A DNA stretch of 64,000 bases, taken from contig CP114121.1 in NCBI GenBank assembly GCA_029959195.1, positions 1,426,001 through 1,490,000 on the forward strand, given 5' to 3'. This DNA comes from Dictyophora rubrovolvata (taxonomy: Eukaryota > Basidiomycota > Agaricomycetes > Phallales > Phallaceae). A program made the position numbers and the translations under genes. Below, in pieces: positions 1-64,000 of this stretch. The notes under the pieces are model-generated. The model saw only the letters and a list, made by a program, of their open reading frames with translations, had not been told where the DNA came from and ran no database searches. Numbering within the stretch: the first letter of the stretch is position 1; each line of letters opens with the position of its first letter.

Positions 1-1
1 A

Positions 2-577
2 AACGTTAATCTTACAGACAACACCAATATTGTGCATTTAGCTGGACTAGAAGGCTACATCCAACAAATTGTCCATCAAATTCCTTCCGCTCTCTATGAT
101 CCTATCGTTTGTGAACCTAACGAGCGTGGTCTGACGGCGTGCAGTTGGAGTAGTGTCGCGACGATAACAAGAGAGATGGTGTCGGTGTCCACCGAAACAC
201 TCCAACCTGGCCAAGTCACTCTCAAATTGAAGGGGGAAGACACGCGCTTTTGCAGGATTCGGTTTGACAATCCTGTTGTCTCCTTCCACGTGCACGAAAC
301 CACTGGGGATATACAAGCTGGATATCCGCTTCCTGGAAACGGAATCCAGGAATTGCGCTTATGGAGTCGTGAAAGAGGCAAAGAATTTTTGGTGGATGTA
401 ACGTGGCCAAAGAACGAAACTCTCCGTGGCCGCGCTTCCTGCCAATGGAGTGACTCTGAAGACTGGGGAAATCGCAGTCCTGCCTTCCAAGAAGTTCTCG
501 CATTTTTACCCTCGTGGAGTCTTGTCAGCAGCCTTAAAGATGGCCCAGTCGAGGCGTCGCTGGAGTTTGCTGTTTAA
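2..577 (+). CDS. Vacuolar membrane M28 protease (Pff1-like), C-terminal end, partial
   Basis: The frame is open from base 2 to the stop at 575-577, so the gene begins left of the window. The visible part (about 190 residues) resembles the lumenal C-terminal region of the multi-membrane-spanning M28 zinc peptidases of fungal vacuoles and the ER (Pff1/FXNA family). Cues are a CRIRFDNPV-type stretch, a GNGIQELRLWSR stretch and a LVDVTW stretch, which recur in that order in the family. The catalytic M28 domain and membrane segments lie outside. A splice acceptor near base 16 may mark the real exon start. The assignment rests on remembered family resemblance only. The reading frame itself is solid. 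Confidence 0.65.
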   Translation, partial: NVNLTDNTNIVHLAGLEGYIQQIVHQIPSALYDPIVCEPNERGLTACSWSSVATITREMVSVSTETLQPGQVTLKLKGEDTRFCRIRFDNPVVSFHVHETTGDIQAGYPLPGNGIQELRLWSRERGKEFLVDVTWPKNETLRGRASCQWSDSEDWGNRSPAFQEVLAFLPSWSLVSSLKDGPVEASLEFAV

Positions 578-781
578 ATATTTCTGGTCTTTGAGCTCAC
601 GTGACTCTTTAAATGTATTTGTCTCTGTAGCCGACGCTTCTTTACTGTCGACCATCACAGAGCCCTGTTTACCGCACACGCGAAACCTCGCAAAATAAAT
701 AAAAAGTTTCATTTCAAGTCAATAGTTCGCTGCGAAAGAGAGGGAGCTGCTTCCGTTACGCTATTCTCGACGTTTCATTTC

Positions 782-2432
782 ATGGATATTTCCGATTCGT
801 CCTCGTATACCATAGAAAACAGTGTCAAAGTTTACCCCCTCGCGAAAAGACAGCCCACGTCTGTAGGCAACTCCAAATGGTCTTCTTCGCAGTGGACTAG
901 CATATCTTCACGTTCAACCTCGTCTCCTGGCGCGTTTTACTCTAACACACTTGGATCGGATAGTCTTCAAAATAACTCAGAAATTTCAAAACAGTCGGAG
1001 AAATTGCGTGTCGTATCATTTCCAGAGTATATCTGTGCTCCTCAGCGTATTCAATCAGAAATAGACTTGAATGCAGGAGAAGGTACCTCTTCAGATGAAT
1101 ATACTTCTTTCTCCATTTCCAGCGATTCAATTGAGTTTACGTTGAATTCCGACTTGCATACAACCACGTTTCCAAACATTATTGTTTCTAACACGACACG
1201 AAACAACAAAAAAGACACGGCTCGTTCAGGAGATGCAGGAAAGTCTTTAATTGAATCTCAAGCAGATCAAAGAAATGACATTGACTCTTTTTCAGATTGG
1301 CTAACTTGGACTACTTCACCACCAAGACCTATACCTGCGCTTCACGGTCCCGCTTCTCTCCCATATGCGCGGTGCCCCTCGTATGTTTTAATATATCAGT
1401 TCCATTTTTTCCCTTTGAGAGTATACAAATAGTGGTGCCGAGGGAACTGTCATAGAAGAACCTTCCTTGTTACCCCACGTTATCTGGGGACTTGAGCCAG
1501 ATGACACATTCGGGATTCAATATTCCCAAAACGTACGGAGGCAGTTTAATAATCGACATTCTAACCACAGAGACAGCATATATGCTATGCCTGACCAAAA
1601 GGCCACAAAAACGGTGCATAAAAAGAATCCCATTCCCGATGATTTTATCTATTTTTCTCCACCGTTGTTCGAGTCACCTATGACCTATTTAAACATGTCT
1701 AACAGCCAAGAAGGCCATGGTAATATTTATAGAGAAACCCTACCTTTTATGGACCCCACAGCTCAACATCATCTCGTATTCAACCAAAATGCATATGCTC
1801 CCCGAGCAACTGGCTTAGGTTTCTTAACGTACAATAATCCTTCCTCAGTAGTAGAACTATCACATCTTAAAGAGCAGCCTTCTCCATACAACCAAACTTA
1901 TTTACCGACACCGCCCAATTCTTCCTCACCACAGTGGAGTGCGACGTTTTCTCCCCCGACATATAGCTCTTTCCTTATACCTCTTTCTACGTATGATACA
2001 AGTGACTTTCAGGCCATGGCGGACTATATCCCAACACCCAGAGAAGACACAAAAGATAAGCAACATTTAGAGATCCTTAACACCCAGTCACCAGCTCAGA
2101 GGACTCGTAAGACAGCCGGAAAAAGAAATTATAAGCGTCGCGGAATTCTGAAGACAGTTGTGGAGGAGTCTCCAGCCGAATCGCGACCATTGACTCCTAA
2201 TGATGATGATGACTCCAAAAAACACAATTTAATCGAAGATAATCAGCACCAACCACAAAGCGCTCAAGAGTACTTTACTTCTGAAGAGGAAAAACAAACC
2301 GTAGTCAGTCTACCCGACCGTGCAAAGTTCCGTCGCGAACAAACCAGCTTCAAAGATCTCAAGCTCAAGCTTAGTCCATTATATCATACAGTCCATCCAA
2401 ATAAACTAATGATCAGAAAACAGTCCAAGTAG
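782..2432 (+). CDS. Ser/Thr-rich conserved basidiomycete protein of unknown function
   Basis: Two exons, 782-1380 and 1433-2432, joined by a 52-nt GTATGT...AG intron, give 532 residues. The ATG at 782 is the first in frame after the preceding gene. The protein is rich in Ser, Thr, Asn and Pro and looks largely disordered. No signal peptide or membrane segment is seen. Around the splice junction there is an ordered-looking block (LPYARCPS, then GAEGTVIEEP and PHVIWGLEPDD) that I would expect to be the conserved core. The C-terminal end is basic (KFRREQTSFKDLKLKL). It converges on the dehydratase gene with only 77 bp between stop codons. I do not recognise a domain and assign no function. Confidence 0.75.
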
Positions 2433-2509
2433 TCAAACCGATAACTCATATTATTCTGGAAATCCTAGTTGTTGTTATTATTTTACAAGGCATACAAATT
2501 ATTTGTGAA

Positions 2510-4666
2510 TTAAGCTTTAACAAAAAGATCCGTGAATTTATCAACAGGCATGTTAAACAATTTAGATCGATCATTGACGGCATCCAAAATTCTGCGTGGT
2601 AACCCGATAAAGAGAAAAATTAAAACAAACTTTGCCAGGCGACTTACTTTTGTTTGCGAGCTCCGTCGAAAACGGAAGAAATGTGCCTAAATAATCATCA
2701 ATATATTCTTTCCTACTTTCTGCCAAAAAGAAAAAGAAAACTCACCTCTCGAATTTCTGCAAGAGAACGGGCGTTCCTTCTTGGCGCTATCAGATACGTT
2801 AGACGTCAACTCATCACACAAGAAACTTGATGTAATTTTACCCTTCTCTTATGTCCTATTGGGTATTCAACTACCACTTCATCAAGAACAGTGCCGTCGT
2901 TTAGCTCGATCAATAGCGCGTTTCCAATAGAACGTTTCTCGGGATCATGGTAGTCATGGCTAAATACCTTATCTTCAACACAATGGGTTTTGTCCCGGAG
3001 TTGGTCGATACGAGGGTCAGCGGCTGCAGCATCAGTACTGAAAAGAAGAAAAATGGAATGATTTGAGAACAGAGGATACTTGGCAGAGGGTGCGTACTAA
3101 GAATGACCGTCCAGGTTTCCGTAAATCAAAGGATATGCCACCATGTAATTGATATCGTGGCTGACATACACCAATGAAAAGCAAGTCCATCTTGGAGTTA
3201 TGCGATACACTTACTCTCTATCGGCAAAATTGTGGAGAGGACCTTTCTTGTTAATAATCCTATACGGGGAAATGAATTTCTTTTTTAATAGATTATTGCT
3301 AAATGAACTATTATCACCTCATGGCCGCTTCTTGAGTTCTAATTCTGATACTTTTGATATCCTCGGCAGATTTTCCCATTGCTTTCAGCTTTTCGTGGAT
3401 CGTATGGGCTGCCTCCACGGCCGTTTGAGCATGGAATTCAGCAGGATACGAAATCTTGAACAAGACGTTTTCCATAACGTAGGAACCATAGGGTCGTTGG
3501 AACTCGAACGGTTTATTCTTTGGAGAAAGATAGATTTAGAAGGGAAAAAAAACCGATTTAAGCAGATAAAACGAGAGTAACCTTGAATAAAACTTCATAA
3601 AAGCCCCAAGTCTTTGCGGTCAGGACAGATGGAAGTCCGATCTGACCTTTCTTAACCAGCCAGACTAAATTTACGGCACGGGAGCAAGCGTCTCCCGCTG
3701 CCCAAGATTTACGAGAGCTAGTGTTGGGAGCATGTCTGTAGGTTCTTAATGACTGGCCATCGACCCATGCTTGAGAAATGGCGTCAACCGTTTGGTCGCG
3801 GTTTAATCCACTGTTAAGCGTTAGATATAATAATCAGATCTTAGAAAGAGATGAAAAAAAAAAAACAACGCACAGTAATTTGCTGACAACTGCGGTGCTT
3901 GCAACTTTGACCAACACAACGTGATCAAGTCCCACTCGATTGAAGGAATTGAGGATAGCCAGAGATCCTTGAATCTCATGAGCTTTGATCATGGATTCCA
4001 AGATATCTTTAACGGTGAGTTTTGCACCGGTACGACTCAGGTAGTCGGCCACGGCCAATATAGCTCCAAGATTATCGGATGGATGTCCCCCTTGAAAAAA
4101 AAAGCTTTAATCGAGATAATGTCTCGCGGGTAATAAAGAATGGCAGCATACATTCAGCGGCAAGCCAGCAATCATTGAAGTCCAACCACCGGATCATAGT
4201 ACCGATGTTAAAAGCAGCCCTGATAGGATCTAACTGAAAATTGGTTCCGGGGACCTTCGTACCTAGTGGAGAAGAAAAAAATCAAGCCAACAGAAAGGAT
4301 AAAACAATGATATGATAGAGGTTGTTTCACCCCCCTACCGTTTGGAACAGTTGTTCCTTCAACGACAGGACCAAGAAGCTTCACACATTCGGGAAACTTC
4401 AAAGCTTCGAACCCACAGCCTATGGTATCGATGAGACAGAGTCTCGCGGTTTCATACGCCAAATCAGAATCGATGGTATAGCTGTGGACATAGTCTGCAA
4501 TATCCTGGTTGACTTTGTCGTGTTCGGGGCGGACGGAACTTTCAGCGGAGAAAGACATGAATCTGTTGGCCGAGACGAACGATTTTATAACTCTGGATTG
4601 GTTGGCGGGGCTTGCGCGAGGGAAAGAGAGACGTGCTGGGCGTATGAGAGAATGTCTTAGGACCAT
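2510..4666 (-). CDS. PDH1: Mitochondrial 2-methylcitrate dehydratase (MmgE/PrpD family)
   Basis: Eleven exons: 4666-4339, 4262-4152, 4090-3874, 3810-3582, 3517-3318, 3259-3215, 3160-3098, 3037-2842, 2786-2746, 2686-2648, 2591-2510, giving 516 residues, close to yeast Pdh1. It dehydrates 2-methylcitrate in the propionyl-CoA (methylcitrate) cycle of the mitochondrial matrix. The first 40 or so residues are Arg/Ser-rich without acids, a typical import presequence; the ATG at 4666 was chosen for this reason, since an upstream in-frame GTG is not a fungal start. Family blocks seen in order: [75 protein letters not shown]. All junctions keep frame. Confidence in the family is high; the substrate follows family knowledge. 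Confidence 0.93.
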
Positions 4667-4987
4667 GGATGGGATGGGGAATGGAATGACCGGCGTGACA
4701 TGTGACAACACGAGTAATACGTTACTTTGAGAATTAAATTAAGTAAGATACCTCTTTTTTATGTAAAAAAAAGGAAAAGAAGACCACTTAACCTTCTTTC
4801 TCTCCAACCCTTTTCTTCTTATTTCTGCCACTTACCTAGTCTTGTTAACGTCGACACACGCGAATGCAACGACCATATTCTCTATTCGATAATATCATTA
4901 GTGAGTCTCATGTTATAGCAGTAGTTCAGCAATGCCGTGAATAACAACGGGTTACTTGTGGCGTGTTTTTAGCACTTCATCATTCCG
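4667..4987. other. Divergent spacer between the dehydratase gene and a doubtful small gene
   Basis: About 320 bp with pyrimidine-rich stretches and no convincing coding exon. It would carry the promoter of the minus-strand dehydratase gene and, if the small plus-strand gene is real, its promoter too. I see no recognisable conserved motif. Confidence 0.4.
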
Positions 4988-5677
4988 ATGGGAATCCCAG
5001 GCTACGACCTGACTCTTCAGAGGACACGAAATCACGCACATCGGTGGACTACATGGAAGAATGTCAAGGCAATCACCCTACTCTCAAGCTTTGGAAGGTA
5101 GCATTTGTGCCCTCTTTCGTGATTCGGTTCAGATCTGACTGGCAATGTCTTATTCTAATCAGCAAAAGCTAGGGACGTTTTTAGCGCAGCATGTTCTAAA
5201 GCGGAAAGGTTGGTGATTGATTGGTTGTTTGGTATTGTTATATCATATCATCACTGAATACACTGCTTGTGGCATGCCACAGATGCTAGACATAGGAAGT
5301 ATATATTGTCATCCTTGCCGACAGGATATGCACTATTTGTGCATAAAAAGGGAGACCCAGCAAATCCTCGAACGGATGCATACTTGTGGTGAGTGTCATT
5401 ATTATTGTTGTTGGTGCCAGAGCGTCAATAATGATTGATAAGGGGTTCACGCTCTGGCATATTTCGATCACCAGCCGAATTCTTTTTTCATGCAAAGTGG
5501 ATCATGTTAGGCTGTCCCGTATCAGACTTTCATTACGACGAGCAGCTATGGGGCAAGCCTATGCCTGAAGATTTTGAAGACCAATGCGGATGCACTTATT
5601 GTGCAAATACAGATCAAGGCTATATTAGTCGAACGTATTCCAACTACACGCCGGCGGGTAAAGGGCGAAGGAATTGA
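4988..5677 (+). CDS. Possible small Cys-containing protein, unknown
   Basis: A tentative four-exon model (4988-5097, 5173-5208, 5300-5388, 5475-5677) gives 145 residues with all phases consistent. It starts MGIPGYDLTLQRTRNH and ends near a CGCTYC motif; an earlier CHPC pair might suggest metal binding. The acceptor before exon 3 lacks a pyrimidine tract, which is the weak point. I do not recognise the family. It may be a real small gene, a pseudogene, or a chance combination of open stretches. Confidence 0.3.
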
Positions 5678-6146
5678 GGATTTGGATGGTGGGCGTGGAT
5701 CTTGAATATGGATGTGGAATGGATGTGGATTTGCTTTGCTCTCTCCCGTGTATTTTAGATATGATACCTCTTACATAATCGGTAACTAGCGCCCTAGCGG
5801 CTGTCCAGGCTGTGTGACTCACTGTTGTCGGCATCGTACTAATCAAGCGCCGGGCGGGTTCCGAAGCTGTGCGGTAGCATCAAGTGACTGACTCTGACTC
5901 CGCTGCTTCCTCCACGCTCTGCTCATTTTTGACCGACTTGAAATTTGAAAACTTTTCTTTCTCTCCACTTGCGCTTTCTCTTCTCTCTAATTCCAACAGT
6001 TTACTAGTGTTTCCAAGGGACATTACCACCCTAGGAAACCCGTTCAGAGCGAACCAGTAGCAGCTACTTGGTTCCGTTCTGGGCAACCTGATCACCCGCC
6101 ACTCCCGATGACTCAAATACGCACTGGCACCCGTCCGATTATTTTG

Positions 6147-6178
<32 letters not shown>

Positions 6179-6200
6179 CTGCAACGAATTCTTCTCCACT
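5678..6200. promoter_or_regulatory. Upstream region of the Pcl-type cyclin gene
   Basis: No supported coding exon. The stretch carries a perfect (CAA)10 tract at 6149-6178 just before the first upstream ATG of the cyclin transcript. CAA-rich sequence is typical of unstructured 5' leaders, so the transcription start probably lies at or before about 6140. Confidence 0.4.
6149..6178 (+). repeat. (CAA)10 microsatellite in the cyclin 5' leader
   Basis: Ten perfect CAA units, seen directly. CAA repeats in leaders are unstructured and favour ribosome scanning. The tract is followed within 25 nt by the first upstream ATG. Confidence 0.9.
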
Positions 6201-6432
6201 ATGTCTTTCTCTTCAATCAACTTCAACTGTATCAATGGCGCCATCGGCTTTTTCTCTCTCATCTAGATCTTTATATCGCTACAGCCCGTCTCTTTTTTGT
6301 TGTTTCTATCTTAGCTATCTCCTAACTCCCCGAACACTATCTCGTCTATTCTTACAAAGCCCTACCTTTCCCAAAGAACTGTCCCACAAACACATTCTAT
6401 ATTCAACCACTTGCCAAGCCCTCTTCGCCTGA
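6201..6432 (+). promoter_or_regulatory. Two overlapping upstream ORFs before the cyclin start
   Basis: The first upstream ATG, at 6201, opens a 21-residue ORF ending at 6266. The second, at 6235, opens a 65-residue ORF in another frame that stops at 6430-6432, 19 nt before the cyclin ATG at 6452. If the transcript starts upstream of 6201, scanning ribosomes would have to bypass or reinitiate after these ORFs. Whether they are in the mature mRNA cannot be told from sequence. Confidence 0.45.
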
Positions 6433-6451
6433 TATCTTACATCCTCCTCGA

Positions 6452-8532
6452 ATGGGTTCTGTATCCCGTCTTCCCTCCCGAGGCGGTGCTCTTCGATGGC
6501 ACCCCTACCATGCCAATACTTGCCCCCCTCCATCTGCTCAACCTTGTCCTCTCAGACCCTCCTCGTCTACTCCACCCGGCCACGCTCCCAAACGCCACTC
6601 TCATCTCAACACCCCCGTTTCCACCTTGGTTACTACTTGTAAATCAATCAGAAATAACCTGTCGACACAATCTCAATTGTCTTCTCACCAAATATTCTCG
6701 AACCGCAGAGATCGACAAGAGGCTAAAAAGGCACAAAAAGAGAAATTCGAAAATGCCTTAAAAGGTATCCGTCTCATATTCATTATATTTTCTTTTGGTA
6801 ACCTTGTTTTTTTTTTTTTGTTTCTTTCTTTCTTTTTGCTTTGCGAAAAAATCGTATTTTATTAGAACTCGCCGTACAACGCCTATCAGATATTTGGAAA
6901 GAGACAAACTACGTCACTCACTCAGCCCGCCCGCCACCATCCACTATAATTAATTTTCCCGAATTAGGAACTTCTCAGCCCACAAAACAGCCATCTGTTC
7001 AGCTCCCGTCCCCGTGCACACCTACGATACAAACGTTTTCATCCCCAGAGCAACCAAAGATTCCGTACATTACAGATCTTTCTTCTTCTTCCCGTCGGAT
7101 GCCTTTGCGCGCTTTCGTCCATGAAATTTTGCGTCGTTCCAAAACTGCCTGGCCAGCCCTGCAAATAGCCCTTTGCTACCTTGATGCCCTCAAATGCAAA
7201 GTCCCCAACGCAATAGCCGAAGCCAGACTAGGCCAAGGATTACAAGCTGCGGAAGCCGCTCTGGACAGCCTTTTTTACTCTGCCCAACTTGCTGACATTA
7301 CCGAGTCCAATCAAAAGTGCGACACACTAGGAATCGATTGTTTGACCCCGGAGACTCAGGTATCGTCTCCTTCGTCCACCTCTGGCAATGCCAGAAGGCT
7401 CAGTAGCATAGGGGATGATGTTGCGCCGCAACCACAAGTACAGCCGTATGCTACTCAGCCTTCTGGCATTGCCAGTGCTAGTCAAGGAGGCGATATGGTT
7501 AGTCGCTGTAGCAAACGTCGACGAATACCTACGACTTGGAGTATTACACCTCTACCTCCTCGTCCGTCGCCTTTACTCTGTCCAAGGAGAATGTTCATCG
7601 CGGCTCTTATCTTGGCTACAAAATTCACGCAAGATAGAGTCTACTCCAATCGCGTTTGGGCCAAGATATGCGGTTTAGATGCACGAGAAGTCTCACGCTG
7701 CGAACGCGCTCTCGGGGCTGCTCTTGAATGGCGATTATGGGTAGGCAAAGGTATGGCCGATGAGCCCACCCAGTTCCTAAGGAACTTCCTTCTGGCTGAG
7801 GAGTCTCTTGTTGCGAAAACCAAAACCGCAAATACAACCACAACAACAACTCCTTGCCTTGGGGCGAGGAGTTGCAGTAGTGGTGGTACCTCACTAACCC
7901 GCTCGCTGAGCGATAGTGCGGTTTTGACAGGTAACAGTTCATGTACCGACAATTTGTCGGCTGACCTTCGCTTTGCGTTCAAGCGTTCATCTTCAATGGT
8001 TAACCTTGATTTCACACAACAACGATCTGCAGCATCGTCGTCGTCGTCATCATCATCATCATCATCATCTTCTTCTTCAACCACAACTTTTGCGACGCTG
8101 AGCGATCCCACAACAATGATACTAACGCCGGTCAATGCTGATCTCGATGCGATGGAATCCGAGTGTGGCAGCGGTGACGCCGGTGTCAACAACAACAACA
8201 ACAGCAGCACCCCATCTTTAGTATACTCTTCAGTAACCTCGGTGGTCTCGTCTCTTTCTGAAACAACCCCGTTCTCGATGAGCGAATATTCTTTCAACCC
8301 GAAAATTTCTTCAAACAGTCTTCCGAGTCCTCCTTGTTCGCATTTTTCACCGTATCATCGCTATGGTACAACAAGTGAACAACAAGTTTCGATGTTGTCT
8401 CCGTACAAGCCTTATAAACCGCCTGCCCCGGATGATGCACCGTTTAGATTCGATCCTGTCAAAGGATACATTTTCGGGTTAGAAGGGACGCTCGCAGCGG
8501 GTGTCGAAGATATCAATGAGATATACTTTTGA
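6452..8532 (+). CDS. Pho85-type cyclin (Pcl family)
   Basis: Exons 6452-6764 and 6866-8532, with a 101-nt intron, encode 659 residues. The cyclin box starts at about residue 183 with MPLRAFVHEILRRSKT and runs to about residue 310. It includes RRMFIAALILATKFTQD, NRVWAKICGL and LEWRLWVGKG, the usual helices of Pcl1/2/5-type cyclins that activate the Pho85 kinase. A basic, possibly helical segment (NRRDRQEAKKAQKEKFENAL) precedes it. Downstream lies a long disordered tail with a poly-Ser run (8034-8079) and Asn repeats. Upstream ORFs suggest translational control. A second cyclin of this superfamily lies at 59618. Which Pcl subgroup it belongs to is not certain. Confidence 0.85.
8034..8079 (+). 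repeat. TCG/TCA trinucleotide tract encoding poly-Ser
   Basis: An imperfect trinucleotide run of TCG, TCA and TCT codons inside the cyclin gene encodes about 15 consecutive serines. The mixed codons suggest either selection for the peptide or an old, drifted repeat. On the other strand it yields a spurious poly-Asp ORF. Confidence 0.85.
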
Positions 8533-9004
8533 CTATTTCCCTTTATCTCTGTCCTCTTGTTTTTTTTTTTTTTTTTGCATCGTAAGTTGCTAGTTTCGAC
8601 CTCAGGCTGGCCATTTTGTTCTAATATAAAACAAGTCCCGTCTCTAGTTCTTCCTTCAGTTGTAACAACACCTGCAGCAAGTTCTCTTTCTCAACTATGT
8701 CTGTATATATCTTGGGTTCTTGCCTTCTGATTCTGAGATTCTAACTCGATATATGCTCTTTTCTATGCCTCTAGTATGCTTCTACTCGAAAGAAAAAGAA
8801 AAAAAACCTCTTTTGTTCACATCTATTCTAAGAATATTTTCTCTTCTTTTTCTTTCATTATTTTTTTTCTTCTACCTGAATCTTATATGCCTTCTGTGTC
8901 TGTAGAAAAACACGAAATATGAAGACTTCCTTTATATCTCTCAATTTGGAGCTATTCGTGACGATACAGTTTCCACTTCGTACACAGGAGAATGAATTGA
9001 ATTA
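8533..9004. other. Convergent spacer, 3' flanks of cyclin and small conserved gene
   Basis: About 470 bp of T-rich and A-rich sequence with long homopolymer runs (for example T runs near 8560) and no coding exon. It holds the 3' untranslated regions of the two converging genes. Confidence 0.5.
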
Positions 9005-10279
9005 TTACTCGTTGAAAAATTCCAGAGGAGTTTCCCGGGTTTGAATAGCGCGCCAAGTAGTAGGATGACCGTCTGCGTCGCGGCTACCCTCGTCGGTAAA
9101 TATCGAATGGAACACGACATCATCCGTGCCCTTCGAAAGACGAATCAGTCCAATTTTTATGCAGTAAGTTACATATACGTGTATGTAAGTCTCGAAATTT
9201 AAAAAAACTCACCCTATTAGGAGGATCATGGATGCTGTTAACAAGATATGTGTATAAGGGGTAATTAATATTTTATATATCAGGGCAATGATATGTACTT
9301 TTATTTTGGTTTTTTTAGGAGACGTAATTGCTTACCGGATATGGATAAAGCCTTCTCCTTCTTCATCCTGGATAGCGGGGATACGAAGTTTGCCAAATAA
9401 GATTGTCCCATAAGAAGTTGCACCAGATCTAAAAGCACGGGGAATAGGGAACGAAGGTTTCCAAACGGTGCTAAATTATTTTTTTTTGGTTTCTTTTGCT
9501 TACCTTATCAGAACCAGATCCTGTTATAACAATATCATTATTATTATTATTATGTAGAGGTAGGTGCGTGTGCATGATATGATGCACATATTGAAATTAT
9601 TTTTTTTGAAATTAACGACATTCATTTGGAGTTTGGATCCGGCGAAGACGGATGAATTGGATTGGAAGAAGAGAAGAGACGAGGGAATAAAAAAAAAAAA
9701 AGAACAAAAGACAAGAGAAGCAGCAGTGAAAAACGGTAGGGGACACCTGTGTGTTGAATTACTGTATCAAATTTGGGATGGTAAAAATTTGTACATTACC
9801 TGAGACAAGTCGAAGGTTGTTAGGGCATGGTCGCTGATGTCGCGGGCTCGAGACCACATTCGGGGTTCATGCTGTTACAGTATTATAATATGATGATGAT
9901 GATGATGATGGGAGAATGCATGCGTAAGACGGCCGTTGTGAGGATTGGATTGGATTGAATTTAGAATTTGAGGGGGGAGGAGGGGAGGGAGTCATATGCA
10001 AATGAAACAATTACTACCGCAGTATATATCACATTTATAGGTGAAAAAAGATGAAACCGACCTTGTCCCAATCATGTCGCGATTTGATAATCACGGCTTT
10101 GATTTTTGGAAGTACGTGGTGAAAAGCTTCGAGAGCGTTAGGATGAGGGGTATGGGGAGCGTTGAGATTGACTTCTTCTGCCGATGCTAAGTAAACGGTA
10201 ATTTTTTGCGCGCAGATAGAGTGAGGGTCTGGTTGAGTTCTTTTCCCTTATTGCGAAGAAACCGATCTCTCTTACCCAT
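9005..10279 (-). CDS. Small conserved basidiomycete protein of unknown function, microexon-rich
   Basis: Seven exons: 10279-10276 (only ATGG), 10186-10062, 9871-9800, 9520-9504 (17 nt), 9428-9336, 9234-9213 (22 nt), 9130-9005, giving 152 residues with every phase consistent. Conserved-looking blocks are NALEAFHHVLPKIKAV, RHDWDKHEPRMWSRARDISD, SYGTILFGKLRIPAIQD, GFIHIRIHDPPN and EFFNE at the C-terminus. It resembles a conserved uncharacterised protein I associate with Agaricomycetes. No signal peptide or membrane segment is seen, so it is probably a soluble single-domain protein. Introns 2 and 3 are unusually long (190 and 279 nt) and carry a GAT repeat, a poly-T tract and a TTA repeat. I have no function to offer. 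Confidence 0.85.
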
Positions 10280-13013
10280 TGTTCTTCCTGCCGTGTGTTT
10301 GATCTATGTGGTAGTTATTTTGCCTAGACTCAGAGCTTTCGAGGGGTAATAGCTAGTACACTTGGGTTGGAAACAGAAGGAAATCGGACGGTGACTCGGG
10401 AAGCTATGCGGCACTAGTCTAAATCGGGAATTCGGTAAGATACCATGATAACTGGAGCAATCCGGATCTGATCATTATTATATCATAGCTGTCATTCCTC
10501 ATTAGATGTTATTATCATCATCAGCTGCCTCTCCTTGCATCAGATCTAAAAAAAAAAACTTTGAATGCGTATCAATAAAATGAAACAAAAACAACAAAGC
10601 TGACTCGACTGCATGTTTCACTACTACATACATTAAACTTAAATTCATATTTTGCCATTTGGCTTAGGTTGTGGTCATCTGAAGAAACTGGAGATTGATA
10701 TGTAATTTCGTTGAACCAGAAAGAGCGCACGCCCAAAATGATGATATATTGAGCTGACTAATAAATAAATGTAAACGGAGAGGAAGGAGAAAAAGGAAGG
10801 AAATTTTCTGAACGGCGAATTTGAAAGAATTTCATGATAATATGGCATGATCTAACCTTGTCCCGAAGAGAAGCCTGCTGTAGTATGACAAATAATGATT
10901 AAGCCAAACCACACAGTGCATTTGGGTGCTTTAGAATTCACTTTGAGTATATATCTATACTCAGGCTACCTAATACTACATGCGACGTACCCACACACGC
11001 CCCGAAAGCATGTCAGAGAAAAAAATAAAATAAGACTGATATCATGGCAACCAGTTTTTTTTTTTCAGGATCCACCTATAATAAACAAACAAAGGAAAAA
11101 CCGGCCTAACGCCTTTAGGCAATTTCAAATTTAAATTCTCTGCTGAACTTTGTTCCGACCTGTTTTGAGCTGAGATTTTCAAGTATGATGTCTGTCTGTA
11201 TGGTTGACGTGTTCGCTGACTGGTTAACCCTTTATGTAAGTAGATATACTTACCTGATCCTGATATTCGCTGTAAGTGAAAGAATTATATACCAGGGAAA
11301 AGGAACCAATTTTCGAAGTCTGCGCTGTAGCTGCAGAATGCAAAAAAAAAAAACACGTGCACGCGAAAAGACGTCCCGTGAAATAAACGGAAGATGAACC
11401 TTAAATAGAAAGAGAAAAGAGAGAGAGAGAGAGAAAAATATCTCAAGAGAGGCAGAATGTGTGCGTAACATGTGCGTGCAGTTCTATTAGGTCAATATAT
11501 TAGGATCTCCTTCTCTAGAAGTCGTATGTATGTATGATACCATGACACGTTGAGGTTCAGGGACGAAATAGGGTTGTTTGACAGAAATTACATATTGTGG
11601 CTGCCCTGTCACTTGACCCCCAAAAGTATAATTTGTGGCGAATACCGTATTATATCTTTTTTCCCCTTTCTCTTTCTTTTCTTTTTTCTTTTGCGTTAGT
11701 CACAGGTCAGTCAGTCAGTCAGTCAGTCAGTCAATCAGTCTATAGTTCATTCTTGGCTAGTCTTGGACTCTGAGGAAGTGTGTACTACTAGTGCTATCCA
11801 GGGCCGTACGGACATTACTGGTCTCAATTCCGGGGGTTGAATCGACGGCAACATTGAATGAGCTGCTTCTGATCAGCATGAGAGTCAGCCGGCTAGGGTA
11901 ATAGAGGATCTTATGCATATGAGCTCATATGCTCATCTCTCTCTTGAATCTTGATTTAGAACTACATACATATGAGATGGACGGATGATCAACACAAATA
12001 TTTACCCACCTGAAAGTCAAAAGAGTCTAAAATCTCTTCTGCGCGAATCGACCAGTGAATGATAGGCGTGAATATTTTTTCTTTCTTCTTCGGAGGCCCA
12101 GGGAAGGGAAGGGAAGGGAGGAGGGCCAGTACTTTCCCAAGATCTTAATCTCACCCGTCACACGGCTACATGCCTAATGACACCGCACTATTCAAGTCAC
12201 CTTTAGATCTCCCTGGCTACTCTAATTCTAATTCTGATAATTGTTGTTGTTGTCTATTATTTCTATTATCATTCGCTGAGGAAGTCTCAAAGGAGCTGAT
12301 GACTGTGCATCAATCTAGTCTCACGAGGTCATATATCTGTCAAAATCAAGCCATAGGACACACGGAATATATATCAAACAGGCTTATTTTTGTGATTATT
12401 TTTTTTTATCTAGGCGAACCTCTTCTGAGCTGCGCGCGCGCGGCAGTAACGGACTTTCTGGGGTCGTCCCGATTTCAGATTCGCGGTTGCATATTGCTGT
12501 GATCTGAAACAGCCTTCAGAAGAAGCCAACAGATATAAGCGAAGCATTGGGGGGAATTAAAGCATGACACACGCGCGCACACACACACACTGCATACACG
12601 AATAGATAGATAGATAGACAGATCTTATCTTCCAAATACGGATATAACCTTTTGCTCTTAGCACTATATATACATGTAGATTTTGACAAATAATAGTTTC
12701 TAAATGAAATGGAAGTAGGGGAAAGAAAAAAGAGGAAAGAAAAAAGGAAAAGCAAAACAATGAACAAAGCGTTTATCCATTAACATATATATATATATTT
12801 ATATTTATAGATATATATATATGGATGATATATGGGGGATGTGTATTCTACTATGAAGAATAGGAAGATGTCGGAGAGCGCCCCACTAGACTTCTATCTT
12901 GTACCGTCCGGAACTGGATAAACAAAGGGAAAAAAAACGATATATCAGGACACAAGGAAAAAATATGATGCCGCGAACAACAGACTGATGATGAGTCTGT
13001 TTTTTTTTTTTTT
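10280..13013. other. 2.7 kb non-coding stretch with simple repeats
   Basis: No supportable gene. Open frames here are short and cross repeats. The stretch holds a (CAGT) tandem near 11708-11739, a GA run near 11411-11434, a CA run near 12582-12590, GATA units near 12605-12620 and TA-rich tracts near 12784-12824. It flanks the 3' end of the transcription factor gene and the 5' end of the small conserved gene. Confidence 0.5.
11708..11739. repeat. (CAGT)n microsatellite
   Basis: About eight CAGT units with one imperfect unit (CAAT), in non-coding DNA. Seen directly. Confidence 0.85.
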
Positions 13014-13014
13014 T
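12979..13014 (-). other. Perfect hairpin and A-tract directly after the transcription factor stop codon
   Basis: On the minus strand, the TGA stop of the Zn2Cys6 gene runs straight into about 14 A residues and then an 8-bp perfect inverted repeat (AACAGACT with AGTCTGTT on the plus strand, 7-base loop GATGATG, 12979-13001). It lies in the 3' untranslated region. It might affect RNA stability or 3' end formation; no function is established. Confidence 0.5.
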
Positions 13015-14389
13015 CAAGTTGGACTACGTACAAAAGGTTCAATAGTGTCGACTGAGGGGGCCGACATAATTGGGGCAGACGTTGTATGCCATGTTCCAAT
13101 GCTATGCGTTGGATCAACGGGAATATTTGACAACCTTGATTGATTAGTCTGAATTGATGGCAGGTCGTGGCGGGAAAGAGGAGCGCCTGCTGTCGAGGGG
13201 GTATGTCCATGACCGTTACTGATCGGGGAATTGGTATACGAGGGGTATTCGGAGGTTGGGCTGTGATGGAACGAGGCAGGGGAAACACTCGGTGGTGAGA
13301 TGGAGGAGTATGAATGCTGTCGAATTGGTTGAGATTGGGGCGGAGGGTATGACATCGAGTTGCTGTGGACAGATTGCTGTTGCGAGCTGCAAGATATACA
13401 CATTGGTTGACGACAACAGGTTGGACGTATGAAAGATTCATACCTTGGACGTCGTGACAAGGCTGGGGGTGGATCGATAGGTGAACCCATCGGAGAGGCC
13501 GTGGCTGTATTGGGTTCACTTTGAAAGACGTTAGCAAGGAAGGGTCGTGTTTGAAGGAGCAGGGACGAGTTAAAAAAAGAACGTTGCTAGTTACCTGTGA
13601 GTCCGCGACCTGGACAAGCCAGTCGGGTCTGAGGGGCCTAAATGACACAAAGGACTCCTTCGAGTCGGGGAAGGCTCTCTAGCAGCATTAGCAGTAGTAG
13701 GCGTGGCAGAGGACGAGGCCGGGGAGGCATTATCGCTGTTCGCGCTCGGACTTCTTTCGTCAGCCGCCTGGTCAGCTTGCTTTTTTGGTAGGGGCTTCTT
13801 TCGGCTAGGAACGTTTTCGGGCCAAGTGCACTGTGTATACATAGAAAGGAAATGAGAATTAGGAAAGCGGTTTTTTTTTTTATAAAAGATATAAAAAGAA
13901 AGAAAACACGAACCTCACGTTGACCATGCGCGCAACGCGTGCAGATGGGCTTTGTCTCATCGCACTGGATAGGGATAGAAGATTTAGAATAATAGACGTT
14001 TCTGATATAGCAACAAAAAGAAGGCGCAAAGATTGCTGTGCTTTGTTGCATACCTTGATTTTTTTCACTCTGCAGGTAAGACACCCGGTCTTGCTACGCG
14101 TATATTTTGGACGCTTTCGCGTCAGCGGTTCGGTACGAATGGGACCAGCTAGGACGTGAGCCTGGGGATGAACATGCTGAGGATGGTGGTACGCCGAATG
14201 CTGCGGTTGGTGGTGTTGGTGGGGATGCTGATGAGGATGGGGATGGGAATGAGAATGGGTGGAGTGGAGATGGGAATGCTGAGGAGGCGGGTTAGCCAGA
14301 GGGTGGTATTGAGCAGAAATGTACTGCTGAGGACTGAAGAAGGATGAGGACGGAAGGTATTGGGAGCTGTGATGATGAGCAGAGAACAT
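13014..14389 (-). CDS. Zn2Cys6 fungal transcription factor
   Basis: Five exons: 14389-14054, 13964-13914, 13830-13595, 13518-13444, 13386-13014, giving 356 residues. The binuclear zinc cluster is assembled from three exons: Cys103, Cys106, Cys113, Cys120, Cys123 and Cys130, with the spacing C-x2-C-x6-C-x6-C-x2-C-x6-C. A basic patch (RKRPKYTRSKTG) precedes it. The N-terminus is His/Pro/Gln-rich (a long His-Pro-Gln tract), and the C-terminus is Ser/Pro/Thr-rich and disordered. No fungal_trans middle homology region is seen, so this is a short factor. The last intron (13443-13387) is 57 nt, in frame and stop-free, so a retained form would add 19 residues with several Cys. Target genes are unknown. 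Confidence 0.88.
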
Positions 14390-17300
14390 ACTAGGAGGGA
14401 AGGTTGGTGATTGTCATGCGGTGGATGAGCGAGGCGACTGGGGAGAGGAGGAGAAAGAGCAGGAGCAGGAGCAGGAGAAAAAGGAAGAATTAAGTATTAA
14501 AAACCAAAAAAATAGCAGGAGAAGAGTTTGTGCTGAAAGGATATAAAGCCAAAATAAGAGAGTTGGTCCTTTTTTTCTTTTAGCGACACCCTCTTTTTTA
14601 ATATACAAATTTTTTTCAAAATTTTTTTAATAATAATTTTTAAAGCAATACCCTTTTTTGGAAATAAGCGCGGCGTCTGTTACACTAGGGTGCTGTCACT
14701 CCTGTGTGTGAACTTTTTGTGGACGCAATTCATGAATTTCAAGCAATTTTTCCAGAAAACTGGCTGATACCATACGCCTGCATACGCAGAGAAACTCAAA
14801 GAATAAAGAATAGATGTGTGCACTCTGTACTATGTATACTATGTGCTCACCTCGAACTCCAACTTGAACCCCACCAGCCTTGGTGTCTCTCACACTTTGC
14901 CTTCTTTCTCCACCTTTTCTCGGAAATTCCGGGAATTTCCAAAATTTCTATCAGCACCTAAATGCACTCTAAATTATATAGGGATATGTCTACACAGTAA
15001 TAATACAAATACGTATATACAACGCACACATGCCCATGTTTCTTGTCAGATAGTCTATTTTCTTGAGCAGTTCTGTTCTAACGTGACATCTGTTGCTCTT
15101 AGATCCCTCCCTAGCCGATTTAGACGCACCACTCCTTCACTTTACATATTATGTATGTGCATACCTACTCGATCAACTCTTCCCTGGCTTTTGCACTATG
15201 TACATACTACATACTAGCCAAACAATATGGTTGATCATCGAACACATAACATGCATATGTATGTATGTATGTATGTATGTATTTACTTGTCTTCCCTCAT
15301 CTCTTCATTTTCTCCTTACTCACTCATTTCCCTCCCCTCCTTCGCCTTCTTCTGCTGCTGAGAGACAAGGGAAAAAAAAGGAGATTGTGTTTAATATTAT
15401 TATTATTATTTTATCATTTCCCTCGTGCACCTCTTGCATCTTTTTGTTTCTCACGCGACCGCCATCAAACACCGAGGTTCTAATTTCGGACTCAAAAAAA
15501 AGAGAAGACAGACAGAGAGATTCATCGGACAACCCTGCCCACACCACTGTTGTCAACCCCGTATTACTTTCCTTCAACCAAGAGTCGCACATAGTTACGA
15601 AATGCCTACATAATGGCCACTAGTGATGCATGATGTCCTTTTTTCCCCGTTAACGCTCCATTATGCTGTTCCACTGGCAATCCCCGCTAGCAACAACCAT
15701 CACTATCACTGCATTATTTTTCTATTATATCATGCTTACGCGCAGTGTGAATTTCAAAACAGGCACTAGTAGCTAGTATTACATACAAAGTTGCTGTTCA
15801 TACAAGGGCTGAGTTTGGATTAGCCTCTCATGCGAGAGGCGGAGCACCAATTTAGTATCCCGTGGTTTCCCAAAAAGAAAAAAGAAAAAATTAAACTAAA
15901 AATAATAGACGCCTCTATCCTCGCACACACCCTTAAGAAAGAGCTTCTCGGTCTTCCTTTCGAGATTTCACTCCAGATTTTTGTTGGGAACAAGTACGAA
16001 TATTTTTGGTCCTCACTTTTATCATCGTGCCTTCCCCAATTCTCAGGGAAAAAAGACTATACGTAAAACATCATGCAAGAACTGCAACTTGTAAAGGGTC
16101 ACAAGGGTCACCGGTCACCGGTCACACGACGGAGTAGCAGTAGCAGGGATTTTCGGACATTTACGGTCGAAATTCTCTCAGCTGAGTTAATCCCCGTCGC
16201 CCGTCGCTCTCCTTCTCGACCATTCTTCAATAGCTCTTCCTTCGATTTTAACAATACAATTTCCACCTGGTCTATTTATTAGCTCCCCCATTCAGCGCTC
16301 AAACCAAGGGGTAGATCTCCTAAACTCGTTCATTGTGTATCGTTCGGACGTACCATTCTTGGGCTGACTAGTCCTTTTCGGGAAAATCCACCTTGTCATT
16401 TACGCATTATCCACAGAAACTAATTTTTTTATTTATTGTGTATATATATTTATCTTTAAAAGTCGGTCGAGCTCCTCACTACAAACAGGCATCACTGCGT
16501 TTCCTCGACTCCGTGTTTTTTTTTTTATCCCAAAATTGCGGATTCCCCCCCTTCATATTCGCCGTCTTTCAATACTTATCCCGTTCCTGACAATTCAGCT
16601 CTTGTATTATGATTGTTTCCATGCTTTTGTGGAATTTGATTCTTCTTCTCTGGAAAATTCTTGTCAGTCTTTTAAGGTTCCGATTCAACCGTAACATCAC
16701 TTAACATCACCTGTTTGTTCAATCCACGGCTCCCTAATCTTTTTACATAAACAAACTGCATTATGCTTCTTTTCCTGCCACGCACCAACCGTGTCAACGC
16801 GCATCCTCCTAGCTGGAAGTCCGGAGACAGCATATGTCTTTACAAGGTATGTATATACTCATCATTTCCCCAGGTTTTTTTGAGAAAAGCTTACTCTTTT
16901 GTTTTGACATTCCACCGGTGCTACTGATTAAGGACATGCTATTGATCAGTGCAGGTGTTGTAATAATCAACCTCGCTATCTTCACTTCTCTAAAAACGTT
17001 TTTTCTTATCTATATTACTGACGAAACTCGAGCTTTCGTCATTAAAATGGAGAACTATCAGAAACCTCAAACTTCGCACACGTTTTTTTTCCTGGGTACA
17101 CACACACATCACTTATTATTATAATATATATATTAAAAATCATTAGCTTATGATTTTATTCGTCTTCTGATCCAAGCTTCATCAACAAAAAAGGAATCTG
17201 AGGCCGGTTCCGTTCGCTAAATTTTACCCGATACATATATTCCTCTTCGTACCCCTCCGGCATGCAACTCACCCAAGGTGGTTTACTGGTTACTACTCTA

Positions 17301-20087
17301 AACCAGTTCTTTCCGTATCATGGACCTGTGTGTGTGATGAGGTCACCTGGGCCGACAACTCCTGACCGTAAGCCTTACCTGATCCTATACTCTACTAATT
17401 TGCAAATAGATGCCGATTCCTCAGTAGTAGACACGTTATGGATTCGAGATCTCAAGAGATCGTGAAATCTCCGTGACATGGCAATCTCCGAACAACAGCA
17501 TTTTTTATTCAAGAATTTCAAAGCTTTTTTTCGGGATATCGTCGATATGCACGCATCTTGAGAGCCACGTAACGCTGTCAACTGACTCAAAAATAATCTT
17601 CGATATTTTTAATTTCCAAAAAAAGCCCAATCTATGAATAAGAAATCTAACTATTGTATGATTATGATTTTCCGACCCCATACGGACCACCAGCGTAAAC
17701 ACACTTCCCCCTTCTTTCCTTGAGCTATAATTACATCAAATACTGAGCCGAGTTGACGTTTTGGAACAAATTAGCAGGTACGTATTAGAGTGGAATCTTT
17801 GATGATGTCGACGGTTTGGCGAATGGTCGATTCCGATGCCAGCTCTATTCCAAGAAAGAAAACAAGTATACTATTGTATGTATTCTATGGTTTTGATCAC
17901 GGGGATTAGGTTTTTAATGTCCGTCCCTCTGATAACACAGATTTTGTCAGAACTCACGTACTCGCGCGTCTCACACAGGTTCAGCCATCCATCATCAGTG
18001 CTGGGAGGGAACGGATCGACGATCTAACCCGATTCACGGCCAATCCCTTATGTGCAGTCCTAACTAATTCTAGTCTCCAAAGTATGCTGCGCAACTTGGC
18101 ATGGGTTCTTGCCTAGAAATCGAGAGGGAAAACAAGAAGCTTCCGATGCTCAGCGTGTGTATACTAACAGGGTGATTCGCTTATCGCGACTTTTGCACGA
18201 TATATGCGCTCATCATCTCAGTTTTCAGCGGCGCCGCGGTAAGCTCCTTATCAGACAATCTTGTGGGGACCCTTTTTATAGTTAGACCCGCTTTCAAAGT
18301 ATCTCCTCTATCCTTTTGGGAGGTTTAAGAAAGTCAATCTGTTACATACACGAAGATCTTCTGTCGTTGACATGACGCTTAAAATCCAATCAAGTAAGCA
18401 GTATTTAAAATCCCACCACCACTAATATCGCGCTCCTCATTCGACGGACGTCTCAGAATTTGTATAATAGACACTGTTAAATTTTACTCCTTAAGTATGA
18501 CATCTCTCAATTTTTTTGGCTTCAGGGTCCACATTTACTCCAACGAAGCTTGCCTTTTCAAGAAGTTTCTATTCACATACAAACTTTTGAGTGCTATGCA
18601 CAGGATTTTAGTAGCTCTCCGCGTTGTTAGCTTGGCCTGCACCATACCTTACTCTGCTACCTAATCATATATTCAAAGTCCCTAGCAATTACGAATTTAA
18701 GGCGCTCCACTGACTTGTCGGTAAGAGATTTTAAGACGTACAGATTTAGGGTAATACACTTTCAGCTTGAAATTTGCCGTCGGATGAACATTGAACGCTG
18801 TTATATTTTTAGTCCGCTTGTTCCTGACTTGCCTTGAATATATTTCCCAGATTTAAATCAGTTTCCAGGTTTTTCATTATGTTCTTAGAGGTTTATATGT
18901 AAATTACCTAGGAAGGAGTTAGTTCTAGGTTGTTCTAGCTGTTGTTCATCAGCCCCGAATCATCGGTTCATCGGATAAATCAACTCTATTAGAATGTCAA
19001 TTTTTTTTATCATCTTTGAGCTGCCATTTAACGCCTCCGAAAGGATCCGGATTATTTTTCATTGCGGATCCTTCGAATTAGGGGTTGCTGTGGAACGTTC
19101 AAAAAAAATCGGCTAAAAGCGATGATAACAGGTTTTGCTCTTATTCGGTTATGTAAAATTCACTAATTGTCTTGTTTGGATGACGTTGATTTTGATGTAC
19201 CTATTAGAAAAAGGGAAAAGGGGGAGCAATCAGTCCGGAAAACGTGGAAAATTCAAGTCAATTACAATGGTGCTTACTCAAATTAGCTGAAAGGGGACAG
19301 CAATGACTCCAATGAAGAAAAACACTCAACTTCCACTGAGTCAGACGATTTGAACTTTGATTTCAACGCGCCTACTACAGTGGCCTTTTTAACACTGCTT
19401 TGAAGGCATTAAAATTGAGAAGAAGAAAAAAAATGAGAACCACATTTTGCCCCACGGAAAGAAGAAGAGCATTCAACTTCTTCAAATTCAGCCTTTCTTT
19501 TTGGAACTATGTACTATAATAATCAAAATTTACACGTGCTGAACGCGCCCTGTATTGAATGGGGAAGAAGTCTATCTTCCAAGTCTTAATATAATTCGAG
19601 ATGTCAGCGATTGTGTTTTGATTAATAAAGGCGTTAACTCAGTGAATTTGAAGATGTTCTGCGTGGTACGTACGTACGTACGAGCAACACTGATATTTCA
19701 TGCAGAAGTTTGCACTTGATTGAAACCTCCAAAGTATCTCCCTAATTTACCCAAAAGTGCGATTTCCGGTTATTGAAACTCATTCTTGCTTTGGCTTGAC
19801 CGAGAATTTTCATTAGATATGTTAAAGTTTTTGATGGATCCAGGCAGAAGGTAGTCATATAGTCGTTTGAGATTTTCAGCCCCGTATGCCTACGCATTGC
19901 CCACACATAGTCAATGCTGTACAAGGGAAGTGATTTATCGAAACAAGTCAAAATAACAAAATGATGAGATCCTATCCTGCAGCCTTCCGTTGAGAGTATA
20001 ATGATATAGAACGTGCGACGCATCCATACATGTAAATCGATGTTGATACACATTACGAGGCCAGGGCTCAATTGAAGCCTGATATCG
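14390..20087. other. 5.7 kb gene-poor tract
   Basis: I find no gene I can support. Open frames are short, do not join by plausible splicing, and look like nothing known. The left part (14390-16800) is pyrimidine-rich with a GTAT tandem near 15256-15283 and GGTCACC units near 16105-16126; it probably includes the long promoter or leader of the transcription factor. The right part is AT-rich and contains a TACG tandem near 19667-19682. It could hold decayed sequence or a non-coding transcript, but nothing diagnostic is visible. Confidence 0.4.
15256..15283. repeat. (GTAT)n microsatellite
   Basis: About seven GTAT units in non-coding DNA, seen directly. Confidence 0.85.
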
Positions 20088-21322
20088 TTACTGACACACG
20101 TCAAGATTGAAATATTGACCCAATCGCGGTTGAGCAAGGGGATTTCGGTTCAAAAGCCAACCATTCAACATTTGGTGTAGACTAGAGATAATCTACTGTT
20201 AGCGACGGTAGAGACGAAAAGAAGAGAACAGGTAAAGAAACCCTTACTAGTCGAGATTTTGCTGACAATGACAGCAATTTGAATTAGCAGCCGCTGTAGC
20301 TTTCGCAAACGTCATCCCTTCAAACCATCCATTGTATTGCCCAATGGTGACTGTTCAAAAGCCAAAGAAAAAAAAAGGGATTGGGAATAAATAGTGTGTC
20401 AACATCAAACACAATCTAGTACTAACGCAGTACGTTTCCATCGTTTTTTGATAGAGTGTCAGATAGAAATTGTGTTCCCTGGTGTATATTGAAATCAGGG
20501 TCTTTGCAGTTCCCGTCGGGGGCCCCGTCGCACTTTGATCTTCTGGTTAACAACTTCCTCCGACGGTGTAGGTTTGACGTACCTTGTCTTGGGATATCTG
20601 CATTAGACCTTGCTCTCCTCCTTGGCCTTGGACATCTGCCTGGCATCCTGATTCTTGCATGGCAAAGGACGCAATAAGGATAGGGGGAACTTGATGAAAA
20701 ACAAACCAACAAGGTCAATACTTTTTGCTTTTTTGTGGATTATTTTATTATTCTACTAACCGTTAAATTGAGCTGCATATCTCTCCATTATATCTAGATA
20801 CTGATTACACGCTTGAAAAGGAGAATTTCCTTCGGAGAGAACAAAGGCCAAGTCGACTATTACGACGTCTTGTACCGTGGCGAACGATGCAGTCCACCCG
20901 GTAGAATTAATGCCGCATGTCAACCACGGACTGGCTCCATTAGGCCCCGAAAGAGGCATGATAGTTTCTAGTACGTCAAGGTCTTCAACGACAATTCTTG
21001 ACACCGAAACAGAGGAAACGAACGTACCTGTAGCTCCAGTTGCTCCACAAGCTGATTGCGCACGGATAGTACCCGGCTCCGCCTCTGACGGCCCTGGAAG
21101 AGGCGGTGACTGGTCGTTGCTGCTACCGCCGCCACTTTGTGATACAGGAGGTACTTGAAAAACAGAAGGAGGGTATACTAGAGCACATTGTTTAGGAGCA
21201 GGCTGGACGGCACGTTTGAATAGATGGTTAGGACTCAGGTCAAAGTTACTCCAGCCAAAATTGAGCAAGTCGGCAGCAGAAATACATGTTAAACTCAGAA
21301 AGACGAGCAAGCATGCGAGCAT
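20088..21322 (-). CDS. Secreted lysozyme/lytic transglycosylase-like protein (GH23 fold)
   Basis: Five exons: 21322-20761, 20689-20583, 20532-20427, 20350-20248, 20181-20088, giving 323 residues. The ATG at 21322 starts a clear signal peptide (MLACLLVFLSLTCISA); upstream in-frame codons are not ATG. After a Pro/Gly/Ser-rich linker there is a lysozyme-like domain. It has PPILIASFAMQESGC (the MQES Glu, about residue 200, matches the catalytic Glu of soluble lytic transglycosylases), GGEQGLMQI, a DGAPDGNCKDPDFNI block, IGQYNGW and CCHCQQNLDYL. Several Cys in the domain fit disulphides of an extracellular protein. It would act outside the cell on bacterial peptidoglycan or chitin-like substrates. 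The substrate is inference. Confidence 0.85.
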
Positions 21323-21685
21323 TCGTTGAGAGTGTGGGCGGGTAAAAATAGGAAATCTCCAGCGACGGCAAAGGCTGTCAGCAGTGTTGAGCAATGCCTG
21401 GTGCCAATCGTGCCGCTAACACGCGTGACTTTCACGTGCAAAGCTGACACTCGGCATCATCTCCCCTGGCGAAATAACAAATCGAGTTGTCTTTTTAAAA
21501 AAAAACGATACTATTGTGTATAATTGCAACATTGTCAGATACAATCTGATATAATTCAACATGACAGAGGAATAATGAAAAGCACAATGATTAATTCCGA
21601 GAGCGCAATTAGATGAAACGGTGGTTTAGGAGAGGTGGAACGCAAAAGTAAAGGCAAAAGGGGGAAGCATAAATTCTTTTCCCCC
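21323..21685. promoter_or_regulatory. Promoter of the lysozyme-like gene and 3' flank of the MAPKK gene
   Basis: About 360 bp without a gene. Both flanking genes are on the minus strand, so this holds the upstream region of the secreted protein gene and the 3' end of the kinase transcript. If the last kinase intron is not removed, the kinase coding region would instead stop at 21772. Confidence 0.4.
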
Positions 21686-23481
<1,796 letters not shown>

Positions 23482-24064
23482 CTACGGGAGAAAAATAAAG
23501 CAAATATGCAAATCTGGAGAAAAGAGGCGTATCGGAAAAGAATACGGATTAGAAAAAACAAAATGGACGGAGTAAAAACGAAAACGACGGGGAAGAGTGG
23601 ACGTCAAAGGCGAAGGAAAGAAGCGTTTTTCAGGCAGATCAGGCCCAAATGTTCTAACTGCTTGTGACATTCCGGCCGTGTCACTCCTCCCCAATTTGCT
23701 CCCGGCGCGCCGCGCATCGAGCAATGTAAAATGTAAAATGAGCGCCCGTTGTTGTGACACCGTGACATTCTGACTCGCACATTCGGACCACACCTTTTCC
23801 TCTCTTTAATGACGAGCAAATAATGAACACACGGACAGCAAGGCCATTTATTTGTTTGGTTGTCCAATCTAAGCAGCTTCTTGGACACATTTGCGCGTCA
23901 TTATTATCATTCTTTCATGTTTAGAGTCCATGAGTTTCCGAGTCCGAGTCCGAGTCCGAGTCCAAACCTGGACCTACAATGCCATCCGTCCCGCTTTTCT
24001 CACACCCTCGTCACTTGGAAGGTACAAGTGCTACCTCAGGAATGCCCATCGTCAACAAAGCAAC
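23482..24064. promoter_or_regulatory. Divergent promoter region between MAPKK and a conserved orphan
   Basis: About 580 bp between two divergent start codons. It holds a GAGTCC hexanucleotide tandem (about four units, 23939-23963) near the plus-strand gene. No other motif is recognised. Open frames here are short and unsupported. Confidence 0.45.
23939..23963 (+). repeat. (GAGTCC)4 tandem
   Basis: Four near-perfect hexamer units, about 100 nt upstream of the ATG at 24065. Seen directly. Confidence 0.8.
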
Positions 24065-24796
24065 ATGACCTCCAAACGCCCCTCTCAGCTTTCCCCCATT
24101 TCCACCGAGCTTTCAGCTAAAAACAAGGACAAGCCAGTCCCGACCCCTTTAAGGCTGGACAGCCCCGGAGTCGAACCTTCCATACTGATTGGCAAAGTGC
24201 TGCAAAAGACGGTTCGGTCCTGCCGACACCCTATGATAACATTTCATTTCAGCGATTCGTCTGCCTATCAAATTCATGTCGAGGGGTATCACCCTAACCC
24301 AACTTTCCAAGGCGTCCCCAAGGTTAGTACGGTTCAGAGTAATACCCGACTCTTCGCTAAGATTTAACCGATGGTAATCAAGGAACTCGAGGTGAATACT
24401 TCATTTGAAGAGATGTTGAACTTGAGTCAGAACATGGATGGGCCGCTGGACTTGACGGTGACCAACTGCTCGTTTATTCGGCTCACCGACAAGGCATTCG
24501 AACGCAAACTACCTGAAGATCGTGAAGAAAGATGGGACCAGAATCATCTCGGCTTGGTACATAGCTTAATTTTGCTGCCTCCTCCACCTTCTTACAACCA
24601 TCGTTAGGCTTTCAAATTTAATGGTCGCCCTACATGGCACTGTGTCTGGGCAGCAGTCGTTGACCATGACGAGAAGTTTGGCGGCAGAGAAGTTTTTCGA
24701 AGCTATGAAGATGTTTATTTGCAGCGTGTAGCGTTCCCTCCATCGCCGAAATCACCAGCTCACCCCCGTTTCAAGTCGAGGAAACGCCGCAATTAA
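24065..24796 (+). CDS. Conserved fungal protein of unknown function
   Basis: Three exons, 24065-24322, 24383-24556 and 24608-24796, all phase 0, give 206 residues. After a Ser/Pro-rich start, residues from about 38 look folded: SILIGKVLQKTVRSCRHPMI, FHFSDSSAYQIHVEGYHP, then DGPLDLTVTNCSFIRLTDKA and GRPTWHCVWAAVVDHDEKF. The C-terminus is basic (PRFKSRKRRN), perhaps a nuclear signal. Alternating hydrophobic stretches suggest a beta-rich domain. I do not recognise a named family. It is divergently arranged with the MAPKK gene. Confidence 0.75.
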
Positions 24797-26953
24797 ATTT
24801 TAAACTTATCAACACAAAGAAAGAAATGTATAACCACCAGTAAGCATGTTGTCCTCAGTTTAACGTGTAACAATGGACTGTTGTTTGTTCAATTATAATA
24901 AATTATTTTTCATCCCATTACTGTTGTGTCTATTTGTGCTGTCAAAGGAATAGTTTTGGAAGAAACTTCTCTTCAAACTTCATTTTGTAGGTACATAATG
25001 TCTGTAACTGAAGAGTCGTGCGATTGAGACTCCGATGGCCATCCTGCTTCCAATCTACTTGAATCTTCTGTACCTTCGAGAGATAAAAACACATTTCAAA
25101 GCCTATCACCAAGTAACCAGTGGCACTGTGTATGAGATTCAATTTATTTCGTGACGCCCGCGGCGAGTCATAAAGTTATCTTTCAGTAGGGTCAAGAATC
25201 AGGATCCGATCCGTAAGAGTCTTTATTACTATAGTACCCGTATCAATTTCAATGCATGGTCAGACTTCGAAAGGCGTCTTGCTTCCTGACACTTTAGAGA
25301 AAAAATGCAGGAAGACTATCCGTTTGCCCATGGCCGTGCGTTTGCGGACGAACGAAGAAGTATTAAAGCCAGAAGAACCTCTGAACTGTGGGATTTTTTC
25401 TTGGAATATGAAATTAACCATTATTGGTAACTGCAAGTTTACAGCATTTTACATGACAGTCTTATTCCAGCTCCCTCAGGTTCCACCAATTGTAGTCAAC
25501 ATTGTCATTCATCGACATCACTTCCGATTCCCAGGGGATTTAAATAGCTCCTGCTCAGGTCTCAGTCCTTCAGACTCCCCTACAATATGGTCCGATAGAA
25601 CATTCTCCCCGCCTTCCCCCGCTTCCCCTTTGGCCTTTGGTAATTAAGAACTGTTTACGACACACGTCACATCGCTTCGACTTCTTTGATGGCACGCAAC
25701 AAGTTCTTTCTCTAGAAGATGTAAAATATGAAGTTCTACTGGACAGTCTCATCGCGAAAACAGCAGGGTGCCAAGCTTTAGAGGGACTATCTCAGATACT
25801 CCTCCACTTCTAAGGGCACCTAAATATACTTGACGTTAGTACTCGGACTCCTTGTCTTCTTCTCGTACGGTATACGGCCTCATGTGATTAAGTAAGGACA
25901 CAACTCGAGGCTTGCAGGGTTAAGTGAAACCTTGATCGCCTTTGCTTTGGTACTTATCGATCGTATGAGAAATTTATCTAATTTCTCCCCGGCTGGAGCT
26001 GTAGCTGTTGAGAAATGCGGTACGTAATGTTCAATAGCACGTTTATGACTTGCTGTTGATTTATGAAAAAAACAGTAGTGGGAATTAGATTGGCCTGGAG
26101 AAAATGGTTTTCCTTTATGTAGCAAGGGCCAGTCACAACTTGTGTTTCTGTATCGTTCGCCATTCAGCAATCATGAAGCAGGCACTGCCTCTAGCAATAA
26201 CGTGATTCCTGGAAATAGACGCGCCACAATGGTGAAAACGTTACTTACACGAGGCACGCCAGTTGGTCAGTTACGCCATGCGATAATATCTTGTGAATTA
26301 TTTCATTTTACCAGTCCAAGTTCGCTCCGATGATATGGAGTTTCCTTATAGATCTAATTTCCATCATATTCAATTAGCAATGTGATTGAATGGCAGTCGT
26401 TCTGATACCTTTATTAACCGTGATGAATTCAGTATCCCTGCGCACAGTACTAATTGTGCCGATCAGGACCTTGATCGATCTGTTGTAAACCGCAAAAATT
26501 AATGCGTATATGAGCCGACAAGATAAATACAGCAAGACGTAATGCGAAATCGATTCCCCCTACAATTATATATTGCCAACGAAGGAGATAGAGGCGTTAA
26601 AATTTGTCCGGATCTCCTACGGCCGGAAGAAATAAAAGAACGGTCCGAGATCATCATTATTATTACCATAAGTCCTTCAAGGACACGTTGTCGGCATCAT
26701 TGCTGCCAGGGGCTCTTCAAGTAACTTATGCAGACTATAGTGTACTAGCTTTCCCCCCCAAAGCGTGGGCAAATTCGACATTGAAATAACTAATTTGTTT
26801 CTAAAATTCAACTGGAGCAAAATAAATCAAATTCCCATTGAAAACCAGACATAATTGTTTCTTTCTCCTCATGCACACGGTGCGGCCTCGAGGCAACTTC
26901 CCAATTCGGAAACAGACGATCGGAGTTAACCGAACGTTCCCCAAAACCTGACT
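24797..26953. other. 2.2 kb spacer without a supported gene
   Basis: Contains one long open frame (25252-25647, 131 codons, ATG start, Ser/Pro-rich end) that could be an exon, but no joining exon or family resemblance was found. The rest has only short frames. The right end carries the promoter of the NAA50 gene. Confidence 0.4.
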
Positions 26954-27660
26954 ATGACACGTTCAGTTTCCTTTGCAAGGTAAAGTTCACAACTTGACGT
27001 ATCTTTGGCTAATCATTGATACCAGTGCTATTCTTTTGTACGTTTCAGTGTGACTCCCGCCAATTCTGGCACTGTGAGGAAGCTCAACAGTGTCTTATTC
27101 CCAGTCCAATATTCGGAGAAGTTTTACAAAGATATTTTATCTCCGGAGACAGAAAACTTTTGCCAATTAGGTTAGAGAAATCTGAGATATATCATCTACA
27201 ATTTTCAATCGCCCGGTTTAATTTCGTCTTAAATCATTTTTTTTTCCTTTAGTATATTTCAACGATATTCCGGTTGGGACATTCTGCTGTCGGATAGATC
27301 AGGGTGACCACGAGGGCGAAGGGAAGCTTTACTTGATGACTATGGGAATTCTCGCGGTAATATATATCCCTTCGAGCCTTTTTTTATGAATATCTCATCA
27401 CACTTCTTGACCAGCCCTATCGGTCGAGGCAGCTCGGAACCAAGGCTCTCCAAGAGATCGTATCTGCAGCCCGTTCACATATGAAGCCGAAGATAGTGGC
27501 TATTTACCTTCATGTCCAGGAGAATAATGGGGATGCCCGACGCTTTTATGAACGCCATGGATTCAAGGTCGTCGGACAGGACCCTGACTATTATAAGAAG
27601 ATTGAGCCTCACGGGTCTTGGATATTACAAATGGATCTCGTTCAAGACCAGACAAACTGA
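26954..27660 (+). CDS. NAA50: N-alpha-acetyltransferase 50 (NatE catalytic subunit)
   Basis: Four exons (26954-26979, 27049-27170, 27253-27356, 27415-27660) give 165 residues, the usual NAA50 length. It is a GNAT acetyltransferase that acetylates N-terminal Met of nascent chains at the ribosome. Family signatures in order: NSVLFPVQYSEKFYKDIL (substrate loop), VYFNDIPVGTFCCRID, YLMTMGILAPYRSRQLGTKAL (acetyl-CoA binding; the usual R/Q-x-x-G-x-G/A loop appears as RSRQLGTK), IYLHVQENNGDARRFYERHGF and DYYKKIEPHGSWILQMDL. The first exon encodes only eight residues. It converges on a zinc-finger gene. High confidence. Confidence 0.93.
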
Positions 27661-27911
27661 ACCTGTGCACGTGTTTTGAGGGCAAGTAAAATATATGTGA
27701 AATAGCTTCGCAAACGCAGCGAGTAGTTTGCTCAACTTTATCCGATATGCTTCATAAACAAAAAAAAACGCTAGTATACAGCACAAATGATTGAGAAAGA
27801 AAAAAGGCAGCAAGGGCAACATTACTATCAGCTACATTATCCTTTTGATCCCCGGGAGACTTAGCGTGCATCCAAAGAAAAAGGGCTCGTGAAGTTTGTA
27901 TATCCTGGGTA

Positions 27912-28536
27912 CTACATGCCACATTGTTTTTGAGACTATATGGCAAATGCCAAGGTTTGGCGCGTAAATAACGACTATAAGGTCGAGGCTATTTAGAATC
28001 ACCTGGTGTCGTCTCAGTGCATCTTTCCGACTAAACATTTTATTACAGCTTCCACAAGCGAATGGTTTCGCACCACTGTGCGAGTCCCTGAAACGAGCCG
28101 TTTTTTGAGATATTATTATGAAAGTCAATTATTTCACTCACCGGTGTCTTTTCAAATCATGCGAGCGGTCAAAGGATAGAGGGCACATATCACAAGGGTA
28201 AGGACGTGTGGGGGAAGCAGGATAAACAGGTTGAGGAGGAGAAGAACTAAGATGCGCGTCATATTGAGAATTCGGCGGGGAGTATTGTATTGGTTGATGC
28301 TGACTAGCGGGTGGTAGCGACGAAGGAGGATATCCAGGATAGACGGATGAGTTTCCACCTGTATAAGTCATAGGAGAGTAGTTGGACGTGTAGCTTGCTC
28401 CATTTCCGTATGGATGGGGGGACATGTAATTTGCATAGGAAGAGGATGTAGAGGGGGAAGTAGCAGGTGGTTGGAATCGATGGTCTTGTGGGGAGGGGTA
28501 TGATGAGCCGTTTGGTTTCACCGGTGCGTAGGCCAT
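27912..28536 (-). CDS. Small zinc-finger protein, one C2H2 and one CCHC finger
   Basis: Exons 28536-28142, 28087-28003 and 27935-27912 give 167 residues. The first 110 residues are Pro/Ser/Tyr-rich and disordered. Two adjacent fingers end the protein. Finger 1 has Cys115, Cys118, His131 and His135. Finger 2 has Cys143, Cys146, His159 and Cys165, whose last ligand is supplied by a 24-nt final exon (SQKQCGM). The linker HSGAKPF is close to the TGEKPF consensus, so DNA binding is likely and it would act in the nucleus. Without the last splice the frame runs on and finger 2 would lack its fourth ligand. No orthologue is named. Confidence 0.82.
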
Positions 28537-29938
28537 CTTTTTCGCGATTTGTGTCCAGGAGGGGTAGAAGCCTGACCGGGTGGGACCCTTCAGATTTAAG
28601 CTTTATATAATTTTAGCTGTTCTACCACCGTGCAAGCACGAAATTACTCAACACGGATCTAGTTCCATTTAAAAATCAAATCTTTCGGAACGAAGAGGCC
28701 CTTCAATAACCCGACGTATTGCTTCTTCATTATTTTCCATGAAAGACTATTTAAGACGAAAATGCCGATAATGATAGTATAATCTTTGTGAATCATCGGC
28801 TGCTCGGAAGACCACCTGAAAAGCCTTGAGGCAAGCGATCCAGTGAAAGGAAACGAGAGACCGGTACAAAGTATCCGATGAGACTATCCCACCTCCCAAG
28901 GATGGTAATGAAAACGTGGTTAGAAGGCGCGCAGCATCGTGAAGATCCTTTCCTATAAATCCGTTCGTGGGCGTATCAGGTTTAGATCGACTTGATGTGG
29001 GTTTCCCTACCTGCACCTATGATTAAGGCATTTTTTCGGCGTTACGAAAACGGTATTTTTGTAGATCGTGCACTACGGCTGAAAAACGCCGATTATGCAA
29101 CATTTTGTGGGGGAACAATAAAATTGAAGGTCAAAGCCAGTACTTTTCCTGCGGATTAAAAAGTATATTTAGGTATTCAGAATCTGATCGATAAAGTGGT
29201 ATAGTCCCCCGAGTTTAAAAATCGATTAGGTGGTTATGACTTGTGACATTGTAAACCGAGACAATATGCAAATATTCTTTCATTAAATCGAATTTGACCG
29301 CTGAATGGTCAGACCCTCTCAGGCCTCAACGAGCTCAGGGATTGGAAAAAGGTTTTTGATTTTATTCCCGGGGATCCTGAATAAACTAAAATAAATTGAA
29401 TAAAGTTAATAACCAAATCTCTTACTAGGACGCCGGACTGCCAATCCAATAATAGCTAAAGAGCACGTTGGGGAAAGAATGATGAACATTCAATGGCATC
29501 TGAATCCTACAGATGACCGCAGGTGTAGAGGCAGGGCCTTAATATTATCCAGAAAGCAGCCTAGACGGAAATTTAATTGATTTTTCAAAAGAGCGTGGAG
29601 TAAGTAAAGATACTCACGTTGAAAAAAAAAAAAGTAGCCGCTAGGTAATTTTTTTTAATTGTCAAGCAGTATGCCAAAGGTAATGAGCATGCGCACCTTC
29701 AAAGACAGTCACAGCGATGGTTTTTTTTTTTCAAGTTACGTAACCTGTTCATTTCTAACCATACTCGTGTATTTCATGATTCAGACGTGATCTTTTACAG
29801 GATTCTTTGGAGTTTAGTTGTGCTCAAAAGCATTGCCAAATTGCAAGGTTACTTAAGTACTTACGTAACATGCTGAGGAAAAATGATGTATAGTATCTTC
29901 ACAGCTCGTTTTTGTTCTTCCTAAACTACTATCTATTC
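28537..29938. other. 1.4 kb spacer between zinc-finger and DNA ligase genes
   Basis: Divergent spacer that must hold both promoters. Open frames of up to about 90 codons are present but resemble nothing and lack splice partners. No MCB-type ACGCGT element is seen ahead of the ligase gene. Confidence 0.45.
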
Positions 29939-32900
29939 ATGTCTTCCAAGCGATCTTCACCAGAGAAAAAGACCAGTCCGAGGAAAAAGGTGAAAGCATC
30001 TCCAGGGCAGTTAATATTAGACCAATTCTTTTCTTCAAGCAACACGGTTTCTTCCACCTCAGCACTATCACCTGGCAGGACAAATAACTCAGATGGAGAA
30101 TCAACGACTGAAAAGAGCAGATCTGAAATTATTCCTGATGACACGTCTTCTTTCAAGAGCTCGCCGCGGCGGTTGCTTGATTGGGAATTGTCAGTCGACT
30201 CGGACGTTGTTGGCACCTCGCCTGATCTGGAAATTATCGATGAGACAGCGCCAAACAGTCATTTGGCCTCAAGGCAATCGGGTAAGTTTTCGTCCTCACA
30301 ACGCTTTCTTTTGATCCTAGGGAAAGAAATCATTAGAAGTCCTTGGAGAACGCGACATTTATCCGAGTACCTCCCAGTTGACGTTGACAAACTCGAAGCC
30401 TGACGACAATCATTGTACTCGTCCCTCTTCGCTGAATTCCCTTTCAAGATCCATCTCGATCGATGTCACTTCTAAATCACCCTCTGTAACGTATCCCGAT
30501 TTGGCTATCGATCCATTTCATTTCGTTGTCGATCCTTGTCCGCCATGGTCTCCTGCCAGCTATTCTTTTCTCGTTCATGCTCTGACCACTCTTTCGAGTA
30601 CTCGTTCGCGAATTGCGATAATCAATACACTTACAAATTATCTTCGTTGTGTTATATTATGTCATCCACCTTCCCTTGTTCCCTCTCTTTATCTTGTGAC
30701 GAATAGTCTCGCCCCGTCTTATCTCGCCGTCGAGCTAGGTCTAGGTCCTTCGGTTATTACTAAAGCGCTACAGCAGGTCTCTGGTCTCTCGGCGGCTGCC
30801 TTGAGCAAACTATACAAGTCTTTGGGCGATCCTGGAGATGTCGCCTTTGCGGCTAAATCTTCAATTCGGACACTGATTCCTCATGCACCACTCACGACGG
30901 TTAACGTTTATGAGATCATGTTAAAAATTGCTCACACACAAGGTCAGGGATCTCTTAAGTCAAAGCAAAGGCTTGTGGAGAAGCTTCTACTGTCAGCCAA
31001 GGGTGAAGAATCGAGATATCTCGTCCGGACCCTTTGTCAGAATCTACGCGTCGGAGCAGTACGGTATGAAAAATAAATGATTTTTAATGAAGTTTTTATT
31101 AGAATCCTGCTCCTAGAAATTCCATAATCTCGGCTTTGGCCAGAGCTATGGTTTTCATTAAGCCAGGCTATCAAGCGCCGGAACCATCAACTCTTGACTC
31201 CCTTCCTCCTCATGCAATAAACAAGGTGATAAGTTCTGATAAAAAAGGAGATAAGATCACAAGGTCAGACAAGGGGAAAGATGAAATGGCTCAATCATGT
31301 CTTCGCGCCGAAGGGATATTGAAACACGCATTTGTCATCCATCCTAATTTGGATGATATCGCTGGAGCCTTGCTAGACGGCGGTTTGAATGCCGTTTCAG
31401 AGCGTATTACCTTGTCGGTTGGTCCGTTGCGTCTCAATCTCAATCTCCCTCCTATTCAACAAACTCTGATATATGAGTTTTTCTTAGGTGTTCCGCTTCA
31501 TCCTACGCTGGGTTCGCCAGCAAGGTCTCTGGACGAGATCTATGAGAGATTGCAAGATCAGGCCTTCGCAGCTGAACTCAAATATGACGGACAGCGGGCT
31601 CAGATACACGCGTTACAAAAGGAAAATGGAGAGGTGTTCGTAAAAATATTTTCGCGTCATTTAGAAGACATGACAGAAAAGGTTTTATGATTTTTTTTTG
31701 TTTATTTTCCCACTTGTTCATTTTATATCACGCTTCCTTTCAAGTATCCCGATGTCGTAGCACTCGTTCATCGACTCATTTCACGCTCGTTCACCTCCCA
31801 GCTGAAACTTTCGTCGTTTATTATTGATTCCGAGATTGTTGCTGTTGATCCAGATACTGGCGACCTAAAGTCTTTTCAAGATTTATCGCAGAGAGCGCGG
31901 AAAGACGTACGTGTAGAAGATATCAAGGTGTCGGTCGGAGTATATGCCTATGATATGATGTTTCTCAACGATGAAGTATGTTTTCAGTGTCACTGTAGAT
32001 CTTTTGTCCGTTATATATTCATAGCAATGCCCATAATAGACACAAATTGAAGCACCTTATCGACACCGACGCGATCTTTTATATAGGTTTCTACCAGTTT
32101 TGATTCCCGAGATCAAAACCGTTGCTAGATTTTATCACGCTGAGAAATGCGACAGTGAAGAGGGTCAAGGGGCGATTGAGGAATTCTGGGCTACAGCTGT
32201 CAAGGGCCGTGCTGAGGGCTTGATGATAAAAGTGTGGAAATACTTTCTCCCCATTCAGAAATCTATTACTAATTCTCGATAGTTACTGGACCACGGTGAA
32301 CTCGATTTGGACGATGTGTCGTCGACCAAAAGCAACAATAAATCTAGGAGGAAACCTTTACCGGCTTCTTATGAGCCTGGTATGATTAATGATCAATTTA
32401 ATTAATAGTGTCTTTGTTTACTGAGATATCAAAGATAAACGGACAATGGCTTGGATAAAGCTCAAGAAGGATTACGTGGAAGGACTTGGTGACAGTTTGG
32501 ATATGGTGCCAATAGGTATGTATATGAGGAGTGAGCAGCCCGGATGTCAGCTTATGTATCTCGACTTTAGGTGCATGGCACGGAAACGGCAGAAAAGCTT
32601 CTTGGTGGAGTCCTGTCTTGTTAGCAGTCTGGGATCCCTTTAAAGGGGAGTTCGTGGCCATTTGCAAGTGTATGTCTGGTGAGTGAGTAGAAAGGCGTGA
32701 CGATTGTTGAACCAACCTAAATACCAGGATTTTCCGATGCATTTTATAAGGTACCGGTATTGTCGGCAACATTATGTATTTTTCTCAGTCTTGAAACATT
32801 TGCGCAATGAATTAGGAAATGAAAAAGAAATACGCTGAGGATGGGGAATATTGTTCTATTACATCAAAGTGGAATTGCAACGCAGGAGGTGACTTGAGTG

Positions 32901-33322
32901 CTCGGGCCAAGCAAAAGGGACATTTACTCATTCACACAATTTGATTAGGATTTTCTCCTTCGGTTTACTTCAAACCTTCTGAGGTCTGGGAAATCCGTGG
33001 CGCCGAGTAAGCACATATATATCCTTAGCGAGCTCTCACAATTAAATCTTTGTTGAGTATCACACTGAGTCCGGTTTCACTTGCTGCCCGTGAACTTACC
33101 TTCAAGGACAAAGGGCTTAGTCTTCGATTTCCCAGGTTTATAAAAGTGAGAAACGACAAAGATCCTGAACAAGCCTCGTCCACAGAATTTCTTGCGGATA
33201 TGTGGCGTCACCAAGAGAATCGGGGGAAAAAAGAGCAACATGTCGATGAAGGGGACTTAGTTGAACTTGATTGGAACTCTAGTGAAGAGCTGACGTCAGG
33301 TTCAGAAGCCGGGCCAGCGTAG
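29939..33322 (+). CDS. CDC9: ATP-dependent DNA ligase I
   Basis: Twelve exons: 29939-30281, 30337-31063, 31117-31681, 31745-31975, 32040-32231, 32283-32379, 32435-32515, 32571-32678, 32728-32750, 32816-32888, 32949-33006, 33058-33322, giving 920 residues. It seals Okazaki fragments and repair nicks in the nucleus. A PIP box (QLILDQFF, residues 24-31) follows a basic nuclear signal ([10 protein letters not shown]). The DNA-binding domain has the LRVGAVR block. The nucleotidyltransferase motif [13 protein letters not shown], puts the AMP-accepting Lys at about 512. Later motifs are [37 protein letters not shown] and GAWHGNGRK. In two introns the nearer AG must be skipped to keep frame. Confidence 0.95.
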
Positions 33323-33784
33323 TTGTCGGACGGGGTGCTTTCACCTAAATTTTTTATTTGAAGCCTGCTTGGTCACAGTGGCAAGTGGAAGAAAGCGTGT
33401 TTCCTGTTACTAGCTATTAGTAAGTCGAAATATCATAATGCATTGTAAGACTAGTATGTATATGTAGATTAAATAGGTTGCTTTGAGATACGCAAAGCAG
33501 TGTAAAATTGTAGGATTTAATAAAATGGTGACCATCAATGCATGCATCACTTCAGTCCCTGTCCACTGTCCAATGGGCAGTCCACAGCGATGGCAGCTCT
33601 GCTTTGGGCGCTTACCGGTCTCCATGCCCGTGGTGCTTCTACTTAAGAGATACGACTTTCGTGTGTTGCAGGCCTTCATACGTTTTCATTCCTTCCCGAA
33701 GCATAGATTGCTTGACTTTATTCTTTCTTGATTCTCTGTTTATTCCAAGCCTTCTTTTTTTCCGAACTTTTCTATTCATCGACC
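33323..33784. other. Spacer between DNA ligase and membrane protein genes
   Basis: About 460 bp, no supported gene. Pyrimidine-rich sequence (CTTT-rich, about 33720-33780) precedes the next ATG, as is common in fungal promoters. Open frames on both strands overlap and look accidental. Confidence 0.45.
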
Positions 33785-34405
33785 ATGGGTGTTTTCATCT
33801 GGCATGATTGGGCTCATTTCGTAGCGGTTACAGCTTGCATCTGTACGTTTCGGTCATTGGTGCCGTTTCAAAACTGACTTTCTTTTAGACAGTGTTTGGG
33901 CAGGCTTTTGGGGTTTAATTTACCGCAAGTTCTTTTGGGATTTCGTCAATGGTACACTTCGTTTCCCTGGCGGGCTCCAGTATGTTAATCTGCCATAGCT
34001 AAATCTCCCGCATCCTAACATGTTTCGGTTGTCATGTAGACCTGCTAATCAGGACAAAATATTCGTTAACATTATTGTGAAAGTTCCCATTGTCCAGATT
34101 ATTTCAATCATTATGGCAGTCTTCCTCCTTGCCCTAGAGATGGGTCTGCCGCCTCTGAAGAATACAGCTTTATGTCGTAGTTGGATCCCTCGCATCGTGA
34201 TGTTTATGATCCTGGCCTTTTTTACGATACTGTTTTATCAAGTAAGTGAAGACATGTTTTGGTAGGGAAATGCATACTTATATGACTCTTTTCGCAGGGG
34301 ACGAATGCCGCTCTCTACTCAACAGTTGCGGCAGCGGGGTACACGATGGCTCAGTCTCGTGGTGAGACCACGAAGAATAAGAATAGCGACGAAGGAAAGG
34401 CTTGA
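33785..34405 (+). CDS. Small multi-pass membrane protein, basidiomycete-type, unknown function
   Basis: Four exons (33785-33842, 33889-33979, 34040-34241, 34298-34405) give 152 residues. Three to four hydrophobic segments are visible: around AHFVAVTACIYSVWAGFWGL, then VPIVQIISIIMAVFLLALEM, then WIPRIVMFMILAFFTILFYQ, then ALYSTVAAAGYTMA. The C-terminal tail is polar and charged (SRGETTKNKNSDEGKA). It matches a conserved uncharacterised membrane-protein family I recall from Agaricomycetes. The KFFWDFVNG segment after the first helix is a conserved-looking loop. The membrane it sits in is not known. Confidence 0.85.
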
Positions 34406-34650
34406 AAAGCAGATTATTTTTTTGTCGTGGCAAAGGGTCCCATTGACAAATTTTTTTTACCTTCCTTCACTGTCTGTCGTTGTTCCATATTGTCAAAACA
34501 TCTTTAATTATATTTTTGAGTTTTGATATTGATTGATGCTCCCATCGATGAAATCAAATAAAAGATGTAAATTCCAAATCACCGCCCAGTGAAATATACG
34601 CCGTATGTTATATAAGTGCCAGATGGATTGCCATCAATCGTGCCGGCAAG

Positions 34651-36020
34651 ATGACAGTAAACTCCAACCTGGAGCAAGAATCGCAAATAATCTCCCGATT
34701 ACCTAGCGCGTTTCAGAAGGCAGTCGAATCTAGTCAATTGTTTTTTTTTCTCTTCTACACTCAATGAGCACGCTGAATCAGAGATCGAGGTAGAGAAGTC
34801 ATGTCTTTCTTCGTATCGGGGAATCTAATCATCAAGAACACATCGCCTAGTTCCAACTACGTATTTGTCCGGCACTCCAAAAGAAACCGACTGCAATTAC
34901 CCAGTCTAAAGACGCCGAAAAGCCAAAAGATCCATTTGCCCAACCATATGTAGCCGAGTTGTATGTTGGTGATCTCCAACCTGAGGACGGCGAGGAGGAG
35001 TATGCAGTCTTGGCAAGTTCGATGGCCCTTCATTTGTTCAAATTTTCATTTATAAAAGAAATAGTTGAACAAGTTCTCAGTCGTGGAAAAGCATTTTCTC
35101 TTGGTTACAAAAGGTATGTCAATGGTTTGTTGCTCTGTGCTGTAATTATGAAACTTATCACCGCTTGTGAAGAATACTGTTCTCAAACTTCACCCCTTTC
35201 ACCGTCAGATTTACTGGTTCGTCCTATGCATTGCGCGTATCACTTATCTTGATCGGTCTTTTGTTCAGCAAAGCTATCTACTTCTCCTAGCCGCACGACA
35301 AGATGGCCAAAATTACATTGCCTTTTATAATTGTTCGTTTATGACTAAATTTTCTCAGTTTATCATTCACATAAAGTAAACGAACACGAATATATGTAGG
35401 TGGCAATGTCAGTGGTGCAAGTCAAACACATAAACACATACAATTTCTTCCCGTCAAGAGTCTTCCCATTGAGAAGTTGGCCAATATAGTCCATGATGTA
35501 GAACCTAGTAAGTCATGCCTGACGATCAAAATACCGATTTGCGTTAATCTTCGATCACGTATACAGTAAGACCATTTGTCATTTCTCGACTGCCATACGC
35601 ACATGGCATCATCCGCTTCCCGTCCAGTTTACCTTCGTTACCAAAAGAGGATATCAAATACACTTTGGTGGATGGTTTTTTGAAATTGCTCGATTTTGCC
35701 GTAATGACTACAAGGTACAATGAGGATCAACAGCCTGGGCCTCCTTCATACAACGTCGTAATGACAACAGAACACTTACATCTGATTCCGAGGAGCAGGG
35801 AGGTCTATACGTTGAAATCTGGTGATGTAAATGTCTCTGACAGGACTTCTCGTGTTTATGGTTAAGTATTTCATAGCCCATCAGTGTGAATTCTTTAGGA
35901 TTCAGCGGCATGATGCTTGTTAAGAGTGAAGAGGAGTTGGAAGCCGTCAAGGATGAGGGCGTCCTGAAAATCTTGGAAACGGTTGGAATGAAGAAATTCG
36001 AAGAATTTTTTACGATATGA
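34651..36020 (+). CDS. APA2: Ap4A phosphorylase / ATP adenylyltransferase (Apa1/2), with apparent one-base frameshift
   Basis: Exons 34651-34789, 34851-35012, 35065-35113, 35173-35216, 35269-35332, 35400-35507, 35567-35860 and 35899-36020 give about 326 residues. The enzyme splits diadenosine tetraphosphate with phosphate to ATP and ADP. Family blocks: FQLRICPALQKKP, LNKFSVVEKHFLLVTK, SQTSPLSPSDLL, GNVSGASQTHKHIQFLPV (the HxHxQ active-site motif), and FSGMMLVK near the C-terminus. Exon 1 contains a run of nine T (34741-34749); eight would keep the frame into SSTLNEHAESEIE, so either the sequence has an extra base there or the gene is damaged. Intron 2 uses a GC donor. The identity is secure. 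Confidence 0.88.
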
Positions 36021-36149
36021 CAAAATAGAATACAGGGAATTGTTACCGAACTGAGATAAAATAAAACGATATCATGTACAGATTGCAATCACCCCGAGTC
36101 TAAGTTCAAAGTCCGAGCCCAACAGCTTCAACACTGTTTGTCGCATCGC

Positions 36150-38177
36150 ATGAAGGCCAGCTCACGGCCCCCGCCTGCACGGCCTCACGCTGCTCTGAAT
36201 GTCTCGTCGAGCTTCTCGGGGTACGGCTTTGACTGGGGTGAAGACGATGCATGGGACTCGGCTTCCGACTCGGAATCCGCGATTGCTCCTTCACGATCGA
36301 CTGCGGTGGCCGTACCAAAACGACCGAACGCAAATAACTCAAGCTCAGCATTATCACTTTCATATACCCATATATCAGCACCGAGTCCATCATCCTATCC
36401 TCCTAGTGGTGAATCGTTAGGAGTTCTGTCGAAAGAAGCTGAATCCAAGGCTGGCTGGACTATTGTCACAAGATCTAGCGAGAATAGGAGCAAGGATTCT
36501 CCTCTTCCCATCAAAAACAGCTCTAAAATAATTGGATCATCTACAAAAATTGATGCCAAGGATATTGACGAAGAAATTGACATGGTAGTTGGTGATTTAG
36601 AACAGGAACCCAGGCTGGTTGCTCACCCGGTGAATATTGTTAAAAGCACGGCAGAGGAAATCGTAAAAGGTTCGAGTCTATCTTGCGTAAACAAATAGCT
36701 GTTTCTCTTTTACTAAGTCTAAATAGATCCCTTTTACAGTCTTCGAACTCAAGTTAAACCTAAAACTGTCAAGCCCTCGCAACCCCCAGAGCCATCAGCC
36801 ACTCCTTCGCTACAGCGTGAATCATCCATACGCACAAATCGTCGCCGCAAATTCGATGAGTGTCTACTGTCGCAAGATATCAACATAGGTATGCAGCCTG
36901 TTAAAAGAGTTTAACTTTACTATTCAGCTCACGCTCTCAAGCCGAGCTACGAAAACTCGCATGGTCCGGTATACCTAATGAGTTAAGACCCATAGTTTGG
37001 CAATTATTATCAGTAAGCCTATCTATGACTTTCTTTTTGTTTTGAAGTCTGACGTATGCTAAAGGGATATTTACCCCTAAATAACCAGATGCGGCTCAAT
37101 ATGTTACAGCGGAAAAGGGAAGAATACAAGTCGCTTGTAGAAGCGGCTTTTGCCCGAGGTCGTGAGGGCCTCGATCAACAGATTTGGCACCAGATCGAAA
37201 TAGATGTTCCTCGAACTAGACCGGGTGTCAAACTTTGGATGGAAGGGGCGACTCAAAGGGTGAGATCCCTCTCTATCTATCTTTAGGCATTTCTAACTCT
37301 TAATATGGCGCAGTGTCTAGAACGAATCCTCTATGTCTGGGCCATCCGACATCCTGCGAGCGGCTACGTACAAGGGATTAATGATCTCGCCACCCCATTT
37401 ATTCAAGTCTTCATATCTGCTTACATAGGTTAGCTCAGCATGAATTCCTTGTTTATCTTCAATTGTTCAATTCATTAGAGTGTGGCCCCGAAGATTTCGG
37501 TCTCGGTGTCTTATCGTCCGAAATCATTGATGTAATCGAGGCGGATACATTTTGGTGTCTTTCTCGGCTTCTGGATGGCATTCAGGATAACTATATATCT
37601 GCTCAACCTGGTATCCACCGGAGCATCAAGCGTATGGCTGAACTTGTCTCTCGGATAGATGGTCATTCAAATTCAATTTCGGTTTCATATCGTCTGACTT
37701 GCTGTGTTCAGCTCCTTTATATGCTCATTTGCAATCCGAGAATGTCGAATTCATGCAATTTGCTTTCAGATGGATGAACTGCCTGCTCATGCGGGAGATA
37801 AGCGTTCAAAATACCATCCGTATGTGGGATACATACCTGGTAATTGCGATGTCTTCATTTTCTTCCCTTTTTTCTTCTGACGACTTTCTGCCTCCCTAGG
37901 CCGAAGGACCTGACGCCTTTTCACAATTTCACATGTACGTGTGTGCTGCATTTCTTGTGAAATGGAGTGAGAAACTACGAGAGATGGACTTTCAGGTGAA
38001 GATTCCGTGCAAGTTCTTTGATTCAAGAGCTCAGACTTTTCTTAGGGAATCATCATGTTCCTTCAATCTTTGCCTACTCAAGATTGGACGGATCATGATG
38101 TAGAGCTTTTGCTCAGTGAAGCATTCTTATTGAATTCCGTTTGGCATCATGCGCAAAGCCATTTCATTGGTAAATAG
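36150..38177 (+). CDS. GYP1: TBC-domain Rab GTPase-activating protein, Gyp1 type
   Basis: Nine exons: 36150-36669, 36727-36888, 36942-37012, 37065-37259, 37314-37428, 37479-37661, 37712-37839, 37900-37995, 38046-38177, giving 533 residues. The N-terminal 230 residues are disordered. The TBC domain starts at AELRKLAWSGIPNELRPIVW. It has the arginine finger in IDVPRTRP (about Arg301) and the glutamine finger in SGYVQGIND (about Gln336), then FRWMNCLLMREI and MWDTYL. Gyp1/TBC1D22 proteins stimulate GTP hydrolysis by Ypt1/Rab1-type GTPases at the Golgi. The C-terminus ends soon after WTDHDVELLLSEAF, as in Gyp1. High confidence. Confidence 0.93.
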
Positions 38178-38439
38178 TATATGATTGTGGCAGATAAAAT
38201 AGTGTGGTAGATGTACTGTTGGAGAAGGTGGTTTGAACAGACGTATTATTATTCTCGAGAGCGTAGATAAGAAATTTGCGTCCTAAGGTAATCAGCAACG
38301 ACATATTGTGACCCTGTGGTGGAGGTGAATTTGAAGCTACTCTGGAAGGGGTCCAAAATACACAACAAATCCACCGGTAAATACATGACATTCAAGAGAC
38401 TGTCTACATTAATTAAGAACTCATTTACATAAATTAATC

Positions 38440-40508
38440 TCAATTCTGCGATACTTTAGCCTCCCACTCCTTGGCATCATTTTCAGTACTCAATCGTAGC
38501 TTGAAAAAATCTGCAGTGCCATTTTCGTTTGGTACTATAAAAGATATAGATTTTCCATCCGCGGTCACTTTAAAGCCTGGAACAACGAGTGTATTCTTTG
38601 CCACAGATGAGCACTGTTATAATACAGCAACAGCTTTTAGGGGACTTTAGACATACCACAATAATTTTGCCATTGCTGGAATTTCGCATTAACAACCGGC
38701 GCTTTGTCCCGTCTTTTTTCTTTTTCAACTTTAATTGACCTGCTTGGAGATAGAGCGACATTGTAAACCAGCCAGTAATCGACTTACCAGCACCCATACA
38801 TGACCATGTTTTCTGATTATTTTCACCGGTAATACTGATATACGCTCTTGATTTTGTCTCGAACAAAGTCTCTTCATCTTCCTCTCCGACACTATCCTTA
38901 TCATACGGATTGACAAAATCTTCTTTTGCTTCGCTCTCGACATTCTGGGGTGTACCTGCATCACTATCGTCTTCTGTTGCCTCTTGCTTTACCGGCGCAC
39001 TCGAAAAGACATTAGGCGTCGGTGAATCGCTTGCAGGCGCTGGAGATTTGGGAGTAACGTTCCCAAATGAGAATCCCACGGGATTACCAATATTTCCGTT
39101 ACTGGCAGTCAATGAGCTTCCAAATGCCGTCGATGGTGATTTCGGACTTGAATTCAACGAAGGTGTTGATAGAAAAGACGCAAATCCAGGAGTCATGGGT
39201 GCTGACGGTGGTTTAAAAAAGCTCTGCGTCGCAGCTGAGCTTGATGGGCCAGAGGGCTTTGGGTCAGTACTTTCCTTCTGGTCTTCGTCAGGTTTTACTG
39301 CAGTCTCCGCTCTTGACGTCTCCCCACCTGCCTGGTTACCGAACACAAAATAACCAGATGCAGGTGGTTTAGTAGCACCAAAGGAGAAAGACGGCGTCGA
39401 TGACGCTGCCAAGGGCGGCCAGGAGAATCCTGAAGAAGCGGGTACGCTAGTTGCCAGAGGTGTCGCGGTGAAGCTAAATTGGGCCGGGGGGACAGGCATG
39501 GCAAATGAAGGTGAAGCAATAGAAGAGGTGGTGGGTGATGAAGTAGTGGTATTTTGAGGTTGTGCCTTGTTGGAATCATACTCCTTTTGAATGTTTTCGC
39601 GTAACGTTTGGTACCTTTCATTCATGAGCGATAAGTCAACGAATGGATCGTTGTCCATTGATTCCTTTATGGAATTTAAAAATGAGACATTTAGTCCACG
39701 AAGTTCTGTGTAGAACTTCTGCGCGAAGTTTGGGGTAGTCGTCGTCGTCGTCGTCGGTATTGCTGTTGAAACATCAGAAGGTGAAGAAGATGTCGGAGGG
39801 ATAGGAAATGAAGGTAAACTTGAAGTAGAAGCTTGGTGGGTCTGTTAACACTCATTGGGAGTCAATGATAGGATGTGTAAAACTGTAACATGATGAGCAA
39901 ATGGGATTTGTGAAAGTTAAGGTAGCATCCCTACCTTACGTATACCGGAAGAATTTGTGTTGACAGTCGTGGCCGTAGTTGTACCAAATCCGGAGAAGGA
40001 GGGTAAAGGAAATGAGGATGGTGGTGAAAATGAGCTCTATTAAGAGAAGATTCCGTTATGACAGTGCGAAGAGGAAAAAATAGTCGTACCTTTACACCAT
40101 CGTTATTGGCAGGTGTTGTCCCGAATCCTGAAAATGTGCCAAACCTTGAAGGTCCTGAGGTCTCCTGTAGAGCTCGGGCAATTATTTCGTGAGCAAGGAA
40201 TGGAGTAATTGAGAATTACACTTTTGATGCTTGGTAATTGAGGAGTCAGACCTGCAACCGAAGCTGAAGGTGGTCGCTTTGGAAGACCTTTGATTCTATC
40301 AAAAAATTAGAGAAAGTATGCAATAAAGGTGGTATACCTCTCACTTTCGGGTGGCAAGCGACTCTGCATCAGCTTTTTGAGAACCATTGGTTTCCTAATA
40401 GAAACACTAGTTTAGATTATTCGGAACAAAAAGCTTTCGACGCACCTCAATCTCATCGTTATTGTCGACGTTGTCCTTTGTCAATTGTGTCTCGGCGGTG
40501 CGTTTCAT
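38440..40508 (-). CDS. NUP2: Nup2/Nup50-type nucleoporin with Ran-binding domain
   Basis: Eight exons: 40508-40446, 40394-40345, 40295-40220, 40164-40090, 40036-39935, 39841-38788, 38739-38657, 38595-38440, giving 552 residues. The N-terminus has the Nup50 signature (KRTAETQLTKDN, then SLATRKIKGLPKRPP), which binds importin-alpha. The middle holds scattered FG repeats (FGTFSGFGTT, FSFGATKP, FVFGNQ, FSFGNV) and a poly-Thr run. The C-terminus is a RanBP1-like domain (KSRAYISI, QKTWSCMGAG, RRLLMRNSSNGKIIVN, FKLRLSTENDAKEWEAKV). It acts at the nuclear basket in import-complex recycling. It is co-oriented with and just downstream of the Rec114-like gene. Confidence 0.92.
39737..39756 (-). repeat. 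Short ACG tract encoding poly-Thr in the nucleoporin
   Basis: Six GTC units on the plus strand (ACG on the coding strand) in the FG-rich region. Together with a neighbouring Thr codon they encode a run of seven threonines. Confidence 0.8.
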
Positions 40509-40661
40509 TGTGTAAAGAGAGTTGTGAGGACAAGAAATGCTTCCGCGACGTGTCCCTTAAGTGTCTAGCTTTCGCCGCGACAATTGGTATACACGAAAAT
40601 AAGCAACACGAACACAAATACAGTCACGATGGAACAATCGCTCAAAAAGTGATTTATTGAT

Positions 40662-41820
40662 TTAAAACCGTATTTTCCCCCTATCCGTCACTAGCAATCC
40701 TTTCACTTTCCAAAGGGAATCGATGTTTTCCAGCTGGTGCCATTATTGATTATCCATGAATCGTTTAAACTGAAACATACCAGGGAAACAAAGTGGGAAT
40801 TTCTTAAGAGATTTGCAACAGCTTTTTCGAGTTGATCAGCAGGCATAGTTTTCAAACGTTCAATATCGATCAAGGCAAGTTGATCATTTTTACTTCAGAG
40901 TGTCAGAAACAAACAGGAAAGCGTTGCTCGCGGTTACCTAGTAGAATATTCAGCATTTTGTTCGGATTCAAGGAGGATGGGAGATGATCCTAGGAGAGAA
41001 ACGGATGGTTCAACAGCGGCCATAGCGGTAGAGTGTTGGTCAGTATGTTGACTTGAGCCAAATTGAAAAGCATCATCCGAATTAGTTGTAGTGTTCCCTC
41101 TATTGGCTGCAGAAGATATCCGCTGAGGGAAGAGATCAAAAGTATTCACAGTTTGACTTTGGCTTTGGCTTTGGGTACACTGGGAGTGGGAGATGTTTTG
41201 CGCGGAAGATATACGCATTTGAGGGATGAGATTTGGTGGGTTCGAGCTAAGCTTGCAGAGGCATATTGGAGCAATCATGTTCACGAATTGAGTAGTCGTG
41301 GAAGGATCAATAAAGCTAATTTGAAAACGACGGTATTTCTACGTTTGCAGTGGTATGCATTACTCCTAGAATTTATCGCTCGGAGGGCTCTTACCGTTGT
41401 CTGACCGGTAGAGGTCTTCTGAGGGGTTTTTGTGTATCTGAAGCCAACAACGGAGTCACGATAGACTACCCGTAGAGACGAGCCAGTGCTTTGACTCTGG
41501 CTGGCTTGGCTAGGTAGAAAGCTTGCGGAAGAAGACCTACTTTTGAAAGATAGAAGATCCATTTCCTCCTTCGCGTAGATAATAACACCATGTAAAGAAC
41601 TTAGAATTGAAAAACATACGAGAATGATATCTTTTGTCCAAAGAATTTTCAGTAATGCGGTTTGCAGTTCACCTCTGTCGTTCTTGCTGAAAGTCAGGTA
41701 AAGCTCGGGAAAAGCAAAATGCTGCCAAACGGCATCAGAGCTAGTGGGTTTGCAAGCAACATGTCCTGGATCGTCTGGTGGATATGATCTAGAATATTTC
41801 AAGAGACTAAACTTGGACAT
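40662..41820 (-). CDS. Rec114-like meiotic recombination protein
   Basis: Five exons: 41820-41620, 41568-41395, 41338-40938, 40892-40781, 40733-40662, giving 319 residues. The N-terminal part contains a block that fits the PH-like domain of Rec114: VGFRYTKTP, then KYRRFQISFIDPSTTTQFVN. A disordered Ser/Gln-rich middle with an SQSQSQ run follows. The C-terminus has a helical end, LKTMPADQLEKAVANLLRNS followed by LENIDSLWKVKGLL, resembling the Rec114 tail that binds Mei4 in the complex promoting meiotic double-strand breaks. The resemblance is from memory and the family diverges fast, so treat the name as probable. Its ATG lies 58 bp from that of the divergent nucleoside hydrolase gene. Confidence 0.6.
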
Positions 41821-41878
41821 GGTTGCAGGAATATGGATGGATGGATGGATGGAATAAGCGCTCGATTCAAACACTGGC
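41821..41878. promoter_or_regulatory. 58-bp divergent promoter with GGAT tandem
   Basis: Only 58 bp separate the start codons of the Rec114-like gene (minus) and the nucleoside hydrolase gene (plus). Inside is a GGAT tandem of four and a half units (41835-41852). Core promoter elements of at least one gene must lie inside the other transcript or its leader. Confidence 0.7.
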
Positions 41879-43569
41879 ATGTGCCCAAAACAGCCGATTA
41901 TAAGTGAGTAAGAGATAATGCATGAATCTATATAATTTCATTATTTAACACTTCCACAAGTCGATACTGATCCCGGAGTTGACGATGCGCTAGCCATGTG
42001 AGCACAGAAATCTATCATGTTTCGAATCTTTCTTGAAGTCCGTGACAGTTTACTTGCGCTAGCCTCTCCCGAGGTGGACATAAAGGCTATAACAATAAGC
42101 TTTGGTTTGTTTTTTTGATTCATTTTTTCTACGTGTGCATGTGATATCCTGATATTTAGGAAACACGGACATTGAAAGCTCTTAGTAAGATTGTGTCTTT
42201 AATGGCTGGCATGCTTGCAAAGCTTGAGGATTTTCTCAAAGTCGGAATGTCTTCAAAATCTGGTATGCTCTTGAGAGGCATTTGGAAGTATATCCGCAAC
42301 ATCACGATCACTTCCCTTCGTTCCAGTCATCACCGCCGCTCCTTGCTAAAGGAAGCAGTGGACCCTTAGCAGGACCCAGCGTTTTTGCCCAGTATTTCCA
42401 TGGAAGGTATTATCGACGTCGACAACTCATGCATTACCATTATTGATGATGTTTAAGGGACGGCTTATCTGATATTTCAAGCAGACATCCTGACTTGACT
42501 CCATATCCCGAGTGGAAAACCCAGTACCTTCAACCTACTGAGCGTTCTGCGGTAGACGTGACCATGGAGATAGTTCGTCACTGTCCTCCCAGGACCCTCA
42601 CTTATATTGCCCTTGGACCACTAACAAATTTGGCTCAAATTCTCCGTCAGGACGGAGATTGTTTTGCGGAGCGCATTGGTCGCGTAATTATCATGGGAGG
42701 GGCCCTTGACGCTCCCGGGAATGTAACACCAGTTGCAGAATGTATGTGAGAATTTTTGTGTTCTTATCAAGGTGAACATAATATAACTGCTCGTCTAGTT
42801 AATTTCTACGCAGATCCTTTCGCCGTCCACGAGGTTTTGGCTTCGAAGTGTCTCCCTCTAGAACGTGTCTTCGTCCTGCCTCTGGATTTGACTGGCAACC
42901 ACGTACTTCCATTTTCTGAGTATAAGGGGCATGTTGACCCAGCATTAGAGAACACAAGGAACCCGTCTCAAATGGAAGGGAAAAGTCCTTTGGTGCATTT
43001 TACTTCATCGATGCTGGAGATGACCAGAGAAGTACATATTACTAATTTCCCCATTCCCCGCAGTGCGCTCAGTCTTTATCATTCGAGATAGGTTATGCTA
43101 GGGTTTGGAATTGACGGAATGGAACTACACGATCCCGTGGCTATGTGGTGTGCTATTGCTAATCCACTAGTTCCCGATCAAGATAGCTTACAGCACGGAT
43201 GGGGCGTGCGAAAGCGGATTTTTCAAGTGGAAAGGTTCGTTTAACCATTATTACTATTCACTCAGGCCTAACCTTCGCGGCAGACACGGAGAAATCACGC
43301 GCGGAATGCTCGTGATTGACGAAAGACAAGACAAAAGCAATTATGAACCTAACGACAATCGCGAGCAAGTCCATACCCTCCAGGAATCAATTTTGGATCC
43401 GAAACGCTATTCCCCTGAGACTGTCCACCAAATGTTGTCAAACACGATTCAAGGTGTAAACATCGTCACTAAAACACCAGGAAATGAGCTTTTAGTGGAA
43501 ATGATTATGCAGAGGATTTTTTGTGTTAGAAGGCCCAGTCTAGAAGACGATCATAATGTACATTGTTAA
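41879..43569 (+). CDS. Inosine-uridine preferring nucleoside hydrolase
   Basis: Nine exons: 41879-41903, 41962-41998, 42050-42105, 42160-42184, 42242-42406, 42458-42741, 42799-43031, 43092-43234, 43284-43569, giving 417 residues. It hydrolyses the N-glycosidic bond of ribonucleosides for salvage. The N-terminus MCPKQPIIIDTDPGVDDALA carries the calcium-binding DTDPGVDD motif (residues 10-17). Also seen are SFGNTDIE, SGPLAGPSVFAQ, YIALGPLTNLAQIL, RVIIMGGALDAPGNVTPVAEFNFYADP, and HDPVAMWCAIANP near the active-site His. Two exons are only 25 nt. A C-terminal extension beyond the catalytic fold (after RGMLVIDERQD) is longer than in bacterial enzymes. Confidence 0.92.
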
Positions 43570-43744
43570 CTTAATATTTAAGCGCCCAGTGTCAGCCTCT
43601 CCTATCAATTCAATATTCAACTCTCGCCCCACGTCTTGACCTCCTTGCCCAACTACCTTCTTCTCTCCTTTAATTTTCTTACCTTATATATTTGTATCAT
43701 TCTCGGGTTGAATATTCTTGGGCAGCTTTTTTCCTAGCTGTGGA

Positions 43745-46730
43745 ATGGCTATGAATGGACACACTTCCGTAGACGACTTCAGCCTACAAAAGCTGCAAAT
43801 CGTCAACGATGAAAAGCAGTTCACGTTAGTTGCATTTGATTTCGTGTATCATCATTTGGAACTGTTTACACTATTAGGTCAGAATTATCCGCCCAGATAG
43901 AACGATGGGGCCTAAGGGACGCCGGGTTTGACTATAACGTTGTTGCCGTCTTTGGTTCTCAATCAACGGGTAAAAGTACGTAGAGACATTTGTCGGGGGT
44001 GTCAAACACGAATTTGATTTGTCGTAGGTACATTATTAAATCGACTTTTTGGAAGTACTTTCGACGTCATGGATGAGTCGAGCAGACAACAAACTACCAA
44101 GGGTATGTTAACAAGGTACTAATGCGTGAGCTGTTGCATCACACTTTCGAAATTAGGAATTTGGATGTGTCGTGGACAAGGAATGAATGTAATGGTGATG
44201 GACGTTGAAGGTACCGATGGTCGCGAGCGTGGAGAAGACCAAGTATGTATCAAGAAATACAACCTATCTGGCTCTCCGGTAATCATCTTGACTTCTAGGA
44301 CTTCGAACGCAAATCGGCACTATTTTCGCTGGCGTCATCTGAAGTTCTTCTGATAAATCTTTGGGAGCACCAAATAGGATTGTATCAAGGTGCCAATATG
44401 GGTCTTTTGAAGACGGTTTTCGAAGTCAACCTCGGTCTTTTCGGGAAGCCTTCTTCAGACATGTAAGCTCAGTCATTGTCAATCGTTGTTGTTAGTGCCC
44501 TTCTCATGCGCTTTTGAAAGGACTGCTGGTCGCACCCTGCTTCTGTTTGTGATTCGAGATCACATCGGTGTTACACCTCTTTCCAATCTTTCTCGTACTT
44601 TGCAAGCCGATATCACAAAGATATGGGATAGCATTTCTAAACCTCAAGATTTACACGACCGGAAACTCGAGGATTATTTCGACCTGGCTTTTACTGCGCT
44701 ACCACACAAGGTTTATATGTACTTGATTTCATTTTCATGAAGTGTACACTGATGTTCCTTACAGATTTTGGCTGCCGATAAATTCGAAGAAGGCGTGGCG
44801 GACTTACGGAAACGGTTTATTGACAAAGAAAATCCTGGCTTTGTTCTTAAACCAGCGTATCATAAACGTATTCCTGCGGACGGAGTTGCGCACTATATGG
44901 AAGGCATCTGGGTTTGATATTTTTCCTCAAAAGTTATATTCCAACTATTAACATCCTACTTTTAGGAACAAATACAAAATAACAAGGACTTGGATCTCCC
45001 AACTCAACAGGAGCTTTTAGCCCAATTTCGTTGCGACGAGATTGCAAATTCGGCATTGGAGCAATTCTCAATTCAAGCGCGGAGCCAGAAACGACCCATT
45101 GAGGCTGGTAATGTTGTAGACGGACTGGGGGAGATGATGCGTTCATGGAAAGACCAGGCATTGGGTAATTTGTCTCCGCTTACACTATATACTTTCGATT
45201 TTCAAAAACTCCGTCATATATAGCTCAGTTTGATCGTGAAGCATCGCGGTATCACAAAGCCGTTTATCGCAAAAAACGAGGTGATTTGATAGGACAGCTC
45301 AATTCTATCTTGTCCCCGCTGTTCTTGGGTCAAATTAAAAATCTTCACAAACTCGTTTTGGTCAAATTCAAGGAGGAACTGAAGGAGGGTGTGCGTGGGG
45401 AGAATTACAATTACGGGGAAGTTGTCTCACAGGCGCGCGAGCGACTTCAAAATCGATTTAAGCAAGGCGTTCAGGAAGTCACAAAAATTCAAGAGGAAGG
45501 TGACAGTGAGGAGGAATGGAATTGGCGCGAGGAGGAGGAGCTGCTAAGAGTCGAGGTAGAGGCGGTCGCCGCTCAAATGCGCTCAGATGAAACCAAGAAG
45601 ATGCTGAACCTTATGGAGGTATGGAGTTTGGGTTGTGTCGCTTATCATATAATAATATTTGGTTACTCTACAGCGTACCGTTAGGAAAGGTATTTCAGAT
45701 CCCGTCGAGCTTTATCTAGGTGCAGCGACCCCCGATATGTGGGATAGTGTTTTCATTTCCTTCCGGGACATACTTGGAAAAGCCGAGGAAACGTATTTGA
45801 CTAAAGCAAAAAGTTTCGACTGCACTGACGAAGAAAACAATCTGGCGTTGGCCGTACTTCGTCGACGGGCATGGCTAGCTTTACGATCAAAAGTAGATGA
45901 ACAGACTGCCGACACGACGTTAATAGGCAAACTCCGAGTCCGTTTTGAAGACAAATTCCGTTATGATGAGAATGGCGTGCCACGGGTTTGGAAACCTGGC
46001 GATGACATTGACACCGCTTTCCGCCAGGCTCGCGACAAGGTGCGAATTTGAATTTTACCTTGGGCACAACTTCTGATTCAGAAACAGACGCTGGAGCTGA
46101 TACCTTTGTATGCCTCAATGATACCCCAAAATCCTGATGTGAACTTCACTTTGCCATCTGAGCCGGCATCTTCGTTATCTGGAGAAGAAGAGTTTGATTT
46201 TCCCTCCACCTTGCAAGTTCTCTCTCCAACCAAAATGGCAGACATAACGACCAAATTCCGACGCGATGCAGACGCTTTTTTCGTTGAGGCGAAACGTAGC
46301 ACTGTGTCTAGTGTGGCCCAAATACCTGTGTGGATGTATGCAGTATTGGTTGTGTTGGGGTGGAATGAAGCAATGGCCGTACTATTCAACCCGTTATATT
46401 TTGTGCTTGTAATTGGTGGGCTGGGAGTAGCGTAAGTTTTGAGCAACGTTGCGAATCTGGTTCCTGTCTGACCGGTACCTCTCTCGACAGATACATCATC
46501 TTTCAGCTGAATCTGGCAGGTCCATTGTATCAAGTAACCCTGACTGTGACTGATGAGGTTTGTTCGCAAATATTTGCAAACAAATCTATTCCTGACATAA
46601 CTGCTTTCAGGTTCGCCGTCAAATCGCAAAACGACTGCGCGAGCATTTCTCTGAGCCTATTCTAGCACCTCCTAGGTCTGAGCCCAGTAGTCGACAAAAT
46701 GAGACAGTAGACGAGGACTTTGTTCGATAA
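43745..46730 (+). CDS. SEY1: Sey1/RHD3-type GTPase for ER membrane fusion
   Basis: Thirteen exons with twelve introns of about 50 nt give roughly 780 residues, as in yeast Sey1. The GTPase domain has the P-loop [10 protein letters not shown], switch [20 protein letters not shown] (DxxG motif) and FVIRDHIG (the RD motif of the atlastin group). A long helical middle follows ([11 protein letters not shown], a Glu-rich stretch [19 protein letters not shown]). Then comes a C-terminal membrane hairpin of two hydrophobic segments, [11 protein letters not shown] and [19 protein letters not shown], and an amphipathic tail ([13 protein letters not shown]). It mediates homotypic fusion of ER tubules. 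Two in-frame ATGs at 43745 and 43751 are possible starts. Stop at 46728-46730. High confidence. Confidence 0.94.
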
Positions 46731-46844
46731 TTTTTATTTTCCCCCCAATATCCTTTTTTCTTTTGAAAAATACATCGTATTTTCCATATTTAACATATAA
46801 TATACGCACTAGTGCCACAGACATCTGATCTGATTTGTAAGTCT

Positions 46845-46871
46845 CACGTGGCAGACCCTTGCCGGCACGTG
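46845..46871. promoter_or_regulatory. Pair of CACGTG palindromes upstream of a large orphan gene
   Basis: Two CACGTG hexamers at 46845-46850 and 46866-46871, each extended by a G (CACGTGG), spaced 21 bp apart, lie about 90-110 bp before the ATG at 46957. In fungi this core is bound by bHLH factors such as Cbf1 or Pho4 types. Binding here is inference. Confidence 0.4.
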
Positions 46872-46956
46872 GTGAACCGGCCATTGCCGAAAAGAGGGGA
46901 GCCCGTTTGTTACATGTTACAATTAGGGCTGACTAGCTTCAAATTCGCCCAAAAAA

Positions 46957-49900
46957 ATGTCGACAGCGACGATGCAGCGACCACTCGACGGCGAAACTTC
47001 TATACTGTTTCGTCAGCCGCTAGCTCCTATACGTTCGATGGACGCCCGGCACTCTATTGACGATCTAAAGCTAGTCTTTTCTTCTTCATATACTTCCCTT
47101 TCCGCGGCAAGATCTTATTCGGACAACGATGATGAGCGACACTCGCTTTATCAACGTCGAAAATACTCAGTTCCGGCACTGTGAGTCAACGGCTTGTTTT
47201 TATCCCTTATATTGCTCATGTATTCTTCCCACTTAGCACGATCTCTCGGCTCCCACATGGTCGTCGTCGATCTCGCAATTCACCAGTAATTTCTGCATCT
47301 CACACACTGAACCGTTCATACCATGGGTCTCAACGAAGAACATCGCTTCCTGCTCTCCATTTTCATGAGACAAAGGTAGCCACTCTGCATTTGGAGACCC
47401 CTTTACCTAATGGAGACGCTATCCCCGATGACATATATCGTCAACTAAGAACCTATACATTCGGCTCCCCAGATTCTCAAAGAGTAACACAGGAGGACCA
47501 GTATATAAACGAAGACGATGATGAGAAGATACAAGACAGTCGTGCCAAACGGCGTAATACCAGTAACGGTTTATCCAAGGATTCTTTATTAACCACCCCG
47601 TCTATCAGACCTCAATCTTCATTATCGTCGTTTTCCTCTGATGGTATTGTCGTGGGTGAACTCCAAACGGATAACCAGAGCGAACCTGATTGGAATACTG
47701 TCATGAACGATATCGCATCCAGCCGAACACCCACCCGTCCGTCATCGAGCTTAGACGGCGCCAGTGTTCGCAGTGAACCTCGATGTCCCTCTCTTGTCTC
47801 TCAGCCTGTTCTAAGGCGTCACTCGCGTTCTGCTAACGAACTAAAATCGGATATTGATCAGGTGGACATCGCGAGAACTCCCACACAAGCCTCATTTCGT
47901 TCGACACCCCAACAGCCTATGTTTGACTGGTCTAAAACTAATGCGTCATCTAGCGCTACAGCTTCTGATCAGGCGTATAGCGGTTTTGATTTGCCTTTTA
48001 TATTCAATAGTCAAGGCCGAAATCCTTCAGCAATGCCAAAGTCCTCGAACCATGTCAAAGGCAATGTCACAGAAAGCACTAGCTTCCAACCTCTTTCCTT
48101 TGACAGCCCCTCTATGATCTCTTTAACCGGCGTTGTACGATCTACTCCGTTAAAAGGGCAAACTCCGAGTGGTAATATTTTCAGTCGGTTGAAGGCAAAA
48201 GTTAAACACACCTTGCCTCCGCATGAAGATACGTTCATGAAACACATCATGGATCCCGAATGGACATTCCGTCGCATGTCCCAACCCGAATATCACTCTA
48301 GGATCAGGGACCACGAAGGTGGTCATAAACTAATGGAAAGTCCCGAAGGTTGGTCGTGCCAGCCTATAGGGGAGTTCATTGTTTATAAAATGTGGATGCC
48401 TAATCACTCTATACCAGCTCCTCCTCGTATGTTACATTACCTCCTAGATTCACCTTGTTTCTAATTATTTAATCAGCCAATGTTAAATCACCTCATTGCA
48501 ACCAGTTACGAATTTATCGACTTATGGATTCCCCTTCTACAGGTTCCACACCTCTAGTTATTGTTCACCGTCATTCTCAGGTTCAAGGATTCAGTTTATA
48601 CCGTTACGCAAGCCAAGCGACCACAGATGCAATTCTCTTAGCACCGAAAAATGTTTTGAGACAATATACACGGACAAGGAGCACACGCTCTTTAAGAACA
48701 CATGGATTAATCGAGGACGTGAAACCCCCACTTGTCCCTCGCCAGTCACCCGCAACGGATCGCCATAATACCGAAGGAACGAACGGTCCTTCGGCTGTTA
48801 TTGGTGGTTTGGATCGACCCTCTGCCTTCTCAACGAATCGCCCAACTTTATTCAGTCATTCGGACCAACAAATGCTATTCTCACCGGAACCTTCAAGACC
48901 ACACACGGCTTCTTCTATGGGGACAGACCACTCCTTATCAGTGATTACAGATTCCTCAAAGACTTTAGAATATCCGCGAGTAATCTCCAGTTCAGATTAT
49001 ATATTATCTTCTGAACCTTCATCGCCTCGTTCTCCAAGGTTTAGTACAAGTCATGCAGAAGCATTTGCGATGATAACCGACTATATTCCGACTACCACAT
49101 CGACGCATCCGCATGTCCTACATGGTCAGAAGAGTCCTTTTGGATGGCTGAAAGCATTTTCCAGCAAACCATCCTTAAATAAGGATTCAAAAGAACCTTC
49201 GTCTCCTGCTACCGATGAAGAAGAGGAGCTTAAGAAAGTGGTTGGACCGTGGGTAAAAATCGCTCCTCGAGCCGATCGCGTGGAAGCTGAACGACAAGTT
49301 AAACAAGTATCGGAGTCTTTTGAATGTGTGGGTCTGATTCCCCCGCATGAAAAGAAAAAGAAGCGGCGAATCAACAATAATACAACTGTCGAAGAATGTG
49401 CAGCTTTGGAGAAGATCTCATCCGATAGTATGTGCATGTTGCTGCCGCTTTGGTCAGAGCAAGTAGAAACGCCACTTTCATCACATGCATCACTTTCGGG
49501 AAAGTCTACCAGGAGCGAGCATTCTTCAATAAGCAAGCCATCTATTCGACTAGAAGACCGAAAATACTTGTTAGTGAGCTACGTTCCACTCGAGGAAGAG
49601 GTCAGCAACAAGCGACGAAGATCTCCAGGCGGGAGTACCTCACCGCACCCAAACTATACGCAGGCATTTCATGCCACCGGTGAAATATTGACTTACGGAG
49701 ACTTACGTTCGTCCGGACTCCGTCTTCCCCAGAAAGGATTTTATGTAAATGGCACTAGTGCAATGCCTGTATCCCAAGAACAGAAGCCTCACGTTCTTGC
49801 CGTCTGTCCAAATAGACAGGATGGCGTTTTGATTGATCATGAAGCTTTGGAAGCATTTGGATTTGTCGAGACATTGCCCGAGGGTGCCAGACTGAGCGAT

Positions 49901-49966
49901 ATGGGCAAAGCTGTCGCAGAGATGATATGGTGTGGGTGCATTACATTGGTAACGTTTATGTCATAA
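46957..49966 (+). CDS. Large Ser/Pro-rich basidiomycete protein of unknown function
   Basis: Three exons, 46957-47180, 47237-48426 and 48477-49966, give 967 residues with consistent phases. Much of it is disordered, with phosphosite-like Ser-Pro motifs (SPRSPRF, TPTRPSSSLDG, RHSRSANELK). Ordered-looking segments are TFMKHIMDPEWTFRRMSQPE with WSCQPIGEFIVYKMWMP near residue 450, and a C-terminal region (GPWVKIAPRADRVEAERQ, then CMLLPLW, KYLLVSYVPLEEE, and HVLAVCPNRQDGVLIDHEAL). I do not know this family. A GT donor at 49949 means a further exon is possible after 49948, but the frame as read ends naturally at 49964-49966. Confidence 0.8.
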
Positions 49967-50314
49967 CGCGGATTCAACGGATGGTTGAGAGGGCATTATA
50001 TATTAACTTTGTTCATTTACTGACATTATTTTCTTAATTTTTATATTGGGGACAGTAGACATTGTTCCTTTATCACTATTCACGCCCGGTGTTTTCATTA
50101 CGCGACTGTATTCACATAACCAGCTCCAACTGATTAGAATATATATCAAAGGATATTATGACAGCTTTGCGCGGGGATTTGAGTCCCTCGCTCGCCCATG
50201 CAATAAGTGTTGTACGTTTTACATAATGGGTAGCTGCGCAGCGCCACAAGCCATTCTTAACCGTGACAACACAGTACTAGTTACCACACAACCCCAACTT
50301 AGCATATCTCCATT
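49967..50314. other. Spacer between the large orphan and Rvs161 genes
   Basis: About 350 bp with no supported gene. It includes a 3' flank and the Rvs161 promoter. A 90-codon open frame crosses it but ends at the Rvs161 start and has no resemblance to anything known. Confidence 0.45.
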
Positions 50315-51576
50315 ATGAGCTGGTCAGGGTGAGTATCTAATTACCCTATATCAGAAATTTAGATTTATTTTTCGTAGATTAAAGAAATCAATAAATAGAG
50401 GGACCACCACGGTGATTGCCCGTTTTCCACAAAGAGATTCACTTTGGATGTTGATCAATGTTTAGTTGATGCAAAAAACGGGTCAGGTCGAACGTACAAT
50501 AGACAGGGAGTTTGCTGATGAAGAATCTAAATTCAAAGCGTAAGCCTTCTTGCCCATACCAATCAGTCAATTCGGCTAAGTTAGCACACCCTGTAGCTTC
50601 GAGAAAGAGACTAATAATCTACAGAAAGACAGCAAATCTTATATTGATGCATTGCGGGGTTAGAAACTTAAATTTCCCAAGTTATATTTCGACTAAGTCA
50701 GCACCCCCTTCAGCGATGACCGCTGCGCAAAGTCGTATAGCTGGACATGTCGACGTTTTCTACGGGTCGGCTGACCGAACCTCAGAAGGGGCAATGGCCG
50801 CAAATGCGTATAAGCGTTCAGTTGATGATTTAGAAGGGATAGTCACACGTGAACTGGCAGGTTTATAGTCATGTGTCTTGAAGCCCAATTCATTATTCCT
50901 GCAGGAAGTTCCCTATCGGACGACCATTCAAGAACCTATAGGGAAAATGTGTGCCTATTTTCCAATTGTCAATGATACTATTTCCAAAAGACATAAGAAG
51001 GTATTTTACTCACCTGTGTTGCTGTCAACTGCTAAGTACATCATCCAGCTGCTCGATTATGACTCTGCTCGAAGTAAGTTACGAAAGGTTACAGATAAAC
51101 CCAGCGAAGACCCGACGAAACTACCTAAAGTAAGTAGTTATCTACTAATTTTGTCCAATCTAGCAACACGTTGCTACAGACCCAGCAAGAACACGACGAA
51201 GCCAAAGACATTTTTGAAACAATAAATGAACAAATGCTTACTGAATTGCCCCAGCTCCTCGATCTTCGTATTCCCTACTTTGATCCCAGTTTCGAAGCCA
51301 TGATTCGAATGCAAATCAAATTTGCTGAAGAAGGGTATGAAAAGCTTGGTGGTGTACAGCGGTAAGAGAGATAAATGAATGCTATCATTTCGTTTGAGCT
51401 TTAACTGGGTTGTTTTTAAAGATATTTCCCAGACAACGTCAGAGATTATTACGCCTCTGGACAGTTAGATGCTCAAGTTTGTGTCAGTTTCAATGATCGT
51501 ACTGACACTGACCTTTATATCATAGGTTGAACAAGCTTTGCAGGAAATGAAAGAACTATCTATTTGCGGTGCTTGA
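50315..51576 (+). CDS. RVS161: Rvs161/Hob3-type BAR domain protein
   Basis: Ten exons: 50315-50328, 50378-50411, 50466-50539, 50597-50658, 50714-50856, 50905-51000, 51049-51129, 51180-51361, 51422-51476, 51526-51576, giving 263 residues, matching Rvs161 (about 265) and lacking the SH3 domain of Rvs167. N-terminus MSWSGLKKSINR, then MQKTGQVERTIDREFADEE, YKRSVDDLEG, PIGKMCAYFPIVN, LLDYDSARSKLRK, and ending KELSICGA. The BAR dimer binds and bends membranes at actin patches during endocytosis. Exon 5 appears to end at a GC donor (50857), the only way I found to keep frame into the EVPYRTTIQEP segment. High confidence in family. Confidence 0.92.
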
Positions 51577-51768
51577 TTAACATGAACGAATTCGTTTTAT
51601 TTGTCGATGTAATTAGTGCTGATGCTGTGTACGAAATTGAAGTCCTTCCTATTGACAAGGAAGATACAACTGAGGTCGGACTTCCAAGTGAATACTGCTT
51701 GTTACCGAACCGATAAATCACTACATAAGTCTTGTCATTATTCAACTGATCGCGTCACACATTGCTAG

Positions 51769-53305
51769 ATGGAATGCTACCAATTCGAACTACCAACGAC
51801 TGGGGCTATTTCGTTTACTGAAAACTGCATCGACGAGTCACAGAAATACACCGCTTTCCTGTCTACGGCTACCTCTGCCAGAGCCAGCCTTCGTGGCATT
51901 CTCAAGGAGAGCAAACGGGTTGACGGAGAGAAGGATTATCTTAAGATAGTAAAGGTGACCTCCTTAAAACATCTCCCGCATGTAATATGCATGTTCTAAG
52001 GACTTATTAGGTTGTTGAGGATTATTTACCACATCTGTACGGCATAATGAAAATAGTTGAGTCCGGAAAGATATCTTTCTCGCGGGAACCTAGTCAGTGG
52101 GCGTTACTCGATGAAAATGACGAGTCGAGATTTACTTCCTACCATAGCTTTCAGCTGGAGGACGACGCTAGGATCCAATGTTTTCCAGCATTCCCCCCGG
52201 ACGTCCGTTGTGGGACTCGCTGCCGAATTGGCCTTCACCTTACTCACATACGCCTTTGCGTTATCTAATCTTGCTCGTTCAATAGTCATTATTCTAGGTG
52301 ACTATGAACACAACCGACATTCGTCAGAATCAGACCGCAAACTGAAGGATGATAGGCTACAATCAGCTCTGACACTTCTCTGCCGAGCGAGTGGAGTATT
52401 CTTTCACACTGCGCAAGTTGTTTTACCCAAGACAGAGGCTTTGAATCCAGAATCATCCAAAAAAATTCCAGACATGAATAAAGATGTTGTCGCAGCATTA
52501 TCATCGTAAAGTCCAACTCTTAATCCCCAAAGGGTTTTTGCCCACTCACTATCCACTTGTCTTGTAGATTAGTTCTTGCGGATGCTCAGCGTTTGGCGAT
52601 AAGGAAATCAATGACAAAAGCCACCTCTGAAATGACACTTTCTCCAGGACCTCCGTTGCCAAAATCACATCCGTTTCCTGCTTTGATTGCTAAATTATAC
52701 ATTCATTGCGCTTCGAGCTTTTCATCGGCTCAAAGTTTGGCCAAGAACTTCAGTGATGGCGATATTTCTTCGGATTTACGAAAATATTTAGCTAATGAGA
52801 ACTCGTTTACATTGGCATTGGCTTATAAATGGCTCGGAGTCGACGCTGGGGAATCAGGATCCCGCACTGGCATAGCTGTTGGTTTTCTTAGTCTTGCACG
52901 AACAGAGCTAGAGGGCTTGCGGAATATCAAGAAAGCATTGTTAGGAAAGGGTAGTGATATCAGCAAGGAAAATAAGTCTTGGATTTTGGTTGAGTTAAAC
53001 TCGGTAAACGTATTTTTGAACAGTTACAGGAAATTAAATGATACTGTACGTGACCTTACCTTCCTATGTTGACATATTAATGGAACCCACGGAATTAGGT
53101 ATATTTCCAACCCATACCGTCCAAGAGCGAAATACAGTCGCTCATACCTACAGGCAAACTACTAATATCCATGAAGGAATATGAGCCTCCTGAACCAAGC
53201 TTTCAGCCGGAGATGACAGATGACTTATCGGATGAGATCAAAAACTGGGACAATACAAATGAGAGACCTCAGAATTCGTACGCATTAGCGGGTTCCTATT
53301 TTTGA
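51769..53305 (+). CDS. palC: PalC, BRO1-domain protein of the ambient-pH [17 protein letters not shown]
   Basis: Five exons: 51769-51954, 52011-52092, 52148-52505, 52568-53045, 53099-53305, giving 436 residues. The start MECYQFELPTTGAISF, then DYLPHLYGIMK, FSWRTTLGSNVFQHSPRTS, FALSNLARSIV, LTLLCRASGVFFHTAQVVL, LADAQRLAIRK, PGPPLPKSHPFPALIAKLYI, RKYLANENSFTLALAYKWLG and YFQPIPSKSE match the order of PalC/YGR122W-type BRO1 domains. PalC links the Rim/Pal sensing complex to ESCRT-III (Vps32) at the plasma membrane for activation of PacC. Intron 2 (52093-52147) shifts frame and must be removed to reach FSWRTTL. It lies directly downstream of Rvs161 in the same orientation. Confidence 0.88.
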
Positions 53306-53406
53306 GCCTGGAGATACGTACACCTCCACTATATATCTATCTAAATATTTCGTAGCCTTTGACAATCGGATATCGTGTATTTCCCATGTGACCGGGTTAA
53401 TGGATT

Positions 53407-54420
53407 TCAGAGTTGATAGCTGTCAGAATACGGTGGCAAACCCCAATGCTCTGGTTCGAAATCTTTTAGCGAGGATAAGATTTCTCCTGGACGCAGAGCT
53501 TTTCCTTCTTCTAATTTGACTACTTTGAGATCGGGCACCCAAATTGCTGCGAAATGGTCAGACAACCAAGCCTTTTCGAGAAAATGAGTATATCCTGACC
53601 TTGCATATTCGCTCCAACAGCGGCACGAATTCCAGGTATCTAAAGTACGGTTAGGTGTCGGGGTCACGACTTCACCGAACTACAGCCTTACAGCATCTTC
53701 AAAAACAAGCCCCTTCTTTCTTTCTTCTAACTGTTCTGAAGTACAGAACTCTTGATCAAATTCTCCAACATTGCGACCAAGAGATAGGGCTGCTTTGAGG
53801 AAGATATCTGGAAAAGGTTTTCCGCGTTCCACGTCTTCCCCGCAAATTATGTGTTCTCCAAATGGTTCGATGAGCTCTGGAAGATGAGAAGTTTTCAATT
53901 TTAAAACTCTTCTATCGCTTCCCGTCGCAACGGCTATAGGAATTGAATGTTTACGAAGGTGTGTTATAAGGTTGACAGATCCAGGCATCGGTAATGCAGT
54001 CGGCCATAAAAGGTCTTGCTTTCGCTCCCTTTCCTCAAGATAATCATCGACCGTCAAATCGATGTCCGGGAAAAAGGACAGAAGATATTCAGATGCTCTC
54101 CTAGCAGCTATTTTGGCGAACTGATTAAGAAGATTCAAAGCTACATGCAGAAGCGATTTACGGACACATTCCCATCAGCCCAGCTTTAATGTCCATAGTC
54201 ATTTCCTTCCCATAGCGGCCTAAAATTTCATTCGTAACAATGGTATACGTACTGCTCGCTTTCGTCAAGTATATCAAATAGCCGGAGATTTCTTGAGGAG
54301 ATACCTTTCAGTGTCTCTATGTGATGATTGTGTTGTTTGGAATATGCTTATATATAAACTAAACACCCACACAAGGAGTCCATCCAGGTCAAATATCACA
54401 TACTCCACCTTCGGATGCAT
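53407..54420 (-). CDS. HAD-superfamily sugar-phosphate/pseudouridine-monophosphatase-like phosphatase
   Basis: Six exons: 54420-54371, 54316-54305 (12 nt), 54251-54166, 54107-53692, 53639-53600, 53546-53407, giving 247 residues. HAD motif I VIFDLDGLLVDTE supplies the nucleophile and acid Asp; motif II is IAVATGS; a motif III Lys lies in EDVERGKPFPDIF; motif IV is LVFEDA. The cap region has LGRYGKEMTMDIKAGLMG. This pattern fits the GS1/HDHD1 (pseudouridine 5'-phosphatase) and Gpp-like group; the substrate cannot be told apart. The intron 3 donor (GTCCGT at 54165) is weak, so residues around position 50 are less sure. Convergent with palC (101 bp) and divergent from the glutaredoxin gene (72 bp). 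Confidence 0.87.
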
Positions 54421-54492
54421 GTTGACACTGAAGTACTAAAGAGTATTAATCGATGGTAGGCGGTGCTGAGCGCCTCTCTCGAAATTGATTGA
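54421..54492. promoter_or_regulatory. 72-bp divergent promoter between HAD phosphatase and glutaredoxin genes
   Basis: Only 72 bp separate the two start codons. No motif is recognised. The two genes likely share promoter sequence, and leaders may be very short or overlap. Confidence 0.65.
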
Positions 54493-55256
54493 ATGTTACA
54501 GTCAAACAGTCCTCCGCATAGCTTGAAAGGGACTCATTTGTTCCGAAGGAAAAGGTTGTATGTTGTCACTGCCCTCATATTTGTCCTCTTCTGGATTTTT
54601 ACCCCGTGGACGACGCTTTCGTACAGTTTGTCTACAGAAGCTTCCTTAGAATCTGTCGAAGAATTGAATGGATTACTATACATGGTCTCGCACACAAGCA
54701 GGATACTACCTGATGGTTTGAACCCGAATGACCTATTGAAGCCGTCTTTGTGGTCGACACCTAGGAGTCACTGGTCTACTGCATTACAAAAAAAAGAAGT
54801 TATGGAGGCATTGAACGAAACACCGGTTGTTGTGTTCAGTAAGACACATTGCCCGTTAGTTCATCTAATCTTACTTTTTGGGTTGTGAATTCTGTGCTTA
54901 CTATGACGATGGGGGTAAATGAATGATTAGATATTCTCGTGCAGCTAAAGAATTGCTGAATACTTACGATTTGAAACCACCTCCTAAAATTGTCGAAGTT
55001 GATATGAGAGGTAAGATCTTAAGACTATTTGACCTTAATGAAGTCATTCAATTTTCATAAACCAGCTGATGGTGATATCTTAAAACGACTTCTACTTCGC
55101 CTCACCGCTCACGGGACATTTCCAAACGTTGTAGTCAAAGGGAAGTCTTTAGGTGGTTCCGACAATATTAGACACCTCCATGAAACGGGAGAATTGAAGG
55201 ATATTTTTTTGAAAGCCAATGTGGAAGTCGGGGGTGGTATTGCTTTTGAAGTGTAA
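54493..55256 (+). CDS. Membrane-anchored monothiol glutaredoxin (Grx6/Grx7-like)
   Basis: Exons 54493-54854, 54931-55010 and 55066-55256 give 210 residues. A basic N-terminus (FRRKR) followed by one hydrophobic segment (LYVVTALIFVLFWIF, about residues 22-36) indicates a type II signal anchor, as in the early-secretory-pathway glutaredoxins Grx6 and Grx7. The glutaredoxin domain has VVVFSKTHCPYSRAAKELL with the monothiol CPYS site (Cys120 to Ser123), then FPNVVVKGKSLGGSDNI (TVP-like cis-Pro and GG motif) and LHETGELKDIF. It would act on glutathione-mixed disulphides in the ER or Golgi lumen. The CPYS codons span intron 1. High confidence. Confidence 0.92.
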
Positions 55257-55373
55257 TGAGCTGTTCAATTATTTAGTTATTGTAATCTAAACTCGGTGAT
55301 ACCTTTGTCAAGATGGCGAGCCTGTGACTAGAACGCGTTGTCACTTCTGAATTTGAGACTTCGTCTCTTCACC

Positions 55374-57018
55374 ATGCTGCCCGACGATGAAGAACGGGAA
55401 CTTCCTGCTATTCAACGTGGATTGGTCGATATTTGTTTCGAAGAAGCCCAGTACGAGTTTGGTATTGACGTTCTGACTAGCTTGTGCAGTTCTCGTTATA
55501 AGCCACCTCCGTACGTATTGCTCACATTCCCCAACTTGAGGTACTATGTATAAGCGTCATCTAGGCTTCACATTCGACAGCTCGTTTATATATCACTATA
55601 TCCCCCTCCCCCGCTTTTGCAAACCTCGAACTCTAATATGAACACCAATGACCTTCCTGACACCATATCCTCTCCTCACAGAATCCGGCCACCCAAGGAT
55701 GATGTTTGGCCGAAACCATCTGCTCGAGAGAAGGCCCTGGCTCTGCTTCGATCATATGTCAATATAAATTCACCAAGTTCGCTAATGCGAGCATTCCCAT
55801 TCTATCGTTATGTTAATGAAGATGGAATACACGACGTCGATCCTTTCAGCAATGAGAGTCCAAACGAGAAGTTTCACGAAGATAACACTCCCATTCGACA
55901 TGAAGTACACAAATTTCAATCTTTGAAAGACTGTTGGGAGTGCTTGAAAGATGGTTTTGTCAGAAGAAAGCAACAGGATCAGGTTTCACGCTCGAGAAAG
56001 CAACCTACTCCGACAGACATTGATGTTAAAGATGAACCAACACTCGTTGGACCACATGCGTGGTCAATCCTTGAATGGTTCATATTGATCTTTGAAAAAG
56101 ATCAGGAATTACAGAGACACAGTAGCTCAGGTATGTGTTTGCTTTTGTTCTCCTTTAAACTGACATCAATGAGTTTTCAATTTACTAGTGGCGATATCAC
56201 CTCTGTTATTGGTGCAGATCCCCCCTCCAAAGATTAAACAAGGCCCCCGGATGGGATTGGACATTCCCGTCGAGATATTTAGGGAATGCTTTGTTCCGTC
56301 GTCGAACTCGGTGGATACCTGGAATTCACACGTGACCTACAGTTATCTCACCCCAGAAAAACGGTCTGAGCTCGGAATGCGTCTTTTTTCTCTGGTAAGC
56401 AATGTTGAAATGTGACAAAGTATATTACCCTTTTCATGCTGCTATTTCTAGTTATTCAATTTAACACTCACAAATCCTCCGCTCTTACCTTCTTCTCAAT
56501 TAACGAAACGTCTTGCTATAGTATTGAGGGATTTTGAATTCGACTCCCTCAACTCCTTTTTCACAAGTTTGCGGTCGAATCAAGCCGTTTTCAAGTTAAA
56601 TGTCTTGGAAAACCTTATGACAAAAAACGAAGAAAGGACAAAGGCTCCCGTTGCAAGGGCTCGAGCAAAACCGCGAGCAAAAAATGTCGATCAAGTGCAA
56701 TTAGAAACTCTCCCAAAAGAACCAGAGCCGATTAGAGAAGCTTATATCGTACCGTCCCTTGAGCGAGTCACTTCTTTGCTTTTTTATCTTCCCATTCATG
56801 ATCAAGATGCTACTAAAATCGGTCTTATGAAATATCATCTTGTTGCGGCACTATTTGAGGCGCGAAATAATATCAATATGACGAGCTTTGATGAAGCTGT
56901 CAAGGCCGGGTATTTAGATAAAACTATTGAGGAAGGCTTCGGCAAGTCGCAGTCGATAGAGAAGTATAAACAAATCACATTAAACGTTGTGCAAGCCTGG
57001 AAAAGACAGCTACAATAA
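55374..57018 (+). CDS. Conserved fungal protein of unknown function
   Basis: Four exons: 55374-55514, 55581-56130, 56189-56394, 56452-57018, giving 487 residues with all phases consistent. The N-terminus MLPDDEERELPAIQRGLVDI looks helical. The centre has AREKALALLRSYVNI, MRAFPFYRYV and HAWSILEWFILIFEKDQE, followed by SPLLLVQIPPPK. The C-terminal half has LTKRLAIVLRDFEFDSLNSF, a basic Ala/Arg run (VARARAKPRAKN) and FYLPIHDQDATKIGLMKYHL. The pattern of regular hydrophobic helices suggests an alpha-solenoid or similar fold. No named domain is recognised. Positioned immediately upstream of RACK1 in the same orientation. Confidence 0.75.
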
Positions 57019-57256
57019 ACTACATTTTAATTATTGAACCTACCGATTTGATTGATCATCCCGTAAGTCCTGAATTCTACTAAGTGGAACCACTGGATTG
57101 TGTCGGCTACGGTTTAGCGAAATGACTCATCCGCGGACCACGCCAAATGCTGGGGCTGCTGTACATGAGGCGTGCGAGTTCTCACGAATTTCACATCTAC
57201 TTCCTTTCAGCTTTTAGCTTGTCGAGTATTTCGCTCGTCGTGTCCCACAAACTATC

Positions 57257-58537
57257 ATGTCAGAGTCTTTGCGCTATTTAGGTTCTCTTCAAGGACACAA
57301 AGGATGGATTACTGCTATAGCCACTTCTTCTGAAAACCCAGACATGATTTTAACTGCCTCAAGAGGTAGATTTTCACCCAGCTTTTGCTTGACTAGTTTG
57401 TATATTGACAATATCTCTTCAGATAAAACCATCATTGTATGGCAATTGACTCGCTCGGAAGATCAATACGGTTACCCCAAACGTATCCTGCACGGCCACA
57501 ACCACTTTGTATCTGACATTGTCATTTCTTCTGATGGCCAATTCGCTTTATCATCGTCATGGGACCATACCCTCCGACTTTGGGATTTAAACACTGGCCA
57601 AACCACGCGTCGCTTTGTGGGACATACCTCGGACGTTCTTAGTGTTAGTTTTAGTGCTGATAACCGGCAAATTGTCAGCGGTAGTCGTGACCGCACCATC
57701 AAACTCTGGAATACACTGGGTGAATGCAAGTTTGACATCAAGGAAGATGGTCACAGCGAATGGTTTGTCAGACAGTTTGTTGAGTTGTGTTTTTCGTTAC
57801 CAAACGTCATCTAGGGTTTCGTGTGTTCGCTTTAGTCCGAACGCGTCTAACCCCGTGATTGTTTCCTGTGGTTGGGACAAAGTTGTCAAGGTAAGATTGA
57901 CGGATCGATCTTTGCATTTCCACGTTTATCGCATGATGTTACTTTTATCTATTTGCTACTTCAGAGGGTTAACCCCGATGAGACCAAACTTTTTCACCAA
58001 GATCTCTGACTTTTTCTGATTTTCGTTTCGTATGTCAAGTATCGTGTGTCTGATTTTTTTGTATCAGGTTTGGGAATTATCCAAATGCAAACTCCGCACC
58101 AATCACTATGGTCATACCGGTTACATTAACACGGTTTCCGTCTCCCCCGATGGCTCATTAGCGGCGTCTGGAGGCAAAGATGGCATCACCATGTTGTGGG
58201 ACTTGAACGATAACAAGCATCTATATTCTTTGGAAGCAGGAGATATTGTGAATGCTTTGGTTTTTAGTCCTAACAGGTACTGGCTATGTGCTGCTACTGC
58301 AAGCTGCATCAAAATTTTTGACTTGGAAAGCAAGTGCGTACCTGTTACCTTTATATACCCTTTGTTGCATGCTTATGCTCCCTCAGGTTGATTGTCGATG
58401 AACTCCAAGCCGAGGACGGGGAGGGAAAGGAAGGTCGTGGCCCAGAATGTGTTTCCTTATCCTGGTCCGCCGATGGCCAAACACTATTTGCTGGATTTAC
58501 AGACAACCTTGTTCGTGTCTGGGCTGTAATAGCATAG
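57257..58537 (+). CDS. CPC2: RACK1 / Asc1 / Cpc2, seven-bladed WD40 ribosomal scaffold
   Basis: Five exons: 57257-57365, 57423-57762, 57815-57890, 58068-58333, 58387-58537, giving 313 residues, the standard RACK1 length. WD repeats are clear: [142 protein letters not shown] and [11 protein letters not shown]. It sits on the 40S head and links translation to kinase [10 protein letters not shown]. Intron 3 (57891-58067) is 177 nt, over three times the local norm, and carries a U24-like box C/D snoRNA, as in yeast ASC1. Very high confidence. Confidence 0.97.
57930..58013 (+). ncRNA. U24-like (snR24) box C/D snoRNA in RACK1 intron 3
   Basis: Within the long RACK1 intron: a C box ATGATGT (57933-57939), first guide TATTTGCTACT (57950-57960) followed by a degenerate D' (TTCAGA), a C'-like CGATGAG (57976-57982), second guide CACCAAGATCT (57995-58005) and a D box CTGA (58006-58009). 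Both guides are exact complements of neighbouring stretches of the universal large-subunit rRNA sequence, AGATCTTGGTG and AGTAGCAAATA, the region served by U24 in yeast and human. In S. cerevisiae snR24 also lies in the intron of the RACK1 orthologue ASC1. The terminal stem is weak, and the ends given here are approximate. Confidence 0.85.
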
Positions 58538-58697
58538 TTCGATACAAAAATCCTATGGTGCTTCGGCACCATTCCCTTACTTTATCTTAATGACCCCAGG
58601 GCGCCGTTGATACACAGTTCCTTTATGAAATGGTATTATATGTTTTGAAATTGTGCAATAAACATTGAATGGTACAGAACGTCGAAAAATCTATATC

Positions 58698-59446
<749 letters not shown>

Positions 59447-59617
59447 TCAGTTTGCTAAGGTAATACCAATTATGTAATCATTAGAAATCGAAATTAGTTA
59501 GTCTCTACACCAGGAGTCAACCGCTAACGCTGTTGGCCTTCATCGTACCGACCAGTTGGGAGTCGATTGTTTGGGTTCTGAAAAGGAAGCTGATCACACA
59601 TCGCCGGTCAGCGATGC

Positions 59618-60787
59618 ATGTCGGATTCCTCTCAAATTGTCCTGTTGCCTTCAAAATTTGAGAATGTCGATATGGACCATTTAGTTGCGCTCATTGGTAA
59701 CTTTAATTCATTCAATGCCTGTGTTTGTATCTTATATTTAACAATTACCAGCAGACATGCTTCAACGACTCATCGCACATAATGATCGAATCCCACTCTC
59801 ACCGTCAGTTCTCTCTTTCCAATAGTTTAATGATTTGGTAATAACCCCCCGCCAACCGCAGTGAATCTCTTACTCGTTTTCACTCCCGTTCGCCCCCTGC
59901 AATATCCGTCGTAGAATATCTTCAACGTATTGTTAAATATACAAACGTCGAAGTGCGCCTCCTCGACCCGCTTTTCATGGTTTCCTCATTAACCTATCGG
60001 CATCTTATTTTTAGAGAACATGCCTTCTTATTACGTTGCATTATATCGATCAAATGTGTGGTCGAGTTGCCCGCTTCACTATCTCGTCTCTCACCGTACA
60101 CCGATTCCTCATCTCGTCAATCACTGTGTCCAGCAAAGCGTTATGCGACGTATTTTGCACTAATAGCCATTATGCCAAAGTGGGAGGTCTTAGAGTCGTC
60201 GAGCTAAATATACTGGAGAAAGAATTGCTTGCAGCTCTTGACTGGAGATTAACGGCAAGTTACATATTTAGTCTGCTGTACCCGGTGCTTAGGTCTGTAT
60301 CGCCCCGTTGCAGTGTACGATGGAACTCCTTCAAGAATATTACATCAACTTGGCTCGAACGTATAGCACGCCGGGTCAATTTCGTTTTTCCGAAGAACCT
60401 ACTCCACTCCCTTTCACTACCTCACCCGACTCTTTTAAAGAACTCGCACGATCGCGGACACTTACGCCGGTACAAAGTACTGATTTTGATGAGCCCGATA
60501 CAGGGAAACACACCACTTCAGAGCTAGTGACTACGTCGATGACCATAGCAGAACCGTCTACAGTTCTCATGGGAAAGGCACCAGGGTTTGCAGGTTCACC
60601 CCATGTTCGACCGGGGGTTACGACCCTAGAGCAAAATATGGCGTTTGCCTCTTTGCACTCTCCTGAAAGGTTATCTCCTGAGTCTCATTCACGGCCAGGA
60701 AAACGCCCAAGCACTCATTTATCTGAAGTTCCGGCTATCAATGATAATCGTTCTTCCAAGCGAAAAATTGAAGATCTCGAGTGTTAG
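59618..60787 (+). CDS. PHO80: Pho80-type cyclin (PREG family)
   Basis: Five exons: 59618-59696, 59755-59803, 59862-59952, 60015-60254, 60314-60787, giving 310 residues. The cyclin box is unmistakable: SVVEYLQRIVKYTNVE, RTCLLITLHYIDQMC, FTISSLTVHRFLISSITVSS, KALCDVFCTNSHYAKVGGL, VELNILEKELLAALDWRLT, then LLQEYYINLAR. In yeast and Neurospora (PREG) this cyclin with Pho85/PGOV restrains the Pho4/NUC-1 phosphate-starvation factor. The C-terminal 110 residues are disordered and end in a basic SSKRKIED. Intron 4 (60255-60313) uses a GC donor; the domain cannot be read through otherwise. High confidence in the family. Confidence 0.93.
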
Positions 60788-61842
60788 CCTTTCATGACAG
60801 TTTTTCATGTTTCTTTTGATATAGTATATGGAATACCAATATACCCACACAGGAACGGCCTAAGAGACCGTTTAACGATTGTATATAGAGTGGATGAACC
60901 TATTCCGTATGTCACCACAAAGCGTCAATACAAACAGAAATCTGATACGCGTTTAGGTAGTTTGAAGGCCACCACGCGTGGTGGATATGTATTTGTAGTT
61001 ATAAGGTTTAAAAAGGGAGGAGCGGCTGATTGAGTTTTACACATTATGCATTATGTAGGCCCGTCAGCCAGCCCTTTTCTGTATAGCTCATGAATTTAAG
61101 CTTCGACAGCACCACTTGTCAACATATTCATAATGCTCAAATTGTATTGTATAATAATAGTGTTACAAAAAAAGGTACTTGTTTGGACATAGGGTGGAAG
61201 AAAATGGATGAGTGAATGGAACGAGTCCAAAGCATTAACAAGTGAATAATAAATGCAGATTTCAATCGATGGCAGGGGGGAAGTTGAATATCCTAGGTTT
61301 ATTCGGCTTCGCCCTCAGGATAACGGAAGGTTGAAGAACAATGCTGAAAAAGGCTACCTTGAGGCTTTGAATTGCGGGGGAAATAACTACCTTCCAACCG
61401 GCCTCTTCGCTCTCCAATTACCCTTTCCCTTTTGATTTTTTTTGAACGTCTTTCTTCTCTGCGATAAACGAACCATATAAGAATTCCTTTTCGCTGGGGA
61501 TCAAAAATATGTGATCAAGAAGTGAGGAAGAAAATAAATAGATGACAAGACTAAACGGAATGAAGAAACAGTGAAGGAAGAGGTTGATTCGGGCAGTATG
61601 CACGAGCAACAATGCTGAAGACAAGATTGAAAGCGAAAATCAGGGTAATCTGAAATCAAATAAGCGAAGGGGTTAGAGAGGAAAGTGCGCAAAAGGTAAA
61701 CGAGTGTAAGTAGGGATGACGGCAGTTGGTGTGTAAGATGAAATTGACCAGCAGGAAAAAAAAAGAGACGTTAAAACCGAGAAGGGGAAAAAGAATAGCT
61801 TGCTATGATTTCAGTCCTGTTGACAGCTGTCCGAAAGAGGCA
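60788..61842. other. Convergent 1 kb spacer
   Basis: Between two converging stop codons. No supported gene. Open frames of 60-80 codons (for example 60794-61033) look like 3' untranslated sequence. Nothing else is recognised. Confidence 0.45.
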
Positions 61843-64000
61843 TCATTGTGAGCTTTTGTTGGCCTTGTAAGTAAAAAGCATTTTGGCAAGTGAATTAATC
61901 TGTCCTCTCGGCACTTTCTTGGGGCCATCGCGTTCACGTTCACGTTCTGCTATGTCAGTGTTGGTTAATTCGGCAGTGCTGCCATTTGCCTGACCGCTTT
62001 GATAAACAGCGGAACCGCGTTCGATGATTGTATCCAATGCGGCTACACGTGTTTGTTTGGTTGCGGGCTTCGATGGTGGGGATGAGAACACATGTTCCTC
62101 GGGACGAGTATCGCAACCACGGGGTAATTCGCCCTTGAAAATTCGTCAATATCACGCTACCATCCAATTTAACCATAGAAAAAAAAATCCGGAAAGAAGA
62201 CCACTAATATTTTAAATATTTTGCCGTCATCATAGCCAAACTCGCATGGCTCGAAACAAGGGCCGGAACAATATTATAATTAGCCCAAAGTTAAAGTGTT
62301 CCTGATCGCCACCAATCCATATGGTCAAAGGTATATGGCGGGCAAGAAACACATGACTCATCACGAAAATAACAACAGATGGGTTTGAACGCCGGAGTCG
62401 CAAGGGGGATACCAACGAAAAGGGACAGGAGAAAGAAAAAAAGAAAAAAAGAAAGAGATATTCACCAATTCCCAAGGTACACCATTCAGAACTATATTGA
62501 GGAACATAAATTAAAACAGAAGGGTGATTAACTCCCACTATATAAACGAAACTGTGCAAACCACCCACTCTTGATGTTGGCTGGCGGAGGAAGAGTTGGT
62601 TTCGACTTCTTCCCGTTGCCGACTTTATTGCTTGACATACGAATTTGTGACGTGGTGCGTTCGTTACCGGAAGCTTCTAAACCCGTCGAAAGCGAGTTTG
62701 GATCAATAGAGCAAGATCCATCGTCCGGTGCACCAGAATGATTAACGTTTTGGATTAAAGAATTATTTTTAAACCTTTCCTTCCCTGATCCACCGGTTGC
62801 ATTGCCACTTACGCTGGTGGCAACAGTAGATACTGTTCGAACGCTGACGCTAGAATTACTGAACTTGGTGTTGTTTCCAAGTGATAGCAAAGAACTCGAA
62901 GATGCATTAGTCATTCCGCTTCCGGTATTGCTCGTCGAAGTGGAGCTGATGGACGAGCGCCAGTTGGTACTCATACTTGAGCGCGGTTCTGAAGGAGGCG
63001 GGTTTGGTTGCTGGGGTCCCAAACGTCCACGGCGAACGGCATGTGGGGATGTTCCTCGCTCGTCCCATTCACCCCCTTTGTCTCCTAATGCACCTTTGTT
63101 GACACGTTCAAACTGAGCTGTTTTAGAAGTCGAGTAAGAGAACGCGTTAGCAGTCGCCTGATTTAAGTTCGAACGCGAGCGGTCCCTCCATGGCGAAGGG
63201 GAACCACTTCGACCTTTGCGCCCTCGAGGCCATAAATCGCTCGTCTCACCATTACCATTATTATTATCCGGGTGATTACCGGCATCCTTATATGTATCCG
63301 GCAAATGTGTTTGGGATCCGCCAGCACTAAGACCCATAATCAACGAACTCACATTACGGGCGGTAGCCGATGGAATCTGAGTGTGATCAGATTTAGATGG
63401 TTGTCCCGAGGTTGTAGCGCTATTTTTCTTGCCACTGAGAGAATCCGAGCTCACATTTGGGAGCTTCAGGGGCGTTACGCTAGCACCCCCTCTTTGACGT
63501 TGGTAGTGGGGTGGAGGATGGTAATTTGGTAAATTATGGAGCACCTGAATAGTAGGAGCTTGACCAGCCGCTCGGGTAGCGTTATGAGACGACTTGTTAG
63601 TAGACGTGGGTGTCGGCGGCAAAAACGGAACAGGGGGAGGGGCATTCAGAGCCATGGCCATAGCATCCGCGCTGCTCATTTTCAACAAGTCTTTCCATTT
63701 GCTGGGCTTCTTAGCAGGTTGTGATGGTGATGTGGAATTCTCAACGCTGGATTTGGTCTTAGTTGAGGACACGGTCTTTCTACTACTCTTGGAAGTTTTG
63801 CTGATTTCTCTAGCGAGATCCTGAGAGGCATGAGCGAGATCGTCTGCGAAATCGCGTGGCACGTGTGTCGCGGTAACCGATCGATCAAACGACGACGAGG
63901 AACGCAATGCCGCTTGTTGAGCCTTACCCTTTCGGGCACCCCGTTTTCGACGACGGGTGGTTGTTGAGGTACGCGAAAATGTATCAGGGTCTTGGTCTGC
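61843..64000 (-). CDS. Large Ser-rich protein of unknown function, 5' end outside the window
   Basis: Exons from the right edge to 62569, then 62491-62466 (26 nt), then 62133-61843; about 586 residues are visible. The 5' end is missing: the frame stays open to base 64000 with no ATG chosen. Near the edge is a very basic stretch (TTTRRRKRGARKGKAQQA), then long Ser/Asn/Thr-rich disorder with NAPPPVPFLPPTPTS and WPRGRKGRSGSPSPWRDRSR. A conserved-looking motif spans the splice sites, LPPPANIKILNGVPWELGEL, and the C-terminus has RVAALDTIIERG and KVPRGQINSLAKMLF. The short Pro-rich motif could be a docking peptide. I do not recognise the family. Confidence 0.75.

Follow-up and report, generated by a model that had tools for sequence, protein, structure and literature searches.

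The third intron of the RACK1 gene of Dictyophora rubrovolvata very probably encodes a functional U24 (snR24/SNORD24) box C/D snoRNA (probability about 0.95), which, as judged from its sequence, most likely directs 2'-O-methylation of the fungus's own rRNA. The gene lies in the window, the whole 64-kb stretch of DNA that was analysed. Its relevant features are given below; 25S positions refer to L013, the rDNA copy on contig C2 (G000:C2:2622000-2627500).

57257-58537, + strand: RACK1/ASC1/Gib2 host gene (splice model and translation; PDB match; genome search).
57891-58067, + strand: RACK1 intron 3, 177 nt, phase 0, after codon 175 (between KVVK and VWEL), GTAAGA...ATCAG.
57928-58013, + strand: predicted mature U24-type box C/D snoRNA with approximate ends, placed by an RF00069 match of 31.1 bits.
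57933-57939, + strand: C box AUGAUGU, its letters equal to the Rfam SNORD24 consensus.
57948-57961, + strand: D' guide UCUAUUUGCUACUU, 14 nt, complement of own 25S AAGUAGCAAAUAGA (L013:2756-2769).
57962-57965, + strand: D' box CAGA, three of the four letters of CUGA; UUGCUACUUCAGA occurs in a yeast SNR24 qPCR primer.
57966-57976, + strand: short GGG...CCC hairpin of the predicted intron fold, lying between D' and C'.
57975-57981, + strand: C' box CCGAUGA, five of the seven letters of RUGAUGA; GAUGA is aligned to the Rfam consensus GaUGAcA.
57992-58005, + strand: D guide UUUCACCAAGAUCU, 14 nt, complement of own 25S AGAUCUUGGUGAAA (L013:2744-2757).
58006-58009, + strand: D box CUGA; the reverse primer for yeast SNR24 contains the complement of TCACCAAGATCTCTGA (16 nt).
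58050-58054, + strand: likely branch site CTGAT, the closest to the 3' splice site among five branch-like motifs of the intron.

According to the splice model and its translation, the host gene is complete within the window, with five exons (57257-57365, 57423-57762, 57815-57890, 58068-58333 and 58387-58537) coding for 313 amino acids plus the stop codon TAG at 58535-58537. Its assignment to RACK1, made beforehand from the letters of the DNA, is borne out by the protein comparison: the best match in the PDB is Gib2 (4d6v, 596 bits), a Cryptococcus protein. The next two PDB entries, at 545.5 and 542.3 bits, are presumably the Chaetomium and Neurospora orthologues; mammalian RACK1 follows at 539 bits, and 3frx, which we take to be yeast Asc1, scores 349 bits. 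This ranking, the letters of the 5.8S/ITS2 region and an intron pattern like that of Flammulina all point to a basidiomycete. A search of the 28.2-Mb genome at E 1e-20 returned three matches, all of them exons of this same gene. The introns measure, in order, 57, 52, 177 and 53 nt, and the third is indeed unusually long, as had been pointed out, when set against the 52-57 nt of the other three. The convergent neighbour of RACK1 is represented by open frames at window positions 58698-59140 on the - strand, which we take to resemble ribosomal protein L12 (uL11).

The elements on which the sequence-only reading had based a U24-like box C/D snoRNA inside this intron, namely a C box, a D box and two guides, are all present. 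The predicted RNA is bracketed by the C box at 57933 and the D box at 58006, and the two guides end at D or D' with 14 nt each, where about 10 nt or more are expected of a box C/D guide. Two supposed irregularities take on a different meaning. The C box ends in a letter that departs from the general consensus RUGAUGA, yet this final U is that of the Rfam U24 consensus, and the D' box, previously regarded as degenerate, lies in a 13-nt stretch that the forward primer for yeast SNR24 reproduces letter for letter. Being shared with the Rfam U24 consensus or with yeast snR24, both apparent deviations are features of the family and do not indicate decay. The terminal stem, on the other hand, is poorly formed, as only two of the four pairs in the Rfam model stem are standard; such a stem beside C and D is common in box C/D snoRNAs but not universal. 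The predicted fold of the whole intron is of ordinary stability, no better than that of shuffled sequences (z 0.64). From the 5' splice site it is 37 nt to the start of the predicted RNA and 42 nt to its C box; the snoRNAs of Neurospora are described as sitting mostly 41-60 nt from that site.

The guides were compared with the fungus's own 25S rRNA, whose target region was located via the 5.8S genes. A genome search for the 27-nt conserved rRNA target, with up to two mismatches allowed, gave no match, because the own target carries four substitutions: it reads CAGAUCUUGGUGAAAGUAGCAAAUAGAC, compared with CAGAUCUUGGUGGUAGUAGCAAAUAuUC in the Rfam eukaryotic consensus, the changes being GUGGUAGUAG to GUGAAAGUAG and AAAUAuUC to AAAUAGAC. 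All four substituted letters are paired by the guides. The D guide, which abuts the D box, is a perfect 14-nt complement of its stretch in the region equivalent to yeast C1437, and the D' guide, which abuts CAGA, is a perfect 14-nt complement of its stretch in the region equivalent to yeast 1449/1450. The calculated duplexes are more stable on the own target than on the consensus, with -21.9 vs -19.0 kcal/mol for the D guide and -18.6 vs -13.6 kcal/mol for the D' guide. The claimed complementarity of both guides to adjacent 25S stretches is thus confirmed, while its length has to be corrected from 11 nt to 14 nt on the own rRNA. Between intron 3 and the 2,611 nt of own rRNA used, no match other than the two guides reaches 10 nt. 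Furthermore, among the 568 CTGA sites on both strands of the window, only the one at 58006 is adjacent to at least 12 nt of rRNA complement; the next-best sites have 11 nt.

The C2 rDNA copy and a C8 copy (L011, G000:C8:1793000-1798200) are 97.2% identical over 1,088 aligned nt, and 28 of the 31 substitutions are C>T or G>A. The dispersed C2 copy has the appearance of a duplicated unit hit by repeat-induced or deamination mutation. Relative to the consensus, a single one of the four target substitutions is itself of the G>A or C>T kind. The 25S target reads N in the C8 rDNA copies, and the outermost guide pairs in the active rDNA units could differ from those on the C2 copy. The 25S of the C2 copy is also diverged beside the U24 target, at L013:2744-2790, where changes on both sides of the next hairpin preserve its pairing.

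Applying the five-nucleotide rule, the D guide is predicted to target the C at L013:2748 and the D' guide, with D' placed at CAGA, the A at L013:2760. The two predicted targets are spaced by 12 nt, like positions 1437 and 1449 in yeast. The sequence-only reading had named two 25S cytidines, which does not agree with this C and A pair and corresponds instead to the description of human U24 (C2338 and C2352). A published table for yeast and Arabidopsis lists a C and an A, 12 nt apart, with yeast numbers two lower, and a Neurospora table likewise gives a C and an A for the two U24 sites; one yeast paper gives C1437, C1449 and C1450, at odds with the A given elsewhere. Since two adjacent nucleotides reportedly depend on yeast U24, whose C'/D' motif acted on the sixth nucleotide when placed in an artificial RNA, the G at L013:2761 would likely be methylated as well and is possibly a further target of the D' guide.

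The departure of D' and C' from the general consensus might be taken to mean that the snoRNA works through its D guide alone and leaves the D' site to another RNA, an arrangement with described counterparts in Neurospora (CD50 plus CD51) and vertebrates (U24 plus U76). Such single-guide function is unlikely, since the D' guide is perfect over 14 nt, the D' letters are those of yeast snR24, which is described as serving both regions, and neither the covariance search nor the DNA search of the genome revealed a second candidate locus.

An Rfam scan of the 64-kb window at gathering thresholds gave zero matches. In a permissive scan of positions 57000-59200 (2.2 kb), SNORD24 (RF00069) matches 57928-58013 over its full length (1-76) with 31.1 bits and E 0.011, below the gathering score of 41 bits, which is a curation threshold and not a biological feature. 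The same stretch is weakly overlapped by a second C/D family, snR61 (22.9 bits). In a genome-wide search (28.2 Mb, E of at most 10) that scored 59 of 8,941 candidates, the intron 3 snoRNA ranks first of seven matches (E 0.033), followed by one of 22.7 bits; at E 0.001, RF00069 has no match in this genome. Searching at E up to 10 also gives sub-cut-off matches in 11 of the 14 prokaryotic control genomes. The check that had been proposed, a search with the Rfam U24 covariance model, supports the locus as the best scored match of the genome, but not at the level of the gathering cut-off.

The sub-threshold score and the weak terminal stem would also suit a relic, that is, a U24-derived sequence that is no longer processed while the active copy resides elsewhere in the genome. 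This is very improbable, as no second U24 locus was found in the searched part of the genome: the other six covariance matches score 22.7 bits or lower, the D-guide core is absent, even with one mismatch, from these six 3-kb loci, and the DNA search of the genome returned the intron 3 copy only. A copy of the 9-nt D' core with one mismatch is found somewhere in the 3 kb at five of the six loci. Guides that pair without mismatch over 14 nt each, including rRNA letters that differ from the consensus, likewise argue against a relic.

Finally, chance complementarity in an intron whose length has some other cause can be practically dismissed. Single 11-nt rRNA matches are indeed common (1,868 of 20,000 shuffled introns), but this intron has a C box followed by two matches of 14 nt, which abut D or D' and pair with rRNA stretches next to each other, while any one 14-nt match arises in 28 of 20,000 dinucleotide-shuffled introns and in none of the 2,152 other 177-nt stretches of the window (overlapping, both strands).

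For a functional intron 3 U24, the route that we infer in the fungus comprises processing, protein binding and rRNA methylation. The RACK1 pre-mRNA would be spliced, the lariat debranched and the intron trimmed, with bound snoRNP proteins shielding approximately 57928-58013 from trimming. The two guides would bring fibrillarin to the neighbouring 25S stretches, where the D guide would act on the C at L013:2748 (the yeast C1437 equivalent) and the D' guide on the A at L013:2760 (the yeast 1449 equivalent), probably also on the G at L013:2761. Genes for fibrillarin, Nop and L7Ae-family proteins are present in the genome. In Fusarium, the level of a putative intronic U24 is reported to drop without the debranching enzyme, which fits a splicing-dependent processing route.

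With this finding, the host-guest pair described in yeast extends to a basidiomycete. When RACK1 is deleted or overexpressed from genomic DNA in fungi of this kind, U24 may change too. This confounding of RACK1 and U24 is described as already handled in yeast, and the Flammulina overexpression construct is described as a 1,273-bp piece from genomic DNA, equal to the stated gene length with introns. Moreover, guides that match changed rRNA letters offer a small, checkable case of guide-target co-evolution.

In viral contigs, the U24-type pattern had zero matches, and none of the seven pattern matches for the RACK1 protein was confirmed. In genome_contigs, the U24-type pattern had two matches. 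One of them, L015:6158-6224 (- strand), is a U24 snoRNA of 41.1 bits on a contig filed under a Verrucomicrobiaceae MAG, flanked by genes for a ribosomal-L9-domain protein and for replication factor A1. RACK1 was not found in the 8 kb of L015, and the whole MAG contains weak WD40 matches only (n = 9, 27-36% identity), which tell little, as this MAG is filed as bacterial; the contig is probably eukaryotic contamination. The other, L014:4843-4896 (- strand), fits the U24 pattern of guide and D box on a contig that is filed as part of a Betaproteobacteria MAG. No Rfam family reaches its gathering threshold in L014, and the match could be a divergent U24 or chance.

Yeast snR24 is among the closest known systems. 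The site of RACK1 intron 3 aligns with residue 179 of yeast Asc1, whose letters we take to be KMVK before and AWNL after the junction. ASC1 exon 1 is presumably 537 nt, which places the snR24 intron exactly at this residue, so that codon and phase would agree; on this basis, orthology of the two introns is well supported. The ASC1 intron is presumably longer, at about 273 nt vs 177 nt. The parallel to yeast ASC1/snR24 drawn beforehand is thereby sustained, also by the SNR24 primers, which have 13 nt in common with the intron 3 snoRNA around D' and 16 nt around D; the complement of UCACCAAGAUCUCUGA (16 nt) is contained in the reverse primer. In published accounts, yeast snR24 is located in the ASC1 intron.

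The wider proposal that host and guest stayed together across the Dikarya is too broad. The pairing exists in yeast and in Dictyophora rubrovolvata, but not in every member of the Dikarya: in Neurospora two U24 RNAs are described, CD50 (U24) being intergenic and CD51 (U24b) intronic. We lean slightly towards an ancestral Dikarya gene-within-gene, kept in one orthologous intron from yeast to mushrooms, with U24 moved or split elsewhere and the guides co-evolving with the diverging 25S target of the lineage. None of the literature matches listed describes a U24 within RACK1 of a basidiomycete; its joint retention here and in yeast deserves to be recorded and may already be covered in published fungal snoRNAome work. 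Fungi are known to have conserved snoRNA introns: a survey of intron-poor species emphasises those of RPL7 and NOG2, whose positions are reported as conserved in 82% and 72% of the species examined. The main text of that survey contains neither ASC1 nor RACK1, so that the RACK1-U24 pairing is neither shown nor excluded there.

Among other fungi, the Flammulina RACK1 gene Fvcpc2, accession KY815023, is described with introns of 50, 50, 177 and 48 bp, nearly the size pattern of the window gene, and the third introns of Aspergillus cpcB with 213 and 235 bp. Pleurotus ostreatus SNORD24.1 is, like the intron 3 snoRNA, a basidiomycete intronic U24, its host being given only as g3964. In Neurospora, CD50 and CD51 divide between two RNAs the same two rRNA regions that the intron 3 snoRNA addresses with both guides on one. 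Sponge U24 is reported in RPL5. Vertebrate SNORD24 resembles the intron 3 snoRNA in its C box, D guide and target region, but differs in its host, RPL7A (as described in chicken), and in its second site, a C, the A site being served by U76. The statement that vertebrate RACK1 harbours other snoRNAs is confirmed for chicken, in which GNB2L1 (RACK1) holds U95. With yeast snR24, in contrast, the intron 3 snoRNA has in common the host gene, the presumed intron codon and phase, the rRNA target regions and the identical stretches TTGCTACTTCAGA and TCACCAAGATCTCTGA, and it differs in the letters between D' and C' and in guides extended to suit its own diverged 25S rRNA.
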